A DNA stretch of 64,000 nucleotides from Cytophagaceae bacterium ABcell3 (GTDB lineage: Bacteria > Bacteroidota > Bacteroidia > Cytophagales > Cytophagaceae): contig CP133159.1 in assembly GCA_030913385.1 (NCBI GenBank), forward strand, positions 3,804,584-3,868,583, in the 5' to 3' direction. The position numbers were made by a program, and so were the translations under genes. Of this stretch, positions 1-64,000 are shown one piece after another; position 1 is the first letter of the stretch; every line of letters begins with the position of its first letter. The notes beneath the pieces were generated by a model. That model was not told the origin of the DNA, searched no databases, and was given only the letters and a program-made list of their open reading frames with translations.

Positions 1-1205
1 GTAGCAATCCCGGCAGGATATCCGACAGTTGCAGCCATTGCCGTATGGCCGGCATCCTTTCCGGTAAATGTCATCGTGGTGGAAAAGTTTTCCTGCTTAC
101 CTTGCACGTCAAAGCTAAAAATATGCTTCATTACAACCAAGTCTGCATCAGAGCTATCCAGCTTCCATTTCTTCTCGATAATAGATTGTAATATTTGGGC
201 AGCAGTAGCATTTGCAATACCTTGCTTTTCCTGATCGTCCAACAATCCAAGCCAAACCAGTTTATCAAACGTTTCTGATTCTTGAGATATACCTAAATAA
301 CTGGCAAGACGTTCCGAAACAGAGCCGTTACCACCCGGTAAAAAAGATTCTGTAAAAGCAAGGTTGGACAAATGTTCAGACCCTTCAAGTACAACAGTAT
401 CGTCTGTGAGCCCTAACTGCACCAGCATATCCCAACTAGAAGAAAATCCAGCATAGCGTAAAGTTCCCCGAATAAAAGTAGAAACACCCTGAAGGTTGTA
501 TAGGTCAAGATATTTCAAAGAGTCCCGGTTAGGGTAACCTTCTAAAGTTCCATATCCTGCAACAGGCACCTCTTCAAGGCGCTGAAAGAGTTTATGGTAA
601 GGTAGGTATTTATATCCTCCATCCTCCATGTACTTAGCTGCTGGCCCCTGACCGGCAAGAACGACATTTCGAGGGTTCCAAGATATTTTATAATGCCATG
701 GATTTGTATCTGCTTCAGGAGCAACCAAGCCACCTGTATACGATTTAAAAGAAACCAACTTCCCCCCTTTTGCCTTATGTTCATCAATTTCTTTTAAAGC
801 AGACATATGGTCAATACCAGGATCTAGACCTGCCTCCATGAGCAATACTACCCCATTCTTCTTTGCCTCATCGTCTAAAGACCTAATCTCCTCGCTCATA
901 TAAGAAGCAGAGACAAAGTGTACTCCCAGCTCAACACAATCTCTAGCAATTGTATAATGCAAGCGAGGAGGAAGCAGCGAAACAGTTATGTCATGTTTTT
1001 GTATGAGCGACCTTCGCACTTCGTCATCCATAACATCTATCGAAAGCGTCTCAAAATAAACAGACTTAGGAAGGTTTGCTACATAAGGACTTAAAAGCAT
1101 ATCTGCAATGGTGAGTTTCCATTGTTTCTTTGCACATAAACCCAGTAAATATTCAATAAGTACCTGAGAAGATTTCCCAGAACCAAAAAGAAGAATTTGC
1201 TTCAT
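1..1205 (-). CDS. Saccharopine dehydrogenase-like oxidoreductase (3' end outside window)
   Basis: This NAD(P)-dependent oxidoreductase belongs to the saccharopine dehydrogenase/reductase family. It starts at the ATG complementary to 1203-1205 and reads open to the left edge, so about 401 residues are visible and the C-terminus is missing. A Rossmann nucleotide-binding start (GSGKSS, residues 8-13) follows a short beta strand, and the family signature LDPGIDHM lies at residues 127-134. The C-terminal part fits the catalytic/dimerisation domain. Members act in lysine metabolism or in carboxyspermidine/homospermidine chemistry, and the substrate cannot be read from this fragment. It is divergent from the hydrolase at 1261, with only 55 bp between the starts, so the two promoters must lie close together or overlap. 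Confidence 0.85.
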   Translation of the reverse strand, partial: MKQILLFGSGKSSQVLIEYLLGLCAKKQWKLTIADMLLSPYVANLPKSVYFETLSIDVMDDEVRRSLIQKHDITVSLLPPRLHYTIARDCVELGVHFVSASYMSEEIRSLDDEAKKNGVVLLMEAGLDPGIDHMSALKEIDEHKAKGGKLVSFKSYTGGLVAPEADTNPWHYKISWNPRNVVLAGQGPAAKYMEDGGYKYLPYHKLFQRLEEVPVAGYGTLEGYPNRDSLKYLDLYNLQGVSTFIRGTLRYAGFSSSWDMLVQLGLTDDTVVLEGSEHLSNLAFTESFLPGGNGSVSERLASYLGISQESETFDKLVWLGLLDDQEKQGIANATAAQILQSIIEKKWKLDSSDADLVVMKHIFSFDVQGKQENFSTTMTFTGKDAGHTAMAATVGYPAGIA

Positions 1206-1260
1206 ATAAACAGTTTGTTTAGTATTAAGGTAAAACAAATATACAAGACAACAAAAGTTT

Positions 1261-1911
1261 ATGAAGGAACATCGGCTGAAAACTACCCGTACGGCAAGAT
1301 TTTTTACATTAGGCACCATAACAGAACGAACAAAAAACATCTGGTTTGTTATTCATGGGTATGGTCAGTTAGCCGAATATTTTATTAGAAACTTCACCCC
1401 TATTCATGATGAAGAGAACGTAATCGTAGCCCCCGAGGCTTTGTCCAGGTTTTATTTATCAGGATATACAGGGCGCGTAGGTGCTAGTTGGATGACCAAA
1501 GAAGACCGTGATAGTGAAATTGAAGATTATATCCAATATATGAACCAAGTTTACCAAACACTGAAACCACATGCCAGCATAAACATAAACATCTTAGGTT
1601 TTTCGCAAGGTGTTTCTACTGCCTACCGATGGGCACTAAGTTCGCAATTATTCAATCCAAATAAACTTATACTATGGGCGGGAATATTCCCACCAGACAT
1701 TAAAACCGACTTTGGATCCCAAATTGACAAGCTTAAAGCCGTTGATACCTATGTAGTATATGGGACTAAAGACCCTATGCTACAGCAAGAGCACTTAGAA
1801 AAATTTGAAGCGTTCAAAAAAGTAAAAAAAGACCTGGAGGTAATTACATTCGAAGGAGAGCATGAGATCAATAAAGCAGCTTTATTGAAAATAGTCGAAA
1901 GAGAAAGCTAA
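1261..1911 (+). CDS. Alpha/beta hydrolase, phospholipase/carboxylesterase type
   Basis: This 216-residue cytoplasmic hydrolase has no signal peptide. The oxyanion-hole motif HGYG is at residues 32-35 and the nucleophile elbow GFSQG at 113-117 (Ser115). Asp171 in GTKDP and His201 in GEHEI complete a Ser-Asp-His triad in the expected order. Length and motifs match the small carboxylesterase/phospholipase family (PF02230-like), whose members cleave ester bonds of small lipids or acyl groups. The physiological substrate is unknown. It is transcribed alone and ends at a bidirectional terminator at 1954-1991. Confidence 0.85.
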   Translation: MKEHRLKTTRTARFFTLGTITERTKNIWFVIHGYGQLAEYFIRNFTPIHDEENVIVAPEALSRFYLSGYTGRVGASWMTKEDRDSEIEDYIQYMNQVYQTLKPHASININILGFSQGVSTAYRWALSSQLFNPNKLILWAGIFPPDIKTDFGSQIDKLKAVDTYVVYGTKDPMLQQEHLEKFEAFKKVKKDLEVITFEGEHEINKAALLKIVERES

Positions 1912-1953
1912 AATATGTAGTTGACAAAGCTAGAACAAATATCCTCTAACGGT

Positions 1954-1991
1954 CAAAAAAAAAGCCCTGTCCAAAGACAAGGCTTTTTTTA
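1954..1991. terminator. Bidirectional intrinsic terminator
   Basis: Arms AAGCCcTGTC and GACAaGGCTT, with one internal mismatch, enclose a short CAAA loop. An A-run on the left and a T-run on the right let the hairpin terminate both the hydrolase (+) and the T9SS cargo gene (-), which converge here. Confidence 0.85.
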
Positions 1992-2014
1992 AATGTTAGT
2001 TGTTAAACTTGTGC

Positions 2015-3232
2015 TTATTCTACTACAAGTCTAGAAGCACCTACAGGGACACCGTCACCTAAAACAGTAACTAAGTATACACCTTTGCTTAGGTTGCTAA
2101 CAGGGATTTCAGTTTCAGATCTTCCACCGTTGAAAGAAGCAACTTCAACACCCATTAAGTTAGATACTCTAACTTCAACATTACCACTTTTCACAGACTC
2201 ATAAGAAACAAGCGCCTGAGAAGAAGCTGGGTTAGGGAAAACTTTCAAAGGTTGTTTAGCAGCAGCCTTTCTTACAGGAGTGATACGGCAGTCTCCTACT
2301 TGAATAGAGTGGATAAGTATAGTAGCATCTTCCAGACCAGCATGGAACCATTCAGGATCGTTTTCCATGTTACCTTCTCCGTATTTAGGAACAGTGTTAA
2401 CTAAAGTAAAATTGATGCTTGAAATTTGAGACAAGTCTACATCGTGCAATTCACCAGGCCCATAATCAGGACGATCTGGATGATCATACCATTCCATTTG
2501 AACAGCACCATCATATTCGAAGAAAATTTCAAACTCTTCCTGGTTTGCAGGAATAACTTCTGCTATAGTGTGTTCCCAAGCATTAGCTAAATTATCTTCA
2601 TCAACAGTAGGTTTAGTATCAGCAGTATGTCCATAAATATCTTGTAGAGAAATCCTAATTTCTACAGGATAATCATTCATGTTCGATACTATTGCCAATA
2701 ACTGACTACTTGGGGTAAAATCTAAAGTAAATGGATCTTCCCCTTCTTGCCCCCCATTGCCATTGCCATTATCATCATGATAGAACCTAGCCGTTGCACC
2801 ATTCCCATTATCTTCACCATTCCCGTTTTCTTCGCCATTCCCATTATCTGGGTATTCAATATTTGCTCTGTCCCCAAAACTAATACCAAAAGGTTCAAAA
2901 GCACCTATTGGCTGAGTAACAGTAGCCTCCAAATACCCTTCTTCAGTATTTCTATCTAAAGAGTAAGAGAAAGTACCTTCTTCATTTCTTTCAGGAGTGG
3001 AACCTAGCGTCAAGACCGTATAAGAAGTGTCTTGCCATTCGTAAAATCCAGTTCCGTAACGGCGTTCGAAATCGTCATCGTCTTGAGCTCTCCATAAAAA
3101 TGGCTCTGGTCCACTAAAATCATCATAAACATAATGCGCATCGATTGCTGGTTCATCACAAACAAATTCATCCTGCGCATAAGACATTGATGCAATACCC
3201 ATTGCACCAGCTAATAGTAGCAGTTTCTTCAT
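2015..3232 (-). CDS. Secreted protein with type IX secretion C-terminal sorting domain
   Basis: This 405-residue exported protein has a Sec signal peptide (residues 1-19, cleavage near SYAQ). It ends in a Por-type sorting domain over about the last 75 residues, with the typical VFPNPAS start, a GVYLV turn and a final basic-hydrophobic strand, so it should cross the outer membrane by the type IX system. The middle is acidic and contains a low-complexity stretch built from repeated DNGNGE-like units (about residues 128-160). The flanking beta-rich segments resemble a carbohydrate-binding-like jelly roll, but I could not assign a family. No catalytic motif is visible. It is monocistronic, so its role is more likely surface adhesion or binding than enzymatic. 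Confidence 0.75.
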   Translation of the reverse strand: MKKLLLLAGAMGIASMSYAQDEFVCDEPAIDAHYVYDDFSGPEPFLWRAQDDDDFERRYGTGFYEWQDTSYTVLTLGSTPERNEEGTFSYSLDRNTEEGYLEATVTQPIGAFEPFGISFGDRANIEYPDNGNGEENGNGEDNGNGATARFYHDDNGNGNGGQEGEDPFTLDFTPSSQLLAIVSNMNDYPVEIRISLQDIYGHTADTKPTVDEDNLANAWEHTIAEVIPANQEEFEIFFEYDGAVQMEWYDHPDRPDYGPGELHDVDLSQISSINFTLVNTVPKYGEGNMENDPEWFHAGLEDATILIHSIQVGDCRITPVRKAAAKQPLKVFPNPASSQALVSYESVKSGNVEVRVSNLMGVEVASFNGGRSETEIPVSNLSKGVYLVTVLGDGVPVGASRLVVE

Positions 3233-3680
3233 AAATTGTTTAAGTTAATTGTTTCTAAAATTTAAGTAAGTCGTATGACAATATTAATATTAAATATGAT
3301 CAAATAAAAATGGCATTTGAAAAAAATATCACTCTATTTACAATAAAAGCACAAAGTCAGCAAACTATGAGAATTAAATTGTAAACAACTTAACAGCCTG
3401 CGTCACTTGTAGCAGAATCATGTGCCAAAAGTAATTAAATACATACAAAAAACAAACACTTAAGCGAAATTTATTACATTCAACAAACAATACCTTTCAC
3501 AGATACTATCTTAATATTAACTACAAACAAAGCATTAGGCAATCCTTCTTCAACCAAAACACAAATTCAACTAAATATTTTATCCCTAAAATATTACGCA
3601 GCATACTCATAAAGTTGCACAAAGGTTTTTCGATGCCAGATCCCTCCTACGTCAGAACGAGCTACTTGTCATGCGGACAT
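3233..3680. other. AT-rich intergenic region, no gene seen
   Basis: About 450 bp lie between the start of the T9SS cargo gene and the porT terminator. I see no convincing reading frame, tRNA or repeat. The right part should carry the cargo-gene promoter on the minus strand, but no clean TAnnTTTG box could be assigned. Confidence 0.5.
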
Positions 3681-3706
3681 AAAAAAAGCCTCACCTGACT
3701 GAGACT
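3680..3706 (-). terminator. Terminator of the ubiE-porT operon
   Basis: On the minus strand AGTCTCA pairs with TGAGGCT (7 bp, one G-U pair) around a 6-nt loop, followed by seven T residues, 26 bp past the porT stop. Confidence 0.75.
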
Positions 3707-3731
3707 ATAAAAAAGTTGAAAATGACCTTCT

Positions 3732-4466
3732 CTATTCAAAGTGCAGGAATAGACTGATGGTATGTGTATTCAGCCGGTTTAAGCTGCGGGCATAAATATT
3801 AGGGTCTCGTGACAGCAAGTTGACCAGTCCGTGAGACAAACGGATTTCAGGGGAAAACTTGAACAATGGAAAGTAAAAATCAAGACCAGCTCCATATTCA
3901 ATAGCAAAATCCATAGTATTTACCCGTAACTGGTCATCACCCCTATCTCTTTTATTAGCGCCAGCCTCTATACCAGCTTTTACGCCACCTACTGCATACA
4001 TACGCATATTGCCTCTTCTCTGGGACTTATATTTTACCAATAGAGGAAATTCAATGAAAGTGGACTCGTTCTGTTGTTCTTCAAAAGCACCTCCTCTATA
4101 GCGGTACACCACTGTCCGCTCATAAAAAGACACCGTAGGTAATAGTCGCAAATCAAAATAATCTGCAAACTTCATGTTGACTATAAAACCCAAAGAAAAG
4201 CCTGGCCGACCAGGGGAAAGCGCTGAAGTCAAGGTGTCGGACTCCAGGTAATAATTAGAATGCGTAAGATTGAACCTCGCCGCATTCATGCCGAGGGTGA
4301 AACCATAGTGCATCCGCTTATCGTCATAAAAAGGGAGGTTAAGTTCTGTCCTTTGTCTACTCTGCGCATAAATATCTTTTCCTGAGAAAAGCAGCACAAG
4401 CAAAAAGATAAAACCTATTTTTTTGCTGTATATATGGAACTTATTCCAAAAGTTAATGTTGTACAT
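3732..4466 (-). CDS. porT: PorT/SprT-type outer-membrane protein of the type IX secretion system
   Basis: This 244-residue protein has an N-terminal signal peptide (hydrophobic core about residues 17-30, cleavage near YAQS). The rest alternates polar and hydrophobic strands and ends in an aromatic residue region (SLFLHFE), as in an eight-stranded outer-membrane beta-barrel. Position and sequence fit the PorT/SprT family, which is needed for type IX secretion and gliding. A gene directly after ubiE is a recurring arrangement in Bacteroidota. The start at 4466 lies 52 nt inside ubiE, so the two genes overlap in different frames and are probably translationally coupled. No later start would keep the signal peptide. 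The several T9SS cargo proteins in this window agree with a working system. Confidence 0.8.
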   Translation of the reverse strand: MYNINFWNKFHIYSKKIGFIFLLVLLFSGKDIYAQSRQRTELNLPFYDDKRMHYGFTLGMNAARFNLTHSNYYLESDTLTSALSPGRPGFSLGFIVNMKFADYFDLRLLPTVSFYERTVVYRYRGGAFEEQQNESTFIEFPLLVKYKSQRRGNMRMYAVGGVKAGIEAGANKRDRGDDQLRVNTMDFAIEYGAGLDFYFPLFKFSPEIRLSHGLVNLLSRDPNIYARSLNRLNTHTISLFLHFE

Positions 4467-5137
4467 TTTGAAGATTTAAAACCTATTCCCGTTAATTTAT
4501 CTAAAAAAGCCTCTCCTGATGGAAAATTTTCTACAGACTCTGGCAAATAAGAATACGCTGCATTGTCTCTCGAAACAAGTTTTCCTATCAAAGGCAAGAT
4601 TCTCTTAAAATATAAACTGAACAAACCTCTAAGTATGGAATTTGTTGGCATTGAAAGCTCCAGTACCATGACGGTACCATTACTTTTTAGCACCCTATAA
4701 AATTCTGAAAGTCCTTTTTCCAAGTTCTCAAAATTCCTCACACCAAAAGCGACGATAATGGCATCGAAAGTATTGTCTTCAAAAGGCAATTGCTCTGAAT
4801 CTGCTTGTTGAAAACTAATTTTATCTGTCAATCCAGCTTTTTCCACCTTCTTTCTTCCTACTTCAAGCATTCCAGCAGAGATATCAACCCCGGTAATATG
4901 CTTTGCGCCTGACTTCAATGCAGCAACTGAAAAATCGCCCGTCCCGGTCGCTACATCAAGTATTGTTTCAGGTTTTTCATGGCTAAGCATTTTAATAGCC
5001 TTCTTTCTCCAGCCTTTATCAATTCCCAGGCTCAAAAAATGATTTAAAAAATCATATTTATGGGAAATGTTGTCAAACATTCTTGCCACCTGCACTTTTT
5101 TCCCCTCTGTGGAATCCTTATACGGTGTAACGGTCAT
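4415..5137 (-). CDS. ubiE: Demethylmenaquinone methyltransferase
   Basis: This 240-residue SAM-dependent methyltransferase carries out the last step of menaquinone synthesis, C-methylating demethylmenaquinone. The family start pattern (MFDNISHKYDFLNHFLSLG, residues 20-38) and the SAM-binding glycine motif DVATGTGDF (about 61-69) are both clear, followed by the acidic motif DIS. Because Bacteroidota respire with menaquinone, the MenG/UbiE role is the natural one. Its 3' end overlaps porT by 52 nt. Length is normal. Confidence 0.93.
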   Translation of the reverse strand: MTVTPYKDSTEGKKVQVARMFDNISHKYDFLNHFLSLGIDKGWRKKAIKMLSHEKPETILDVATGTGDFSVAALKSGAKHITGVDISAGMLEVGRKKVEKAGLTDKISFQQADSEQLPFEDNTFDAIIVAFGVRNFENLEKGLSEFYRVLKSNGTVMVLELSMPTNSILRGLFSLYFKRILPLIGKLVSRDNAAYSYLPESVENFPSGEAFLDKLTGIGFKSSKCTTLTFGISSIYTAKK

Positions 5138-5464
5138 TTTTCAATTTTAATATAAAATATATTGCCCAAACCTTAATCCTTTAATACCAGCCCACTGGTG
5201 ATACAACTTTTTAATAAGCGAATCGTAGGTAGCTTAACCATAAGCTACTAGGCTCAGTACTTCATAAGGCATTTACAGCACCCCTATCCCCAAGTATGCT
5301 TTTTAAGGTTCAGCAAACTCAAAATTAAGTAAAAAATTTAAGGTTTTATTGTAAATTCTCAATTTCTCTTGATCGATTAATGCGAATTAAGTCATAATCA
5401 AGTAAAATCAAATTTAACAGGTAGAGACCCTAACGCTAGAGATCAAAAAATGGCATAGGAGTAC
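5138..5464. other. Intergenic region upstream of ubiE, no gene seen
   Basis: About 330 bp are AT-rich and without a convincing reading frame on either strand. The ubiE-porT promoter should lie in its left part. The stretch ends at the hairpin at 5465-5503. Confidence 0.5.
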
Positions 5465-5503
5465 TGATAGAAAAACAACTCTAGGATTGTCGCTTTTCTA
5501 TCA
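5465..5503. other. Perfect 10-bp stem hairpin of unknown role
   Basis: TGATAGAAAA at 5465-5474 pairs exactly with TTTTCTATCA at 5494-5503, with a further CAA/TTG pairing inside. It is not followed by a T-run on either strand, so it is not an obvious terminator. It could be a small structured RNA or a leftover of a mobile repeat. Confidence 0.45.
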
Positions 5504-5521
5504 TGTAGAGGATGGGGCATA

Positions 5522-5574
5522 TAAAAAAAGAAAAGGCTGCTGATAGCTTAAATAACTATTACAACAACCTTTTA
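5522..5574 (-). terminator. Probable terminator of the small gene at 5692-5904
   Basis: A long imperfect hairpin is closed by AAAAGG and CCTTTT, with ATAG/CTAT near the loop. On the minus strand it is followed by a U-rich tail (TTTTCTTTTTTT). It lies 118 bp past the stop of the small minus-strand gene. Confidence 0.5.
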
Positions 5575-5691
5575 ATTAAATTTTTATACACAATAAAGTT
5601 TCTAGATAGGAAGCAAAGCTTCAACATCTAAAAAACAAGAGCTTAGGCTCGATTCAAGTCCCTATTGTATATTATAAACCTTGTAAGTTTA

Positions 5692-5904
5692 TTACTTTAC
5701 AACAAGCTCATCTGTTTCCATCAGTTCAAAAAACTGATCAAATACTTTTTTCTCAATAAGATACGTTGGCTTATGGCTGGCCCACTCACTGGAAATTTCA
5801 AAGAGATTGTTAAAAGTCCTTCCTTTATACACTTTTTTCTCCTCAAAACCCTCATAAGAAGGTTTGCGTATACAACGATACTGGATTTTTTTTACTGCTG
5901 ACAT
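5692..5904 (-). CDS. Small conserved-looking protein of unknown function
   Basis: This 70-residue soluble protein starts with MSAVKKIQYRC; the frame also extends to an ATG at 5943. I prefer the inner start because the extra 13 residues are not protein-like and lie in AT-rich spacer. The sequence holds two basic patches and a final amphipathic helix (about residues 48-62), without signal peptide or membrane segment. No family is recognised. It is flanked by long intergenic regions and a probable terminator, so it looks monocistronic. Confidence 0.55.
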   Translation of the reverse strand: MSAVKKIQYRCIRKPSYEGFEEKKVYKGRTFNNLFEISSEWASHKPTYLIEKKVFDQFFELMETDELVVK

Positions 5905-6301
5905 ATATATTATATGAAAATTTTGGCTTAAATGTATAATCAAAAAAAGCGCATAAATGTTCTTTTTACTTAAGGAAATTTATCCACTTTTCAACATTCT
6001 TCAGACAAGCACACGAAAGCCTGCTTCATCCATACCTATATCGTATCTAACCAAGAATTTATTTTCCTTGTAAGAAAATTTAATATTTTTTTAATATTAG
6101 AACCGATCTTTTTAGAACGTCTGCAAGGAGCATATTTTTTATAAAAAATAATAGTTTGAAAATTCACTTTTTTAGCTAAAGCATGTAGATCATGAAGCCT
6201 GTAAGCAAAAGCATGGGGTGATATAATAAAGAAAAAGAATCAATCAAGGTCTATTGTTGTTAGATATATAGAGAAGGATTGACGGAACTAAATATTAAAG
6301 T
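5905..6301. other. Intergenic region, no gene seen
   Basis: Nearly 400 bp of AT-rich sequence separate two small genes. It should contain the divergent promoters of both. Nothing else could be supported. Confidence 0.45.
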
Positions 6302-6511
6302 ATGGGAACTCTATTGGAAAAAATGCTGTCTTCGCTACGGATAAAGCGGGATAGATACAAGAGATATGAAGATGACTTAAAAGACATCAAGAAATTCAAA
6401 AAGGAACAAAAACACCCCAAAAAAGCAAGTAATAAGAAGAATGAGCAAAGACCTCCTGTAAAAAGAAGGAAAATGTTTTTAAATAAATCTAAGTCCAAAA
6501 ACAAAGGGTAA
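6302..6511 (+). CDS. Small lysine-rich protein, unknown function
   Basis: This predicted 69-residue protein is very basic (about one third Lys/Arg). It has a short amphipathic N-terminus (MGTLLEKMLSSLR), a charged KRDRYKRYEDDLKDIKKFKK-type helix and a Lys-rich tail. Such composition would suit nucleic-acid or ribosome binding, but no family is recognised. Its stop codon lies inside the first arm of the inverted repeat at 6508-6627. The opposite strand is open over the same region, so coding status is uncertain; the basic, helix-forming sequence makes the plus strand the better choice. Confidence 0.45.
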   Translation: MGTLLEKMLSSLRIKRDRYKRYEDDLKDIKKFKKEQKHPKKASNKKNEQRPPVKRRKMFLNKSKSKNKG

Positions 6512-6627
6512 AACCTGATAGTTATGGAAAAGGTTTCACTGGGTGGCAATAAATAGTAACCTAGACTACAAATCTTTTTTGCCACCTAAGCAAACCTTTA
6601 TCAAAGTAGTTTTAGTAAAGGTTTTAC
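6508..6627. repeat. Nested inverted repeat / structured RNA element
   Basis: Three pairs of arms nest. GTAAAACCT (6508-6516) pairs with AGGTTTTAC (6619-6627); AAAGGTTT (6529-6536) with AAACCTTT (6592-6599); and GGTGGCAA (6542-6549) with TTGCCACC (6579-6586). A T-run follows at 6628-6633. The last arm can instead form a local hairpin AGTAAA-GGT-TTTACT just before the T-run, so two mutually exclusive folds exist. It may be a terminator, a small RNA, or a miniature mobile element; no flanking direct repeat was found. Confidence 0.6.
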
Positions 6628-6755
6628 TTTTTTATGCTCTTGTTATAAAGCAGGGTATTAAAAAAACATCAAAAAACGCCTGAAGCTATACCTTACTGAA
6701 TATAAAAACCTTACAAAATAAAAACTTTAAAAATTAACAAAGGGAGGCAAAAAAG

Positions 6756-6786
6756 TTTGTAGTATAAATTATTTATACTACCTTTG
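6756..6786 (+). promoter_or_regulatory. Bacteroidota-type promoter of the SRP RNA
   Basis: TTTG at 6756-6759 and TACCTTTG at 6779-6786 are separated by 19 nt, matching the TTTG / TAnnTTTG consensus of the Bacteroidota primary sigma factor. The RNA start a few bases downstream agrees with the SRP RNA 5' arm at 6791. Confidence 0.8.
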
Positions 6787-6790
6787 TCCC

Positions 6791-6880
6791 GGCAAATCAA
6801 TACGACCAGCTCCTGCTGAACCCCCCCAGGTCCGGAAGGAAGCAAGGGTAAGTGGTTGAGCGGTGCGATATTGGTTTGCC
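6791..6880 (+). ncRNA. ffs: Signal recognition particle RNA (small bacterial type)
   Basis: This is the RNA scaffold that binds Ffh and directs membrane proteins to the Sec translocon. The universally conserved apical region CAGGTCCGGAAGGAAGCA is at about 6827-6844, with the GGAA tetraloop and the asymmetric internal loop in the right order. The ends GGCAAATC and GGTTTGCC pair to close the hairpin. A T-run at 6881-6887 terminates it, and a good promoter lies directly upstream. Confidence 0.93.
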
Positions 6881-6970
6881 TTTTTTTATTTTGTTTTAAG
6901 GCAACTCTAAGCCTACTTTTGCGTAACTAAGCAAAACCTTTCTTTACCAACCTTTTTTAACAGAACAATA

Positions 6971-7624
6971 ATGAAATTTTTCATAGACACAGCAAATCTT
7001 AATGAGATTAGTGAAGCTCATGACCTTGGCGTTTTAGATGGCGTTACAACTAACCCATCTCTCATGGCCAAAGAGGGCATAACCGGAAAAAACAATATAT
7101 ATAGCCACTACAAGGCTATTTGCGATATCACAGATGGCGATGTAAGTGCTGAGGTAATTGCAGTAGATTTTAATGAAATAGTCAGAGAAGGTGAAGAGCT
7201 GGCAGAAATCGATCCCAAGATCGTGGTCAAAGTACCTATGATTAAAGATGGGGTAAAAGCCTTAAAATATTTCTCTGAAAATGGCATCAGAACAAACTGC
7301 ACCTTAGTTTTCAGTGCCGGACAAGCTTTATTGGCAGCCAAGGCTGGCGCTACTTATGTATCTCCTTTTATTGGCAGACTTGACGATATTGGACATGACG
7401 GACTTGACCTTATTGAGCAAATTGTTGAAATTTATGCCAACTACGATTACGAAACAGAGGTGCTAGCTGCATCTGTAAGACACACTACACACCTGCTCAA
7501 ATGTGCTGAAATAGGTGCAGATGTTGCTACTTGCCCTTTAAACGTAATAACATCTTTACTAAAACACCCTTTGACTGATATAGGTCTCGAAAAGTTTCTT
7601 AACGATCATAAAAAGGGTCTATAA
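6971..7624 (+). CDS. fsa: Transaldolase-like fructose-6-phosphate aldolase
   Basis: This 217-residue cytoplasmic TIM-barrel enzyme belongs to the short transaldolase subfamily (FSA/TalC). Diagnostic motifs are FIDTANL near the start, GVTTNPS at residues 24-30, and the Schiff-base lysine Lys87 in VVKVPM. Members either split fructose 6-phosphate into dihydroxyacetone and glyceraldehyde 3-phosphate or act as pentose-phosphate transaldolases; sequence alone does not separate the two. It is followed after 2 bp by the small gene at 7627 and then ftsE, so these likely share a transcript. Confidence 0.9.
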
Positions 7625-7626
7625 TC

Positions 7627-7857
7627 ATGAGCAACTCCTTAGGTCAAATGTACATCATTAAGGTGAAAGGAAAAGCTAAAATCCCTGACTATATACAGCT
7701 CAGGGATGAAAACTTTGTCCTTATCGCCTATTTCAGAGCAGATAGACCTTTAAAACCACAGCAACTTAACAAGTATGGTTTAGGAGACAAAGAAGAGCAG
7801 CTTCTTCAACTAATTGAAAAACTTCCTTTTGGTAAATTACAGAAATTAGAACTATAA
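7627..7857 (+). CDS. Small uncharacterised protein between fsa and ftsE
   Basis: This 76-residue soluble protein begins MSNSLGQMYIIKVKGKAKIP, followed by a beta-rich centre (ENFVLIAYFRAD) and a C-terminal helix. It has no cysteines, signal peptide or membrane segment. It begins 2 bp after fsa, and its stop codon TAA shares one base with the ATG of ftsE, which implies translational coupling with ftsE. The family is not recognised; its placement suggests a role linked to cell-division ATPase FtsE or simple co-expression. Confidence 0.7.
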   Translation: MSNSLGQMYIIKVKGKAKIPDYIQLRDENFVLIAYFRADRPLKPQQLNKYGLGDKEEQLLQLIEKLPFGKLQKLEL

Positions 7858-8564
7858 TGGCTTTTTCATCCGAACCGGTAGTAACAGTCAAAGATACCAC
7901 CATATATCAGGATGACGTAGTAGTACTTGAAAACCTTAACTTTCAAATTCAAAAAGGTGAATTTGTTTACCTGATAGGAAGGACTGGCAGCGGTAAAAGT
8001 TCATTGCTAAAAACCTTATACGCAGACCTCCCTTTAGCTAAAGGCGAAGTTAATGTCGCCGGCATCAGGCTTGCTGGAATTAAAAAAGAGCAAATCCCTG
8101 ACTTAAGAAGAAAAACAGGTATCATTTTCCAAGATTTCCAACTGCTCAATGACCGTTCTGTGGCAGAGAACCTACTATTTGTCATGCGTGCAACCGGGTG
8201 GAAAGACTCTGGAAAAATTAAACACCGTTTGTCTGAAGTGCTTTTAAAAGTCGGCCTTAGTAACGCTGGAAATAAAATGCCTCATCAGCTTTCAGGCGGA
8301 GAACAGCAACGGGTTGTAATTGCCAGGGCTTTGATCAATGAACCTGCTATCCTTATTGCTGACGAACCAACGGGAAATTTAGACCCAGAAGTAGCTTTAG
8401 AAATCATAAAAATATTTGTTGACATCAACCGCAGTGGAACTTCTATTTTGATGGCAACCCATAACTATGAAATTCTCGAGAAGTTTCCTTCCAGGGTGTT
8501 AAAGGTTACCAACGGCTCTTTAAAAGATTCATCAACAGAAACGTTCAGTTTCCGTTATGACTGA
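7857..8564 (+). CDS. ftsE: Cell-division ABC ATPase FtsE
   Basis: This 235-residue ABC ATPase has Walker A GRTGSGKSS (41-49), a Q-loop in IIFQDFQLL (about 89-97), signature LSGGEQQR (145-152), Walker B ILIADE (165-170), and the switch His in MATHNYE. The FtsE-like spacing and the short length fit the subunit that with FtsX controls peptidoglycan hydrolases at the septum. No ftsX lies beside it, which is common in Bacteroidota. LolD/MacB-type ATPases are the main alternative. It overlaps the next gene by 8 bp. Confidence 0.85.
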   Translation: MAFSSEPVVTVKDTTIYQDDVVVLENLNFQIQKGEFVYLIGRTGSGKSSLLKTLYADLPLAKGEVNVAGIRLAGIKKEQIPDLRRKTGIIFQDFQLLNDRSVAENLLFVMRATGWKDSGKIKHRLSEVLLKVGLSNAGNKMPHQLSGGEQQRVVIARALINEPAILIADEPTGNLDPEVALEIIKIFVDINRSGTSILMATHNYEILEKFPSRVLKVTNGSLKDSSTETFSFRYD

Positions 8565-9480
8565 ACATGAAGGCGTATCGATCTTAATCCCTGTTTATAA
8601 CACAGATGTCCGGGAACTGGTAAGGAGCTTGGCTGACGATGCCAATAACTCAAAGATACTTCATGAAATCGTATGCTTTGATGATGCTTCCAGGCCTTCC
8701 ATTAAACAAACCAATAGGTTCATAACCAACATTCCCAACGTCAGATATAAGGAACTTCCACAAAACATTGGGAGATCTGCCATTCGGAATGCTTTAGCAG
8801 AAGAAGCTTCATACAACTATATAATCTTTCTTGACTGCGACAGCGGCATTTTACCTGGCTTTCTTCTCAGGTATATGCCTTTCCAAAAATTCCCTGTCGT
8901 AATCGGAGGCAGAATGTACACCTCTACCCCACCGGGACCAGAATACACTTTACATTGGACTGTAGGTTCGCAGAGAGAGTTATACAATCCAGAACAGCGA
9001 CAAAAAAAACCTTATGAGCATTTTATGCTCAACAACCTCATGATCAGAAAAGACGTTTTCAGAAGCATAAAGCTTGATGAAAACATTCACGGCTATGGCC
9101 ATGAGGATACGAAATTTGGCTTTGAACTAAAAGGCCGGGGTATTAAAATACAATATATCAACAATCCTGTCTTTCACATGGGCTTAGACAGCAACCGTGA
9201 TTTCCTCAAGAAAACAATAGAGGGAGTCAAAAACTTTTACCAAATTTCTAAAGAAGGGTTTGGCACCAATGCTGCATTATATAAAGCATTTACTAAGCTA
9301 AAGAAAGCACGAATGCTCAATGTGTTCCACTTCATCATGAAAAATATTAAAGGGCTTATAGAAAAGAACTTACTATCAGAAAGCCCCAACCTCACGCTTT
9401 TTGACCTTTACAAACTCTACATTTTTACAGAGTCTTATAAAAAAGGGGTCTATATGATTTACTGTGGAAAGGTGATATAA
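8557..9480 (+). CDS. Family 2 glycosyltransferase, 3' end altered by an IS
   Basis: This 307-residue cytoplasmic GT-A transferase begins with VSILIPVYNTD; the metal-binding DCD lies at residues 93-95, and a GYGHED motif near residue 186 probably holds the catalytic acid. It transfers a sugar from a nucleotide sugar to an unknown acceptor. The last 11 codons come from the insertion sequence that starts at 9446. Joining the flanks by removing the IS and one target copy restores the frame ...YKKDTSSRM-stop, giving a 302-residue ancestral protein. The catalytic domain is therefore complete and the gene is probably still functional. Confidence 0.85.
   Translation: MTEHEGVSILIPVYNTDVRELVRSLADDANNSKILHEIVCFDDASRPSIKQTNRFITNIPNVRYKELPQNIGRSAIRNALAEEASYNYIIFLDCDSGILPGFLLRYMPFQKFPVVIGGRMYTSTPPGPEYTLHWTVGSQRELYNPEQRQKKPYEHFMLNNLMIRKDVFRSIKLDENIHGYGHEDTKFGFELKGRGIKIQYINNPVFHMGLDSNRDFLKKTIEGVKNFYQISKEGFGTNAALYKAFTKLKKARMLNVFHFIMKNIKGLIEKNLLSESPNLTLFDLYKLYIFTESYKKGVYMIYCGKVI
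9438..9445. repeat. Target-site duplication, left copy
   Basis: TAAAAAAG directly precedes the left end of the ISL3-family element and is repeated exactly at 10721-10728. Eight bp is the duplication length known for ISL3 elements. Confidence 0.85.
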
Positions 9481-10720
9481 TGTAGTTATTTTTACAAAAT
9501 GAACAGTATCGAAATATTTCAATTGGCTTTGCAGTTAACAAAGCCTTGGTCGGTAACCGATGTTAGGTTTCAGGAAGCATCCAATGGTAAACAAGAACTT
9601 CATATAACCATTAGCTTTGAGCGTGGTTTCGTATTTGAACCAGAAAGTAAAGTTCATGATACTCAATATAGGACTTGGCGTCACCTCAATTTTTTTGAAC
9701 ATGAATGTTATCTTCATTGCAAAGTCCCTCGAATCAAAACAACGGATGGAAAGGTAAAAACCGTGGAAGTGCCGTGGGCTAGAAAAGGAAGTGGTTTTAC
9801 TTTGTTGTTTGAGGCTTTTAGCATGGCTTTGATTGAGCGAGAGATGCCCGTGAACAAAGCAGCTGATTTAGTGAATGAGTACCCACAGCGCATATGGAAT
9901 ATATTTAACTACTGGATACAAATTGCCTATCGGGCAGATGATCAAAGCTCGGTGACCCAATTGGGTATTGATGAGACTTCTGTAAGAAAAGGACATGATT
10001 ATGTGACCGTAGCAGCAGATTTGGCTACTCGCCGTGTGATTCATGTTACTCCAGGCAAGGATCGGCACACTATCGGAAGAATTAAAGACCATTTAAAAGC
10101 AAAGGGTGTTGAACATCTGTCAATTACCGACGCATGCATTGATATGTCTACAGGTTTTATCGCAGGCATGCTCGAACATTTTCCTAACACCTCGGTAACA
10201 TTTGATAAATTTCATGTAGTCAAACTGCTTAATGAAGCTATGGACGATGTACGTAAGCGAGAAGTCCGAGAACACTCAATACTTAAAGGACACAAATACA
10301 CGCTATTAAAGTCCACACACAAACTTAGCGCTAAACAGAAGCAGGACCGGCAGGTACTTATTGAACTGTTACCAACTATTGGGAAGGCTTATCGGTTAAA
10401 GACCTTATTTCAGAGCTTTTGGGAGTTTAAAACAAAAGAAGAGGGCTCTGCTTTCTTGGCTTACTGGTGTGACCTTGTTGAAGAGGAAGGCTTGTATGCC
10501 TTCAAGAAGTTTGTAAACACAATAAAGTCCCACTGGCAAGGAATTACCAATTATGTCGAGTCCCAGATTGCCAATGGTGTCATGGAAGGGATTAACAGCA
10601 AAATACAACTAGCTAAAAGAAGAGCTCGTGGATATCGGAATATTACAAATTTTATCAACATGATTTACTTTATTTCCTCTAAATTGAAATTCAATTACCC
10701 ACAGTATTCCACATAGGGCC
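9446..10720 (+). mobile_element. ISL3-family insertion sequence (1275 bp)
   Basis: The element is bounded by imperfect terminal inverted repeats that align without gaps. The left end starts GGGTCTATATG and the inverted right end GGCCCTATGTG, with 16 of the first 22 positions identical, including ACTGTGG. Both ends begin with GG, as usual for ISL3. Perfect 8-bp target duplications flank it, and the single transposase gene is intact. Insertion fell within the final codons of the GT2 gene. The intact transposase and perfect duplication suggest a recent event. Confidence 0.88.
9499..10716 (+). CDS. ISL3-family transposase
   Basis: This 405-residue DDE transposase has an N-terminal region with Cys/His residues (HECYLHCK) that matches the zinc-finger area of the family, followed by a helix-turn-helix-like segment near 105-135. 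The RNase H-like core holds Asp158 in GIDETS, Asp215 in ACIDMS followed by TFDKFHVVK, and a C-terminal Glu in VMEGINSK (about 369). It fills the IS almost from end to end, stopping 4 bp before the right terminus. Full length, no frameshift. Confidence 0.93.
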   Translation: MNSIEIFQLALQLTKPWSVTDVRFQEASNGKQELHITISFERGFVFEPESKVHDTQYRTWRHLNFFEHECYLHCKVPRIKTTDGKVKTVEVPWARKGSGFTLLFEAFSMALIEREMPVNKAADLVNEYPQRIWNIFNYWIQIAYRADDQSSVTQLGIDETSVRKGHDYVTVAADLATRRVIHVTPGKDRHTIGRIKDHLKAKGVEHLSITDACIDMSTGFIAGMLEHFPNTSVTFDKFHVVKLLNEAMDDVRKREVREHSILKGHKYTLLKSTHKLSAKQKQDRQVLIELLPTIGKAYRLKTLFQSFWEFKTKEEGSAFLAYWCDLVEEEGLYAFKKFVNTIKSHWQGITNYVESQIANGVMEGINSKIQLAKRRARGYRNITNFINMIYFISSKLKFNYPQYST

Positions 10721-10728
10721 TAAAAAAG
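10721..10728. repeat. Target-site duplication, right copy
   Basis: TAAAAAAG directly follows the right end of the ISL3 element and is identical to 9438-9445. The following bases ATACGAGTTCACGCATGTAA hold the original last codons and stop of the GT2 gene. Confidence 0.85.
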
Positions 10729-10770
10729 ATACGAGTTCACGCATGTAAGCGTACTTCTAAGTTTTACGAA

Positions 10771-10799
10771 AAACAAAAAAGTCCGGGAAAACCGGACTT
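10771..10799 (-). terminator. Terminator of the exbB-tonB-TPR operon
   Basis: AAGTCCGG and CCGGACTT pair perfectly around a GAAAA loop. On the minus strand the hairpin is followed by TTTTTTGTTTTT, 48 bp past the TPR gene stop. On the plus strand it may also end GT2/IS transcription. Confidence 0.85.
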
Positions 10800-10846
10800 A
10801 TAGTTTTGCTATCCCCCCCTAAGCTATAAGGCTTGTAAAAGTGACA

Positions 10847-12424
10847 TCAATTGTTTTGACTAAGGCTGTTAATGACCTGTTCCGCATTCTTATTAGAAGG
10901 GTCAAGCTCCTTTACAACCTTCCAATGGTGTAAAGCTTCAGCGTTTTCATCATTGATTAAATATAAATACCCAAGGTAGGAATGAGCTTCTATAAGATCT
11001 CTTTTGTGCTTTTCTTTGTTCTCGCCCGCTATTTCTATCACTTTTTCATAGTACGGTTTTGCCAGCCCCTCTTCCGACTCTGGATCCATATTGGCATTGG
11101 CCCTTCCCCTATACATATAACCGATAGTCAATTCAGGTCTAAGTTCAATAAGCTTAGCAAAAACAGAATCAGCTTGCTCAAAGTCTTTTCCTGAATAAAA
11201 AGCCCTACCTAAACTTAAATAATCCTGGGCAGTACCACCACCATTCTCTATTCTAGAAGCATAGGCCTGGGCTGCCTGCTCAAAGTTTTTATTAGCCATT
11301 TCTATATCAGCTATCTCACTATACAGGTTAACTTTATTATTATCCTTTTCTATAGCCGTATAGAAATTATTTACAGCCAATGAATCATTGCCATTTTTAC
11401 GGAGTAGCTTAGCATAATATTCATAGTCATTAGCAAGTACTTTTTCATAACCCGTCTCCCAAAACTTTTCCATATAGGCCAGCCCGTTCTCAAAGTCCTC
11501 AGTTTCATAGCTACCATAAGCAAGCAAGCGAAAGGCTACAGGGTTTACATTATCCTTGTCGGCAAGTGGTTCTAAAACCTCCTTAGCAGACTTATAATCT
11601 TTATTTAAAAATAAGAAAGATGCATAACGGAAAGTATTATCTACACAGTCTCCAGCTTTTTCTAAATAAACTTTATAAGCATCTATCGCTTCATCGTACT
11701 TCTTAGCCTTGTAGTGCAGCTCTCCAATTTCTTTATAGGCAGGTGCAAATTCAGGATTGGCATCTATTGCTTTCTTAAAGTTGTCCATAGCAAGCTCATT
11801 GTTTCTGGCCCTGCTATATAACTGACCAAGTTTATATAATGCTTTAGGGTTATTGCTATCTAAATAAATGGCCTGGTTATATTTTTCCATGACCTTAGTA
11901 CCATCATTTTGCTGAAGAAAAAGGTCTCCATACAATAACCAAGCCTCTATATTTTTATCATCAAACTTAAGCGCTCTATCCAGTAGTTCCTGAGCATAGG
12001 TAAGGTCTTTATATTCGGAATGCACATAAAATTCTGCAACAGAAAGCAATACCTCTGGCTTTTTGGACTTGGTAAGTCTCAAAGCCTTTTCAAAACTTGC
12101 TTTAGCTGATGCTTCATCTTCGAAAAAAGTAGCTTTCCCTAATCCAGCGTGGTTCAAAGCTGACTTTTCCGACAAAGAAAGTCCTTTTTCGAATGCCCAT
12201 TTGGCTGAATCTATTTGCTGGGTCAATAAGAATGTTTCTCCCAAATAATAGTAAAAGTCAGGTTCTGAAGAATCCTCCTTAATTAAAGAATAAAAGCTTC
12301 CTTTTGCTTTTTCATACTGCTCGTTTAAAATAAAGTCTTTTCCTTCTTGGACAGATTGACCATTGGCCACTGAAAACAAGGACAAAGCTAATGAGCATGT
12401 TAAAGTAAGTTTCCTGAATTCCAT
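10847..12424 (-). CDS. Exported tetratricopeptide-repeat protein
   Basis: This 525-residue protein has a signal peptide (cleavage near ANGQS, about residue 23) and then almost continuous TPR helices, with repeated A-Y/F-x-x-x-G/A-x-Y patterns such as PKALYKLGQLYSRARNN and AWLLYGDLFLQQNDG. It should act in the periplasm as a protein-interaction scaffold. It is the last gene of the ExbB-TonB-PstS-like cluster, and a TPR protein in this place is a recurrent feature of Bacteroidota TonB clusters. It contains no catalytic motif. Confidence 0.85.
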   Translation of the reverse strand: MEFRKLTLTCSLALSLFSVANGQSVQEGKDFILNEQYEKAKGSFYSLIKEDSSEPDFYYYLGETFLLTQQIDSAKWAFEKGLSLSEKSALNHAGLGKATFFEDEASAKASFEKALRLTKSKKPEVLLSVAEFYVHSEYKDLTYAQELLDRALKFDDKNIEAWLLYGDLFLQQNDGTKVMEKYNQAIYLDSNNPKALYKLGQLYSRARNNELAMDNFKKAIDANPEFAPAYKEIGELHYKAKKYDEAIDAYKVYLEKAGDCVDNTFRYASFLFLNKDYKSAKEVLEPLADKDNVNPVAFRLLAYGSYETEDFENGLAYMEKFWETGYEKVLANDYEYYAKLLRKNGNDSLAVNNFYTAIEKDNNKVNLYSEIADIEMANKNFEQAAQAYASRIENGGGTAQDYLSLGRAFYSGKDFEQADSVFAKLIELRPELTIGYMYRGRANANMDPESEEGLAKPYYEKVIEIAGENKEKHKRDLIEAHSYLGYLYLINDENAEALHHWKVVKELDPSNKNAEQVINSLSQNN

Positions 12425-12519
12425 TTCTAACCTTTTTTTGTTGTTGCTTAAGCAAAGCTACGAAAACCAGTATATGACCCTTATCAATTACTGTTAAGGA
12501 TCTGTTAAATTTTTGTTAA

Positions 12520-13449
12520 CTACCTAACGACATGCACCTCCCTACCGGGAACAACCGCAGGCATAAGTCCATCTTTTAAAACAATTCTTTGTCCTCTATC
12601 ACTCAAAACAAACGATGCAAACCCAGTCGGCAAGCCAGCCCTACTAGTCAGGTTTATAAGGTAAATATCCCTTAAAAAAGGGTATCTGCCGCTAAGCAAG
12701 TCAGACTGAAAGGGGCTAAAAACCTCATACTCCCCATTGCTGTTCAGTGCTTCAATATCCAACACTTTTACATGGTTCAGTCGGTCAAGAACCTCCGGGT
12801 CATCCAAATCACTTATCCAGTTTGCCCCTATTACACCAATAGCTTCTGGGTGTTTATGGATATAGTCTACTACAGAGGCATTAGAGCCTGCTGCAAACAC
12901 TTTAATATCATTTTTACTAAACTGTAAAGAGTCATTAAGCAATCGGTAGTTGGCAGACCCACTTTGATCAAAAACCACATGAATTTCCTGATCGTCAAGC
13001 GCAGCATCAATATGCGCCCAAGAAGTCGCCGTTCCTGAAAATATATCGGAAAGCTGTTCAATTTTCAAAGATTCCAAAGGAGAATCCTTATGCACTAAAA
13101 AAGCAACAGCATCGGAGGCAATTTTATTCTCGGCAACCATGAGCTGGGACTCTTTAAAAAAATTCCTTTCTTTATCAGTCAAAGACCTTCCAGCTACCAC
13201 AACCTCCGTTTTACGGTTTAGCAAACTATTGATAGCTTCCGTTTCTGACACATAGTGAGGTTGAATTACTGCATCTTTATACAATGCCTGAAAAGTACCA
13301 GCTTGAGCATCCACAACTGGACGAAAAGACTCATCAGCAAAAAGAAGCAAACGCCCTGATACTGGAGAATCTTTTTCTTTTTTTCCTTGGCCATCGTCAC
13401 AAGAAAAGAGAAAAAGCAAAAAGGGTATGATATACCAAACCTTATGCAT
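12520..13449 (-). CDS. PstS-like phosphate-binding lipoprotein
   Basis: This substrate-binding protein resembles the PBP2 fold of PstS. I place the start at the ATG complementary to 13447-13449 (309 residues). A frame extension to 13500 would bury the signal sequence, and the chosen start puts the hydrophobic core and lipobox LFLFSC at the N-terminus. Motifs include SETEAINSLLNRKTEVVVAG and the phosphate-site-like DQSGSANYRLL. The PstABC channel genes are absent. Its place in a TonB/ExbB operon suggests envelope phosphate sensing or support of TonB transport rather than classical Pst uptake. Confidence 0.8.
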   Translation of the reverse strand: MHKVWYIIPFLLFLFSCDDGQGKKEKDSPVSGRLLLFADESFRPVVDAQAGTFQALYKDAVIQPHYVSETEAINSLLNRKTEVVVAGRSLTDKERNFFKESQLMVAENKIASDAVAFLVHKDSPLESLKIEQLSDIFSGTATSWAHIDAALDDQEIHVVFDQSGSANYRLLNDSLQFSKNDIKVFAAGSNASVVDYIHKHPEAIGVIGANWISDLDDPEVLDRLNHVKVLDIEALNSNGEYEVFSPFQSDLLSGRYPFLRDIYLINLTSRAGLPTGFASFVLSDRGQRIVLKDGLMPAVVPGREVHVVR

Positions 13450-13645
13450 TGTCATAAAAAGACTTATATACCCTCCAAGCACGGAAGATTCCAAAAGCAA
13501 TTAAAAGGCCTCCAAAGACCATGGTAACTAAAGGCTGAACATTGTATCCTAAAGTCTGAGGGTTAATAAGCAGGTACACGCCCAAGCCCATATAAAACAA
13601 AGGCATGAAAATGCTTATTATCAAAAGTGGGTTAAAATTTTTCAT
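13442..13645 (-). CDS. Small two-helix membrane protein
   Basis: This 67-residue inner-membrane protein has two hydrophobic segments (about residues 6-26 and 39-56) and a short basic C-terminus (RAWRVYKSFYDNA). It starts 4 bp after the tonB stop and overlaps the PstS-like start by 8 bp, so it belongs to the same operon. The family is not recognised. It is far too short to be ExbD and lacks the periplasmic domain of that protein. Confidence 0.7.
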   Translation of the reverse strand: MKNFNPLLIISIFMPLFYMGLGVYLLINPQTLGYNVQPLVTMVFGGLLIAFGIFRAWRVYKSFYDNA

Positions 13646-13649
13646 TGTC

Positions 13650-14495
13650 TTAATATCTATCCGGTAAAGTAAATTTCACAGGAATAATCATACTTCTGGC
13701 TATACGTCTTCCATTTTGCATAGCCGGCTGCCATCCAAAGCCGCATTCCTCTACAGCTTTAATAGCTTCTTCGTCCAAACCATAACCAGGCAGTCCTTTT
13801 TTAACATGAATATTGGCCAGCTTGCCCTCAGGAGTAATAGTAAAACTAACATATACAACCCCTTCAATTTCGTTTCTGATAGCCAAGCTCGTATACTGTA
13901 TTTTCTGTTGGATACACTTACCAAAAGCTTCCTTACCACCAGGGTAAGACGCATCAAAACTCACCGGCGCTTCCATATCATCAGACTCTTCACCGCCAAT
14001 GACTCCACCTTCTACCCCATCTGTATGTTCTATAGGATTTACATCTATAGAGTCACCGTCCAGTGTTTTGTCACTAATAGCAGCATCTTCCATTTCATCT
14101 ATCGTAGGAGGCACTTCTTCCTCCTCAACCATATCGTCTGGAACAACCTTAGGAGGAACAAACTTGACCGACTTAATATCTGGTGCCTTTTTTGCTGCAG
14201 GTGGTGGCGGTGGCGGAGGCGGTGGAGGTGGTGTTATTTCCGGCATCACATCAGGTAGATCTACCATGTCCATAGTAACTTCCACTACTTTATCCTCTTT
14301 TACCTGCTCTTTGTCTATGAAATTCTTTGACAAAATAGCCACAAAGAGTACTGTAAAGGCTGTGACAGAGATAGCCAAACCGGTCAGAACGTTCTTGTCA
14401 TAAAGTTTTCTCAGGACATAAGCACCATATGACTTGTTTCTGTCTTCAAAAACAATATCATCCATGCTTTTATTTGTCAACTGAAAATTTTTCAT
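13650..14495 (-). CDS. tonB: TonB energy-transducing protein
   Basis: This 281-residue protein has a cytoplasmic N-terminus with the Bacteroidota motif DRNKSYGAYVLRK, one membrane span (about 36-56), a periplasmic stretch with eleven consecutive prolines (near 90-100), an acidic linker, and a C-terminal TonB domain (about 185-281, YPGGKEAFGK ... GxV-xFTITPEG). It couples the inner-membrane proton-motive force to outer-membrane receptors such as the one at 20189. It directly follows exbB with 13 bp between them, where one would expect exbD. Other TonB and ExbD copies may exist elsewhere in the genome. Confidence 0.92.
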   Translation of the reverse strand: MKNFQLTNKSMDDIVFEDRNKSYGAYVLRKLYDKNVLTGLAISVTAFTVLFVAILSKNFIDKEQVKEDKVVEVTMDMVDLPDVMPEITPPPPPPPPPPPAAKKAPDIKSVKFVPPKVVPDDMVEEEEVPPTIDEMEDAAISDKTLDGDSIDVNPIEHTDGVEGGVIGGEESDDMEAPVSFDASYPGGKEAFGKCIQQKIQYTSLAIRNEIEGVVYVSFTITPEGKLANIHVKKGLPGYGLDEEAIKAVEECGFGWQPAMQNGRRIARSMIIPVKFTLPDRY

Positions 14496-14508
14496 TCTAA
14501 ACCCTTTT

Positions 14509-15342
14509 TTAGTTAGCAGCTACCTTTTGGTTGTTTGTAACTTTCTTAATATTAGAAGAAACCTGCTTAGAAATGCTGTAAGCTATTTCATCAAGCGCAT
14601 TGGTCAAGTTGTCAATCTTTCCTGTAAAGAAGTTATAAGCCACAATAGCCAACGTAGAACCTGCAATACCTAAAGCAGTATTGATAAGTGCTTCAGAAAT
14701 ACCATTTGCCAACGCTACAGCATCGGGCGACCCAGCGGTAGCAAGTGCAGCAAACGCCTTGATCATACCAAATACCGTTCCCAACAAACCTACCAAAGTA
14801 GCAATAGAAGCCAATGTGGCGAGAATATTAAGATTCTTTTCTAACATAGGCATTTCTAAAGCAGTGGACTCTTCATGCTCCTCCCGTACAGCCTGAAGCT
14901 TCTGATCTGTGTTCATTGTAGGATCTTTGGCCACTTCTTGCATTTTCTCTACAACAGAATGGACAACATTCCCAACCGAGCCTTGTTGAAGGTCGCATAA
15001 TTCTTTCGCCCCTTCTAAATCACCCAAGGTTATATGCTTCTTAAGGTTTTGTGTAAAATCAGCAATTTTTCCATTACCCACAGCCATTTTCAATGAAATG
15101 AAACGCTCTATGGAAAACGTAATGACCATTAATATAAATGCCATTAGCATCGGGATTACCAAGCCCCCCTTATAAACAATTCCCAAATAGTTGCCGGGAA
15201 GTGGATGGTTATCGGGGTCGTTGTCTACAAAGTTGGACGGGTGTCCAAAAACTGTAAAAAACAAAGTATAACAAATAGCTATAGCCAGCGGAATAACAAT
15301 TAAAGCAAAATTAGAAGGAAGGTTAACTTTTTTCTTGTTCAT
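14509..15342 (-). CDS. exbB: MotA/TolQ/ExbB proton channel protein
   Basis: This 277-residue inner-membrane protein has an N-terminal span (about 11-33), a second span near 57-78 ending in FSIERFISL, a cytoplasmic helical domain, and the two conserved spans (about 165-190 and 210-240; LASIATLVGLLGTVFGMI, then SEALINTALGIA). The motif LGTVFGMI is diagnostic for the ExbB/TolQ proton channel. It heads the operon. The usual ExbD partner is not encoded in the window. Confidence 0.92.
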   Translation of the reverse strand: MNKKKVNLPSNFALIVIPLAIAICYTLFFTVFGHPSNFVDNDPDNHPLPGNYLGIVYKGGLVIPMLMAFILMVITFSIERFISLKMAVGNGKIADFTQNLKKHITLGDLEGAKELCDLQQGSVGNVVHSVVEKMQEVAKDPTMNTDQKLQAVREEHEESTALEMPMLEKNLNILATLASIATLVGLLGTVFGMIKAFAALATAGSPDAVALANGISEALINTALGIAGSTLAIVAYNFFTGKIDNLTNALDEIAYSISKQVSSNIKKVTNNQKVAAN

Positions 15343-15536
15343 CTATTTATAGATTTTTTACATTTATTTCAATCCATTCAATTTAGAATTGTTTTAAATA
15401 ACACTGCAATGTAAAAGTTATTTAGAACCAATCCAAAGAAAAATAGCAGTAAATAAGTCTATTTTACATTATTTTAACCTAATAATTTAAAAGTCGTTAA
15501 TTTGGTTTCATGTTTCACATAAAAACAACGTAAAAT

Positions 15537-16424
15537 ATGCAGAATATTTCAGTAATAGGCGGAGGAACCATGGGAAATGGCATTGCACATGTTTTCGCTC
15601 AGGCTGGTCATAAAGTTAGCCTAATCGACCTTTCCGAAGACAGGTTACAACACGCCATCGCCTCAATATCAAAAAACCTGGACAGGCAAATTAAGAAAGG
15701 CACGCTTGAAGAATCACGAAAAACAGATATCCTAAACAATTTAGCTACATTTACCTCATTAAAACCAGGTGTAGAGCATGCTGACCTAGTGGTAGAGGCC
15801 GCAACAGAAAAATCAGGGGTCAAACTGGATATTTTTAAAAAATTAGACGAGTATTGCCCTAAAAATACCATTTTAGCTACCAATACCTCCTCTATTTCTA
15901 TTACCAAAATAGCCACTGCTACACAGCGGCCAGAGCAGGTCATAGGAATGCACTTTATGAACCCTGTACCTATCATGGCACTGGTTGAGATCATCCGTGG
16001 ATATACCACCTCTGACCTTACCACATCTACTATCATGGATCTTTCCACCCATATAGGGAAATCGCCAGTAGAAGTGCAGGATTACCCCGGCTTCGTATCG
16101 AACAGAATACTCATGCCTATGATCAATGAAGCTATTTACACCCTTTACGAAGGTGTAGCTGGTGTAAAGGAAATAGATACTGTTATGAAACTAGGCATGG
16201 CACACCCTATGGGGCCACTCCAATTAGCAGACTTCATCGGACTTGATGTTTGTTTATATATTATGAATGTCCTTTACGATGGCTTTAAAAATCCTAAATA
16301 TGCACCATGTCCACTTTTAGTAAATATGGTAGAGGCAGGATACCATGGAGTCAAAACAGGAGAAGGCTTTTACGTACACGATAAAAATAGCAAGAATGTA
16401 AAGGTAGCTGAAAGGTTTCGTTGA
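15537..16424 (+). CDS. hbd: 3-hydroxybutyryl-CoA dehydrogenase
   Basis: This 295-residue NAD(P)-dependent enzyme interconverts acetoacetyl-CoA and 3-hydroxybutyryl-CoA. An N-terminal Rossmann motif GGGTMGNGIA (8-17), the NTSSISIT substrate region, the catalytic histidine in GMHFMNPVP, and PGFVSNRILMP leading into the C-terminal helical domain are all present. Full-length and monofunctional. It is divergent from exbB and shows no obvious operon partner; the next gene asnA has its own promoter. Confidence 0.92.
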   Translation: MQNISVIGGGTMGNGIAHVFAQAGHKVSLIDLSEDRLQHAIASISKNLDRQIKKGTLEESRKTDILNNLATFTSLKPGVEHADLVVEAATEKSGVKLDIFKKLDEYCPKNTILATNTSSISITKIATATQRPEQVIGMHFMNPVPIMALVEIIRGYTTSDLTTSTIMDLSTHIGKSPVEVQDYPGFVSNRILMPMINEAIYTLYEGVAGVKEIDTVMKLGMAHPMGPLQLADFIGLDVCLYIMNVLYDGFKNPKYAPCPLLVNMVEAGYHGVKTGEGFYVHDKNSKNVKVAERFR

Positions 16425-16579
16425 CAACCCGTGCGTTTCCGCTGCCAGTAGCTAGGCTTTAATTAGCAAGAATACTACAAGATTAGCAAGAAAATAATTC
16501 ACTTGGTTAACTATAAAAATGCTTCAAAAACTGATAAACCGGTATAATTTTTGAATCTTTCAAGGAAAAGGCACTGCTA

Positions 16580-16608
16580 TTGACATTTTTTTGTAGTTTT
16601 GACATAAT
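16580..16608 (+). promoter_or_regulatory. Possible asnA promoter
   Basis: TTGACA (16580-16585) and CATAAT (16603-16608) are exactly 17 nt apart, close to the general sigma-70 consensus. A Bacteroidota-like TAGTTTTG (16594-16601) overlaps but lacks a TTTG at the right distance. The asnA ATG is 31 bp further on. Confidence 0.45.
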
Positions 16609-16639
16609 ATTGACTAAAAATTCACCTACAATACTAAAA

Positions 16640-17680
16640 ATGTCAAAAGAGTTAATTATTCCAAAAGGTTACTCCTCTCCTATTGATGTACATCAAACAG
16701 AGATAGCCATAAAGGAGGTAAAGGAATTTTTCCAGGATAGTTTGGCGGCAGAACTAAAACTTCGTAGGGTAACAGCCCCACTTTTTGTTCTTAGAGGAAC
16801 AGGTATTAATGATGATTTAGGAGGTTGGGAAAGGCCAGTTTCTTTTCCCGTCAAAGACATGGACGACTCTGTGGCAGAAGTGGTTCATTCCTTGGCCAAA
16901 TGGAAAAGGATCAAGCTTAAGGACCTTAATATCAAACCGCACTATGGCATTTACACAGACATGAATGCCATCAGAGCAGATGAAACGCTGACCAACCTAC
17001 ATTCCTTATACGTAGACCAGTGGGATTGGGAGCTTTCCATCAATGAAGAAGATAGAAATATCAACTTCTTGAAAAAGGTTGTTAAGCATATTTACTCTGC
17101 TATCTCAAGTGCAGAGTTTCATATTCATGAGCTTTATCCGGCTATTAAGCCTACTTTGCCAGAAGAAATAGCCTTCATCCATTCGGAGGAACTCTTAAAA
17201 ATGTACCCAGACCTCTCTCCTAAAGAAAGGGAAGATAAAATTACCGAAAAACATGGTGCGGTATTTATCATGGGAATTGGGCATACTTTGTCTAATGGGG
17301 AAAAACACGATGACCGCGCCCCAGACTATGACGATTGGAGCACTCCAAACAATGACGGTTTTATAGGCCTAAACGGGGACATCATGTTATGGAACCCAGT
17401 CCTTAATAGGGCTTTTGAAATTTCTTCGATGGGAATACGTGTTAGCAAAGAAGCTTTGGAAAAACAACTCCAAATATGTGGTAAAGAAGAACGTAAGAAA
17501 TTCCTATTCCATCAAATGATGCTAAATAATGAACTTCCATTTTCTATAGGCGGCGGCATAGGCCAATCCAGACTTTGCATGTTCCTGCTCAAAAAGGCCC
17601 ATATTGGAGAAGTACAAGCAAGTATTTGGCCAGATGAAATGAAGAAAAAATGTAAAGAAAACAATATCAACCTTATGTAA
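16640..17680 (+). CDS. asnA: Aspartate-ammonia ligase
   Basis: This 346-residue cytoplasmic enzyme makes asparagine from aspartate, ammonia and ATP. Its fold is that of class II tRNA synthetases. The chosen start MSKELIIPKGY matches the family; the frame is open 60 nt further up, over the likely promoter. Conserved blocks include APLFVLRGTGINDDLGG, SLYVDQWDWE and the C-terminal GGGIGQSRLCMFLL. Length is typical. A strong terminator follows directly. Confidence 0.95.
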   Translation: MSKELIIPKGYSSPIDVHQTEIAIKEVKEFFQDSLAAELKLRRVTAPLFVLRGTGINDDLGGWERPVSFPVKDMDDSVAEVVHSLAKWKRIKLKDLNIKPHYGIYTDMNAIRADETLTNLHSLYVDQWDWELSINEEDRNINFLKKVVKHIYSAISSAEFHIHELYPAIKPTLPEEIAFIHSEELLKMYPDLSPKEREDKITEKHGAVFIMGIGHTLSNGEKHDDRAPDYDDWSTPNNDGFIGLNGDIMLWNPVLNRAFEISSMGIRVSKEALEKQLQICGKEERKKFLFHQMMLNNELPFSIGGGIGQSRLCMFLLKKAHIGEVQASIWPDEMKKKCKENNINLM

Positions 17681-17682
17681 AG

Positions 17683-17711
17683 AAAGCCCCTTTTTCAAGG
17701 GGCTTTTTTAT
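17683..17711 (+). terminator. Terminator of asnA
   Basis: AAGCCCCTT and AAGGGGCTT pair around a short TTTC loop and are followed by TTTTATT, beginning 3 bp after the stop codon. Confidence 0.9.
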
Positions 17712-17844
17712 TATCCTTTTTTCATTTAAACTAAGACACCTAAACCTATACCTTGGAAAACATGTTTAACAATGGGCGAAAAGTGTGGGGAAACTAATTT
17801 AGTTTTCTTTAAATGATTTTTCAATTCAGTAAGCAGAAACACCT

Positions 17845-18702
17845 ATGAAAAATAAAATATGCCTAATTACAGGTGCCACTTCAGGAATAGGGAAAGAAAC
17901 AGCACTATCACTGGCGGCATTACAAGCCCAGGTAATCATTCATGGACGAAACAAAAAGAAGCTAGAAAATACAAAAGCTGAAATAATAAGTAAAACAGGC
18001 AATACTCAAACCTTCACTTTCCAAGCTGACATGGAATCATTGCAGGAGGTAAAGCAAATGGCCTACCAGATAGCAGAGCAATTCCCCAGGATTGATGTCC
18101 TTATTAACAATGCAGGAGGAATCATGAACAAAGAAAGAGCACTTACGGAAGAGGGCTTTGAAAAAACATTTGCCATCAACCACTTGGCTCCATTTGCACT
18201 TACTGGGTTATTGCTCGAAAAGCTTAGAAACAGTACACAGGCAAGGGTCATCAATCTTTCATCTACAGCACATAAATATGCACAGCCAGATTTTAATGAC
18301 ATAATGATGGAGAAAAACTATAATGCTGTCATTGCATATGGAAACGCCAAATTATATACCTTACTATTTACTAAAGAAATGCACAGAAGGTTAAGGCGTC
18401 ACGGCATTGATCATATAGCCACCTATGCTGTCCATCCAGGAGTCGTTAAGACAGGTTTTGCTTTAGAAAGCAACAGCGTCATGAAACTATTATTTACTTT
18501 AGGAAGACCTTTTTTATTAACTCCAGAACAAGGAGCACAAACAAACATTTTTTTGGCCACTGCTCCTGATATTAATAAGCTCAGTGGCGAATATTTTGCT
18601 AAGAAAAAGCCAGCTTCTGTAAAAAAAACATACTGTACGCAAGAAAATGCCAATAAACTCTGGGACATTTCAGAAAAGCTCACCAATGTAAAATGGCTTT
18701 AA
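17845..18702 (+). CDS. Short-chain dehydrogenase/reductase, retinol-dehydrogenase-like
   Basis: This 285-residue SDR has the cofactor motif TGATSGIG (9-16), NNAGG (88-92), catalytic Ser in NLSS (about 139), and the YxxxK pair Tyr165/Lys169 in AYGNAK. The Arg in the HGRN turn after strand 2 favours NADPH. The C-terminal segment is longer than in minimal SDRs and resembles the eukaryote-like retinol dehydrogenase/WWOX subfamily. The substrate is unknown. It stands alone between asnA and the PAS gene. Confidence 0.88.
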   Translation: MKNKICLITGATSGIGKETALSLAALQAQVIIHGRNKKKLENTKAEIISKTGNTQTFTFQADMESLQEVKQMAYQIAEQFPRIDVLINNAGGIMNKERALTEEGFEKTFAINHLAPFALTGLLLEKLRNSTQARVINLSSTAHKYAQPDFNDIMMEKNYNAVIAYGNAKLYTLLFTKEMHRRLRRHGIDHIATYAVHPGVVKTGFALESNSVMKLLFTLGRPFLLTPEQGAQTNIFLATAPDINKLSGEYFAKKKPASVKKTYCTQENANKLWDISEKLTNVKWL

Positions 18703-18937
18703 AACACAAAGCTATCAACACAAGCAATTCTCAAAAACCTCTTCAAAAACAAACATGAAATCATACAAAATACACATATAATACAAAAAAACCTTAAAAT
18801 AAAACCCTATCTATAAAAAAAACACTCTCTTTACATCAAACACGCCTAAAAACACAACCCAACATAAAAACAGAACGTAAACGTAAATCTCAAATAATTA
18901 ATAACTATGCCATTCTTTTACTTAAACCTTTTTAACA

Positions 18938-19366
18938 ATGGAAGCAAAAAAAAACTCAACCAACTTCCTCAAGATATTTATCGACAATATGCCATTTCCG
19001 GTTTTCATTAAAGATGAGCTTAGGAGATATGCATTTATTAACGAGCAGGAGGCACAACTTTTTAATCTCAAAAGCTGTGAAATCATAGGCAAGACAGATG
19101 CTGATTTTTTAAAAGACAAGTCAGAGATCAAGCTTATTGAAAAATCAGATGAAGATGTGCTATCCGGCAAAAAAGTTGAGCTGCCTAATCAAATTTTCTC
19201 TTTAAAAGATGGTCGCACTTACATTTTTAAAACATACAAATTCCCTATCATCAACCCCAATACAGGAAAAGTAAACGTCTTTGGAATCTCTACAGACGTA
19301 ACTGATTCCGTAAGCCTAACCAAACTCAAAAAAGTCTTAATATTGAACAGTAACCCTTACACTTGA
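18938..19366 (+). CDS. Stand-alone PAS domain protein
   Basis: This 142-residue soluble protein is made essentially of one PAS domain (residues 10-130). It has the FLKIFIDNMPFPVFIKDELRR start, IGKTDADFL, the FSLKDGRTY strand and the typical VFGISTDVTD end. No kinase, GGDEF or DNA-binding domain follows, and a stop codon ends it cleanly, so it could be a truncated sensor or an independent ligand-binding module. The upstream 235 bp are nearly free of G on this strand. Confidence 0.78.
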   Translation: MEAKKNSTNFLKIFIDNMPFPVFIKDELRRYAFINEQEAQLFNLKSCEIIGKTDADFLKDKSEIKLIEKSDEDVLSGKKVELPNQIFSLKDGRTYIFKTYKFPIINPNTGKVNVFGISTDVTDSVSLTKLKKVLILNSNPYT

Positions 19367-19373
19367 CGAGGCA

Positions 19374-20180
19374 TCAATAATCTATCAATATGGAAGCTTT
19401 GTCAATAGCATAAGCACCAAAGAACCCCAAAGCATTCCCTGAGATATTGGTTGTTGGGTTTTGAGGAGCACCTTGAAAAGGATTTCCTCCGGCATTGTTC
19501 AAGATAGCGTTAAGGTTGTTATAATACTCGTAAGCTTCCCTATCAATAGACAAAAGTTCGACATGAACAGTATCTCCTTTTTCAAAATCTGAAAAACCTA
19601 TATCATCAGAAATGCTTCTTCCATTAAACAAAAGATCGTCGAAAACGACAAAGTGCGGAGAAGGTTCTCCTTGCATATTGTTGTTATAAACTTTCAAATA
19701 ATAGTAGTTACGGGTGTGCCCAGGATCAGTAAAGTGCATATTGATATAGTATTCTGGCCAATTGAAAAGCTGTTCTTCCCGGTGATGAAGAGTCAAACTG
19801 TCTATAGGCACCTTTACAGGCATACTAGAAGATGCTGTATATTTTTCACTATCATATTCCACCTCTAAATGGTAAACCCTTCCTTCTACCCCTTCAAGGT
19901 TTGTGGTCTTGTACAAACCAGGCTCTTCTTCCACGAGTGATTCAGATTGCCCAGCATTGTCATAAACCTTTACATTGGCACCTACAATTTTCTCAAATTT
20001 ATCACCCCCCATATAACTTCCACTTTGAGTTATTCTTATAGTATATGGCCCAGGTTTGTTGGTCACCTGACCTTCTATGACAACCCTAGGACTCTCCTCA
20101 TTTAAGTCCATATCTACAACTTTCTCACAAGAGAAAAAAGCCAGAAACGTCAGTATATAAAATAAAAGATGTTTTTTCAT
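19374..20180 (-). CDS. DUF4249-family lipoprotein
   Basis: This 268-residue lipoprotein has a signal peptide ending at the lipobox LAFFSC (Cys18). Residues 30-100 form a beta-sandwich-like region beginning RVVIEGQVTNKPGPYTIRI, as in the DUF4249 family. It lies 8 bp downstream of a TonB-dependent receptor, the arrangement seen for most DUF4249 genes. It presumably sits at the outer membrane beside the receptor and helps bind the unknown cargo. Confidence 0.85.
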   Translation of the reverse strand: MKKHLLFYILTFLAFFSCEKVVDMDLNEESPRVVIEGQVTNKPGPYTIRITQSGSYMGGDKFEKIVGANVKVYDNAGQSESLVEEEPGLYKTTNLEGVEGRVYHLEVEYDSEKYTASSSMPVKVPIDSLTLHHREEQLFNWPEYYINMHFTDPGHTRNYYYLKVYNNNMQGEPSPHFVVFDDLLFNGRSISDDIGFSDFEKGDTVHVELLSIDREAYEYYNNLNAILNNAGGNPFQGAPQNPTTNISGNALGFFGAYAIDKASILIDY

Positions 20181-20188
20181 TTTTTCAT

Positions 20189-22504
20189 TTAGAAATTAAA
20201 GTTCCAGGTTACAGAGGGTATAATTCGGAACAACGCCACCTGAACAGCCTCCATTTCTCCTGTTTGCTCATTTTCCCTAAAATCAATCAAGAAAGGGTTG
20301 TGCCTTGCATACAGGTTGTAAACAGAAAAGTTCCAAGACGAATTAAAGCGGCCTTCTCTAGGACGTTGGTAAGTAAAGGAAACGTCCATCCGGTGGTAAG
20401 AAGGCATCCGGTATTCATTTCTTCCGGTATAAAAGTTAACAGTTCTACCTTCATACGTATATCTTCCGGCCGGAAAAGTAACCGGTGTACCGGTTGCATA
20501 TACCCAGCTACCACTAAATTGCCACTTATTATTGATTTGATAGTTCCCCACAACTGAAATATCATGGATCCGCTCAAAATTAGAAGGATAAGGGTTCCCT
20601 TCGTTAATACCTTCTATGAGCCTTAACGACCTAGACAAGGTATAACTAATCCACCCGTTTAATCTTCCCTTGCGTTTCTTGACCAAAAATTCAGCACCAT
20701 AGGCCCACCCCCTGCCAAAAAGCAGCTCTGTTTCGACTATAGGGTTAAAGAACAAATTGGCGCCACTCCTGTAGTCTATCTGATTTTGCATGTCTTTATA
20801 ATATACTTCAACAGAAGTTTCATACATATTCTCTTTAAAATTCCGAAAGTATCCAGCAGAAACTTGGTCGCCAATCTGAGGGCTTATGACATTGCTCACG
20901 GGCACCCACAAATCTAACGGGAACGCAGCGCTCGAATTAGAGAGCAAGTGCAAATGTTGGCGCATGCGGTTATAAGAGACTTTGATAGAATTTTCTGGAT
21001 CTATAATATATGTTGCCGACAGCCTTGGCTCTGGCCCCAAATATGTGTGATAGACCTCTCCCCTATTATAAAAAGAAGTATCTGTAACATTTCTCCTACC
21101 CTCATCAAATCCATAAACTTCCGAAGGACCAATCAGGTTGAACATAGAAAGGCGTATCCCATATGAAAGAGTTAACCTAGGACTGATCACATGATCATTT
21201 TGAATATACACACCATGTTCTAAAGCATTTCTGGAGGGAACCGCAGCCTCTTCAAGACCTTCAATATTTGAGCTAAACGATGGCATTCGAAAGTCATGGT
21301 ACATAGTACTAAAACCAAACCTCACATGATGTTTTTTATTTGGCTGCCAGTCCCAATCAGTTTTAGCATTGTATGTCCGAATTCCAGAATTTAGTTCAAT
21401 ACCAAAATCACCAAGATTAAAATTTATGTTATAATCATAGTTGCTAACAGACAAAGTCGTAGTATGGTGCAATTTGCTATTGTATATATGGCTCCATCTT
21501 AAAGAAGAAGTCGCATTGCCCCAGCCCATACGAAAATTATCAGAGTAGCCAAAAACATCCCTTCCATAATACCCACTGAGGGAAACCCTGTCTTTGTCAG
21601 ACAAGGTATAATCTGCTTTAAAATTCAAGTCGTAAAAATGGAGTGTAGAGTTCCTAAGTGACTCGTTAGGACTTAAGTTTAAAAATAAGTCAGCATACGT
21701 CCTTCTACCAGAAATTATAAAAGAACCTTTATCTTGAGCAAAAGGCCCCTCAAGCGTTAGTCGACTGGAAATAAGACCAATACCGCCATTTCCCGAAAAT
21801 CGCTCCTTGTTTCCACTCCGCATACGCACATCCAACACAGAAGAAAGCCTCCCTCCGTACAAAGAAGGGACACCTGCTTTGTATAATTTCAAGTCCCGAA
21901 CCGCATCACCATTAAAGGCAGAGAAAAAACCTAGTAAGTGAAAGGGGTTATATACGACGGCATCATCAACCAATATAAGGTTTTGATCTGTACCACCCCC
22001 ACGAACAAAAAGTCCTGTAAAACCATCGCCAGTAGTTTGGACACCGGGCATCAATGTCAAGGTCCTGATAACATCGGTTTCTCCAAAAAGAACAGGGACT
22101 GACTGTATCTCTGCCATATCCATCTCCACCGTGCTCATTTCCGTTGAAGTAATGTTGTTGTTATTCGTCCTTTCTCCCGCTACTTCCACTTCTTCGAGCA
22201 TAAAGTCTTCTCCTTGTAACGTAAAATCTAGGTTAAGGTCCTTATCAACATTCACTTTTTGCCATAAAGTATCATAACCAAAAGACGTGACCCTAAAAGT
22301 ATAAGTACCAGGTGGCAAAACCACCTTATAAAACCCGCCTTCGTTGGCATATGTACCTTTCTTTATTTCTTGGATATAAACCCCTGCTCCACTTAATTCA
22401 AAATCCAACTCACCGTCTTTGACGATTCCACTTACAGTATAATTTTCCTGAGCAAAAGAAATTGCACTACAAAGGGTAAAAAATAGAATGTATAATTTTT
22501 TCAT
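20189..22504 (-). CDS. TonB-dependent outer-membrane receptor
   Basis: This 771-residue receptor has a signal peptide (1-18), a carboxypeptidase-regulatory-like beta-sandwich (about 22-105, YTVSGIVKDGELDF), a plug domain (about 120-230, with LMPGVQTTGDGFTGLFVRGGG), and a long beta-barrel ending WNFNF with a terminal Phe, as needed for barrel assembly. It imports a bulky ligand across the outer membrane with energy from TonB. The ligand is unknown; the partner gene is a DUF4249 lipoprotein, not SusD, which argues against a classical glycan-uptake pair. Confidence 0.9.
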   Translation of the reverse strand: MKKLYILFFTLCSAISFAQENYTVSGIVKDGELDFELSGAGVYIQEIKKGTYANEGGFYKVVLPPGTYTFRVTSFGYDTLWQKVNVDKDLNLDFTLQGEDFMLEEVEVAGERTNNNNITSTEMSTVEMDMAEIQSVPVLFGETDVIRTLTLMPGVQTTGDGFTGLFVRGGGTDQNLILVDDAVVYNPFHLLGFFSAFNGDAVRDLKLYKAGVPSLYGGRLSSVLDVRMRSGNKERFSGNGGIGLISSRLTLEGPFAQDKGSFIISGRRTYADLFLNLSPNESLRNSTLHFYDLNFKADYTLSDKDRVSLSGYYGRDVFGYSDNFRMGWGNATSSLRWSHIYNSKLHHTTTLSVSNYDYNINFNLGDFGIELNSGIRTYNAKTDWDWQPNKKHHVRFGFSTMYHDFRMPSFSSNIEGLEEAAVPSRNALEHGVYIQNDHVISPRLTLSYGIRLSMFNLIGPSEVYGFDEGRRNVTDTSFYNRGEVYHTYLGPEPRLSATYIIDPENSIKVSYNRMRQHLHLLSNSSAAFPLDLWVPVSNVISPQIGDQVSAGYFRNFKENMYETSVEVYYKDMQNQIDYRSGANLFFNPIVETELLFGRGWAYGAEFLVKKRKGRLNGWISYTLSRSLRLIEGINEGNPYPSNFERIHDISVVGNYQINNKWQFSGSWVYATGTPVTFPAGRYTYEGRTVNFYTGRNEYRMPSYHRMDVSFTYQRPREGRFNSSWNFSVYNLYARHNPFLIDFRENEQTGEMEAVQVALFRIIPSVTWNFNF

Positions 22505-23046
22505 GGAAATAACCCAGCAAGACTACCAGGTACCTTAACATTTTTGTATTTTCTCTAAAATAAATTATTAGCAACAGAAACAGCGCTGGCGATTAATCAG
22601 ACCTCAACATGCATTATCAATGATTCACAACACATAACAAATAAAAACAATACTTTTTTGTAGCAAAAAGATGACTAACTTTTCAGTACCGAAAGATAAG
22701 TAATTTTTATCTTAGTTCTAGTCTAACCGAACTAGTTTTTTTCAACAAACGCACAAGAGAAACGCTACAGTGCCTGTTTTCATAATTAAGTTTTAAGTGG
22801 TGCTAGCATTCTCACTCTTTGCCTCAAAGGATACTGATATACCAACAGTTATTAGAAAACCATTGAAAAAAAAATAATTTTATGGATAATTCTTTCAATG
22901 ATGATAAAAAGCATTGCAAAGCAAATGCAAAAAAGAGAACTTGTAAAGATACTTATCGACAGAACAAGATATTGCAAGTATGGTGGTAAAAATACTATTT
23001 TTACAAGCTCTAATAGTTGCCCTTGCAGTACAATACCAAAATAAAA
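22505..23046. other. Divergent intergenic region with an operator-like inverted repeat
   Basis: This 540-bp spacer lies between the TonB receptor and the U32 gene. Apart from the inverted repeat at 22714-22733 and a CATTGAAA/TTTCAATG pair near 22861-22903, no gene or RNA could be supported. Both promoters must be here. Confidence 0.5.
22714..22733. promoter_or_regulatory. Operator-like inverted repeat
   Basis: AGTTC and GAACT flank a 10-nt spacer, and the right half reads AACCGAAC. The same half-site and the same GTTC-N10-GAAC layout occur in the perfect palindrome at 31709-31726, before the efflux genes. It lies about 210 bp upstream of the TonB receptor start. Confidence 0.4.
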
Positions 23047-24285
23047 ATGGACAAACGAAGTGTTGAAATTATGGCACCGGCAGGTTCTTATGAATCTTTA
23101 AGTGCAGCAATAAAAGCCGGATGCAACTCTGTTTACTTTGGAGTAGAACAACTAAACATGCGGTCACGCTCCACTTTCAACTTTACCACAGAAGACCTTC
23201 CTAACATAGCCAGTATATGTAAAGAAAATAACATAAAGTCGTACCTAACACTCAACACCATCATGTACGACCACGACCTGAAGCTATTGAAAGTAATAAC
23301 AGAAAAGGCCAAAGAAAGTGGAATTTCTGCAATTATAGCCTCAGATCATGCAGTCATGGCACATGCGCTAAAAATAGGGATGCCCCTTCACATTTCTACC
23401 CAAGCCAACATTACCAACATAGAAACTGTTGAGTTCTATGCTGCCTTTGCTGATGTAATGGTATTATCTCGTGAATTGAGCCTTCAGCAGGTAGCCTATA
23501 TTACCAAAGAAATTAAAAGGCGAAAAATAAAAGGCCCGTCAGGCGAGCTGGTAAAAATAGAAATATTTGCCCATGGAGCTTTATGCATGGCTGTTTCAGG
23601 AAAGTGTTATCTAAGCCTGCATTCTCACAATGCTTCAGCAAACAGAGGTGCTTGTATACAAAACTGCCGAAGGGAGTATATCGTCACCGATAAAGAAGAA
23701 GGCTATGAATTAGCGATTGACAACGAATACATCATGAGCGCCAAAGACCTTTGTACAATAGGTTTTTTGGACAAGATCCTAGAAGCAGGAGTGAATATAT
23801 TAAAAATAGAAGGACGTGGCAGGGCCGCTGATTATGTGCTTACCACTGTCAAGTGCTACAGGGAAGCGGTAGATGCTATAGCAGATGGGACATATACCAA
23901 AGAAAAGGTGCAAACTTGGGAAAATGAGTTGGCTACAGTATTCAACAGGGGCTTTTGGGACGGTTACTATCTAGGCAGAAAGATGGGTGAATGGAATGAC
24001 TCTTACGGCTCTAAAGCAACGAAAAAGAAGATTTACTTAGGGAGAAACATCAAGTATTTCGGCAAAATTAAAGTAGCAGAATTTGTACTAGACACACACG
24101 CTCTAAAATGCGGGGATGAAATCCTGATCACAGGACCATCTACCGGAGCATATAAGACAGTTGTAAAAGAAATCAGGGTAAATGACCAATGTGTAGATCA
24201 AGTAGAAAAAGGAGTAAATTTTTCTATACCCGTAGAAGAAAAAATAAGGCCATCTGACAAGCTTTATAAAATAATAAACTCCTGA
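23047..24285 (+). CDS. U32 peptidase-family protein (RNA hydroxylation type)
   Basis: This 412-residue protein starts MDKRSVEIMAPAGSYESL; the frame also opens 30 nt earlier, but this start matches the family. Conserved blocks are AGCNSVYFG, HISTQANITN, VLSRELSL, EIFAHGALC, NRGACIQNCRR and SAKDLC; the clustered cysteines (GKCY, RGACIQNC, KDLC) fit the iron-sulphur site of this family. Several so-called U32 peptidases are in fact RNA hydroxylases (TrhP for tRNA wobble uridine, RlhA for 23S rRNA), so protease activity should not be assumed. The ferredoxin gene overlaps its stop codon by one base and is a plausible electron donor. Confidence 0.85.
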   Translation: MDKRSVEIMAPAGSYESLSAAIKAGCNSVYFGVEQLNMRSRSTFNFTTEDLPNIASICKENNIKSYLTLNTIMYDHDLKLLKVITEKAKESGISAIIASDHAVMAHALKIGMPLHISTQANITNIETVEFYAAFADVMVLSRELSLQQVAYITKEIKRRKIKGPSGELVKIEIFAHGALCMAVSGKCYLSLHSHNASANRGACIQNCRREYIVTDKEEGYELAIDNEYIMSAKDLCTIGFLDKILEAGVNILKIEGRGRAADYVLTTVKCYREAVDAIADGTYTKEKVQTWENELATVFNRGFWDGYYLGRKMGEWNDSYGSKATKKKIYLGRNIKYFGKIKVAEFVLDTHALKCGDEILITGPSTGAYKTVVKEIRVNDQCVDQVEKGVNFSIPVEEKIRPSDKLYKIINS

Positions 24286-24512
24286 TGCTACAGATTACCT
24301 ATTATAGAAATAAGTGTATAGGCTGCAATGGATGTGTAGAAGCTGCCCCTGAAAGATGGCGAATTTCCAGAGCTGATGGCAAAAGCAACCTTATTAATGG
24401 AAGGGAAAAGAAAGGCATTTATACCACTACGGTAAATATGACAGAATATGAAGAGAATGAGCAAGCCGCAGCTAATTGCCCAATGAGGATTATTAAACTG
24501 AAGGTGTTGTGA
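24285..24512 (+). CDS. Small 4Fe-4S ferredoxin
   Basis: This 75-residue ferredoxin has cysteines in CIGCNGC (11, 14, 17) and a distal Cys in NCPMRI (near 65), enough for one [4Fe-4S] cluster. Length and spacing match single-cluster ferredoxins. Its ATG overlaps the TGA of the U32 gene (TGATG), indicating translational coupling and a joint function, probably electron delivery to the U32 enzyme. Confidence 0.85.
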   Translation: MLQITYYRNKCIGCNGCVEAAPERWRISRADGKSNLINGREKKGIYTTTVNMTEYEENEQAAANCPMRIIKLKVL

Positions 24513-24618
24513 TAAAGTTTTTTAGATTTCTTTTTACAGGTCTAACTTTTTTCTTGCAAGTTTAATAGTACAATTAACAGTTCAATAACATTTTTAAACC
24601 GCCATAAATCCAATAAAA

Positions 24619-25707
24619 ATGAAAAAGGCCAACGCCCTTCAGTCGCAAATAGCGGCAATATTTAGAAAGCAGGTACAAAAAGACCCCAAAGTTAAAAATG
24701 CTTATCTTTTTGTACATTCAGAAAAATTGAACGTGCTCCTGAATATTGCGGAAGGAAACGGAGATACAGAGGTCAGCCCCCAGCAGCCCAACCATATGGC
24801 GAGTGTGGGAAAATTGTTTACGGCAACCATAATCGGTATACTGTACGAGAAAAACAAGCTGGACTATAATGACAGCATCTGTCGGTACCTTGATCCTGAG
24901 CTAACTAATGGCCTTCATATTTATAAGGGAAAAGACTATACAAAGGACATCACCATCAGGCACCTTTTGATGCAGACCTCAGGGCTCAATGATGTGTTTT
25001 ATCATTTATGGGAAAAGTTTAAAACCGATCCGGATTTCTCCATTACGCCCTTAGATGCTGTATTGTGGGGCAAAGAAAACTTAAAACCGGTAGCCGTTCC
25101 GGGCAAGAGGCATTTCTACACAGACACCAACTACTACCTTTTGGGACTGATCGTGGAGAACATCACCGGAAAAAAATTTCACGAGGTGATGCATGAGCTT
25201 ATTTTTGAGCCTTTAGGCATGGACCATGCGTATATGTATGGGTTTTCCAAACCCAAAGTTGAACCTGGATTGCCAATGGCGAAATTGCTTCTGGACGATA
25301 TTGATATTGCAAATATTCCCAATGTTCACCAGATCGACTATGCAGGCGGCAGTATCGTTGCCCCACTTGAGGAATATTATACCTTCATGAAGTCCTTGAT
25401 AAACCACAAGATCGTCAAAGAAGAAACCTTAAACAGAATGATTATAGATGATATCTGGAAGGGCTTTCCTACCCTTGCTTTTAATTACGGCTATTCGGTC
25501 TGGAAGCTAAAAGCAATCCCTTTCCTTCTGCCCAAAACCTACTATAGCTGGGGCTGTGTCGGGGTGTCCGGGGCATTTATGTTTTACCATCCTTTGACGG
25601 AGTCATATATTATCGGAACTTTCAATAACTCTTCTTATATGAGCAAGGGCCTGGATTTTATGATCAAGAAGCTGATCAAAGCGCTGGTAAAACACAGCCC
25701 TGCATAA
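24619..25707 (+). CDS. Beta-lactamase-fold serine hydrolase
   Basis: This 362-residue protein belongs to the class C beta-lactamase/penicillin-binding superfamily. The SxxK motif is SVGK (about 63-66), a YTDTN motif near residue 174 corresponds to YxN, and LLMQTSGLND is also typical. No signal peptide is visible, so it appears cytoplasmic. Members hydrolyse esters, amides or D-amino-acid peptides; the substrate is unknown. It stands alone and converges on the efflux operon. Confidence 0.82.
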   Translation: MKKANALQSQIAAIFRKQVQKDPKVKNAYLFVHSEKLNVLLNIAEGNGDTEVSPQQPNHMASVGKLFTATIIGILYEKNKLDYNDSICRYLDPELTNGLHIYKGKDYTKDITIRHLLMQTSGLNDVFYHLWEKFKTDPDFSITPLDAVLWGKENLKPVAVPGKRHFYTDTNYYLLGLIVENITGKKFHEVMHELIFEPLGMDHAYMYGFSKPKVEPGLPMAKLLLDDIDIANIPNVHQIDYAGGSIVAPLEEYYTFMKSLINHKIVKEETLNRMIIDDIWKGFPTLAFNYGYSVWKLKAIPFLLPKTYYSWGCVGVSGAFMFYHPLTESYIIGTFNNSSYMSKGLDFMIKKLIKALVKHSPA

Positions 25708-25802
25708 CATTGCTGTTAACTTGCGGTGGAGCATTCTTCTCAATCCGCAAATTTACCTTTGGCGCTCTATTGATTAGCTCATAGAAAAGAGCCCCCATAG
25801 TT

Positions 25803-25848
25803 GTAGCATCCAGCTACGACTTAACATTTTATAGTAGCGTCTCGCTAC
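25803..25848. repeat. REP-like hairpin doublet
   Basis: Two hairpins with the same stem, GTAGC-ATCCA-GCTAC (25803-25817) and GTAGCG-TCT-CGCTAC (25834-25848), stand 16 nt apart between two convergent genes. Paired short palindromes in this position resemble REP doublets moved by IS200-like (RAYT) transposases. No such transposase is in the window. Confidence 0.6.
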
Positions 25849-25864
25849 AGGTGATAACCGTACT

Positions 25865-26158
25865 TCAAACCATCCCGTCAACTTTCCATGAAAAAGCCTT
25901 AATACCTTGTTCAGGCATTTCCTTATTAAGTTCTTTCACCTTTTCTAAAAGTTGATGGGCTTCTTCTTCGGTAACTATGGACATCAAGGCATTATTTAGT
26001 GATGGCCATGTGTGGGTACCCATTCTAGGTTCGCCAGTTTCAGAGCCACGTCCTCGTACGCTTTCCCACTGTGTAAACCCTCTAACGCCAAGACTTTCCA
26101 AAGCTTCAAACACCTCTCCGGTCATGCCTTGATTGTATACAATAAAAACAGCTTTCAT
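25865..26158 (-). CDS. PII-like protein linked to an RND pump
   Basis: This 97-residue soluble protein has the ferredoxin-like pattern of PII-type proteins: strand MKAVFIVYNQ, helix EVFEALESLGV, then strand GFTQWESVRGRG, and a second half with VTEEEAHQLLEKVKEL. It begins 1 bp after the RND pump stop and so belongs to that operon. PII-like proteins encoded with heavy-metal or multidrug RND transporters form a distinct, poorly known group. By analogy it may bind a small ligand or metal and tune the pump. The assignment rests on the pattern and on context, not on a search. Confidence 0.65.
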   Translation of the reverse strand: MKAVFIVYNQGMTGEVFEALESLGVRGFTQWESVRGRGSETGEPRMGTHTWPSLNNALMSIVTEEEAHQLLEKVKELNKEMPEQGIKAFSWKVDGMV

Positions 26159-26159
26159 A

Positions 26160-29100
26160 TCAAAGGTCTTGTAAATTCATCTTCGCCTTGTTTTTTCTTT
26201 TCATTATAGCATATAGTACAGGAACCAATACCATGGTAATAAGAGTAGAGAAAATCAATCCACCAGTAACAGCGATACCCATTGGTTGCCATATTTCAGA
26301 ACCTTCACCTATACTAAAGACCATAGGCAACATAGCCAAAATAGTAGTAAATGTTGTCATCAACACAGGTCTTAACCTAGAACGCCCCGACGCTACTATC
26401 GCCTCATTCATAGACATGCCCCGATTACGCATCAGGTTGATATAGTCTACTAGCACAATAGCGTTTTTCACCACTATACCTACCAATATAATCCCTCCTA
26501 GCAAAGCTAAAATACCCAAAGGTGTATTGGACACGAATAGGCTTAGCAGCACCCCTGAGAAAGCAAAAGGAAGTGAAAACATGATAATAAAAGGGTCAAC
26601 CAACGATTCAAATTGAGCTGCCATGACCATGTACACCAGCATGACACTCAATAATAACAGCATAAACATATCTCCAAAAGCATCTTGTTGATTTTCCACC
26701 TGCCCGCCAAACTCCAGGTATACACCTGCTGGGAGATCTACTTTTTCAATCAAATTCTCAATATCACTAGTAATAGAACCTAAAGCCCTTCCATGCAACC
26801 CTGCGGAAAGTGTAATAACCCGCTCTCTGTTCAACCTTTCTACCACCAAAGGAGCAAACTCCTCCTCTACCCGTCCTATTTCCTTTAGCTTTACAGATTG
26901 TCCAGCCGCATTAACAATGGAAATATTCTCTATATCACTGATAGAAGACCGAAATTCAGGCTTGTACCTGATAAACACATCATATTCATTACCAGACTCA
27001 CGGTACTTAGTAGCAGCTGTACCTGCCACTAAATGCCGTACTGCGTTACCTACTGTGGAGGCGTTCAAGCCAGCCAATGCCATCTTTTCTCGATCCAAAA
27101 CCACCTTCAGCTGTGGCCTGTCTGACCCTCGGCTGCTTTCGACATCTCTTGTACCCGGCACTTGCCGTATTAACCTCATTAAAGAATCTGAGAATAAAGA
27201 GGTTGTTTCAAAGTCGTGACCAATAACTTTAAGTTCAATAGGCTTGCCACTTCCTCCTGCACCACCAAACATAGCTCCAAGACCACCACCTGAGCCAAGG
27301 TTCACCTTAATCACTCCCGGTATACTGTAAACAAAATCACGTATCTCTTCAGATATTTCAAAAACAGATTTATCGCGCAACCCCTTTTCAACAAAACCCA
27401 AGGTGAGGTTCAGGATATGAGAACCCTGCTGCGCATTGCCCATACGTACTCCCTGATCGTCACGACCTACACTGGTACTGATCACTTCAAGGTCTTTACC
27501 ATAGGTTTTCTTCAGATGGTCCTCAATACGGGCGGCAATTTTATCCGATTCCTCTAAACGCCTACCAGTTTCCAATTCTATATTTAAAGTAACACGTCCA
27601 TTGTCAGACTCTGCAATAAACTCTGTCCCTATATAAGGAACAAGGAACAATGACCCTATGAATATTGCCAAAGAGGCAAACAAAGTGAGCTTCTTGTATT
27701 TTAATGCACCTTGGACAAAACCGCCATAAGCATCTTCCCAGCTTTTAAACACGCTATCGCTCCAAACATCAAATCTAGATGGTTTCTTTTCCTGTACTTG
27801 ACGTTTTTTAGACTTCAATAAACGTGAAGCAAGCATAGGTGTCAATGTCAATGCCGCCACGGTAGAGGTTACTACTGTCAAGCTTACAATTATCCCCAAC
27901 TGCTTAAATAACACACCCGTCATTCCAGTCAGAAAAGCCAGCGGAAGAAATACCGCAACCACAGTCAAGGTGGTAGCCACTACAGCAAGCCCCACTTCAT
28001 TAGAGCCAAAAATCGCCGCTTCTTTAGGTCTACTTCCTTTTTCTGTATAGCTGGTAATATTTTCCAATATTACTATCGCATCGTCTACCACCATGCCCAT
28101 AGCAATAGCAAGTGAAGATAAAGAGATAAGGTTTAAGGAGTTGTCTGATATATACAAGTAAATCAGGGCAACTATCAAAGAAAAAGGGATGGTCAGAAAA
28201 ACAATAAAGGTAGACCGCCATCTTTTCAAAAAGAAAAGGACAACTACTATAATAAAAACCCCGCCAAAGATAAGCACTTGACCCAGGTTAGAAATAGAGT
28301 TTACTATAAAGGTAGAAGTGTCGACCACCGTTCCTAACTCCACATCTGGAGGAAGCTGGGCCTGTATTTCAGGCAAACGTTTAAAAACTTCCCTGGCCAC
28401 ACTTACCGTATTAGCGTTGGCTTGTTTCTGCACCCTTATCCGTACGCCTTCTTTTCCATTGATCTTTTCATGCATGGTACGCTCCATCATGCCATCGTAC
28501 ACAGTAGCCACATCAGAAAGATATATCAAGCGCCCTTCATTTTGCCCAACAATAATATTTCGGAAAGCCTCAGGATCATTCAACTCGCCCTCAACACGCA
28601 AGTTGTACTCCATCCGCCCCATATTGATGCTTCCGGCAGGAATATTCTGGTTATTGTTATGTAAAGCCTGGGTAATCTGTGGCACAGTCATCCCAAAAGC
28701 TTCCAGACGGTTTGGGTCTAAATCAACTCGAACCTGGCGAACAGGCCCTCCGGAAACATTAACCGCACCAACACCTGGAATACGGTTCAAGGCAGTCACA
28801 ACCCGATCTTCAATGATTCTGTCAAGCTCAGGAAAGCTCTCATCAGCAGTGGCAGATAGGACGACCACTGGAAAAAGCCCTGTATTAAATTTAAAAATAA
28901 TAGGGTTTTCTGCATCGTCAGGAAGTAAGCGCTGTTGCCGAGCGATGGCATCCCTAATATCATTGGCAGCTTCGTTTAAGTCCGTTTCATAGGTAAACTC
29001 CAATACCACAGAAGAGAAATTATCTTCAGAGGTAGAAGTAATCTTATCCAGTCCAGTCAGGGTACTCAAACCTTCTTCCAGCACACGGGTAATATTTGTT

Positions 29101-29282
29101 TCCACGTCTTCTGCACCTGCACCCGAATAGGAAGTAAATACAGTAATGACCGGAGGATCTACATCCGGGAACAAATCAACTGGTAACCTCAAGAAAGCAG
29201 TACCGCCAAGGACAAATACTGCCACAAAAAACATTAAAGTAGTTACCGGCCTATGTACCGCAAAACTGGTAAGTTTATTCAT
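26160..29282 (-). CDS. RND efflux pump inner-membrane protein (AcrB type)
   Basis: This 1040-residue pump is a proton-driven resistance-nodulation-division transporter. It has TM1 at about 10-28, a first periplasmic loop, a block of spans from about 335 to 490 (with the AIAMGMVVDDAIVILEN relay motif around 400), a second periplasmic loop, and a final span block from about 865. The double Asp in VVDD marks a drug/hydrophobic-substrate (HAE1) pump rather than a metal pump. It overlaps the adaptor gene by 8 bp and works with it and the TolC-like channel. Confidence 0.93.
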   Translation of the reverse strand: MNKLTSFAVHRPVTTLMFFVAVFVLGGTAFLRLPVDLFPDVDPPVITVFTSYSGAGAEDVETNITRVLEEGLSTLTGLDKITSTSEDNFSSVVLEFTYETDLNEAANDIRDAIARQQRLLPDDAENPIIFKFNTGLFPVVVLSATADESFPELDRIIEDRVVTALNRIPGVGAVNVSGGPVRQVRVDLDPNRLEAFGMTVPQITQALHNNNQNIPAGSINMGRMEYNLRVEGELNDPEAFRNIIVGQNEGRLIYLSDVATVYDGMMERTMHEKINGKEGVRIRVQKQANANTVSVAREVFKRLPEIQAQLPPDVELGTVVDTSTFIVNSISNLGQVLIFGGVFIIVVVLFFLKRWRSTFIVFLTIPFSLIVALIYLYISDNSLNLISLSSLAIAMGMVVDDAIVILENITSYTEKGSRPKEAAIFGSNEVGLAVVATTLTVVAVFLPLAFLTGMTGVLFKQLGIIVSLTVVTSTVAALTLTPMLASRLLKSKKRQVQEKKPSRFDVWSDSVFKSWEDAYGGFVQGALKYKKLTLFASLAIFIGSLFLVPYIGTEFIAESDNGRVTLNIELETGRRLEESDKIAARIEDHLKKTYGKDLEVISTSVGRDDQGVRMGNAQQGSHILNLTLGFVEKGLRDKSVFEISEEIRDFVYSIPGVIKVNLGSGGGLGAMFGGAGGSGKPIELKVIGHDFETTSLFSDSLMRLIRQVPGTRDVESSRGSDRPQLKVVLDREKMALAGLNASTVGNAVRHLVAGTAATKYRESGNEYDVFIRYKPEFRSSISDIENISIVNAAGQSVKLKEIGRVEEEFAPLVVERLNRERVITLSAGLHGRALGSITSDIENLIEKVDLPAGVYLEFGGQVENQQDAFGDMFMLLLLSVMLVYMVMAAQFESLVDPFIIMFSLPFAFSGVLLSLFVSNTPLGILALLGGIILVGIVVKNAIVLVDYINLMRNRGMSMNEAIVASGRSRLRPVLMTTFTTILAMLPMVFSIGEGSEIWQPMGIAVTGGLIFSTLITMVLVPVLYAIMKRKNKAKMNLQDL

Positions 29283-30345
29283 TTACAGATTCGGCTTTAA
29301 ACTGAGACACAACATTGACCGGAGTTCCACTATGCAACCTTCCCTGACCAGTAGTAACAAGGGTATCACCTTCAGACAAACCGTCCAACACTTCCACCCA
29401 CTCATTAAAGGATTTTCCTGTAGTAATCGTCTTTCTAACTGCTTGTCCATTATCAATAATAAAACCGTAAAACCTTTGGGTCCCAGGTTGCCTGATAATG
29501 GCACTTCTTGGCACCATTAATGTATGGTTTTCATCCAAATCAAGCGTTATTCGGGCAAACATACCCGGTTTTAAAAGTTCATCCTTGTTATCAACTTTGA
29601 TTTCTACTGTGAAAGTTCTTGTAGAAGGGTCTACCACAGGAAAGATATTAGACACTTCGCCTTTAAATGTTTTATCAGGATAAACATCTGAGCGTATTAC
29701 AGCGCGCTGCCCACGTTTTAACTGTGGGTACAACCTTTCAGAGACATTTACAGTCGCTTTTAATTGATCAATTTGCTGAAGGGTCAAGATCGCAGGCACA
29801 CCAGTAGCCACTGGTGACATAGTAAAAACCTCCCCCTCATTCATAAATCTAGCAGTAATAGTTCCGTCAAAAGGAGCTTTTAGTTGGGTGTTTCTACTGG
29901 TTAAATTATGATTGGTCCGGGCATTCTCAAATTGATCTCTGGCATTTTCAAATTGCTGAAGGGAAATAGCCCCTTCGCGGTACAAAGTATCCATACGGCG
30001 AAGATTCTTTTCTGCTGCACGAAGTTGTACTAGAGACTGATTGAGGGAAGCGTCATTCATCTGAACAAGCACCTGTCCTTTTTTCACTTTATCGCCTTCC
30101 CAAACAAAAATCCTCTCAATAATTCCTGCAGATTGAGCGGCTATGTTTCTGCGCTCCCATGCATTCAGTGTGCTGGTGAAGACTGATTGAAAAGGCATGT
30201 TCTCCTTTCTTACAGGCATTACTTCTACAGGCACAACCTGCTCTTTGGTTTCCTCTTTCTCCTGTTCCTTTTGTGGCTGACAAGAAAAGAATCCCACAAA
30301 TGCTATCAAAAGCAAAAAATTACTTAGTTTAAAAACATGAACCAT
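29275..30345 (-). CDS. RND efflux periplasmic adaptor (membrane fusion protein)
   Basis: This 356-residue lipoprotein has a signal peptide with lipobox VGFFSC (Cys22). A biotinyl/lipoyl-like domain (about 60-95 and 140-175, with WEGDKVKKGQVLVQM and LKAPFDGTI) surrounds a coiled-coil hairpin (about 90-140). The beta-barrel and membrane-proximal domains follow. It bridges pump and outer-membrane channel. It overlaps the pump by 8 bp. Confidence 0.93.
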   Translation of the reverse strand: MVHVFKLSNFLLLIAFVGFFSCQPQKEQEKEETKEQVVPVEVMPVRKENMPFQSVFTSTLNAWERRNIAAQSAGIIERIFVWEGDKVKKGQVLVQMNDASLNQSLVQLRAAEKNLRRMDTLYREGAISLQQFENARDQFENARTNHNLTSRNTQLKAPFDGTITARFMNEGEVFTMSPVATGVPAILTLQQIDQLKATVNVSERLYPQLKRGQRAVIRSDVYPDKTFKGEVSNIFPVVDPSTRTFTVEIKVDNKDELLKPGMFARITLDLDENHTLMVPRSAIIRQPGTQRFYGFIIDNGQAVRKTITTGKSFNEWVEVLDGLSEGDTLVTTGQGRLHSGTPVNVVSQFKAESVNE

Positions 30346-30365
30346 GAGACCTATAACTGAAAGTT

Positions 30366-31682
30366 TTAATTAATATCTATATTTGCCCTGCCTGTCAGCC
30401 TTTCGTATTCTGCATGCGCAATATTATAATCATAAATTGCCTGTAGGTAGTTCAACCTTGCCTGCGTTAAGGCAAGTTCAGCATCATTAAGCTCCAACAA
30501 AGTACCTATTCCCCCGGTGTACCTGGTGCGCGCAATACGCAGCCCACGTTCGGCCAACTGCACTGAATTTTGTTGCGCCTGATAACGGTTCCATGCTTGT
30601 CTCATAAGAAACAGTTGGTTTTGGACTTGCGTCTTAATTGCATCGTCCGTCATTTTCCGTTGTTGCTCTATCTGCTTTTTCCCTATCCGCGCCTGCTCTA
30701 TCTGCTGGTTAGTCATTAAACCATTGAAAATTGGTATATTAAGCTGCAATCCAGTAATGGAAGTATTGACCCAGTCATAGGTAGTAATATCCAAATGTTC
30801 CGCTTGTGTCTGCATTTGATAATTGGCAAAAGCAGATAAGGTAGGGTGTTTGGCAGATTGAGCCAAAGAAACCTGCTGTTCAGCTAAAACATTTTGATAT
30901 CTCAACCGGCGTAAAGAAGGATTGTCCTCCACCGATACCTCCAGTTCCACATCAGCCCTTTCCAATCTCAGGCTGTCTGTGAGCACCATCGCAGTGCCAG
31001 GAGCAAGACCAATTGACAACTTTAGCATTTCCATATTAACTTGGTAATTATCAATAGACTGCTCCAAAGAAGGAAGTACACTTTGCAATTGCACCTCAGC
31101 CCTGACCAACTCATATTCAGACACAACACCCTGATCAAATTGCTGACGGACCTGCCGAAAGTTCTGCAATGCATTTTGGTGTGTAACTTCCATAACACGT
31201 ACAGACTCAAGAGCCAGTAGTGTATTGTAATAGTTCCTTTTCACCTCAGCCACTGTATTGATCCTGGTTTCCCGGTCAGACTCTCTTGCCAACTGTACAT
31301 TCGTTTCTGCAAGTCTAATTCCAGGATAAATCCCCCCAGAATATATAGGGACACTCCCTGAAAGTGTGCCACTAAAAGAATGGTCAGCTCCCAGTTGCAG
31401 GACCTCTCCAAATGGACTTCCTGGTGGAAGAAATATAACTGGACGGAGAATGTTATAGTTGTAAGATCCTGAAGCCTCCACCCTTGGCAAAAGACGTCCA
31501 CGTGCTTCACGAACACCTGAAGAAGCCATGTCGATCTCAAGGTGACTGATCTGAATGTTCCGATTCTCCCGAAGCGACAGACTTACAGCTTCATTCACAT
31601 TTAAGAATAAAGTATCATTCTGAGCAGTAGATCTTTCTGAAAACAAAATCACTGCAACGAAAATCACCAATAATCTTTTCAT
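30366..31682 (-). CDS. TolC-family outer-membrane efflux channel
   Basis: This 438-residue protein has a signal peptide (cleavage near STAQN, residue 20) and two OEP repeats of long amphipathic helices with QLARESDRETRINTVAEVKRN-like heptads and LNYLQAIYDYNIAHAEYE at the end, as in the TolC/CusC family. It forms the outer-membrane duct of the pump. It is the first structural gene of the operon and lies 75 bp after the regulator gene, with a perfect palindrome in the gap. Confidence 0.92.
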   Translation of the reverse strand: MKRLLVIFVAVILFSERSTAQNDTLFLNVNEAVSLSLRENRNIQISHLEIDMASSGVREARGRLLPRVEASGSYNYNILRPVIFLPPGSPFGEVLQLGADHSFSGTLSGSVPIYSGGIYPGIRLAETNVQLARESDRETRINTVAEVKRNYYNTLLALESVRVMEVTHQNALQNFRQVRQQFDQGVVSEYELVRAEVQLQSVLPSLEQSIDNYQVNMEMLKLSIGLAPGTAMVLTDSLRLERADVELEVSVEDNPSLRRLRYQNVLAEQQVSLAQSAKHPTLSAFANYQMQTQAEHLDITTYDWVNTSITGLQLNIPIFNGLMTNQQIEQARIGKKQIEQQRKMTDDAIKTQVQNQLFLMRQAWNRYQAQQNSVQLAERGLRIARTRYTGGIGTLLELNDAELALTQARLNYLQAIYDYNIAHAEYERLTGRANIDIN

Positions 31683-31708
31683 TTATTAAGCAAAATTTAG
31701 AAAATTTG

Positions 31709-31726
31709 GTTCGGTTTCAACCGAAC
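31709..31726. promoter_or_regulatory. Perfect palindromic operator before the efflux genes
   Basis: GTTCGGTT and AACCGAAC form an exact inverted repeat separated by TC (18 bp). It is centred 36 bp upstream of the TolC-like gene start, right behind the GbsR/MarR gene, and is the likely binding site of that regulator. Confidence 0.7.
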
Positions 31727-31757
31727 GAAGTAACGAAAAAAAATTATACTTTCACCT

Positions 31758-32216
31758 TTATACTTTTCTTTTTTCTTCCCATCGTTTGATAATTTTGGGT
31801 AGCTCCTCCTCAAGCTCTTTATAGAGTTCACAGATATCTCGCATGTTTTTTACAAAGTCCTCCTGCTTTCCTCCTTGTATAGCCAAGCCCTCTTCAATCA
31901 GAAGCCTTAAATCATGTATAAAAAAGCTATGATGTTTAATGGTAGTAAGCCATGAGTCTGGTTTAATGACAAAGTACCTTTTTCTATCACCTGGCAAGGT
32001 AATAAAGTCTAAGACCCTTTGTTTTAACAAAGTGTTAACAGAAGCGCTAATGGTACTTTTGCTGGCCCCAAGAAATTCTTGCAAATCGTAAAAAGTAGCC
32101 TGCGGAGGGTCTGAGGTAAGTATAAAGCCAACAATTCTTCCAGCAACAGGCGCCGAACCTGCTGTTTCCAAGAAGCTTCCTATTTTTTCTATATACTCTT
32201 TACGTTGCGAATCCAT
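31758..32216 (-). CDS. GbsR/MarR-family transcriptional regulator
   Basis: This 152-residue dimeric winged-helix regulator starts MDSQRKEYIEKIG. The frame continues to an ATG at 32426, but the extra 70 residues are not protein-like and span a terminator hairpin at 32355-32393, so the inner start is preferred. The winged helix covers about 45-100 (ATFYDLQEFLGASKSTISASVNTLLKQ, then the wing PGDRKRYFVI), followed by a long dimerisation helix. It is encoded directly upstream of the pump on the same strand and most likely represses the pump through the palindrome at 31709. Confidence 0.85.
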   Translation of the reverse strand: MDSQRKEYIEKIGSFLETAGSAPVAGRIVGFILTSDPPQATFYDLQEFLGASKSTISASVNTLLKQRVLDFITLPGDRKRYFVIKPDSWLTTIKHHSFFIHDLRLLIEEGLAIQGGKQEDFVKNMRDICELYKELEEELPKIIKRWEEKRKV

Positions 32217-32354
32217 AACAAACCAGATGAAAGGCAAAGGTACAAAATGTTTGTTGATAGAAGCCTTGACAAGGGGCTGCTTTTTACAATTCTTCGGCTG
32301 AAAAAAAGCATTCCCTTTCCACCCATATAATTCATATCCCCCCCTAAAAACTGG

Positions 32355-32393
32355 GGTAAAACAAAGAAAGCCTGCCGAAAATGGCAGACTTTC
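32355..32393 (-). terminator. Terminator of dapD
   Basis: GAAAG-C-CTGCC pairs with GGCAG-A-CTTTC (10 bp plus one mismatch). On the minus strand a U-rich TTTGTTTT tail follows. It separates dapD from the regulator and supports the later start of the regulator. Confidence 0.8.
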
Positions 32394-32458
32394 TCTTCTT
32401 GTGGTGTTAACTAGTTGTTTATTCAAATAATCAACATCATATAAATATACCTTAAAAT

Positions 32459-33277
32459 TTAAACAGCCACATCATTTTCTCTTAGTGCATCATTAAGGGA
32501 AGTCTTAAGGTCTGTGCTTGCCTTACGCTTACCTATGATCAAAGCACAAGGTACCTGGAATTCACCGGCTGGGAATTTTTTACTATAAGAGCCAGGAATA
32601 ACAACAGAGCGCTCAGGCACATAACCTTTATATTCTACTGGTTTTTCTCCTGTCACATCTATTACCTTAGAGCTACCAGTAAGAGTAACGTTAGCACCAA
32701 GCACAGCTTCTTTCCCAACACGAACCCCTTCAACAACAATACATCTAGAGCCAATAAAAGCCCCGTCTTCAACAATAACCGGAGCAGCCTGAACAGGCTC
32801 CAGTACGCCACCAATTCCAACACCGCCACTCAAATGGACATTTTTACCTATTTGCGCACAACTACCTACAGTAGCCCAAGTATCTACCATAGTACCTTCG
32901 TCAACATAAGCACCAATGTTTACGTAAGAAGGCATCATAATAACCCCTTTGCTAACATAAGCACCATATCTGGCAACGGCAGGAGGCACTACCCTTACGC
33001 CCAATTTATCATAATTCCGCTTAAGCTCCATTTTGTCATAGTATTCAAAAGGACCGGCTTCGGTAACTTTCATTTTCTGAAGCGGGAAATATAAAATAAC
33101 AGCTTTTTTAACCCATTCATTTACTTTCCAGCTTCCATCTTCGGCTGGCTCTGCTACCCTACGGATACCTTTGTCAAGCTCCTCTATTACCGTACGAACT
33201 GCGGTTTCTACCTCATGCGACTGCAATAAGCTGCGGTCATTCCAGGTTCTTTCTATAAGGTCTTGTAATTCTTGCAT
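32459..33277 (-). CDS. dapD: 2,3,4,5-tetrahydropyridine-2,6-dicarboxylate N-succinyltransferase
   Basis: This 272-residue enzyme adds succinyl-CoA to tetrahydrodipicolinate in the lysine and meso-diaminopimelate pathway. The N-terminal helical domain is followed by a left-handed beta-helix of hexapeptide repeats (about 110-230; VNIGAYVDEGTMVDTWATVG, GSCAQIGKNVHLSGGVGIGG). Length and signatures are those of DapD. It is transcribed alone; the divergent glycosyltransferase starts 52 bp away. Confidence 0.95.
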   Translation of the reverse strand: MQELQDLIERTWNDRSLLQSHEVETAVRTVIEELDKGIRRVAEPAEDGSWKVNEWVKKAVILYFPLQKMKVTEAGPFEYYDKMELKRNYDKLGVRVVPPAVARYGAYVSKGVIMMPSYVNIGAYVDEGTMVDTWATVGSCAQIGKNVHLSGGVGIGGVLEPVQAAPVIVEDGAFIGSRCIVVEGVRVGKEAVLGANVTLTGSSKVIDVTGEKPVEYKGYVPERSVVIPGSYSKKFPAGEFQVPCALIIGKRKASTDLKTSLNDALRENDVAV

Positions 33278-33329
33278 GTTTAAAAGTATTTATATATTAC
33301 AGAAAATTAGCTACAGTTATTAAAAATCC

Positions 33330-34442
33330 ATGAACAGAAAAAAGATTTTTCTGGCTTCTGTCCTTAAGCCCGTAAATGAAGCCCGAATGTACGAAAAATT
33401 TGCAAAATCATTGGCAGATTATTACGAAGTACATGTAGCAGGGCATGAAGGAAAAAATAAAAACATACATAAAAATATTTACCTATACCCGCTATTCCAG
33501 CTTACCAGATTATCATTTGACAGATTTTTTGCTCCTTGGAAAATTTACCAGCTTATGGTAAAAATAAAGCCTCAACTAGTAGTAGCCTGTACCCATGAAC
33601 TTCTAATAGCCGCATGTTTTTACAAACTTTTTCATAAAACTAAGCTAGTTTATGATGTGCAGGAAAATTATTACTTTAATATAAAGTATACCCAAACATT
33701 CCCCCTGGTCATAAGAAATATTCTTGCTTGCTATGTTAGAGCCAAAGAAAAGCTGTGCGGCCATTTTATAGACCACTTTATTTTAGCAGAAAAATGTTAT
33801 GAGGAAGAGCTACCATTCTTAAGGACCAAGTACACCGTTATAGAAAACAAATATCGCCCCTTAGAAGAAGAGGCAATACAACCTGTTAAAAAAAGTAAGA
33901 CCATAAACCTACTTTACTCAGGCACTATATCATTAGAATATGGAATTTTTGAAGCAGTGAACCTTGCAAAAAAATTGTACGAAGTTAATAATTCCATAAG
34001 GCTAACAATTATAGGATGGTCAGCCAAGGAGCAAACGGCCAAAGCTTTGCGGAAAGAAATAGAAGGGGTACCATTTATTAACTTAATAACAGATCACAAA
34101 CCTGTACCTCATCAAAAAATTATCAAAGAAATCTCTCAAGCCGATTTTGGACTCCTTAGCTATAGGCCAAACAAAAGCACATGCAATAGGCTTCCGACCA
34201 AGCTGTTCGAATATACCGCCCACAAACTACCGATGCTGATTAACAAAAATCCTAAATGGGAAAGCTTAAGCAAAGCATATAATTCTGCCATTCTATTAGA
34301 TTACCATAATTTTGACCCAAATCATGTGCTGGGGCTTATGTCGTCAACAACTTTTTATGATAAAGGCGACACTAACCAGGTATTGTGGAAAACAGAGGAA
34401 CAAAAGTTATACAAGACAATCAACCACTTACTAAACCCCTAA
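33330..34442 (+). CDS. Glycosyltransferase, GT-B fold (family 4-like)
   Basis: This 370-residue cytoplasmic transferase has an N-terminal Rossmann half with VVACTHELLIAACFYKL and KLVYDVQENYYFN, then a C-terminal half with LLYSGTISLEYGIFEAVNLAKKL and the nucleotide-sugar site CNRLPTKLFEYTAHKLPML. This is the GT-B pattern of family 4-like enzymes. It presumably works in surface polysaccharide synthesis, but no other such genes are adjacent. Confidence 0.82.
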   Translation: MNRKKIFLASVLKPVNEARMYEKFAKSLADYYEVHVAGHEGKNKNIHKNIYLYPLFQLTRLSFDRFFAPWKIYQLMVKIKPQLVVACTHELLIAACFYKLFHKTKLVYDVQENYYFNIKYTQTFPLVIRNILACYVRAKEKLCGHFIDHFILAEKCYEEELPFLRTKYTVIENKYRPLEEEAIQPVKKSKTINLLYSGTISLEYGIFEAVNLAKKLYEVNNSIRLTIIGWSAKEQTAKALRKEIEGVPFINLITDHKPVPHQKIIKEISQADFGLLSYRPNKSTCNRLPTKLFEYTAHKLPMLINKNPKWESLSKAYNSAILLDYHNFDPNHVLGLMSSTTFYDKGDTNQVLWKTEEQKLYKTINHLLNP

Positions 34443-34450
34443 ACCGAGTT

Positions 34451-34464
34451 TTAGATTAATCTAA
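34451..34464. promoter_or_regulatory. DtxR/MntR-type palindromic box
   Basis: TTAGATTAATCTAA is an exact 14-bp palindrome resembling the TTAGG-type operators of iron/manganese-dependent repressors. It lies 20 bp before a TATTTTTG box (34474-34481), where the -33 element should be, so metal-bound repressor would block transcription of the operon that begins with the DtxR-type gene at 34541. Confidence 0.7.
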
Positions 34465-34473
34465 TAAAATATG

Positions 34474-34481
34474 TATTTTTG
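34474..34481 (+). promoter_or_regulatory. -7 box of the metal-uptake operon
   Basis: TATTTTTG matches the TAnnTTTG -7 consensus; the -33 region (TTTTAG) overlaps the palindrome at 34451-34464. The first gene starts at 34541. Confidence 0.55.
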
Positions 34482-34540
34482 CATATAAAATTTATTAATA
34501 TAGAGTAAAAAAATTCAAAGCCTTGGCGGCAGTAACAATA

Positions 34541-35218
34541 ATGAGTAACAGCAAATCAGTAACACTAAGCCATACAGAAGAAAATTACCTAAAAGCCATT
34601 TACCATTTATCAGAACATGGCACCAAAGAAGTAAACACAAATGCTGTTTCTGAGGTTTTGCAAACCAGACCTGCTTCTGTAAGTGATATGCTAAGAAAGC
34701 TGTCGGCAAAGAAAATGATCAATTATATTAAGTACCAAGGTGTAACAGTTACTGAAAATGGAAAAAAGGAAGCGCTTCAAGTAATCAGGAAACACCGTTT
34801 ATGGGAAGTGTTCTTGGTGGAAAAACTAAAATTCAACTGGGATGAAGTACATGAGATTGCAGAACAACTTGAGCATATCCAGTCCAAGTTGCTTATAAAA
34901 CGCCTGGACGAATTCCTTGGTTTTCCTTCATACGATCCACATGGAGACCCTATTCCTAATGAAGCTGGCGAATTTACTCCTAAGCCAAGAATAACCTTAT
35001 CAGAGGCAGAAGTAGATTCACCAAATGTGGTAGTAGGTTTAAAGGAAACCTCCTCCCCTTTTCTTCAATTTTTGGACAAAACAGGTATTTATATTGGCGC
35101 CAAAATTAAAATACTAGAACGTATCGCTTTTGACCAGTCACTTGAGATAACCATAGACGAAAACAAAACATTAAATGTGTCCAGTGAAGTAGCCAAAAAC
35201 ATTTATGTAACAGATTAA
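34541..35218 (+). CDS. DtxR/MntR-family metal-dependent regulator
   Basis: This 225-residue regulator starts MSNSKSVTLSHTEENYLKAIYHL; the frame opens 18 nt earlier, but this start fits the family better. A winged helix (about 5-70) is followed by a metal-binding/dimerisation domain (HRLWEVFLVEKLKFNWDEVHEIAEQLEH, with the conserved His/Glu ligands) and a C-terminal SH3-like FeoA domain (about 145-225). It should repress the ABC importer genes that follow when Mn or Fe is plentiful. Its stop codon overlaps the next ATG by one base. Confidence 0.9.
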   Translation: MSNSKSVTLSHTEENYLKAIYHLSEHGTKEVNTNAVSEVLQTRPASVSDMLRKLSAKKMINYIKYQGVTVTENGKKEALQVIRKHRLWEVFLVEKLKFNWDEVHEIAEQLEHIQSKLLIKRLDEFLGFPSYDPHGDPIPNEAGEFTPKPRITLSEAEVDSPNVVVGLKETSSPFLQFLDKTGIYIGAKIKILERIAFDQSLEITIDENKTLNVSSEVAKNIYVTD

Positions 35219-36177
35219 TGAGCAAACACATGAACCAGTTTATAAAGCTTTTATTGCCAGCTATATTATTTATAAGCATAGCCTCGTGTGACAGTCCTGA
35301 CGAGCGTAGGCAAATAACAGAAGAGGATGCCCCAGCGGCTGCCGCCCCTTCGCCCATTACCATCCTTACAACCACCAACCTTATTGCAGACGCTGTACGC
35401 CAAGTAGCTGGCGATGTAGCTGAAGTATCTTCGTTGATGGGTCCAGGGGTAGACCCGCACCTTTACAGGGCCACAGACAGGGACAGAAGACGTATTATGG
35501 AATCTGATGTAGTATACTATAATGGACTACACCTGGAAGGTAGAATGAGTGACATACTAGCAAAAACAGGTGCCAGGAAACCAGTAATAGCAGTAGCCGA
35601 GAAAATTGACAGGACTCAAATCATTTATCACGATAGGGTGGCAGACCCACATGTTTGGTTTGATGTCACCTTATGGAAAGAAGTTGTAAGTACTATATCT
35701 CAAGACCTGCAAGAAAGATTTCCCATTCATGCGCAACGATTTATAAATAATGAAGAAAACTATTTGGGCGTCTTAGATACGTTAGATCATTGGGCAAGAA
35801 CCGAAATAGGGTCAATTCCGAGACAACAGAGAGTGATGGTAACAGCACACGATGCGTTCAATTATTTTGGCAGGGCATATAATATTGAGGTAGAAGGCAT
35901 GCAAGGGCTCTCCACCCTATCCGACCTTTCTCTTGGAGAGGTTACTGAAATTGTCAGGATGCTTGTAGAACGAGAAATTAAAGCCGTTTTTGTAGAGTCG
36001 TCTGTTCCACAAAGCACAGTAGAGGCCGTAGTAGTAGGCGCTAGAGCAAGAGGTCACGATGTCCAAATAGGTGGTGAACTGTTCTCTGACGCCCTTGGAG
36101 AAGAAGGCACTCCCGAAGGCACCTATGTGGGCATGGTAGAACATAATGTCAGAACTATTACTGAAGCTTTAAAATAA
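35218..36177 (+). CDS. Metal ABC transporter substrate-binding lipoprotein (ZnuA/MntA/TroA type)
   Basis: This 319-residue lipoprotein of the cluster A-I binding-protein family has a signal peptide with lipobox ISIASC (Cys24). The metal-ligand regions are GVDPHLY, NGLHLEG and ADPHVW; the long backbone helix and VFVESSVPQ with GGELFSDALG complete the site. There is no His-rich loop, which argues for Mn or Fe over Zn. It is coupled to the regulator gene. Confidence 0.9.
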   Translation: MSKHMNQFIKLLLPAILFISIASCDSPDERRQITEEDAPAAAAPSPITILTTTNLIADAVRQVAGDVAEVSSLMGPGVDPHLYRATDRDRRRIMESDVVYYNGLHLEGRMSDILAKTGARKPVIAVAEKIDRTQIIYHDRVADPHVWFDVTLWKEVVSTISQDLQERFPIHAQRFINNEENYLGVLDTLDHWARTEIGSIPRQQRVMVTAHDAFNYFGRAYNIEVEGMQGLSTLSDLSLGEVTEIVRMLVEREIKAVFVESSVPQSTVEAVVVGARARGHDVQIGGELFSDALGEEGTPEGTYVGMVEHNVRTITEALK

Positions 36178-36244
36178 AGATTGAGAAAACTAATATCAAT
36201 TGATTTAATGTTATCTAAGAGCGGTCTTTACTAAAAAAAACACC

Positions 36245-37033
36245 ATGATCATACATACCGAAAACCCGACAGTTGAGGTACACGACTTAACCGTAAGCTA
36301 TAATAAGAAGCCTGTCTTGTGGGGAGTAGACCTCACCCTTCCTGGCGGTATTTTGGGTGGAATCATCGGGCCAAATGGGGCGGGTAAGTCCACGCTTCTA
36401 AAATCTATCATGGGCCTGATACCGATCAGCAGTGGGTATGTTAAAATTGCCGGCGCCCCGTTAAATAAAAAGCGGGACCTAGTAGCTTATGTACCACAAC
36501 GCGAATCGGTAGATTGGGACTTCCCTGCTTCAGTAGCAGATGTGGTCATGATGGGAAGATACAATAAAACCGGCTTATTCGCCAGACCACGAAAAGCGGA
36601 CAGAGATGTAGTCAATGACTGTCTGGAAAAAACAGGTATGTCTGCGTATCGAGACAGGCAAATATCCCAACTTTCCGGTGGGCAACAACAGCGGGTGTTT
36701 CTGGCAAGGGCTTTGGCACAAGATGCCGACATCTACTTCTTGGACGAACCATTTGCCGGTGTAGATGCCTCTACAGAAGCAACCATTATAACGTTGCTTA
36801 GAGAAATGGCTGCTGCCGGAAAAACTATACTTGTCGTACACCATGACTTACAGTCCGCACAGGACTATTTTAACTGGATAGTACTGTTAAACATGCGCTT
36901 GGTCGCATCTGGCCCGACTCAAAAAGTGTTTACGCCAGATCTCTTACAAAAAACCTATGGTGGCACACTGACCGTACTATCCAAACTTGGAGACCTGCTG
37001 GCCAACCAAGAATTCCCTACCAGGGAAGATTGA
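36245..37033 (+). CDS. Metal ABC transporter ATP-binding protein
   Basis: This 262-residue ATPase has Walker A GPNGAGKST (42-50), signature LSGGQQQR (near 141), Walker B DIYFLDEPF and the switch VVHHDL. The motif YVPQRESVDWDFP is characteristic of Mn/Zn importer ATPases. It energises the two permeases at 38145 and 39469. Confidence 0.92.
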   Translation: MIIHTENPTVEVHDLTVSYNKKPVLWGVDLTLPGGILGGIIGPNGAGKSTLLKSIMGLIPISSGYVKIAGAPLNKKRDLVAYVPQRESVDWDFPASVADVVMMGRYNKTGLFARPRKADRDVVNDCLEKTGMSAYRDRQISQLSGGQQQRVFLARALAQDADIYFLDEPFAGVDASTEATIITLLREMAAAGKTILVVHHDLQSAQDYFNWIVLLNMRLVASGPTQKVFTPDLLQKTYGGTLTVLSKLGDLLANQEFPTRED

Positions 37034-37058
37034 AACCCTACTTAATATTTGTACTGCT

Positions 37059-38138
37059 ATGTCTTTCAAACAACATATACTGGTTTTTCTAATATGCTTC
37101 GGTGCTGTATTAGGGAACAACTATTTAACTTATTTACATTTTGATTACAGTGGTATACCAGATGCAGCCAGTTACCTAAAAATGGGAGAAGGAAACTTTG
37201 ATGTTACTGCAACCCACCGTTATAGAGTGGTGGTACCTGCACTGGCAGCGGCCACTGCCATACCTATCAACAAAGTCTATGAAAAACTGTGGCCCAACCG
37301 TTCGGAAAGCCAATGGCCACTAAAGTTTAGCTTTTACTTGATCAATTCCTTTTTGTTTTCCTTAGCCGCTTACCTCATTTTTTTAACATGCCTGGCCTAT
37401 AAAGCTTCTGTAATAAGCTCTTTAATTGCACTAATAGCTGTTATAAGCAGCAGATGGGTGCAAGTGATGGCTGCAATACCAATGACCGACAGCTTTTATT
37501 TGCTTGTCATTGCATTATCTGTTTATGGAATGAAAAAACAGTCGCCTGCATTGTTGGCGACCGCTATTGTTCTAGGGCCATTAGCCAAAGAGTCTTTCAT
37601 TTTCATTGCCCCAATCATATTATTTTACGGAAGGAACACTATTCCTTTTATCAAACAAGCCCCCCTTTTCGTTTTAGGAGGAATTTTGGCATTTGGCACA
37701 AGGCACCTGATTGACCTACATCTGACCATTGCCGCCACAGAGAGTCTTAACAACGCTTTTGCCCATTTCGAAAACTTCAAACACACCTTTTTCAGGCTGT
37801 TTTCCATTAGAGGAGCCGGTGAAATACTAAGTGTGTACAGTATCTTTTCTTTGATCATCTTCATAGGACTTACCGGAGGAAAGAATGAAAGAAATAAATG
37901 GATAAAGTATCTCGATGGCCCATGCCTATTCTTGCCAATAGTAATTATACTACACATGTTCCTTTCCACAGAAGCAGGGCGTATGATGTTTTTTGCCTCC
38001 CCAGTGGTTGCTGTAGTTATGGCGTTAATATTAGACAAACACAAAGCATTTACCCCATGGCAAAAACTGCAAAACACCCTTAATGGGGCTAATATCCATC
38101 TTAAAAACAATGACCCAAAACCTGTAGCAAAACTGTAA
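37059..38138 (+). CDS. Polytopic membrane protein of unknown function inside the metal operon
   Basis: This 359-residue protein starts MSFKQHILVF; an in-frame ATG at 36987 would overlap the ATPase gene by 47 bp and adds an unlikely segment. About nine to ten hydrophobic spans can be seen. Motifs include THRYRVVVPALAAA, PMTDSFYLL, GPLAKESFIF and EAGRMMFFASPVV, a layout that recalls GT-C/mannosyltransferase-like or other polyprenyl-linked membrane enzymes. It is not an ABC permease. It lies 25 bp after the ATPase gene and 6 bp before the first permease, so it is firmly in the operon; its role there is unknown. Confidence 0.75.
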   Translation: MSFKQHILVFLICFGAVLGNNYLTYLHFDYSGIPDAASYLKMGEGNFDVTATHRYRVVVPALAAATAIPINKVYEKLWPNRSESQWPLKFSFYLINSFLFSLAAYLIFLTCLAYKASVISSLIALIAVISSRWVQVMAAIPMTDSFYLLVIALSVYGMKKQSPALLATAIVLGPLAKESFIFIAPIILFYGRNTIPFIKQAPLFVLGGILAFGTRHLIDLHLTIAATESLNNAFAHFENFKHTFFRLFSIRGAGEILSVYSIFSLIIFIGLTGGKNERNKWIKYLDGPCLFLPIVIILHMFLSTEAGRMMFFASPVVAVVMALILDKHKAFTPWQKLQNTLNGANIHLKNNDPKPVAKL

Positions 38139-38144
38139 CATTGC

Positions 38145-39443
38145 ATGGATAAACTAATCACATTTTTATCACTGAGTGATCCCAATGTACGGTATGTCGT
38201 TATTGGCTCTACCCTATTGATGGCAAGTTCAGCAGTAGCGGGTTGCTTCACATTCCTTCGTAAGCGATCCTTAACAGGAGATGCCGTAGCGCATGCAGTA
38301 CTTCCCGGTATATGTCTTGCGTTTATGCTATCGGGTCAAAAAGATCCACTGATGCTGCTAATCGGTGCTTTTGCTACCGGATGGCTATCGCTCATTGCCA
38401 TGGATTTTATTAATGGGAAAACCAAACTCAAAGAAGACACCACCACAGGCCTGGTGCTATCAGTTTTTTTTGGTATAGGAGTTTTGCTTTTAACCATTAT
38501 TCAACAATCGGGAGCTGGCAATCAATCTGGCTTGGATACTTTTCTTTTTGGCAAAGCCGCTGCCATGAAAGAAAACGATTTGTTGGTGTTCGGAACAACA
38601 GGCTCTTTGATACTTCTCACAGTCATTGTCTTTTTTAGAGAATTGACCATTGTTTCTTTCGACCCAAATTTTGCCCGAGCCATAGGAATGCCCATCAGGT
38701 TGTACGAACTTATACTTACGACCATAACCGTTTTAGCGGTAGTTATTGGCATTCAAGCTACAGGGGTAGTATTAATGGCAGCCATGCTCATAAGCCCTGC
38801 CGCTGCCGCCCGGTTTTGGACACACAAGCTCCCTGTCATGATTTTGTTGGCAGCGATTATGGGTGCTTTTTCAGGCATTTCAGGAGCCTATATTTCTTAT
38901 GTGTACCCGACTATGCCTACCGGCCCCTGGATTGTTGTTATAATATCCCTTATTGCTTTGGGTTCATTTCTCCTAGCCCCTGGAAAGGGAATATTGGCAC
39001 GCTTGTCCAGACAAAGGGAAAACAGAAAAAAGATTATGGAGGAAAATGTGCTCAAGGTATTTTTCCACTTGGGTGAACCAGAGAAAGACTTTTTTAAACC
39101 ACGCACACAGGAAGATTTGTTAAACAAGAGAGATATGGACCGTAGCCAATTGAACAGCACCTTATACCGGCTAAAATCTGACGGATACCTAAAGCAGGAA
39201 AAAAACAAATGGATGCTTACCAATGAAGGGTTTGGGCACGGCAAAAGGGTTACCAGACTACACCGATTATGGGAAATGTACCTTTCGACGTATATGAACA
39301 TAGCGCCTGATCATGTACACGACGATGCAGAAACCATGGAACACATTATAACACCAGAACTTGAACAAAAACTAGAGCAGCAGCTTGGGTTCCCGTTAAA
39401 AGACCCACACGACTCAGATATACCATATAAAGGAAGTTTTTGA
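38145..39443 (+). CDS. Metal ABC permease fused to a DtxR-type metal-sensor domain
   Basis: This 432-residue fusion has an ABC-3 permease in residues 1-285, with eight or more spans and the family motif LTGDAVAHAVLPGI (about 43-56). Residues 300-432 form a soluble winged-helix-like segment (LNKRDMDRSQLNSTLYRLKSDGYL) followed by a DtxR metal-binding/dimerisation domain (RLHRLWEMYLSTYMNIAPDHVHDDAETMEH ... LGFPLKDPHDSDIP). The latter lines up with the free regulator at 34541 (HRLWE, EVHEIAEQLEH, LGFPSYDPHGDPIP). The ligand residues are kept, so the tail may sense cytoplasmic metal and gate the permease, or still bind DNA. Confidence 0.9.
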   Translation: MDKLITFLSLSDPNVRYVVIGSTLLMASSAVAGCFTFLRKRSLTGDAVAHAVLPGICLAFMLSGQKDPLMLLIGAFATGWLSLIAMDFINGKTKLKEDTTTGLVLSVFFGIGVLLLTIIQQSGAGNQSGLDTFLFGKAAAMKENDLLVFGTTGSLILLTVIVFFRELTIVSFDPNFARAIGMPIRLYELILTTITVLAVVIGIQATGVVLMAAMLISPAAAARFWTHKLPVMILLAAIMGAFSGISGAYISYVYPTMPTGPWIVVIISLIALGSFLLAPGKGILARLSRQRENRKKIMEENVLKVFFHLGEPEKDFFKPRTQEDLLNKRDMDRSQLNSTLYRLKSDGYLKQEKNKWMLTNEGFGHGKRVTRLHRLWEMYLSTYMNIAPDHVHDDAETMEHIITPELEQKLEQQLGFPLKDPHDSDIPYKGSF

Positions 39444-39468
39444 GGCAAAAAATTTAGGCACTATAACA

Positions 39469-40374
39469 ATGGATGAATTTTACATTATACTTACGGGTGC
39501 GCTTGTAGCTATTTCCTGTGGCCTTACAGGTTGCTATCTTATTTTAAGAAGAATGGCCATGATCGGAGATGCTATTTCCCATGCTGTTTTGCCTGGCATA
39601 GTTATAGCATTTTTACTTACCGGCACCATTCAGTCCTTGCCAATGCTGATCGGAGCAGGTCTGGTTGGTGTTTTAAGTACCATGCTCATTGAGTTCATCC
39701 ACCGAAAAGCAAAAGTACAGACCGATGCGGCCATTGGGATCACTTTTACCTTCTTATTTGCTGTGGGCATTATACTTATATCAGCTTTTGCAAGCAATGT
39801 CGACATCGACCAAGATTGTATTCTGTTTGGCGAAATTGCGTTTATACCACTCGACACTACCGAAATTTTTCCTGGATTTGAAGTACCTTTGGCAGTGCTG
39901 ACTTTAAGTTTTACACTGCTGGTGAATATTGCTTTTATAACATTAGGGTACAAGCAGTTATTTATCACCACCTTTGACCCAGCTTATGCTTCAGCGATAG
40001 GGATTTCAGCAAGTGTTTGGCACTACCTGCTTATGGGAGCCGTATCATTTACCACAGTAGCTTCTTTTGAAGCTGTTGGTGCTATATTGGTAGTAGCATT
40101 TTTAGTGGCGCCCCCTGCTACCGCTTATTTACTGACCGAAAGCTTCAAGACCATGTTGGCACTGACAGTACTTTTCGGTATCATTGCATCAGCAGCCGGT
40201 TATGCTTTGGCCACTGCCATTAACGGTTCAATTGCCGGAGCCATGACTACTGTAGCAGGAGCCTTGTTCTTGGCAGCCTTCATTTTTACACTGATAAAAA
40301 AAAGAAACAGAACACAAATTACAGAGGTTATAGACAAACCTGATTTGACAGAAAGCCTCAAAGCCGAAGCATAA
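39469..40374 (+). CDS. Metal ABC transporter permease
   Basis: This 301-residue ABC-3 family permease has about eight spans. The family motif MIGDAISHAVLPGI lies near residues 31-44, and a FDPAYASAIGI motif near 166. It pairs with the fused permease at 38145 and the ATPase at 36245 to form a Mn/Zn/Fe-type importer. It has no C-terminal sensor domain. Confidence 0.9.
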   Translation: MDEFYIILTGALVAISCGLTGCYLILRRMAMIGDAISHAVLPGIVIAFLLTGTIQSLPMLIGAGLVGVLSTMLIEFIHRKAKVQTDAAIGITFTFLFAVGIILISAFASNVDIDQDCILFGEIAFIPLDTTEIFPGFEVPLAVLTLSFTLLVNIAFITLGYKQLFITTFDPAYASAIGISASVWHYLLMGAVSFTTVASFEAVGAILVVAFLVAPPATAYLLTESFKTMLALTVLFGIIASAAGYALATAINGSIAGAMTTVAGALFLAAFIFTLIKKRNRTQITEVIDKPDLTESLKAEA

Positions 40375-40419
40375 AGTCAGAATACCTATCGTTTATGTAT
40401 TAACGTTAAAGAAAAAATT

Positions 40420-40938
40420 ATGAGCAATATATTAAAGACTGCCTGTTTTCTATTCATTGCCCTTTTTATAATTGCATCTTGTGCTAGAAAAAAAAGTGCC
40501 ACCCAAGCAGAGCAGATTGAATGGATGAGTTATGAGGAAGCCGTAGAAGCTTCCAAGAGAAAACCGAAAAAGATTTTTGTTGATGTATATACCTCATGGT
40601 GTGGCTGGTGTAAAGCCATGGACAAAAAAGTATTGACCGACCCCCAAATTGTTTCTGACATTAATGAGCATTACTATGCTGTAAAGTTAAATGCAGAAAG
40701 CACTAAAAAAGTAATTTACAAAGGCAAAACCATGACAGAACAGCAACTGGCACAAAAGGTATTTAATGCCACAGGATATCCAACAACTGTTTACCTCGAC
40801 AGCAAGGAAAATGTCATTTCGCCTGTTCCTGGCTATTTAGAAGCTGATGTATTACACCAAGTACTGTTGTTTTTTGGGGAAGATCACTATAAAAATACTA
40901 CCTTTGAAAAGTATCAGTCACAATTTGAATTAGAATAG
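40420..40938 (+). CDS. Thioredoxin-like lipoprotein with CGWC active site
   Basis: This 172-residue exported lipoprotein has a lipobox FIIASC (Cys21). A thioredoxin fold follows with SWCGWCKAMDKKV; the two active-site cysteines are at about 62 and 65, and TGYPTTVYLD contains the cis-proline. It probably reduces or isomerises disulphides in the periplasm. It sits between the metal operon and mnmE with short gaps. Confidence 0.88.
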   Translation: MSNILKTACFLFIALFIIASCARKKSATQAEQIEWMSYEEAVEASKRKPKKIFVDVYTSWCGWCKAMDKKVLTDPQIVSDINEHYYAVKLNAESTKKVIYKGKTMTEQQLAQKVFNATGYPTTVYLDSKENVISPVPGYLEADVLHQVLLFFGEDHYKNTTFEKYQSQFELE

Positions 40939-40940
40939 TT

Positions 40941-42320
40941 TTGAACCACCATTATTTCTCAGAAGCAGAAGATACCATTGCCGCCATAGCCACCCCCTCA
41001 GGGTCCGGTGCTTTGGCGATTATAAGGGTTTCTGGTAAAGAAGCCATTGATATTGTCAATAAAATCTTTTACGGGAAAGACCTGTCCGAACAAGACAGCC
41101 ACACGGTGCATTTTGGAACAATACGTGATGGAGACAAGATCTTGGACGAAGTATTGGTCTCAATTTTTCGGGCTCCCCGCTCCTTTACGAGAGAAAACGC
41201 AGCCGAAATATCCTGTCATGGCTCTGAGTTTATAATACGCCAAATCATACAACTACTAATACGGACTGGAGCCAGAACTGCCAGACCGGGCGAGTTTACC
41301 AAACGTGCTTTTCTGAACGGCAAAATGGATCTTGCTCAAGCAGAAGCTGTAGCAGACCTTATCAATTCAGATTCAGAAGCTGCACATATGGCCGCACTCA
41401 ATCAAATGCGCGGAGGCTTTTCTTTAAAGATAAAGCAGTTGAGAGAACAGCTCATCCACTTTGCCTCTATGATAGAACTGGAGCTTGATTTTGCTGAAGA
41501 AGACGTAGAATTTGCTGACCGGGAAAAACTTAAACAACTTGTATCGGATATCAAGCAGGTAACCGAAGCCCTGATTTCCTCATTTGACCTGGGCAATGTG
41601 GTAAAAAATGGTGTCCCTACCGTCATAGCTGGCAAACCCAATGCGGGAAAATCTACCTTGCTCAACGCCTTGCTCAATGAAGAAAAAGCCATGGTATCGG
41701 ATATACCAGGAACAACAAGAGATTTCATTGAAGACGAAATCAATATAGGAGGCATTACTTTTCGCTTTACGGATACCGCTGGTCTGAGAGAAACGGTAGA
41801 TAAACTAGAAGCTATGGGTATAGAGCGTACCCGTGAAAAAATGAAAAAAGCTTCCCTAATTATCTACCTTTTTGATGTAAACAGTACCACCAAAGAGGAG
41901 CTTTCCAAAGACATTGAAGAATTACAAGCCCTAAATATACCTTTTATAGCTGCGGGCAATAAAATAGATGCTGACAAAGGAAAACCTGAAGCTTTTCAAG
42001 ACTTTGAAGACATCACCTATATCTCAGCACGTGACGGTATAGGGCTGGATGAATTAAAAGATAAAATCCTTGGCCGGGTAAACGCCCAAGATTTCAAGAC
42101 AGGCAATACAATGGTTACCAACCTCCGTCACTACGAAAGCCTTGTCAATACCAAACAAGCCTTACTGACCGTATTGGATGCCATAGACAATGGCGTAACC
42201 GGTGACTTCTTAGCCATGGACATCAGAAATGCCCTGCACTACCTCGGTGAAATTACGGGAGAAATAACCAACGAGGATTTATTGGACAATATTTTTAGCA
42301 AGTTTTGTATAGGAAAGTAG
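40941..42320 (+). CDS. mnmE: tRNA modification GTPase MnmE
   Basis: This 459-residue GTPase works with MnmG to add carboxymethylaminomethyl groups to wobble U34 of certain tRNAs. It has an N-terminal formyl-THF-binding domain (DTIAAIATPSGSGALAIIRVSG), a helical domain with an inserted G domain (G1 GKPNAGKST near 228, G3 DTAG, G4 NKID), and the invariant C-terminal CIGK. The start codon is TTG (40941): no ATG precedes the conserved DTIAAIATP block in frame. Confidence 0.95.
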   Translation: MNHHYFSEAEDTIAAIATPSGSGALAIIRVSGKEAIDIVNKIFYGKDLSEQDSHTVHFGTIRDGDKILDEVLVSIFRAPRSFTRENAAEISCHGSEFIIRQIIQLLIRTGARTARPGEFTKRAFLNGKMDLAQAEAVADLINSDSEAAHMAALNQMRGGFSLKIKQLREQLIHFASMIELELDFAEEDVEFADREKLKQLVSDIKQVTEALISSFDLGNVVKNGVPTVIAGKPNAGKSTLLNALLNEEKAMVSDIPGTTRDFIEDEINIGGITFRFTDTAGLRETVDKLEAMGIERTREKMKKASLIIYLFDVNSTTKEELSKDIEELQALNIPFIAAGNKIDADKGKPEAFQDFEDITYISARDGIGLDELKDKILGRVNAQDFKTGNTMVTNLRHYESLVNTKQALLTVLDAIDNGVTGDFLAMDIRNALHYLGEITGEITNEDLLDNIFSKFCIGK

Positions 42321-42483
42321 CTTTTGCTTTATATTCAAATGTTAAATTATAAACACAAAAGTGTAAATTTCGACTTAACAGATAAATAATTGAAAATAAA
42401 TAACTTAATTTAACAAGAAAAACAAGATCAAAACAATACTCGTAAAAGCATATAAATTGTAATAATTCGTTAGCAACAAAAAC

Positions 42484-42527
42484 AATGATGCAAAAATTGC
42501 AGCTCGTGCAATCTTTTTTTCATCATT
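42484..42527. other. Long hairpin with terminator-like core
   Basis: AATGATG (42484-42490) pairs with CATCATT (42521-42527), AAAAA with the following TTTTT, and ATTGCA with TGCAAT around a GCTCG loop. The inner hairpin plus T-run could terminate mnmE transcripts; the outer arms add a long stem. Confidence 0.5.
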
Positions 42528-42563
42528 TTTGTTAATTTAGTGTAGACTTAAACAAAAAAAGCC

Positions 42564-42782
42564 ATGTTAAAAGATTATATAGAAGGATTAAAATCTATTA
42601 ATGACTTGAGTGGCGAAAGATATTATAATGATTTCGAGCAATACCCGTCCAATATGAACGATGCAATTGGGGGGTACTGGAAAAGAGCAGGAAGTTATTT
42701 TTCTATCACACTTAATAAAATTGCACAAAATAGTAGCATTCTTGATAAAGCTCTGAATATTGACTCAAAGAAGAAAAAGTAA
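42564..42782 (+). CDS. Small protein of unknown function
   Basis: This 72-residue soluble protein begins MLKDYIEGLKSINDLSGERYY, with two predicted amphipathic helices and a Lys-rich end. No family is recognised. It lies 6 bp before the truncated DUF2335 gene and probably shares its transcript. It opens a 3-kb zone with several damaged genes, so it may be an accessory-gene remnant. Confidence 0.55.
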   Translation: MLKDYIEGLKSINDLSGERYYNDFEQYPSNMNDAIGGYWKRAGSYFSITLNKIAQNSSILDKALNIDSKKKK

Positions 42783-42788
42783 GTAAGT

Positions 42789-43145
42789 ATGTCTCCCTCT
42801 TCTGGTAAACTTAAAGATTCCGAAATTGACCCTGAGAAACAAAACAATGCAAAGGAGCTCAAGAAATCTTTAGAAGATATATTTAAGAACACTAAAATAC
42901 CTCAAAATAAAAAGGAAGAAATGATTCAACAGATTTCGGTTGTTGTTGAGCAATCATTTTCAGGATCTATTCCCCCTTCTGGTATTTTAGAACAATACAA
43001 TAACATAAACCCCGATTTTTCGAAACCAATTGGAGATATGGCCATACAAGAACAAAAGTATGCCCACTCAAGGGACAATATTATTATTAATAAATCCTTC
43101 ACAACAAAAAGATTTGGTCAACCTTGTGCTGTAAATCTTGTCTGA
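42789..43145 (+). CDS. DUF2335-like protein, truncated before its membrane hairpin
   Basis: This 118-residue protein is charged in its first half. Residues 57-90 (FSGSIPPSGILEQYNNINPD, then MAIQEQKYAHSR) match the juxtamembrane part of the DUF2335 family of predicted membrane proteins. In that family a GQ-A motif then leads into two hydrophobic helices. Here the frame ends RFGQPCAVNLV-stop, so both helices are missing. It may be a pseudogene. Confidence 0.5.
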   Translation: MSPSSGKLKDSEIDPEKQNNAKELKKSLEDIFKNTKIPQNKKEEMIQQISVVVEQSFSGSIPPSGILEQYNNINPDFSKPIGDMAIQEQKYAHSRDNIIINKSFTTKRFGQPCAVNLV

Positions 43146-43158
43146 AACTTAAAAAGAT

Positions 43159-43689
43159 ATGTCCATTCACCTCTACCAATCCCAAAAAGTTCAGCGGTAC
43201 ATCGGCAAAGGAGTCTATGACGATCTGCCATGGGCTGAAGATCAGGTTGACCCGCTGACCCTATGGTATGCAGATGTGTTCTTTATAAGAAGGGAACGCT
43301 ATCTGGTCATTGCCAATCCGCTAACTAAGTTTACCTTCTTTGTTTTCAGGTATAACAAAAAGACCCACCCCGATTTTATGGAAACCTTTAAGGAACGCTT
43401 ATCCTTTACCATGAAAGCCGCGGAAATAGACCCTTCTAAATACCTAGAGCAGTGCGACATGCTTGTTCCTTTTGAAAAACCTGACAGATCAGCATCTGCT
43501 CATTTGTCAAGAATAAAAACTGATTACAAAGACAGTATTGAATATAACAAACGTGGTGTGCATCCTTCAGAGGCTGAGTCAGTTTATAATACACATATTG
43601 TAGACTATTTAACCACCTACAACAAAAAAGATTACGACTACGTCAAAAGAAGATTTTACCATGAACTGCTTTTAAGGAGGTGGGCTTAA
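43159..43689 (+). CDS. Uncharacterised protein (DUF6933-like)
   Basis: This 176-residue soluble protein contains a start region with WYADVFFIRRERYLVIANPLTKFTFFVFR, which resembles the pattern of DUF6933 proteins (W-x-A-D, then a strand with T-x-F). The C-terminal half is helical and charged (KKDYDYVKRRFYHELLL). No signal peptide, no known active site. It starts 13 bp after the truncated DUF2335-like gene. Confidence 0.6.
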   Translation: MSIHLYQSQKVQRYIGKGVYDDLPWAEDQVDPLTLWYADVFFIRRERYLVIANPLTKFTFFVFRYNKKTHPDFMETFKERLSFTMKAAEIDPSKYLEQCDMLVPFEKPDRSASAHLSRIKTDYKDSIEYNKRGVHPSEAESVYNTHIVDYLTTYNKKDYDYVKRRFYHELLLRRWA

Positions 43690-43767
43690 AGGCCGAAGAC
43701 TCTCTGAACAAATTCTTTCAATAAAAATGTCAGATATTTGTACACAAAGCATGTCTCTTTATACGGG

Positions 43768-43786
43768 TAATGCCGGTATGGCATTA
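43768..43786. other. Short perfect inverted repeat
   Basis: TAATGCC and GGCATTA flank a 5-nt loop (GGTAT), with no T-run. It lies in the 215-bp spacer between two accessory genes; possibly an operator. Confidence 0.35.
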
Positions 43787-43904
43787 AGGACAGCCGCAGA
43801 AACATATGTGTATATTTACTCAATCTCCTTTTTATACAATAATTGACAGGAGTTTATTTTGAAACTTTATTATTTTCAAGTCTGGCTGACCATTTTTTAA
43901 AATC

Positions 43905-44423
43905 ATGATTCAGAAATTCCAAGATGTAACGGTAACTAATGAGAACGGACGAACAATTATTACCGGAAAAACCATTGACCGCAGCCTGATGATCTTTCAA
44001 GTGCTTGCCCTTCTTTTACCTGCCCTTATTGTCTCTCTGACAGACTGGTTTTATTACAGCGTACCGGTTATTGTACTTACAACTGCCTGGATCCTATTTA
44101 ACATCACTGGAAAGTATAAGGTCGTTATAGACAGAGATCATTTAACCATCTGAAAACTTCCTTTAGGTAATAATCTTCTTCACTGCAGACTGCAGGACAT
44201 TAAGAGAGTAGGCGTAAGAAGAAGCAGTCAGTCACTTCAAGGAAATTTACCCAGCATCACGGGGCCTGATGTCGTAGAACTGCTACTGCATACCGGCAGC
44301 AATGCCAAAACCATTTTGCCTGGACTGTCTAATGCTGAAAGACAGTTTATCAAAAATATCCTTGAAAAAGTGCTTGATCAATACCACCGGAATTTGAAAG
44401 GCAGTTGTGACCGGCCAGCGTGA
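43905..44423 (+). pseudogene. Two-helix membrane protein interrupted by an in-frame TGA
   Basis: The first 82 codons give a soluble strand pair (MIQKFQDVTVTNENGRTIITG), two membrane helices (about 27-45 and 50-68) and GKYKVVIDRDHLTI, then TGA at 44151-44153. Reading on in the same frame gives 89 further sense codons (KLPLGNNLLHCRLQDIKRVGV ... VELLLHTGSNAKTILPGLSNAERQFIKNILEKVL) up to TGA at 44421. That tail is clearly protein-like. The original was therefore about 172 residues, probably with Trp (TGG) at codon 83. The family is not recognised; the layout suggests a PH-like membrane-associated protein. Confidence 0.7.
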
Positions 44424-44599
44424 AGAACACAAAGTTTCAGTTGCTTCCAGTGTCCATTGACTTCAAAGGCCGGTTTCTTGCGGTGGAACACCAACCCTTC
44501 TTCTCATAACAGTTGTACACTAATATTATTTCAAAAAACATTTTTTTTAGCTTTATTAAATCATTTAGAGCTAAATTTGTCGAAAAAAATATTACACCT

Positions 44600-45680
44600 G
44601 TGAAAAAGCTAGTCTTTCTTTTAACCTGTTTATCCATGTATTTTTCTGGGAATTCCCAGCCACCAGAATTAACCGAAAAAGATGTGATGAATCCCGGAGA
44701 TGAATTTGAAGTATTTTTTGGAGTTCATGGAGAATATGCCTCACCCGGATCGGAAGGAGAAGACCAGGTATGGGACTTTTCTGAACTACCATATAATCCC
44801 GGGTTTCCTATGAACTTTTTTCCTCCCAACCATTTCGGTGCAGCAGAAAAGTACCCAGATGCTACTACAGTACAACGGTTTGGTCTATGGGATGAAAAAT
44901 TTTATTTTAAAGTAACTGAAGATGGCTTATTTCAGGAAAACTTTTCGGCTTCTGGCAGGGTAAGCCATGGTGGTCCTATGGAAGATTATGTATTTGACGA
45001 TCCTCTGACCCCTCCTCTGCAAAAACTCAAGTTTCCTGTCACATACGGTGATATTTTCACATCAGAGTCAGAGTTTTACCAATTACTACAACTAGAATCT
45101 TCCAATAAATTAGGAAAACGTGAGACTTTTAAAGACAGTGTAATTGTTGATGGATGGGGGGGGGCAATAATAACACCTACAGGCACTTACAATAATGCTT
45201 AATAGGATAAAAAACATTCGTTATAATACTGTTAGAAATGATAATGCCTTTTCAGGAGAATTTAGAGAAGGGGTAGTAACATATAGCAATGATACCATCT
45301 ATGAATGGTGGATACCAGGAGGCTCCTACCCTGTCATGCAACTTTTTATATTTAAGAATTCCGCAGCAATAGGCAATCCTCAGGATTCTGACTTAATGAC
45401 TAGTTATTCATTTTACAAAAAGAAAGAGGTTGAAACAGGAACAAACAATTCCCTAAGAGTTGATCTTGCTGCATTCCCCAACCCGGCCAGCAATGAAATC
45501 TCTTTCCCCGGTGCGGACAGAATACTTTCTCTGACCGACTGTTCCGGCAAAACATTCCCTTTTGACATTATATCAAATGACCCAGTTATCAGAATAAACC
45601 TGAACGTGCCACCTGGTATATATATAGCATCGGTAAGCAGTGGCAATGAAGTTAAACCAATAAAAATATTGATCCAATAG
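44600..45680 (+). pseudogene. T9SS-sorted secreted protein broken by a frameshift
   Basis: A GTG at 44600 starts a signal peptide (VKKLVFLLTCLSMYFSGNSQ); earlier in-frame codons lack it. The first frame runs to TAA at 45200-45202 after ITPTGTYNNA. The next frame, open across 45195-45680, continues with RIKNIRYNT and ends in a Por-type sorting domain (FPNPASNEISFPG ... IKILIQ). The shift is a 1-nt indel between about 45197 and 45205, in GCTTAATAGG. Joined, the protein is about 360 residues. A run of nine G at 45156-45164 is in frame and is not the cause. A sequencing error is possible. Confidence 0.7.
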
Positions 45681-45893
45681 GGACAAAAAGTTTATTGAAG
45701 TTACTCTAACAGTAATTTCAATAAACTTTATACATTACCCTTGTGGCAATAAACAGAAAACCGGGCTTTTTTACCATTTTTCATTTCCCACTTTTTTCTT
45801 TTCACTTATCCCCAATCAGGATAAAAGCATACATTTTATTCCTATTATCCATTTTATAGTGTTAAATTGCGAATTATCAGCTTTGATTTTTTG

Positions 45894-46994
45894 ATGTCAA
45901 ATTATAAGTTTAAGCCGAAGGTTTTCTTTTGTATACTTCCTATACTTGCAGGAGTACTTTTTTTTGTGTTTTCGCACAAAGAGGACCTTCAGATCTATCC
46001 TGCAAAAGTTCAAATCGGCTACTTTAGTGATGAAGAAAAGGGTGGTACAACCGAAATCCATTATTTTGACGTAAAAAAAGACACTATATCCACCAGTTAC
46101 ACCCTCAATGACGGTTTTCAGTTCCCCTACTACGGTATTTTCTTTACAAAAGGTCACCGACATTTTTATGACCTTTCAGATTATGATTATCTGGAAGTAG
46201 AACTGAAAGCAGAGCGCTCCAGAAGAATTCCAATTCATATTGTTCTTAATGTACCGGAATATACAGATACCTTAGACGCCCTAAGCTACAGACAAATGGA
46301 GCAGGAGTTAGATTATTCGATTAGTCAAAATACATATAGATTATATATAGATGAATTCAAAACCCCTGCCTGGTGGTTTATGGTAAGAAAAGTCACGGAA
46401 TCAGAAATAGGCAAACCTTTATACGAAAGAGTCAATTCTTTTAATATCCAAAACTGCCAGCTTCTTTCTCCAGGTGAAAGAGAAAACATAGACATATATC
46501 GCATTACCTGCAAAAAAGATAATTTAAAGGCGGGCGTATACGGCACCACTATAACCCTTGTACTTTATACTGTTATATTTCTTACAATCAGATTAAGAAA
46601 ACTTCCGGAAAATGTGGTTAACCTGAAACAGCTTTCTGTCGGAAACCAGTCAGATGAAGAGGCTGAAAAAATATTAACCTATATCGCACATCATTATCCA
46701 AATACTGCATTAAACCAAGAGACCATTCAAAAAGAACTCGGGTTTTCTGAAGCCAAAATTTCCAATCTGATAAAAACCTACACCAATACTACCTTTAAAA
46801 AATACCTTAATCATATTCGACTTCAGGAGGCCAAAAGGTTGCTGACTGAAACCGATAGGCAAATCAATGACATTGCTTATAAAGTAGGCTATTCTAATGT
46901 TTCCCACTTCAACCGGGTCTTCAAGGAGTCCGAAAAATGCTCTCCAAACGAATATCGAAAAAAATTCACCAAAACACCTTCTATTCCTTTGTAA
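45894..46994 (+). CDS. Membrane-anchored AraC-family regulator
   Basis: This 366-residue protein starts MSNYKFKPKVFF (another ATG lies 27 nt upstream). A first span (about 8-26) is followed by an extracytoplasmic beta-rich domain of about 185 residues that resembles a carbohydrate-binding jelly roll (GFQFPYYGIFFTKG, YDYLEVELKAERS). A second span (about 213-233) leads to a cytoplasmic AraC HTH domain (about 265-360; GFSEAKISNLIKTYTNTTFKKYLNHIRLQEA, VGYSNVSHFNRVFKE). It should sense an external ligand and act directly on DNA. It precedes the CotH/lamin-tail gene by 109 bp and may control it. Confidence 0.8.
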   Translation: MSNYKFKPKVFFCILPILAGVLFFVFSHKEDLQIYPAKVQIGYFSDEEKGGTTEIHYFDVKKDTISTSYTLNDGFQFPYYGIFFTKGHRHFYDLSDYDYLEVELKAERSRRIPIHIVLNVPEYTDTLDALSYRQMEQELDYSISQNTYRLYIDEFKTPAWWFMVRKVTESEIGKPLYERVNSFNIQNCQLLSPGERENIDIYRITCKKDNLKAGVYGTTITLVLYTVIFLTIRLRKLPENVVNLKQLSVGNQSDEEAEKILTYIAHHYPNTALNQETIQKELGFSEAKISNLIKTYTNTTFKKYLNHIRLQEAKRLLTETDRQINDIAYKVGYSNVSHFNRVFKESEKCSPNEYRKKFTKTPSIPL

Positions 46995-47103
46995 AAAGTT
47001 TTTGCAAAGTTTTTAAAGAAAAATGTAAAGTACTGTTTTACGATTTAATGCCACATTTACCTAAGCCAACGGTGGCATTTCATATCATTTAAACAGTCAT
47101 ATT

Positions 47104-50100
47104 ATGAAAAGAACCTTTACATTTTTTTTACTGCTGTTAACATCTTTCACACTATTATATGCCCAGTCACTGTATGACGACAGTGAAAGTCCGGCATCAC
47201 TTAGAATGGTTTATACCACGGGTACTTATCAACGAGGAGTAGACAACCCAGCTCCCGATGGATATAACAATAGCTCCAAGGTGAGCAGCTTTACCCGAAG
47301 CAATGAAGAGTACTGCGTGTTCGTGCTAAACTCAGGTGCCCCGGCTAAAGATGTGGGTCCATATTTAACAGGAGCAAAAAGATTTACTTTTGATGTTTAT
47401 AGTGAACATCCTGGTACTGTAGTACAAATAAGTATTGCAAGTGCCCATAAAGCCTCAGCCGACTATCCCGTAGGAAGGCACTCCGACTATTCAGCCACTA
47501 CTACCAAAACGAACGAATGGGAAACGCTCACTTTTACTTATGCCGGCTGGCGACCTGACGCTAGTGTAGAAAACTCTGAAATAGATCAATTCAGCATCCT
47601 CTTTGATCCAGAAAAAACAACTTCAGAAGGAAGGACTTACTATTTTGACAACTTTTTTGGCCCTGAAAGAATTACCCCTGAACCTTCAAGGATATTGTTC
47701 GAAAACAACAAAGACATTTCTCTCCTTGACTATACCAGCACCGGCACCTTAACCAGAGGATATGAAAACCCTTCAACCACAGGAGAAAACACTAGCCAGA
47801 AAGTCACCAGATATCAGCGCTCCAGCCAACAGTTTGATGAAATTATTATGGATCCACTGGTACGTATAAATAATGTGGAACCATTTCTGGCAAATCGCAA
47901 AAAGATGACCTTGCAATTTTACAGCGAGTTTCCCGGAACTGAGGTAGTTATCATATTCTCCAATTCAGATAAAAACATTGAAGGGTATCCACATGGGGTA
48001 CACTCCGACTACAAAGCATATACCTCAAAAACCAATGAGTGGGAGACCTTAGTATTTGACTTTGGTTGGCGTCCAGACATAACAGTTTCTAATTCTGAGA
48101 TAGATCGGATAACATTAAATATTGCTCCAAACACAAACTATACCAACACCTATTATTTTGATAACTTTCATGGGCCCCACGTCTTTTATGAAGGCACTGC
48201 ACAGTTGAGCATCAATGAATTTATGGCCTCCAATGGAAATACCATAGCAGATTATGAAGGAGATAGAGAAGATTGGATAGAAATCTATAACAGCGGAGAC
48301 GGCAGCCTTAATCTCAGAGGGCATTATTTATCAGACAACGACAACAACCCGACCAAATGGATATTCCCAGGGGTGATAATAAACCCAGGAGATTACCTTC
48401 TAGTATTTGCTTCGGGAAAAGATACTATATTTCCGAATGGTGAAGCACATACCAACTTCAGAATAAGTTCACAAGGTGAGCCTATAAGGCTTTCCTCGCC
48501 AGATGGTGAAGAAATAGATCATGTGTCTGCCGTGTCCCTTCAAAGAGACAGGTCTTATGGGCGACTTCCTGACGGAAACGGTGAATGGGCTTACCTTTCC
48601 AATGCCTCGCCAGGCGCTTCCAATAATTCTACACCCTCCTATGCTGGCCTCATTACAGAAGTACCATCATTCTCTGTCAATGGCGGTTTTTACCAGGAGC
48701 CTGTTGCCCTGACCATACATGCAGGATCGGAATATGTGATCCGGTATACTTTAAACGGGTCGGAACCTGACGAAAACTCACCTGTCTTTTCCTCTGAAAT
48801 AAGCATCTCCGACAGAAGCGGAGAGCCCAACTTGTTTTCCAATATCAGAACCACTTATTTAAACTATGTTCCATGGTATGCTCCAGAAGAAAATATAAGC
48901 AAAGCCACTACCGTAAGGGCAAGGCTGTTTAAAGAAGGCCATGCTCCTGGCCCAATTGTCACGAACACCTATTTTATAGGAGAAGAACTGGCAACAAAAT
49001 ATCAGATAACGGTGTGGTCGATAGTTACGGACAGCATGCACCTGTTCAGCAAAGAAACAGGAATTTATGTTCCGGGCAAAGCCTTTGAAGACTGGCAGAC
49101 AGGCCATCCGGACGAAGTACCGGACGGTGCCACACCAGCAAATTACAACCAGCGTGGAATGGACTGGGAAAGATCCGCCAGTGTAGAGTTTTTTGAACCT
49201 GAAAATGCAGGAGGCTTTAAAATGGATGCAGGCCTTCGGGTGCATGGGGGATGGTCACGGGCCATGACCCAAAAATCCTTCCGTTTCCACTTTAGAAACC
49301 AATACTCCAGCCGCACACTTGAATATCCGGTATTTCCAGAACTAACACAGAAAATAAATGGCCGGGATGATCTCAATGAGTTTAGAAGACTAATTCTCCG
49401 TCAAAGTGGAAGTGAAAACTCCTTCACCTATTTCAGGGATGCCTTAGCGCACAAGCTTATAGAACACACTTCTGTGTCCACACAGGCTTATCGCTTATCT
49501 GCGGCATACCTAAATGGGGAATACTGGGGGTTATATAACATCAGAGAAAGAATTGATAAAAGCTTCCTTGCTTCACATTTCAAGGTTGACCCTGAAATGG
49601 TGACAATTCTACAATTTAGCGGCAACCTTAAAGAAGGGAAGCAGAAGGATGCAGATGATTACCTTGCTCTTCTGGACTATATCCGAAACAATGACATTAA
49701 CAATGATGCAGTATATGAGCATGTAAAATCCAAAATTGATATTGCTAATTATATTGATTACCACCTTGCCCAAGTTTTTTATGGCAATCACGACTGGCCA
49801 GGCAACAACATTCTGTATTGGAGACTCCACAATGGGAATATAAACGCTTCCTTGCCGGGACATGACGGCAGGTGGCGCTGGATACTGCAGGATGTAGACT
49901 TTGGCTTTGGCTTTGACTCTTCCCCTGAACACAATACCCTTGAAATGGCCACATTGGAAGGCGGCACCGAATGGCCTAATCAAGATTGGGCAACTTTCCT
50001 TTTCCGAACCTTGCTACAGAACCCTGAATTCAAAAACGAATTTATAAACCGTTTGGCTGACCACATGAACACAAGTTTCAAGCCTGAAAGGATACAGCAA

Positions 50101-51468
50101 GAAATCACTAAGTTTGAAAGTGCCCTGGAACCTGTCATCCAGGAGCAGATTCACCGCTTCCAATCGCCTTATGATTATAACTACTGGAAAGAACAGATAG
50201 AAGTTGTAAGGAACTTTGCCGAAAACCGAATACCGAACCAGCAGCAACATATCCTAGATTATTTCGGGCTTTCGGGCACGACCACCGTCACTGTTGATGT
50301 GCACCAAAAGAGAGGGGGCGAAATTAAGATTAGCTCTCTGAGACTAAACAATAAAGTTCCAGGAATAAATGAGAAAGTATACCCTTGGACAGGAACCTAT
50401 TTTAAGGATGTACCTGTTACCGTCTCTGCCATTCCCGAAGCAGGGTACCGCTTTACAGGATGGAACGGAAACAGCGCTTCAAACGAAGACACCACAATTA
50501 CCTTACAGGAGGCAGTAAGCCTGACTGCCTATTTTGAACCTCTTACAGAAGGAGGTGAATTCCCTAGAGCCCATATATTGGCTCAGGCTGATTATACTTT
50601 AAGCGCATGGAGCAATAATTCTGAGGCGGGCACCTATCCCCCATCCATGGTATTCCTGCAGTCCCGAACCGTAGACCCAGGGCTTGCGACTCCTATGGAA
50701 GACCCATATGCTTTTTCGTATAATCTGGACAGAAGAACCCGGATAGAAGGTTTGAATGACAATGGCTTTGCATTTATAAACACCGGAACATCCAATGACG
50801 TCCTGCCCAATGCGGAAGGTCGTGATCTAGGAGCGGCTGTTTTAGCTTTAAACACACTAAATGTTAAAAAAGCCTATATTTCATTCAAGGCAGGGACTGA
50901 GCTTTCTAACCGCAGGATCTATGCCATCCGCCTACAATACAGAGCTGGCAACACAACTGAATTTAGAGACATCATCCATCAAGGAGAACCTGTAATATAT
51001 TTAACAAACACAGACGGGCACTCCGAACATTTTGAAAACATAGAGCTACCGGAGGAAGCATTAAACCAACCATATATACAAGTGCGCTGGGTGTATCACC
51101 ATATCACAGGCATTTCAGGCCCTAGAGCTAAATTACGCATTGATGATATTTCAGTTAATGTTGAAGAAACTCAGGAGGAGGACTTAACTGCTGTAACGGA
51201 CACTAATGATGGAGGGGTAAAGCTGTACCCCAATCCTTCTGATGGAAATTTCAAGGTTGTTTTTTCCGGTAATTACACCGGCAAAGTGACCATAACCATT
51301 ACAGATATAAAGGGCAGGCAAATATTCACAGAAACTTATTATAAGGATTCAGAGCAGAAAACCTGGGGCATGAAAAACATGATCAAGACCTCCGGAATTT
51401 ACTTTGTCAAATGGCAGACACAGGAAAGTACCGGGGTGGAAAGAGTTCTAGTTATCGACACCCCTTAA
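47104..51468 (+). CDS. Large secreted CotH-kinase / lamin-tail protein with T9SS sorting domain
   Basis: This 1454-residue protein has a signal peptide (1-20). Two tandem similar beta domains lie at about 22-195 and 200-360, each with an SDYxAxTxKTNEWETL signature and a YYFDNFxGP end. They are followed by a lamin-tail domain (about 366-490, SINEFMASNG), a chitobiase-type C-terminal domain (about 520-640), a CotH-like kinase domain (about 760-1050, LRQSGSEN ... GEYWGLYNIRERID ... LQDVDFGFGFD), an InlB-type beta repeat (about 1085-1140, GYRFTGWNG), a further beta region, and a Por sorting tail (about 1372-1454, LYPNPSDGNF). CotH domains phosphorylate proteins outside the cytoplasm; here it probably acts on the cell surface. 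Confidence 0.85.
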   Translation: MKRTFTFFLLLLTSFTLLYAQSLYDDSESPASLRMVYTTGTYQRGVDNPAPDGYNNSSKVSSFTRSNEEYCVFVLNSGAPAKDVGPYLTGAKRFTFDVYSEHPGTVVQISIASAHKASADYPVGRHSDYSATTTKTNEWETLTFTYAGWRPDASVENSEIDQFSILFDPEKTTSEGRTYYFDNFFGPERITPEPSRILFENNKDISLLDYTSTGTLTRGYENPSTTGENTSQKVTRYQRSSQQFDEIIMDPLVRINNVEPFLANRKKMTLQFYSEFPGTEVVIIFSNSDKNIEGYPHGVHSDYKAYTSKTNEWETLVFDFGWRPDITVSNSEIDRITLNIAPNTNYTNTYYFDNFHGPHVFYEGTAQLSINEFMASNGNTIADYEGDREDWIEIYNSGDGSLNLRGHYLSDNDNNPTKWIFPGVIINPGDYLLVFASGKDTIFPNGEAHTNFRISSQGEPIRLSSPDGEEIDHVSAVSLQRDRSYGRLPDGNGEWAYLSNASPGASNNSTPSYAGLITEVPSFSVNGGFYQEPVALTIHAGSEYVIRYTLNGSEPDENSPVFSSEISISDRSGEPNLFSNIRTTYLNYVPWYAPEENISKATTVRARLFKEGHAPGPIVTNTYFIGEELATKYQITVWSIVTDSMHLFSKETGIYVPGKAFEDWQTGHPDEVPDGATPANYNQRGMDWERSASVEFFEPENAGGFKMDAGLRVHGGWSRAMTQKSFRFHFRNQYSSRTLEYPVFPELTQKINGRDDLNEFRRLILRQSGSENSFTYFRDALAHKLIEHTSVSTQAYRLSAAYLNGEYWGLYNIRERIDKSFLASHFKVDPEMVTILQFSGNLKEGKQKDADDYLALLDYIRNNDINNDAVYEHVKSKIDIANYIDYHLAQVFYGNHDWPGNNILYWRLHNGNINASLPGHDGRWRWILQDVDFGFGFDSSPEHNTLEMATLEGGTEWPNQDWATFLFRTLLQNPEFKNEFINRLADHMNTSFKPERIQQEITKFESALEPVIQEQIHRFQSPYDYNYWKEQIEVVRNFAENRIPNQQQHILDYFGLSGTTTVTVDVHQKRGGEIKISSLRLNNKVPGINEKVYPWTGTYFKDVPVTVSAIPEAGYRFTGWNGNSASNEDTTITLQEAVSLTAYFEPLTEGGEFPRAHILAQADYTLSAWSNNSEAGTYPPSMVFLQSRTVDPGLATPMEDPYAFSYNLDRRTRIEGLNDNGFAFINTGTSNDVLPNAEGRDLGAAVLALNTLNVKKAYISFKAGTELSNRRIYAIRLQYRAGNTTEFRDIIHQGEPVIYLTNTDGHSEHFENIELPEEALNQPYIQVRWVYHHITGISGPRAKLRIDDISVNVEETQEEDLTAVTDTNDGGVKLYPNPSDGNFKVVFSGNYTGKVTITITDIKGRQIFTETYYKDSEQKTWGMKNMIKTSGIYFVKWQTQESTGVERVLVIDTP

Positions 51469-51484
51469 CAACAATAACACCTCA

Positions 51485-51510
51485 TAGGCAGCTTTTCAAG
51501 CTGCCTATTT
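51485..51510. terminator. Terminator after the CotH gene
   Basis: TAGGCAGCTT and AAGCTGCCTA pair perfectly around TTC; a short ATTT follows. It starts 17 bp after the stop codon. Confidence 0.8.
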
Positions 51511-51576
51511 CATCTCCCCTTCAACCTGGATCATCAAAAACTTCTTATATTTGAACCAATATAACTTATTGGTATA

Positions 51577-53418
51577 ATGAGCGGCAATATTAATTATGAT
51601 TTGATACTGGTTCTTGGGCTTTTGGTGGCGGCCATAATAATGTTTATACAAAACAAACCTCGTATGGACGCAGTAGCTATTATTATGATCGTAGCACTGC
51701 CTTTCACAGGTATCATTACCGTCAGCGAGGCCTTAACAGGTTTTAGCGACCCCAATATTATACTAATTGCCGTGCTTTTTATTCTTGGAGAGGGACTGGT
51801 GCGTACAGGCGTTGCACGACAAATAGGCGATTGGATATTTGATCACTCAAGAGGAAATCAGACACGCCTGTTAATAATGCTTATGCTTGCCGTAGGATTT
51901 ATAGGCTCTGTAATGAGCAGCACAGCTATTGTGGCCATTTTCATACCTATTGTTCTTCGTATAAGCAACAACACCGGTATAGTGCCCAGCAAACTTATGA
52001 TGCCCTTGAGTTTTGCGGCCCTGACCAGTGGTATGATGACCCTTGTTGCCACAGCCCCTAACCTAGTCGTAAACTCCGAACTACAACGACAGGGACATGA
52101 AGGGTTTAAATTTTTCAGCATCACACCCTTCGGACTTGCCATACTGGTCATGGCTACTTTATATATGCTTTACGCAAAGAAATGGCTACCTGAGAATACT
52201 TCAGATGGGAAAAAACCACACAAACCGACTTTAGGAGACTGGATAAAAAAATACCAGCTTTCCGACAAAGAATACCGTGTAAGGCTAAAACCTGACTCGA
52301 AGCTTATAGGGAAAAATTTCAAAGATTTTAATCTTGACGAAAAAGGAGTGAGCCTCCTTGCCGTTGAGCGTCGTGAAGGCAGAAAAAGTATCTTTCACCG
52401 CCCTGTAAAACAAATGCCTTTTGCCTCAGGAGATATACTCTTGCTTGACGTTCGCTTAGAGGAAGGGGAAATTACAGAGCTTGTAGAAGAGTATGGCGCA
52501 GAGATTATCAGACTAAACGCATCTACCTCTTATTTAAGTACTACTGCACAAGAAATGGGAATGGTAGAAGCCATGGTGCCAGCCGATTCCCATTATGTAG
52601 GCCGCTCTATCCAAGAGTTGCACATGACCAGCGAGCTAGGTTTTACCGCAGTAGGTCTTTGGCGGGACAGTCAGGCAATACAAGAAAACCTCTTTAAGGA
52701 AAAATTGAAAGTGGGAGACACCTTGCTTATTGCCGGTTTCTGGGAAGATATCAAACGGTCAAAAAACGACATCAAAGACTTTATACTTCTAAACCTTCCG
52801 GCAGAGTTTGAAGAGGTGCTGCCCGCGCGCTCCAAGGCACCCCATGCCGTGATTATCTTACTCATTACTGTGGGCTTAATGGTAAGCGGAGTGATGGAAA
52901 ACGTCCACGCTGTTATGCTGGGCTGCCTTGCACTTGGGCTATTTGGAGTGGTAGATATGAATACGGCATATAGTTCTATTTCATGGAAAAGCTTGGTCTT
53001 AATTGTAGGCATGCTTCCATTTTCCATAGCCTTGCAAAGAACCGGCGGAGTGGAATTGGCAGCAGATGCTCTTTTGGTCTTGGTGGGTGACAGTGCCCCT
53101 AGAGTAGGCATAGGAGCCTTGTTTTTAGTTACAGCAGTACTCGGCCTTTTTATATCCAATACAGCAACTGCGGTTTTAATGGCTCCTGTAGGACTGGCTA
53201 TGGCCTCTGAACTAGGCATATCACCTTATCCATTTGCCATGGCTATTACTTTGGCAGCATCTTCAGCATTTATGACACCGGTAAGCTCTCCCGTTAATAC
53301 CTTAGTGGTAGCGCCCGGGAACTACAAGTTTGGCGACTTCATTAAAATGGGTGTACCATTTACCATACTCATTCTAATTCTTAGCATTATCATGATTCCG
53401 TTAATTATTCCTTTTTAA
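51577..53418 (+). CDS. SLC13/ArsB-superfamily permease with two RCK_C domains
   Basis: This 613-residue inner-membrane transporter has an N-terminal span block (about 5-200, with GSVMSSTAIVAIFIP and the VATAPNLVVNSEL signature), a cytoplasmic loop of two RCK_C/TrkA-C ligand-binding domains (about 225-405), and a C-terminal span block (about 425-613, ISNTATAVLMAP and VSSPVNTLVVAPGNY). Such proteins carry dicarboxylates or sulphate using sodium; the substrate is not determined by these motifs. It follows the CotH terminator and stands alone. Confidence 0.9.
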   Translation: MSGNINYDLILVLGLLVAAIIMFIQNKPRMDAVAIIMIVALPFTGIITVSEALTGFSDPNIILIAVLFILGEGLVRTGVARQIGDWIFDHSRGNQTRLLIMLMLAVGFIGSVMSSTAIVAIFIPIVLRISNNTGIVPSKLMMPLSFAALTSGMMTLVATAPNLVVNSELQRQGHEGFKFFSITPFGLAILVMATLYMLYAKKWLPENTSDGKKPHKPTLGDWIKKYQLSDKEYRVRLKPDSKLIGKNFKDFNLDEKGVSLLAVERREGRKSIFHRPVKQMPFASGDILLLDVRLEEGEITELVEEYGAEIIRLNASTSYLSTTAQEMGMVEAMVPADSHYVGRSIQELHMTSELGFTAVGLWRDSQAIQENLFKEKLKVGDTLLIAGFWEDIKRSKNDIKDFILLNLPAEFEEVLPARSKAPHAVIILLITVGLMVSGVMENVHAVMLGCLALGLFGVVDMNTAYSSISWKSLVLIVGMLPFSIALQRTGGVELAADALLVLVGDSAPRVGIGALFLVTAVLGLFISNTATAVLMAPVGLAMASELGISPYPFAMAITLAASSAFMTPVSSPVNTLVVAPGNYKFGDFIKMGVPFTILILILSIIMIPLIIPF

Positions 53419-53468
53419 GATTATCAATTAAGTACCTATAAGCTAATAAAGATGGTTACAAAAAGCAG

Positions 53469-54113
53469 ATGACCTTGGAAAGTAATATCAAAAAGAAAAC
53501 CCTACTTACAACCGTCGGACTTCTACTGGCCTACTTTCCCACATATACTCCATCGGCTTTAGGTAACATTGACGAATCTTTAAAACCCAGTGGGCCAACA
53601 TCGGTTATTTATTGGAACTGGATTGCAGTCATAGCCCTACTAGTATTTATACTAATCATTGAGAGAAAACTATTAAGCTCTATCCTACTTATCAAGCCTA
53701 ACAAAAAAGACATCTTATGGGCTTTGATATTTTGGGCAGTAGCCATGACTTGGAATGTAGTAGCCAATACCATAGCACCACAACCTACAAATACCGGCAT
53801 AGAAACTCTGAGTAAACTTTCACTGCCTTGGCTCTTCGCTTTGGTCTTTACCACCGCTATCACTGAAGAAATTTTATACCGTGGATACTCTATTGAACGT
53901 ATAAGAGAATTGACCGGAAAATTATGGTTAGCAGTGTTGTTCAGCTTCATTATTTTCTTATTACCACATATCAGCTTTTTCGGATATCAATGGCTTTTCT
54001 ACCAAGGCATAGGCACCATACTCATTTATATACTCTACATCTGGAGAAGAAACCTCTATGCCTGCATGCTCCTTCACTTTCTGCTAAATGTGCCCGTGTT
54101 ATTTATATCATAA
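53469..54113 (+). CDS. CPBP-family intramembrane protease
   Basis: This 214-residue membrane protein has about six spans. The Abi/CPBP motifs are present: EE-x3-R in TEEILYRG (near 137-144), a His in LLPHISFF and a second in LLHFLLN. Members are prenyl-protease-like glutamic/metallo proteases linked to bacteriocin immunity or surface-protein processing. It starts 51 bp after the SLC13 gene; the substrate is unknown. Confidence 0.85.
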   Translation: MTLESNIKKKTLLTTVGLLLAYFPTYTPSALGNIDESLKPSGPTSVIYWNWIAVIALLVFILIIERKLLSSILLIKPNKKDILWALIFWAVAMTWNVVANTIAPQPTNTGIETLSKLSLPWLFALVFTTAITEEILYRGYSIERIRELTGKLWLAVLFSFIIFLLPHISFFGYQWLFYQGIGTILIYILYIWRRNLYACMLLHFLLNVPVLFIS

Positions 54114-54527
54114 CCTGATACTTTACCCACTTCTTACCGTCTAGCACCCCATCAACGACTTCCCATTTTAGGTAATGAGAAATTAAACACCAACTTTATT
54201 TTAACCTGAAATATGTATTAGAGCTTTCTATTACGAGGCAAAATAACTTCAAATCAAACGTTTCATCTCGCATTTGGTTTTTAACCATAGAACCACGATG
54301 CTTTGCAAACCAAATACCCTGATTTTTTGTTCTTTTGCCCCTCATAACGAAATCTAATGCATAATCCAGGTTTAAGCATAAAAAAATCAAATTTTATTTA
54401 AAAGATTAAGCAAATTACTATCAATTATTTACAAATAATTCCCACAATAATACCATAAACTCCCTGATTTATCATGCACCCATTTTTTGCGCATGCCCGT
54501 ATATTTTAGTTAAACGGTCAGCTAATA
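54114..54527. other. Intergenic region carrying a dispersed repeat
   Basis: A 414-bp spacer lies between the CPBP protease and the histidine kinase. It contains repeat copy A (54272-54364). A 64-residue minus-strand frame across it is not convincing because the second repeat copy carries stops in the same frame. Confidence 0.5.
54272..54364 (+). repeat. Dispersed repeat, copy A
   Basis: About 92 bp starting ATTTGGTTTTTAACCATAG and ending CTAATGCATAA match 61645-61735 in the same orientation, with roughly 85 percent identity by eye and two one-base gaps. Confidence 0.75.
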
Positions 54528-56519
54528 ATGCTTAAAAGATATATACTTTTAACTTTTCTGGTGCTATCCGCTCTACCACTTTGGGGTACGGCTGACCCAA
54601 TCGTGCTTTCTGACAAAACACTGAACAAGGAGCATTTCTTTCATGGCAATTATCTAGACCTGCTTGAAGATCCCTCAGGCACTTTAACGCTTGAAGATGT
54701 AATGAAGGAAGAATACCAGCACAAGTTTTTCAGAGACACTATCAAAATTGCGGGCAAGTTTAACTTTAACTCTTACTATTGGGGCAAATTCACCATTGTT
54801 AACCAGTCATCCCAAACCAAAGACTGGCTAATGGAATTTTATGACTTTAAAATAGACTCCTTTGAAGTGTACATTCCCGATGCTGATGGAAATTTCATCA
54901 AAAAAACGGGAGGTGACCAATACCCTTTCTCTTCAAAAGAGTATGTGCATAAGAACTTTGTTTTCAACATCCCTCACATTCCAGAAGATGAACCATTTAC
55001 CATTTACTTTAAGGTATATATAGAAGAGCCAGTGGCTGTAATAGGAGTTGTGCGTACCAGTAAGCGCTTTATCCAATATGCTACTATAGAATATTTCTGC
55101 CTGGCTTTATTTTACGGAATTTTGTTATCGGTACTGTTCTACAACCTATTTCTGTTTTTTTCTGTAAAAGAAAAGTCTTATTTCTTCCTTGCCACCTATA
55201 TTTTTGGCTTTGGATTACATGCCATGAGCAAGGACGGTACTGGGTTTCAATTATTCTGGCCGGAATACCCTGAATTAAATCAATATGCCACCCAGTTTTT
55301 CCAACTGGTTATCATGGCGTCCATTGTATTGTACGCAAAAGCTTTTCTCCTGATCCGGACGCTCTTACCACTGTTCAACAAATGGTTAAACACCTTGATC
55401 GCCATCAGAATTGTGCTTTTCGTTCTATCTCTTACAATTCCTGACAATATAGTATACAGCTTCACTTACTATTATGACTTTTTTACAGCCTTTACCATAT
55501 TTACCATAGGAATTTACACCTATTATTATAAAAAGTACAAACCTGCCAGGTACTATATGATGGCCTTTGCCTTTTTCTTTACAGGCTTCTTTATTACCAC
55601 CTTACACACCCTACGCTGGTTTGAATTAGGTGTTTATTTAACGGCATATGGGTTTAATGGCGGTGTATTATTGCAAATATTCTTCCTTTCTTTATCGGTC
55701 GGTCACAGAATCAACATATTGATACAGGAGAAAGAGCAAGTAAAAGACCAGGCTCAAAAAGAGTTGGAAGAAAAGGTCAATGAAAGAACCATGGAGTTGC
55801 AGGAAAAAAACCGGCAACTAGACTCATTTGTATATAAAGCTTCTCATGATATCAAAGGGCCTTTAAAATCTATTATGGGCCTTACTTCGGTAGCGCTCAA
55901 AGACGACCCGTCTCGTTCGAAAGAGTACCTTACCCATATCATGAAAAGCACCAAAAGGCTGGATATACTGCTCCATGACCTGCTAGACTTAACCAAACTA
56001 CAGCGTGAAAAGCCTCTGGAAATAACTGAGGTACACATAGAGGACCTGATCAAGGAGGTAATCCTCAGCTTTAAAAATGTAGAAGGGTTTTCGGAAATGA
56101 AAATGGATATTATAAACAAAGCAGGCAACACCATCCCTATGGACAAAAACCTGATATATTCCATTATTCAAAATTTTGTAGAAAACAGCATCAAATACAG
56201 AGACCCGGAAAAAGCACAGCCAATGCTAAAAATTATAGTAAAATCAACCAAACAGGGGATTATTTTCACTTTTAAAGATAATGGTCTCGGTGTTCCTAAA
56301 GGTTACCAAGAAGCTATTTTTGACATGTTTACAAAGGTAAATGAAAGTTCAAATGGTTTTGGCATTGGCTTACATATTGTCAAGCTGTCAGTAAACAAGT
56401 TGGGCGGTACAATCACAATGAATAGCACTGAAGGAAAAGGAACCGAGTTCAAGGTTATAATTCCACATTTAACCCTAAGCCAAGCCACACCCGAAACTCC
56501 AGAGAAGGAGGTTGCCTAA
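54528..56519 (+). CDS. Hybrid-free sensor histidine kinase with 7TMR-DISM input
   Basis: This 663-residue kinase has a signal peptide and an extracellular 7TMR-DISMED2-like beta domain (about 25-175), seven spans (about 185-390), a coiled-coil linker (about 400-435), HisKA (phospho-acceptor His in KASHDIKGPL, near 448) and HATPase_c (N box QNFVENSIKY, G1 DNGLGVP, G2 GFGIGLHIVK). It probably senses a small extracellular ligand, perhaps a sugar, and passes phosphate to a response regulator not encoded nearby. Confidence 0.92.
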   Translation: MLKRYILLTFLVLSALPLWGTADPIVLSDKTLNKEHFFHGNYLDLLEDPSGTLTLEDVMKEEYQHKFFRDTIKIAGKFNFNSYYWGKFTIVNQSSQTKDWLMEFYDFKIDSFEVYIPDADGNFIKKTGGDQYPFSSKEYVHKNFVFNIPHIPEDEPFTIYFKVYIEEPVAVIGVVRTSKRFIQYATIEYFCLALFYGILLSVLFYNLFLFFSVKEKSYFFLATYIFGFGLHAMSKDGTGFQLFWPEYPELNQYATQFFQLVIMASIVLYAKAFLLIRTLLPLFNKWLNTLIAIRIVLFVLSLTIPDNIVYSFTYYYDFFTAFTIFTIGIYTYYYKKYKPARYYMMAFAFFFTGFFITTLHTLRWFELGVYLTAYGFNGGVLLQIFFLSLSVGHRINILIQEKEQVKDQAQKELEEKVNERTMELQEKNRQLDSFVYKASHDIKGPLKSIMGLTSVALKDDPSRSKEYLTHIMKSTKRLDILLHDLLDLTKLQREKPLEITEVHIEDLIKEVILSFKNVEGFSEMKMDIINKAGNTIPMDKNLIYSIIQNFVENSIKYRDPEKAQPMLKIIVKSTKQGIIFTFKDNGLGVPKGYQEAIFDMFTKVNESSNGFGIGLHIVKLSVNKLGGTITMNSTEGKGTEFKVIIPHLTLSQATPETPEKEVA

Positions 56520-56743
56520 AACACAAACTATTTGTAGGTGATCGTAAAATAACCATATTTAAAGAATTTAGAGAGCCTAATGAAAATCACTTTACGATAA
56601 TGTATCAGAATAATGAAGTGACTGTTTTTGAACATATTAAAAACCACAAGTATTACAGCACTAAGTATGTGTTTACCTTTATCAAAAGAAGGTTATCAAC
56701 TAAAACAACTTTCAAACCGATTAATCTTAATTACAATGAGTGA
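56519..56743 (+). other. Open stretch without start codon, possible gene remnant
   Basis: The frame starting with the base after the kinase stop has 74 sense codons (KHKLFVGDRKITIFKEFREP ... KPINLNYNE) before TGA. No start codon stands near its 5' end, and the composition is AT-rich, so it could be a fragment or chance. The family is not recognised. Confidence 0.25.
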
Positions 56744-57142
56744 TTAATATGACCACTCTGACATTTCTTATTTACGACTCTCTTGTATTGCAAACTTGTA
56801 TTTCCAAAGTTAATCAACAGACCAACGGGAAGTTTATAAGCTTCCAGATAAAATAGCCTGCGCCAGATGCACATCTTCTAACTTTATGATTGCTTTCAGC
56901 TCAACCATTATCTTATTCTCAACAAAGAAGTCGGCACGCCTCTTCCCTATTTTATTTCCTTTGTAGAATATGGACATTTCGTGTTCCCGGCTGAACTTAA
57001 GTCCCTGAAGCGCCATCTCTATCTCAAGCGCACGCTGATAAATCACCTCCTGAAAACCATTGCCCATTTCACGATGCACCGCCATGGCACAACCTATAAT
57101 CTTCCCGGTAAGCGCACTGTCCGGATACTTTGGATTAATCAT
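56731..57142 (-). pseudogene. GxxExxY-family protein with a frameshift
   Basis: The first frame gives 102 residues with the family signature GFQEVIY, ADFFVENKIMVELKA and LEDVHLAQA, then falls into SGSL-stop at 56834. One base away the missing end of the family reads FYLEAYKLPVGLLINFGNTSLQYKRVVNK and stops at 56731. A one-base shift near 56848-56856 therefore breaks an otherwise complete gene of about 137 codons. GxxExxY proteins are common in Bacteroidota and of unknown function; their core resembles a restriction-endonuclease-like fold. Confidence 0.8.
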
Positions 57143-57241
57143 GATAGTAAAAAATATGATTACCTTATAATTATAGACTAAAATGATTAAAAATGCAAAT
57201 CGTCTTTAATTATGATTACGCTGATTCACTTGATTACAATG

Positions 57242-57332
57242 GTCTTAAACTATGATTACTCAGATTCTCATGATTACCATGATTAAGGAAATCATAGTCC
57301 ATCAGGGCAATCACAAAAATCATAGTTAAGAC
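57242..57332. repeat. Inverted-repeat element beside the GxxExxY gene
   Basis: GTCTTAAACTATGATT (57242-57257) and AATCATAGTTAAGAC (57318-57332) are inverted copies differing by one missing T. An internal AATCATAGT (57289-57297) and several TGATTAC units lie in between. The 91-bp size and position upstream of the GxxExxY gene suggest a miniature mobile element or RNA hairpin. Confidence 0.6.
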
Positions 57333-57351
57333 AAAAAAAATCACAGTTTTA

Positions 57352-59883
57352 TCACCTCACCTTCACCTCATAGACAAAAGTCTTTCCTTTAGAAGTATCC
57401 AATTTATTGTCTTTGAGCCTGACCCTCGCTTTTTTGTCGCCGTGAATGGTAAGTGGGTAAACCCTGAACTTTGCTTTTCTTTTAAAAGTCACCTGTCCTT
57501 CCATTTCCTGTACAAGCAGAGGAAGTTTGCCAGCATCAGTGATTCCTTTGCGCGAGTAATTGTATTTTTGACCAGTGGCCTTTATTGGAGTTGTGGTAAC
57601 AAGGTAAACCTTCTTAGATTCCGACAGTGGTTTTCCATCAGCCGAAACGACCAGGACAGATGCCCAGGAGTTTTGTACTTCCACATCCATGAAAGGGAAA
57701 CTGAACTTCTGCCCTTTCAGGCCACCTGTTACCCCTTGAACATTTTCACTTCTTATCTGCATGACACCCGCGCCATAGTCAAGTGCAAGCTCGCCTGTTT
57801 CACTTTTAATTACCTTCTTGTCAGCATCGTGAAAAGAGGCAAAATCTCCGATAGGCTGTACCGCTGTTGAGTCTGTTGTCTTGGCTACTTTGGTAACAAA
57901 AGGCAGGTAAAAGTTCTTGTCAAGGAAATCGCTGTACAGCGGAAGAGACTGCCATTGTTCCGGTTTTATAAAATCAGTTACCAGTCCCGGCGCCTGCTTA
58001 ATGTCGCCCCTCAGGAACATAGGTGCTGCCACTACCCATTGCGCTACCTGTTCTGGCAAGCGCGACATCATAAAAGGGTGCAACTCATCTCCGCCTGGCA
58101 TGGTAGAGTCAAAATCAAACTCCATCATGCCATCAAAACCCTGCAGGGAAGCATAAGCTGCTGCAAAAGGAAAGCCCTCCAGCGCATACTCATTAGGATA
58201 GCAAATATTGTATTCTGTAACCATAAGCGGCTTATCAGCCCACCGGAACTTTGAGATGTTTAGCATGATGTTCTTCTGAGGATTCTTAAGCATACTCAGG
58301 TTCTCAATAGGCGCATACAAAATCCGCGACCAATCGTTATCAATTTTCCAGATTTGCGGATGGTCCCAGTATTCATTGGTAATGATAAAGTCCAGTTTGG
58401 TATTGTTGTACTGGTTGGCCAAAACGGGTATTGGGAAATTACTCCCTGCAAGCAAGTATTTTGCACCGGCCTCCCTGAGCTGGTCGTACATATATTGGTA
58501 ATACTTTCTTTCTATGTTGTTGTAAAAAGCGATGCTTTCTTTCACGTCACCTCGGGTATTGTCTTTCTCATTAATAGAAGGTGACGAATTACCAGTACCA
58601 TAATCAAGGCCGAAGGATGAAAGCTTTTTTCCAGGGTATTCTTTTTCAAACTTTTCCTGAGCCATTTTCCGGTAAGGCTCATTAAGTATATCCCCTCCAA
58701 AGTGTAAAAAAGCAGAGGATTCATTGATAAATTCTGACGCAATTATAGCAGGCTCTTCATAATAATGAAGTTTGGTATAAGGATTTTTATGTGAAAGCAA
58801 CTGCTGCGCATAATCTACTTGATATTCAATAACTTTATCGTGAAAATATCCAACCTGTTTTCCTCCTAAGTCTGGCAGGTCATGCTCAACACCCTCAAGA
58901 CCATTAAAATCCCTATGCACCAGCAGGTCGAGAAAGGTGTAGATACCTTTTTTCTTCAAAGCATGAATCAGGTAGTCGAGTTTGTCCAGGCTTTCAGGAG
59001 ATAGTTTTTCAGCCGCGGCGCCACTATTAAAAATATTAGGGTCTGCCCATGGAGCATCCATATGGTGGAAGCGTACCAGGTTACAGCCCATCTTGCTCAG
59101 ACGCGTGGCAAGTGAATCGGCAGTTTTTTTTGAAGGAAAACAGTTTCCCCCTACCAGGTTAACGCCCCAAAACTTTGCAGGCGTGCCGTCTTCAAAAACC
59201 ACTTTATTTCCAGATGTCTGCAAAAAGCCATGTTTACCTGCGGGCGCATCCAGAAGGTTCGACCAGTCTACATAATGGCTCCCATTAAGTGCAGGCTGAA
59301 CCTCAAATGCATACCAGTTTCCTTCATCTACAGGTCCAGAAGGGAGTTCGGCATCCAGAAAGTCGCCATTTTTGTCTTTAAACTGTACAGTAAGCTCATC
59401 AAAATAGGCCGTTCCGCTGGCATTGCCCAAACCTACAAATACTTTTACGCTTCTGACGGCCGTGGAAATTGGGTAGGTGTTTGAGTAAAAAGTCCAATCT
59501 CTTGTACCAGTCCGCTGTCCTACCACAGGCGGATAGCCACCTTCCAAAGCACCTGCTTCATTTAGGAGTTCTACTGAAATACGTGCCTGCTCCCATGGCT
59601 GGTTGCCCCGCTTTACACTGTCCACCTTCATCCATCCACTAACAACTAACTCTACTACTCCCTCAGGCATAAAAACAATCTGGTCAGCACCCGACCATTT
59701 GTGCTCGCGGTTAAAAACCTTAAGGCTGCGCTTGCCTTCTTTAGCGGTTAAAGAGATTTCTCCACCCCAAAGATTCCAGTCGCTTTCACTTTCTTCAAAA
59801 CCAGGGTTTCTTAATTGATTTTGAGCAAAGGAACTGTAAAACAGAACGCTCAAAAGGATGGTTGCAAATGTTTTTAAGTTCAT
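57352..59883 (-). CDS. Exported glycoside hydrolase, clan GH-A type, with N-terminal CBM
   Basis: This 843-residue protein has a signal peptide (1-20). A CBM4/9-like jelly roll (about 22-170, LRNPGFEESESDW ... TAYFDELTV) is followed by a TIM barrel (about 225-620). The expected acid/base Glu388 stands in FINESS (Asn-Glu pair) and a likely nucleophile Glu557 in VTEYNI, as in GH5/GH-A enzymes. The C-terminal 200 residues are beta-rich. It cleaves an unknown polysaccharide in the periplasm or outside; no sorting tail is visible. No SusCD genes flank it. Confidence 0.82.
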   Translation of the reverse strand: MNLKTFATILLSVLFYSSFAQNQLRNPGFEESESDWNLWGGEISLTAKEGKRSLKVFNREHKWSGADQIVFMPEGVVELVVSGWMKVDSVKRGNQPWEQARISVELLNEAGALEGGYPPVVGQRTGTRDWTFYSNTYPISTAVRSVKVFVGLGNASGTAYFDELTVQFKDKNGDFLDAELPSGPVDEGNWYAFEVQPALNGSHYVDWSNLLDAPAGKHGFLQTSGNKVVFEDGTPAKFWGVNLVGGNCFPSKKTADSLATRLSKMGCNLVRFHHMDAPWADPNIFNSGAAAEKLSPESLDKLDYLIHALKKKGIYTFLDLLVHRDFNGLEGVEHDLPDLGGKQVGYFHDKVIEYQVDYAQQLLSHKNPYTKLHYYEEPAIIASEFINESSAFLHFGGDILNEPYRKMAQEKFEKEYPGKKLSSFGLDYGTGNSSPSINEKDNTRGDVKESIAFYNNIERKYYQYMYDQLREAGAKYLLAGSNFPIPVLANQYNNTKLDFIITNEYWDHPQIWKIDNDWSRILYAPIENLSMLKNPQKNIMLNISKFRWADKPLMVTEYNICYPNEYALEGFPFAAAYASLQGFDGMMEFDFDSTMPGGDELHPFMMSRLPEQVAQWVVAAPMFLRGDIKQAPGLVTDFIKPEQWQSLPLYSDFLDKNFYLPFVTKVAKTTDSTAVQPIGDFASFHDADKKVIKSETGELALDYGAGVMQIRSENVQGVTGGLKGQKFSFPFMDVEVQNSWASVLVVSADGKPLSESKKVYLVTTTPIKATGQKYNYSRKGITDAGKLPLLVQEMEGQVTFKRKAKFRVYPLTIHGDKKARVRLKDNKLDTSKGKTFVYEVKVR

Positions 59884-60100
59884 ATGAGGAAGTTTCCCGA
59901 ATTAGAAGAGTACAGTTTTTTCTTACCAAAAGATAATTCCCAAGTTGATAAAAAAGGACTTAATATCCAATGACACTTTACAACTTTATACGGAAGAGAA
60001 ACTCTAGCATGTCTGCTATGAATATTATTAAGTTTCTCGCCACCTGTCTTCCATAGTAAAAAATATGTTAACAAGGAAAAACTTCCTATTAATCAGCAGC

Positions 60101-60895
60101 TTAATCCTGTCGATTAACCACAAAGCCCAACCCATCCATTTTTAGAGGAAACAAAGAGCCGTCTTTTATAATTCTCATTTTACTGAATTGACCATTAGCG
60201 TCAAAGTAATTTACAAAGCGACTCCTTGCGTAATATGGTATGCGTTTAAAAACCTCAACGACCATTGAGTCGAGTGTATCATGGCGGTGATAGAATATTT
60301 CTTTCCTTGTTTTACTTCTTAAATTTAAATAGAATGTATAAATAGAATCAGGAATAGAATTCCGACCAGAATAGTATACCTCCTTTACAAAATTTTCTTT
60401 CCGTAAATCGCCATATTCAACACCATCAACCTGCACTATCCTTCCTAGGCTATCCAGGCTATAGATAGTGGTATCGGAACCATCGTGTTTTAAGTTAGAT
60501 ATTTGATATAAACAACCTAAAGAATCCAGGTAGGAGAAATCTATTACCCATGAATAGCATGAATTTACCACTTGAGAAGAAAGTTTTCCGATTGAACCAA
60601 ATGAGAAATAATAAGAAGCCCAACCTATACTACTTTTAAAATAAATGCTATTAGTCTCATGATCTACAGTCACAGTATTTAAGTTAGGAGTATGGCCTTC
60701 TTGTATATTTTCTATATTCTGAGTTAATGTATATACGCCACTTTCCCAACCTTCAAGGTCATGTATTGGAAAGACAGGATTCTGGTTTACGTAGGAGAAG
60801 CTACGCATGTCAAGCGGAACCTGTTGTTTAGACTGACAAGCAAACACAAAACAACTTATCGCAAGTAATATATGTGCCACACAAAAATTTCTCAT
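60101..60895 (-). CDS. Lipoprotein of unknown function
   Basis: This 264-residue lipoprotein has a signal peptide with lipobox FVFACQ (Cys20). The mature part is rich in Tyr, Ser and Asp, with repeated short strands (YSLDSLGRIVQVDGVEYG, YFDANGQFSKMRI) that recall YD-repeat-like or antitoxin-like wings, but no family is recognised. It ends 217 bp upstream of the glycoside hydrolase gene on the same strand. Function unknown. Confidence 0.65.
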   Translation of the reverse strand: MRNFCVAHILLAISCFVFACQSKQQVPLDMRSFSYVNQNPVFPIHDLEGWESGVYTLTQNIENIQEGHTPNLNTVTVDHETNSIYFKSSIGWASYYFSFGSIGKLSSQVVNSCYSWVIDFSYLDSLGCLYQISNLKHDGSDTTIYSLDSLGRIVQVDGVEYGDLRKENFVKEVYYSGRNSIPDSIYTFYLNLRSKTRKEIFYHRHDTLDSMVVEVFKRIPYYARSRFVNYFDANGQFSKMRIIKDGSLFPLKMDGLGFVVNRQD

Positions 60896-60921
60896 ACCAT
60901 AAAGCAGTAAAAAGCAAACCG

Positions 60922-61536
60922 CTACCCTAGCACCCCTGCAGACAACAAATTACTTATTCCAGTCACTACCATATCAATACCTATGGCACCGATAAAGAAG
61001 CCAAAGATACGCAACAGAAGCTCCATGTTTTTATCAAATGCCTGACGAATTACTTTAGAGTGGAGGCTGTTACGAATCAATTTCAAACCCATAATGATTG
61101 CATAATTTACAAGCAATATTATGACCAAGGACAAAATTCCTTCCCATATCTCAAGCTCCTCTCCCATAAGTACTGTCAAAGAAATGGTACCTGCACCCAC
61201 CATAAAAGGCAAGGCTATTTCTGAGGCCAAATCATGTAGATCTCCCTTCATTTGTATAAAAGCCTTTTTCCCTTGGACAATGAACATGTAAGCAAATGAA
61301 AAAATAACTATGCCACCAAAAATCCGAAATGAGTCAAAGTTGATGCGAAAAACTTTTGAAAAAACGACATCTCCGAATACCAGGAACGCCAACAAGGTAA
61401 AAAATGACATAACAGTAGCTTTGAACAACACAAACCTAAACTCCCCATCGGTCAGGTCACTCATTACCGGTTTTAGGTAAAGAAAAAGAGCAAATGGGTT
61501 TAGCATTACAAGAAAACTAATAATCGCTGTTAACAT
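60922..61536 (-). CDS. MarC-family membrane protein
   Basis: This 204-residue inner-membrane protein starts MLTAIISFLVMLNPF; the longer frame to 61626 adds 30 residues before the first span and is not preferred. Six spans are visible. Motifs NPFALFLYLKPVM near the start, FRIFGGIVIFSFA and PFMVGAGTIS are those of the MarC/UPF0056 family. The family name does not imply drug resistance; the function is unsettled. It lies 26 bp upstream of the lipoprotein gene. Confidence 0.88.
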   Translation of the reverse strand: MLTAIISFLVMLNPFALFLYLKPVMSDLTDGEFRFVLFKATVMSFFTLLAFLVFGDVVFSKVFRINFDSFRIFGGIVIFSFAYMFIVQGKKAFIQMKGDLHDLASEIALPFMVGAGTISLTVLMGEELEIWEGILSLVIILLVNYAIIMGLKLIRNSLHSKVIRQAFDKNMELLLRIFGFFIGAIGIDMVVTGISNLLSAGVLG

Positions 61537-61870
61537 ATACCAGTTGTGGGTTATTTTTTCAAAATCACAGCAAAGGTATAAATAATGTTGGGGATGAAAG
61601 AAAAGAACAGGAGGAAAAAAAAGCAACTAATGCCGCATCTGCTTATTTGGTTTTTAACCATAGAACCACTATGCTTTGAAAATACAATACGCTGTTTTTT
61701 TGTTCTTTGCCCTCATAAAGAAATCTAATACATAAGACTGAACACATTATGTGGCTGAATGATTGATCAGATCATCATACAAAAACGGCAGCACGGCATT
61801 CTATTAACATTAGTTTCACACATCCCGTTAGTTTCTTATAAGAGCTTCAGACAAACGATAAAAGTCTTAT
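61537..61870. other. Intergenic region carrying a dispersed repeat
   Basis: About 330 bp lie between divergent genes. It contains repeat copy B (61645-61735). Nothing else could be supported. Confidence 0.5.
61645..61735 (+). repeat. Dispersed repeat, copy B
   Basis: About 91 bp are similar to copy A at 54272-54364 in the same orientation, sharing ATTTGGTTTTTAACCATAG at the start and GAAATCTAAT near the end. Confidence 0.75.
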
Positions 61871-62764
61871 ATGAAAATCTTACAAGGCGGTGTACCTAAG
61901 TGTGGAAATTTTTGGCTTTGGCAAATCATTCAACAAATTCTAAAATTGTCAGACCATGACCACACCAGCTATATTGAAAAACAACCAATCTACAACCTTG
62001 CCAGAACCTGGGACCTTAATTTCCCCGAACAGGCTAGAATAGATGTGATAGACATTACAGACCTTCAAGTCAGTCACAGGATAAGCAGCATCTACAGAAT
62101 GCCGATAGAAAACATGCCCCAATACCTTGCTCAAACAAACCATGTCTGGACACATTCGCCTATTTGCAAAAGAAGTGCTGACGTTTTCAAACACTTTAAC
62201 AAAAAAGTATACATTATCCGCGACCCGAGGGACAGGGCTATTTCAGCTTCAAAATATTATACATCGCTCTACATGCTCAAATATTTTCCTCAAGAAGAAA
62301 AAGATCCGCAAAGTTTTCTTAATAAAAACCTAGAAAAATTAATGCACGAATGGGTTTGGCATGTATGGGACCATTTAAGAATGAGCAAGACACATAATAT
62401 ACATTTCTTGTTTTTTGAGGGTTTAAAAACAAACTTTCAGCAGGAATTACAAGGTCTATTGGACTACTTGGAAATAGATTTAACAAAGAACCAAAAGCTG
62501 TTTATAGAAGATGCTGTTAGTTTCAGTACATTAAAAAAACAGAACCCTAAGCATCTAAAAACAGGAAAGTTCGGTTATTGGAAAGAACACCTAAACGACA
62601 CTCAGCTAAGCACCACACTAAAAATAGTAAACCCTCTCTTAAACTTCTTAGGATATCCTGAAGATGACACGCCAACAACAGTGCCTCCTCTTAATGCAAC
62701 CATGCAGGAGATCGCTTCTCTTAAAGAAAAGCTTATTTACTCACAGCAGTTTTTGTATAGTTAA
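61871..62764 (+). CDS. Sulfotransferase-domain protein
   Basis: This 297-residue protein resembles PAPS-dependent sulfotransferases. The 5'-phosphosulphate loop appears as GVPKCGNFWLW (about 7-17), corresponding to the classical PKSGTTW, and the 3'-phosphate motif as IRDPRDRAISASKYY (near 118-132). The C-terminal KTGKFGYWKEHL fits the RKG-like cofactor loop (here KTGKxG). It may sulphate a lipid or glycan; no neighbouring biosynthesis genes help. Confidence 0.82.
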   Translation: MKILQGGVPKCGNFWLWQIIQQILKLSDHDHTSYIEKQPIYNLARTWDLNFPEQARIDVIDITDLQVSHRISSIYRMPIENMPQYLAQTNHVWTHSPICKRSADVFKHFNKKVYIIRDPRDRAISASKYYTSLYMLKYFPQEEKDPQSFLNKNLEKLMHEWVWHVWDHLRMSKTHNIHFLFFEGLKTNFQQELQGLLDYLEIDLTKNQKLFIEDAVSFSTLKKQNPKHLKTGKFGYWKEHLNDTQLSTTLKIVNPLLNFLGYPEDDTPTTVPPLNATMQEIASLKEKLIYSQQFLYS

Positions 62765-62951
62765 TTTATGGTATTTTATTGCTTACCTGCCTATAGTTAA
62801 CAGATGCCGGAGCGGGTTTAGGAGCGTATTTTACCTCCCTGAACACCTCTTACATTGAATTTTCAGAGTTCAATCCTTTAGCACTCCCCCACCGTCTTAA
62901 CAATCCCATTTCATCAAGGTTGATTAATTATATAGAGAAAAAAAATAAACA

Positions 62952-64000
62952 ATGGAGAAAGGAAGGCACGCAGAAAGACCAAAGCAGATACCTGCAAAAG
63001 GATGGAAAGAGGTACTTATTAGGGTAAAAGACAATTTCACGAGCGACTATCTGGATGTAGTTTCAGCGGGAGTTGGATTTTACTTCTTTTTGGCACTTTT
63101 CCCGTTAATAGCAGCATCAATAGCCATTTATGGTTTGATTTTCGACCCTCAGGAGGTAGAACAACATATAGAGGGATTGGCAGGTGCTTTACCACAAGAA
63201 GCACATACGCTTATCTCACAAGGACTGCAAAACCTGGTGGAACAATCGGAGCAGGGACTGGGATGGGCCTTGGTCATAAGTATCTTGGTCAGTTTATGGT
63301 CTGCCAACCAAGGTACGAAAGCCGTTTTCGACGGAGTAAACATTGCTTACAATGAGAAAATAGAGCGAAGTTTTATTAAGAATAATTTATTAGGATTTGC
63401 CGTAACCTTAGGCGGTATAGTAGTAGGCCTTATTAGCGCAGTGCTGGTCATAGGATTTCCAGCAGTAGTCGGCAGACTAGGACTTCCTGAAACCCTTACG
63501 GGAATACTTTCTTTTGTGAGATGGCCTTTACTGTTTGCGATTGTCATCTTTTCTTTTGGTGTTATTTATAAGGTATCTCCTGACAGGGAAAATCCAAAGT
63601 TCAGATGGACAAGTCCGGGAGCAGTTTTCGCTACCTGTCTTTGGATTGCAGGTTCTCTGCTGTTCTCGCTTTATGTAGACAATTTTGGAGACTTTGATGC
63701 CACTTATGGTTCAGTAGCTGCAGTTATTATCCTCATGCTATGGTTCCAACTTACGGCCATCAGCATTTTGATAGGCGCAGAGATAAATTCTGAACTGGAA
63801 CACCAAACCAGTAAAGACACTACGACAGGAGAACCACACCCTATGGGCGAAAGAGGCGCCTGGCATGCAGACCATGTGGCTAAAACCGAGGAAAAAGAAG
63901 AAGAAGAAAAAGAGGAGAAACACAAACAAAGAGAGCCTGCCAAAAGGAAAAAAACTCGTAGAGCGGGCGGGAAAATTCGTAAGCCTAATGATTTTAGGGA
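62952..64000 (+). CDS. YihY/BrkB-family membrane protein (3' end outside window)
   Basis: The frame starts at ATG 62952 and is open to the right edge (349 codons). The soluble N-terminus (about 1-30) is followed by six spans; motifs SAGVGFYFFLALFPLIAA, SLWSANQGTKAVFDGVNIAYNE and RWTSPGAVFATCLWIAGSLLFSLYV are typical of the YihY (formerly RNase BN) family. After the last span comes GAEINSELEHQ and a long Glu/Lys-rich, then Arg/Lys-rich tail. The old ribonuclease name is wrong; the family function is unsettled. Confidence 0.88.
   Translation, partial: MEKGRHAERPKQIPAKGWKEVLIRVKDNFTSDYLDVVSAGVGFYFFLALFPLIAASIAIYGLIFDPQEVEQHIEGLAGALPQEAHTLISQGLQNLVEQSEQGLGWALVISILVSLWSANQGTKAVFDGVNIAYNEKIERSFIKNNLLGFAVTLGGIVVGLISAVLVIGFPAVVGRLGLPETLTGILSFVRWPLLFAIVIFSFGVIYKVSPDRENPKFRWTSPGAVFATCLWIAGSLLFSLYVDNFGDFDATYGSVAAVIILMLWFQLTAISILIGAEINSELEHQTSKDTTTGEPHPMGERGAWHADHVAKTEEKEEEEKEEKHKQREPAKRKKTRRAGGKIRKPNDFR

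Follow-up and report, generated by a model that had tools for sequence, protein, structure and literature searches.

The window, that is, the whole 64,000-nucleotide stretch of DNA analysed here, carries five genes on one strand at 25865-32216 (minus strand), in the order GbsR/MarR-type regulator, TolC, membrane-fusion protein, RND pump and PII-like protein. The regulator (31758..32216, minus strand; 152 aa from its ATG) is only just over the Pfam MarR_2 cut-off (28.4 bits against 27), and its reading frame extends to 32426 when read from a TTG. It is followed by a TolC-type outer membrane channel (30366..31682, minus strand; Pfam OEP, 199.6 bits) and an HlyD/RND_mfp periplasmic adaptor (29275..30345, minus strand; TIGR01730, 240.8 bits with a cut-off of 94.9; Pfam HlyD_D23, 117 bits), the gene for which overlaps the start of the pump gene by 8 bp. 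The RND pump, of the HAE-1 (drug) type, is 1040 aa long (26160..29282, minus strand; Pfam ACR_tran, 890 bits), and the last gene encodes a PII-like protein of 97 aa (25865..26158, minus strand). All five genes lie where the original prediction had placed them, and its 1 bp spacing between the last two is borne out by the coordinates, as the stop codon of the pump gene ends at 26160 and the PII ATG is at 26158. Neither a promoter or terminator at the PII-gene end of the operon nor an Rfam match was found.

The small protein matches NCBIfam model NF045581 (PG0541_fam) with 115.4 bits over the whole model, against a cut-off of 45, and also passes Pfam P-II (39.3 bits, cut-off 25). Its AlphaFold model (mefad7e7ec949; pLDDT 85.2, pTM 0.78) has a predicted ferredoxin-like beta-alpha-beta-beta-alpha-beta fold with a T-loop, which is the PII fold, so the claim that this is a PII-like protein was upheld. 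The closest structures by Foldseek/VIA were CPII, SbtB and TTHA0516, the last of these without a paper in the literature searched, with VIA Z scores of 11.8 to CPII and 11.6 to SbtB (for 5drk_C, Z 11.8 and 2.1 Å over 81 residues); CutA is absent among the VIA matches listed, an absence that excludes nothing. All 33 aligned family sequences match NF045581, and because NCBIfam already names a "PG0541 family transporter-associated protein", the family is a catalogued one. The protein in the window is thus a member of an already catalogued family. The earlier remark that PII proteins near RND pumps are little studied holds in that no functional study of the PG0541 family was found in the literature searched, and needs amending in that the family is already in NCBIfam. 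The family takes its name from Porphyromonas gingivalis PG0541, and the window protein shares with the family its place behind an RND permease. We take the pump beside PG0541 to be XepCAB. No record of a test of PG0541 itself was found in the literature searched. XepCAB is described, in the portion of PMC4790292 available, as an RND drug pump for rifampin, puromycin and ethidium.

The pump was assigned to the drug type, as had been proposed, from its Asp pair, D400-D401, which lies within IAMGMVVDDAIVILEN in transmembrane helix 4 (codons at 28080..28085, minus strand) and presumably forms the proton relay of that helix. Drug-type Asp pairs were found in 160/168 distinct pumps paired with a PII of the PG0541 family. 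The HAE-type NCBIfam model scored 816 bits on this pump versus 463 bits for the heavy-metal model, with neither reaching its curated cut-off (the best, RND_permease_2, stands at 816 bits with a cut-off of 1250), and the nearest solved structure is MdtB. A metal-pump reading is ruled out by the Asp pair together with the lower heavy-metal score. The statement that most of the PII-like proteins reported beside RND pumps go with metal pumps is in line with one case, GSU2134, a PF00543 protein (PII-NG) in an RND operon with CzcABC, in the part of PMC7726332 accessible to us. Judged by the descriptions, PII-NG/GSU2134 is set apart from the present case, being the first gene beside a metal (HME) pump, whereas the window has the last gene beside a drug-type pump.

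The pairing of this pump with the PII gene passed the check for conservation in relatives and proved near obligatory. Across 295 genomes of a related order, with two pump candidates scored per genome, the PII gene is directly downstream of 135/137 testable clade pumps; five of the 142 pump rows were left out, namely G574 and G696 (at contig ends), G440 and G710 (within 263 bp of a contig end by coordinates) and G704 (a partial match). The two exceptions, in G572 and G459, are pumps without an adjacent PII gene, and one of these genomes has no PII at all. At the genome level both partners occurred in 134 genomes, the pump only in 1, the PII only in 12 and neither in 148. Seen from the PII side, 143/145 genes examined adjoin an RND gene (at least 150 genes, from 142 genomes, were among the matches listed; 146 genomes had a match). 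Adjacency also held in 31/31 named loci with readable upstream sequence (n = 32, L061 being truncated where its contig stops), as it did in 19/19 over-cut-off PII genes of a 395-genome phylum sample, window included, where, again with two pump candidates scored per genome, 12/12 pumps scoring at least 953 bits have the PII gene. None of 17 sub-cut-off PII matches (15/17 of one search and 2/2 of the relatives search) was near an RND gene. In the 39 genomes covered by the latter search, only the window genome carried a PII gene above the cut-off. The spacing between pump and PII genes has a median of 18 bp, with overlaps in 8/179 pairs. These counts rule out a chance neighbour. Plasmid records gave three good matches to the PII gene (Parabacteroides, Phocaeicola and Bacteroides), two of which, H1 and H3, are typed non-mobilizable, and the genes downstream in H1 look chromosomal, while a further record, H4, carries no annotation; the typing may speak against a simple mobile cassette.

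The PII-bearing pumps fall into two separate clades, a single common clade being rejected (p-AU at most 1.8e-4), which points to repeated gain or loss of the partnership. The regulator is less constant. Relatives in NF045581 open their operons with TetR, and the window operon opens with GbsR: TetR stands at the operon head in 31/33 readable clade-1 relatives and is adjacent in 1/7 clade-2 operons, so that the GbsR/MarR first gene of the original prediction is present in the window but was seen only here. Relatives of this GbsR head efflux operons in G401, G406 and G410, all without a PG0541 match; regulators of its type stand at the front of ordinary efflux operons. Between the regulator and TolC genes lies an operator-like perfect dyad, GTTCGGTT-TC-AACCGAAC (31709..31726, assigned to neither strand), that also reads as a terminator-like hairpin; a second exact copy was not found in the genome, and the pattern GTTC-N10-GAAC recurs beside genes for related GbsR proteins.

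With the regulator swapped between TetR and GbsR while the PII is kept, the PII travels with the pump and not with the regulator. This bears on the likeliest of the alternatives, which we nevertheless consider improbable, that the PII senses a substrate or the metabolic state and signals to the DNA-binding regulator of the operon, controlling transcription and not the pump protein. PII proteins can act via transcription factors, and a regulator does open the operon both here and in the clade-1 relatives counted above; against this stand the exchange of the regulator, with no TetR adjacent in 6/7 clade-2 operons, and the GbsR relatives heading operons that have no PG0541 match.

The residues of the PII-like protein set it apart from nitrogen PII proteins. 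We take Q39 and the C-terminal R101 and R103 to form the ATP/2-oxoglutarate site of canonical GlnB/GlnK, and K90 to be its phosphate-contacting residue. The position of Q39 is E40 in the window protein and is Q in only 8/168 members, and the chain stops before the C-loop, leaving no counterparts of R101/R103. The position of K90, K87 here by alignment to GlnZ (codon at 25898..25900, minus strand), is R, H or K in 160/168 distinct family members and T in 8, and the family keeps this basic residue together with the ligand-site glycines. A canonical GlnB/GlnK identity is ruled out by these residues. The same genome already has two canonical PII genes, one of them adjoining an ammonium transporter gene in the classical arrangement. 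The T-loop region (residues 36-55, GRGSETGEPRMGTHTWPSLN; 25994..26053, minus strand) is the family's most conserved stretch and has low pLDDT; 9/20 of its residues are invariant versus 10/77 elsewhere (33 sequences, Fisher p 0.003).

Both H49 and W51 of this loop are invariant in the 33-sequence alignment, as might be expected of a CutA-like cytoplasmic ligand binder, a sink or chaperone for a metal, nucleotide or xenobiotic that aids pump physiology without contact. For the superfamily, the text of PMC7726332 available to us does describe metals bound in the CutA manner at the nucleotide site of PII. The pump, however, is of the drug type and not the metal type, and the H49 position is R in 7/7 clade-2 sequences, which makes a shared histidine metal site unlikely; we regard this explanation as quite unlikely. 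The downstream position of the PII gene, its tight spacing and the highly conserved loop of the protein would suit a pump assembly or stability factor without a sensing role, but the retained ligand-site glycines and basic residue speak against it, and we give this possibility little weight. Least probable is a PII-like signal protein of general function that acts on other targets, with the operon no more than its place of synthesis, since the one orphan PII gene (L157 in G572, without a pump beside it) is outweighed by the 143 genes that adjoin an RND gene and by the canonical PII genes already in the genome.

We therefore favour, at a probability of about 0.4, a reading in which the PII-like protein is a cytoplasmic, ligand-gated modulator that docks on the pump trimer in the manner of GlnK with AmtB and of SbtB with SbtA. 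The last gene of the operon would encode a PII-family signal protein dedicated to the pump whose gene precedes it. Joint production with the pump is inferred from the single base pair between the two genes, which lie on one strand, a cytoplasmic location from a translation that shows no signal sequence, and a trimeric state from membership of the PII family. As the glycines and the basic residue at the K90 position are kept and the 2-oxoglutarate glutamine and C-terminal arginines are not, the ligand in the cleft under the T-loop would most likely be an adenine nucleotide or another anion. Depending on this ligand, the PII may dock on the pump trimer from the cytoplasmic side and raise or lower pump activity. 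The operon would be transcribed under separate control, by TetR in most relatives and GbsR here, judging from gene content; with the regulator varying and the PII constant, the pump is the constant partner. The fuller proposal, in which a PII trimer covers a multidrug RND pump on its cytoplasmic side, gates it in response to a cellular nucleotide or metabolite and so acts as a soluble regulator of drug efflux partnered with two separate pump clades, is more doubtful.

Covariation between PII and pump was examined as mutual information in 167 pairs, reduced to 147 by a 90% identity filter, with an approximate pump topology based on hydropathy and the topology of AcrB. Circular shifts gave an expectation of 12.6% for cytoplasmic pump columns, which made up 19.0% of the top 500 couplings (p 0.01) and 17.3% of the top 1000 (p 0.009), while among the four cut-offs tried the top 100 and top 200 carried no cytoplasmic signal (p 0.25 and 0.17). 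On subsampling, the mean cytoplasmic share was 16.8% for the PII and 14.1% for the adaptor. This adaptor control showed no cytoplasmic enrichment, yet did not point to the periplasm either, indicating that the method has little power. The T-loop columns had no cytoplasmic preference (p 0.83), and the 22 columns specific to clade-1 PII-bearing pumps (12 periplasmic, 9 membrane, 1 cytoplasmic) were not enriched for cytoplasmic positions. The covariation is weak and insufficient to show docking.

The proposed modulator shares with GlnK-AmtB and SbtB-SbtA the PII fold, a gene adjoining the transporter gene and a conserved T-loop. It differs in having a proton-driven RND exporter as its proposed partner and in lacking the 2-oxoglutarate glutamine and the C-terminal arginines. 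According to the part of PMC8352866 available, an SbtB trimer rests on a transporter trimer, and the T-loop of SbtB lies inside the transporter. The available part of PMC10710835 describes two small proteins, AcrZ and WatS1, that tune RND pumps by binding to them; the first is a helix of 49 residues lying around the membrane domain, the second is 55 residues long, and that text presents neither as a PII sensor.

The near-constant pairing raises the possibility that multidrug efflux is adjusted by a cell signal. Even should docking fail, the data tie a catalogued family, for which the literature searched holds no functional study, to particular pump clades, and the near-obligatory pairing offers a clean genetic test. 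Work on the control of drug efflux has centred on transcription, and a soluble sensor acting on the pump protein would be a second layer of efflux control. If PII-like proteins do gate RND drug pumps, efflux would be tied to the energy or nitrogen state in a large phylum. Gut and oral species are among the members of this phylum.

The efflux operon at 25865-32216 was recovered as originally predicted, with all five genes on the minus strand: a GbsR/MarR regulator (31758-32216; Pfam MarR_2, 28.4 bits, only just above the cut-off of 27), a TolC outer-membrane channel (30366-31682; OEP, 200 bits), a HlyD-type adaptor (29275-30345; HlyD_D23, 117 bits), an RND pump (26160-29282; ACR_tran, 890 bits) and a PII-like small protein (25865-26158; P-II, 39.3 bits). 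With the last base of the pump's stop codon at 26160 and the ATG of the small gene beginning at 26158, the predicted 1 bp lies between them. The drug-type aspartate pair attributed to the pump is present as D400-D401, and the solved structure nearest to this pump is MdtB. The small protein falls in NCBIfam NF045581, the PG0541 family of transporter-associated proteins (115.4 bits, cut-off 45).

Its proposed association with an RND pump recurs in each set of relatives examined. PG0541-family genes follow an RND pump in 31 of 32 named loci, L061 being truncated by a contig end, and in all 19 of the 395 genomes of a phylum sample, window included, that carry a gene scoring over 45 bits. Among weaker matches below that cut-off, an RND gene was found near none of the 17 inspected (L086-L102); these resemble other small PII-like proteins, some TTHA0516-like by eye. 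When the same 395 genomes were searched with the pump, all 12 pumps at 953 bits or more had the PII gene, the next match scored 703 bits, and the 18 loci at 703-655 bits were divided between 6 with the gene and 12 lacking it. In a related order (295 genomes), the PII family occurs in 146 genomes and the clade pump in 135; among the matches listed, a listed PII lies no more than 1.5 kb downstream of 132 of the 142 pumps, 3 more proved paired once their flanking sequence was inspected, and the gene is absent beside 2 of the 137 testable pumps (5 being untestable or unopened). Conversely, 132 of at least 150 PII genes in that order pair with a listed pump and 11 of 13 others inspected adjoin an RND gene, for 143 of 145 examined in all among the matches listed. 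Median spacing across 179 pairs is 18 bp (20 bp or less in 92, overlapping in 8). The pump-PII pairing is real and conserved.

Several loci depart from this arrangement. A PG0541-family gene in genome G572 (L157:4864-5211, contig C118) lacks an upstream RND pump, and the clade pump of that genome, on a different contig, lacks its PII. A second such gene (L168:5348-5608, G663:C11) is interrupted by an in-frame stop and appears decayed, with no RND gene within the fetched stretch. Locus L151 (G459:C133) carries a 962-bit pump of the window's clade followed by what by eye is an ABC-transporter-like frame, in a genome with no PG0541 match, and provides a natural PII-free control.

In a thinned tree, the pump clade comprising the window, Bacteroidales and others (clade 1) had PII in 14 of 14 members with full support, and a second clade had it in 7 of 8; the exception, L138, showed no PII in its 1.5-kb flank, and its genome, G243, had no match in the phylum-sample search. 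A single clade of all PII-bearing pumps was rejected on a quick tree under LG+G4 (p-AU 6.8e-54 on the full set of rows, and 1.8e-4 once paralogues from the window genome itself were left out). A common ancestor with losses and two recruitments cannot be told apart. Eight PII-paired pumps in a subgroup at about 800 bits (L287, L291, L292, L294-L298) have D-N in place of D-D.

A structure model of the small protein, built on 33 aligned sequences 44-58% identical to it (pLDDT 85.2, pTM 0.78), bears out the suggested PII fold, with a predicted beta-alpha-beta-beta-alpha-beta order and a low-confidence loop at about residues 31-50. The top Foldseek match was PII-like TTHA0516 (2cz4), and VIA-align Z-scores were 11.8 for CPII, 11.6 for both SbtB and an Anabaena PII-like protein, 11.4 for 2cz4 and 11.0 for PotN. 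The T-loop region (36-55) is enriched in invariant residues (9/20 versus 10/77 elsewhere in the 33-sequence alignment; Fisher p = 0.003), and M1, K2, G36, G38, G42, W51 and P52 are at least 95% conserved among 168 distinct pump-PII pairs. The residues compared next belong to the ligand site of GlnB. In alignments to GlnZ/GlnK read by eye, G36 and G38 lie opposite G35 and G37, and K87, anchored on a common phenylalanine, opposite K90; 160 of the 168 pairs carry R, H or K there. Unlike GlnB/GlnK, PG0541-family members hold glutamine at the Q39 position in just 8 of 168 cases and stop short of the C-terminal arginines. Because the glycines and basic residue 87 are kept without Q39 and these arginines, a nucleotide site appears to be retained in part and classical 2-oxoglutarate sensing is unlikely. 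The window genome also has a canonical PII gene, which precedes a gene for an ammonium transporter (L002, G000:C1:4578597).

Of the 33 clade-1 relatives whose upstream sequence was readable, 31 have a TetR-like first gene; in a Pfam check of ten upstream genes, nine from clade 1, the TetR_N cut-off was passed by 9, with L044 narrowly below. The window operon has GbsR/MarR in place of TetR, the simplest reading being that the regulator was swapped while pump and PII stayed together. Among 98 genomes of the order, 11 carry relatives of this GbsR, at 13 places in all, both counts including the window's own, and an outer-membrane channel gene lies directly downstream in 10 of the 12 other places; three of these genomes (G401, G406, G410) gave no PG0541 match in the search of relatives' genomes. 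The motif GTTC-N10-GAAC, frequently on both sides of the GbsR-type gene, occurs at 21 sites in 44,772 bases of 13 GbsR loci (L300-L312; sites in 11 of the 13, the window's locus among them), compared with 18 sites in 714,180 bases of 50 loci (L036-L085), and we infer a candidate operator of this GbsR branch. The window copy is a perfect dyad at 31709-31726, alternatively called a terminator-like hairpin by the scan, and no second exact copy was found in the genome.

RND pumps are trimers, and GlnK on AmtB is a precedent for PII docking on a transporter. For SbtB, a trimer on the SbtA trimer is described, with a shared axis and the T-loop inserted into the transporter (PMC8352866). By analogy, the PII-like protein would dock on the RND pump. 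This is the explanation we favour, at a probability of roughly two in five, because PII is the pump's constant partner and the regulator is exchangeable; the rivals are that the protein acts by transcriptional signalling, serves as a ligand sink, has other targets or has an assembly role. Against docking, clade-specific pump residues showed no enrichment on the cytoplasmic face, PII-pump covariation was weak and cut-off-dependent, and T-loop columns gave no covariation signal.

Sant'Anna 2009 is reportedly the founding paper on PII-NG. PII-NG is described beside CzcABC (PMC7726332), and PG0541, annotated as conserved hypothetical, is entered in a table of proteins restricted to the Bacteroidales or a subset of them (PMC1887533) and listed among genes up about twofold in a rat model (PMC4493947). 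The PG0541 family is already catalogued, and functionally unstudied within the literature searched, as no functional study was found in the open-access papers covered on PII-like proteins and RND efflux.

In a set of 39 genomes from the window's family and order, an over-cut-off PII gene was confined to the window genome itself. The window TolC scored 296-354 bits against the L070-L078 group (eight scored) versus 48-124 bits against the named loci, while identity of the pump to either group is about 41-52%. The operon may have been gained horizontally. Elsewhere in the window, an 843-aa frame (57352-59883, minus strand) gave no Pfam match at 1e-10, and 47104-51468 encodes a protein of 1454 aa that combines CotH kinase, lamin-tail and Por-secretion-tail domains.

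Follow-up and report, generated by a model that had tools for sequence, protein, structure and literature searches.

A DtxR-type tail on an ABC permease of Cytophagaceae bacterium ABcell3 as a candidate metal sensor of the transporter

The importer operon and its fusion protein

The window, which is the whole 64,000 nucleotide stretch of DNA analysed from Cytophagaceae bacterium ABcell3, carries an operon with the order DtxR, binding protein, ATPase, unrelated insert, permease with a DtxR-type tail and second permease. The Pfam and NCBIfam matches are consistent with a Mn/Fe/Zn substrate for this type of importer. The features of the locus are:

34451-34464, no strand assigned: perfect palindrome TTAGATTAATCTAA, 76 nt ahead of the ATG of the free DtxR, whose operator it is predicted to be (from the sequence)
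34474-34481: Bacteroidota-type -7 box TATTTTTG, just downstream of the palindrome (found by eye)
34541-35218, + strand: free DtxR/MntR regulator, 225 aa, with PF01325, PF02742 and FeoA (Pfam) and the conserved recognition helix RPASVSDMLRKL
35218-36177, + strand: periplasmic metal-binding protein of the ZnuA/TroA family (PF01297, E 1.2e-72)
36245-37033, + strand: ABC ATPase, nearest to manganese/iron ATP-binding proteins, scoring under the NCBIfam cut-offs
37059-38138, + strand: polytopic membrane protein of unknown family, an insert foreign to the conserved operon (no Pfam match above cut-off)
38145-39443, + strand: fusion of permease and DtxR tail, 432 aa
38145-38975, + strand: ABC-3 permease part of the fusion, residues 1-277, ending with its last transmembrane helix (PF00950, model helices)
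38991-39074, + strand: residues 283-310, basic, predicted as one continuous helix from the last transmembrane helix to alpha-1 of the putative sensor and bearing N301 (model)
39141-39179, + strand: residues 333-345, helix at the DNA-recognition position, hypervariable in relatives (alignment, model)
39219-39425, + strand: metal-binding/dimerisation domain, residues 359-427, with ligand positions H373, E377, H392, E396, E399 and H400 (PF02742, conservation)
39469-40374, + strand: second ABC-3 permease, tail-free (PF00950, E 2.3e-52)

The fusion is an intact ORF, in which the ABC-3 permease family PF00950 matches residues 14-276 (E 9e-67) and Fe_dep_repr_C (Pfam: PF02742), the metal-binding and dimerisation domain of DtxR, matches residues 359-427 (E 6.5e-22). 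PF01325, the DNA-binding family of DtxR, was absent from the fusion in the Pfam search. An ABC-3 permease N-terminal to a DtxR-type domain is the architecture of the YtgCR type. The locus thus agrees with an earlier note on this DNA, which had described a permease with a DtxR-type tail and a free DtxR in one operon and had quoted the motifs HRLWE and LGFPxxDPHxxDIP correctly. In the closed 5.1 Mb genome the fusion and the free DtxR are the only proteins with PF02742.

The other operons compared showed no homologue of the inserted membrane protein at the position between ATPase and permease. In three other operons (L038, L040 and L041) a protein of 713-728 aa, annotated as DUF5916 in L038, sits instead between the fusion and the second permease.

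Distribution and ancestry of the fusion

Out of 148 Bacteroidota genomes sampled with a PF02742 search, 12 have the canonical fusion and the same order of genes. Scanning named genomes with the tail alignment added 80 more, the best 80 loci of that scan, and together these make up the 92 fusions studied here. The scan relied on the patterns HRLWE[LV]YL and [PGD]DHVH.., and those alignment columns are biased in the scanned set, which does not apply to the 12 fusions found by Pfam. The earlier note had suspected similar fusions in related genomes, and since the same fusion and gene order recur in the survey and in the further named genomes, the fusion is not a chance event.

The usual order is DtxR, SBP, ATPase, permease with tail and permease, and a DtxR gene lies within the same locus in 69 of the 92 cases. 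Among 17 further genomes without a same-strand DtxR nearby, 15 encode a free DtxR on the opposite strand or at another place in the genome. Altogether, a free DtxR accompanies the fusion in 84 of the 86 assessable loci or genomes, with six loci outside this count; the two fusion genomes in which no free DtxR was found are of unestablished completeness. In the 148-genome survey all 14 genomes with a fusion have a free DtxR. Two of these 14 stand apart from the canonical 12; in them a DtxR that includes a FeoA domain is joined to an orphan permease. Orphan permeases about 495 aa long, each with a fused DtxR module that includes FeoA, are encoded at L032:4762-6252, where the FeoA match is weak, and at L034:4307-5791; neither has adjoining importer partners, and both genomes contain free DtxRs.

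The best 80 loci of the scan belong to Bacteroidota, Chlorobiota, Kapaibacterium and one record labelled 'Armatimonadetes', with no chlamydial fusion among them. The operon of the Armatimonadetes record (L130) is nearly identical to that of a Chlorobiota MAG (L131). Its label is probably wrong, because the search of its GTDB phylum gave genomes, with the same coordinates, that are also part of the Bacteroidota survey. Among the best-covering plasmid records examined, no fusion with a metal domain was found.

In a phylogenetic tree, tails and free DtxRs form separate, supported and long diverged clades. The possibility that the tail is a recent duplicate of the neighbouring DtxR was rejected on this ground. 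The only 'free' row to group with the tails is L128, a fusion in truncated form.

The predicted operator of the free DtxR

The palindrome at 34451-34464 is the sole TTAGAYTNRTCTAA in the whole genome. Its general form, TTAG-N6-CTAA, is found upstream of 59 of 83 operons, compared to 0.78 expected from first-order Markov sequences. It also precedes operons which start with the binding protein and have their DtxR located elsewhere. The half-sites resemble those of the DtxR box. Because the conservation of TTAG-N6-CTAA and that of the free DtxR match, we infer from the sequences that the free DtxR binds this motif. The operons of Pontibacter (L059, L065, L066, L068, L075, L083 and others) mostly lack the motif, and their free DtxR has the usual recognition helix; a different form or position of the operator is likely there.

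The metal site and fold of the tail

The earlier note had remarked that the ligand residues seem kept. The positions of DtxR H79, E83, H98, E105 and H106 (H77, E102 and H103 in MntR) are identical in all 92 aligned tails, and this identity also holds in the 12 tails from the Pfam search, which are free of pattern bias. At the C102/E99 position, 80 tails have Glu and 12 have Asp. The alpha-1 motif EEN.LK is kept, with Asn at the position of DtxR M10 and MntR D8 (N301 in the window), which is also the residue of most free DtxRs in these genomes. PF02742 was detected in 54 of 54 tails.

A model of the tail, built from a 54-sequence alignment with no template, has a pLDDT of 90.8. Its top PDB match is DR2539 bound to DNA (Z 18.4, 134 residues), with further matches to DtxR, IdeR and MntR; the model has both the winged helix and the metal/dimerisation fold. 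The tail-specific residues DHVH and TPELE are located in the metal/dimer domain.

In the full-length model (pLDDT 89.1) the last transmembrane helix spans residues 259-277, and the helix at 283-310 runs unbroken from the linker behind it into alpha-1. The tail is predicted to lie on the cytoplasmic side, because the linker is basic (positive-inside rule). An internal start that would yield a free tail was rejected, as Met 298 is not conserved in its alignment column.

The recognition helix

In the 67 genomes that have both proteins, two recognition helices are on average 0.34 identical when taken from tails and 0.69 when taken from free DtxRs, a gap of 0.35 (bootstrap CI 0.30-0.39). The corresponding values for the metal domain in the same genomes are 0.69 and 0.73. 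Within Pontibacter, the recognition helices have an identity of 0.56 in tails and 0.99 in free DtxRs, while the metal domains of both reach 0.89, as does the permease. At positions 39, 40, 42 and 43 (DtxR numbering, transferred by the alignment) the entropy is 2.9-3.3 bits in tails and 0.5-1.1 bits in free proteins. The stretch with positions 39-43 takes in P39 and Q43 of IdeR, residues probed by solved variants. PF01325 is annotated in 51 of 51 free proteins and in 5 of 54 tails, where the matches are weak.

Tails retain the hydrophobic core of this helix, and their winged helix is therefore still expected to fold. From alpha-2 to the wing the net charge is +5.1 in the tail and +2.5 in the free protein. 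Given this more basic winged helix, the tail may be capable of weak, nonspecific or diverged DNA binding. It is nevertheless probable that in this clade the tail is not a sequence-specific DNA-binding repressor.

The earlier note had offered two mechanisms, gating of the importer by cytoplasmic metal and DNA binding by the permease at the membrane. The latter is disfavoured, because the recognition helix of the tail is unconserved and that of the free regulator is conserved, and gating is the better supported of the two. The note had named an alignment in which both metal ligands and recognition helix are unconserved as evidence against its view; in the alignment made here the metal ligands are conserved and the recognition helix is not.

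Shortened tails

In four operons (L177-L180) with the order DtxR, SBP, ATPase, permease and permease and with TTAG-N6-CTAA, the match of the permease tail stops at the winged helix and the metal domain is lost. The free DtxR and the operator persist there despite this loss. L181 has a similar tail, with no DtxR match in the stretch examined. A comparable stub consisting of the winged helix only is found in Halomonas sp. PA16-9 (L052:3483-4589), with its operon on a 1.8 Mb replicon. As the metal domain is lost in L177-L181 and L052, DtxR-like repression that depends on metal cannot come from the fused part of these proteins. Importers of this type can therefore do without the metal sensor.

Comparison with known systems

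The architecture of a permease fused to DtxR is itself already known. Chlamydia YtgCR (CT069/CTL0325) is such a fusion in the operon ytgABCD, and YtgR, which is cut off from YtgC, represses in an iron-dependent manner (PMC5599777; PMC7755916; PMC6504234). A passage of a review mentions orthologous permease-DtxR fusions in 11 bacterial phyla, credited to Thompson et al. 2012 (PMC5599777). The window shares with YtgCR an ABC-3 permease with a C-terminal DtxR domain, conserved metal-coordinating residues (PMC5599777) and the order binding protein, ATPase, permease with DtxR and permease, apart from the one unrelated ORF before the fusion in the window. In contrast to the chlamydial system, the operon in the window opens with a separate free DtxR that matches the operator, and the fused recognition helix is unconserved in this class, a comparison made with YtgCR as described in the literature. 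Judged by its sequence, the tail lacks the conserved DNA-reading helix expected of a YtgR-type repressor, and we do not file the fusion as one although it shares the architecture.

The tail could still work like YtgR if, released by proteolysis or at the membrane, it bound the promoter of the operon and repressed it together with metal. The match in architecture and gene order to ytgABCD, whose YtgR is cleaved from YtgC and represses, speaks for this, as do the winged-helix fold, the metal site and the basic charge that the tail retains. We regard such an autorepressor as unlikely, since the recognition helix of the tail is hypervariable even within one genus in which that of the free DtxR is 99% identical, the single conserved operator family suits the free DtxR, and a dedicated DtxR is nearly always present.

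With the repressors of the DtxR/MntR family (DR2539, IdeR, ScaR, SloR and MntR) the tail has in common its fold, as seen in the match to DR2539, and the set of metal ligands. Unlike these repressors, it is tethered to a permease, has no conserved DNA-recognition helix and no FeoA/SH3 domain, and carries Asn at the M10/D8 position, the last feature being shared with most free DtxRs of these genomes. PgMntR of Porphyromonas gingivalis, with twin FeoA domains, binds its promoter (PMC4805248). It is likewise a Bacteroidota protein of the DtxR family with extra domains and a link to a metal transporter operon, but it is not fused to a permease. TroABCD-TroR, SitABCD and MntABCD belong to the same importer family, with two permeases in Tro and Sit and a DtxR-type regulator gene in Tro; however, TroR is a separate protein and the window has an additional fused copy.

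The ABC importers MetNI and ModBC are inhibited via fused substrate-binding domains located on the ATPase (PMC10710835). Similar to the C2 domain of MetNI and to ModBC, the tail is a C-terminally fused, putatively cytoplasmic domain for which binding of the imported substrate and a slowing of transport are proposed. It differs from them in its unrelated fold and in its position on the permease, and inhibition by the tail is a proposal. In the literature searched, which took in few of the subscription papers, we found no description of a metal site strictly kept together with DNA reading given up and a free regulator devoted to the operon.

Proposed role of the tail

In our best reading the tail is neither a second repressor nor a membrane-bound DNA-binding protein. 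We propose, with a probability of roughly 50%, that it is a repurposed metal sensor which controls the activity of its own transporter in a metal-dependent manner, similar to trans-inhibition. The proposal builds on the fusion, the fold, the conserved ligands, the lost conservation of the recognition helix, the shared operator and the co-occurrence with a free DtxR, all of them observed in sequence or model. Beyond ligand conservation, we infer each step of the mechanism, including metal binding by the tail and the gating of transport by it.

The operon would encode an ABC importer of the Mn/Fe type with two metal controls, one on transcription and one on activity. For transcription, the metal-loaded free DtxR would bind TTAGATTAATCTAA and repress the operon. 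For activity, the DtxR-fold tail on one of the permeases would serve as cytoplasmic metal sensor, and imported metal would fill its site once cytoplasmic metal is high. The filled site may then pull alpha-1 and its N301 onto the metal/dimer domain, in the manner of DtxR. This movement could reach the transporter because alpha-1 and the linker behind the last transmembrane helix form one helix; it would travel along residues 283-310 to the transmembrane helix or to the neighbouring ATPase. As a result, the transporter would be slowed or locked at high cytoplasmic metal.

Several points stand against a sensor. The two permeases are different, which gives one tail per transporter, yet DtxR domains act as dimers. 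Tails without the metal domain (L177-L181, L052) exist, and the trans-inhibition domains of MetNI and ModBC are on the ATPase and not on the permease. Finally, YtgR of Chlamydia, which has the same architecture, binds DNA (PMC5599777, PMC6504234).

A more doubtful role is one in which the tail would pair with the free DtxR via the shared dimerisation domain, keep it at the membrane and couple the level or activity of the transporter to transcription. In its favour, tail and free DtxR share one kind of dimerisation domain and almost always occur in one genome, usually in one operon, and DNA reading could be dispensable for a tail whose only task is pairing. The domains of tail and free protein, however, fall into long diverged clades, and the interface may differ, as the tail-specific DHVH and TPELE are in the metal/dimer domain. 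Least probable is that the tail is the structural or decaying remnant of an old repressor fusion, whose function has been taken over by the free DtxR, so that its only remaining task is to stabilise or dock the transporter: the drift of the recognition helix and the operons with only a winged helix (L177-L181, Halomonas L052) would suit it, but the metal ligands are invariant across wide divergence in the full-length class, and in Pontibacter metal domain and permease are equally conserved (0.89 vs 0.89), unlike what decay would leave.

A fuller form of the proposal of a metal sensor acting on transport is put forward tentatively: a DtxR repressor domain may have become a dedicated allosteric sensor of an ABC importer, with DNA reading lost and the metal switch kept and coupled via one helix to the last transmembrane helix. 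One metal would then be sensed twice, in transcription and in transport.

A parallel in Feo operons and significance

The same theme may occur in the Feo system. Operons with a free DtxR, a membrane-anchored DtxR-like protein, a split FeoB and VIT1 are present in L045-L050 (e.g. L045:3315-4340), L003-L007 and L021. The DtxR-like protein has one N-terminal transmembrane helix and, in L045, for which Pfam was run, PF02742 and two FeoA domains without PF01325. The split FeoB consists of a FeoB_N gene and a Gate/FeoB_C gene, with the Feo domains checked on L045. In these operons, which are of a second importer type, a membrane-bound module resembling DtxR again accompanies a free DtxR. The single transmembrane helix of the anchored proteins ends in a P.(K/R)G-like motif, like the last helix of the permease. 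In the tree the anchored proteins are monophyletic and not joined to the permease tails, and the idea that they are truncated permease fusions is unsupported for this reason.

So far, permease-DtxR fusions have been discussed via Chlamydia, as the source of a repressor. The full tail, the tail with only a winged helix and the chlamydial tail offer contrasts for testing. If it is true that a large class of Bacteroidota proteins kept the sensor and dropped DNA reading, they would include a Mn/Fe importer with direct feedback from internal metal, and the tail would be a clear example of a transcription factor converted to a transporter domain.
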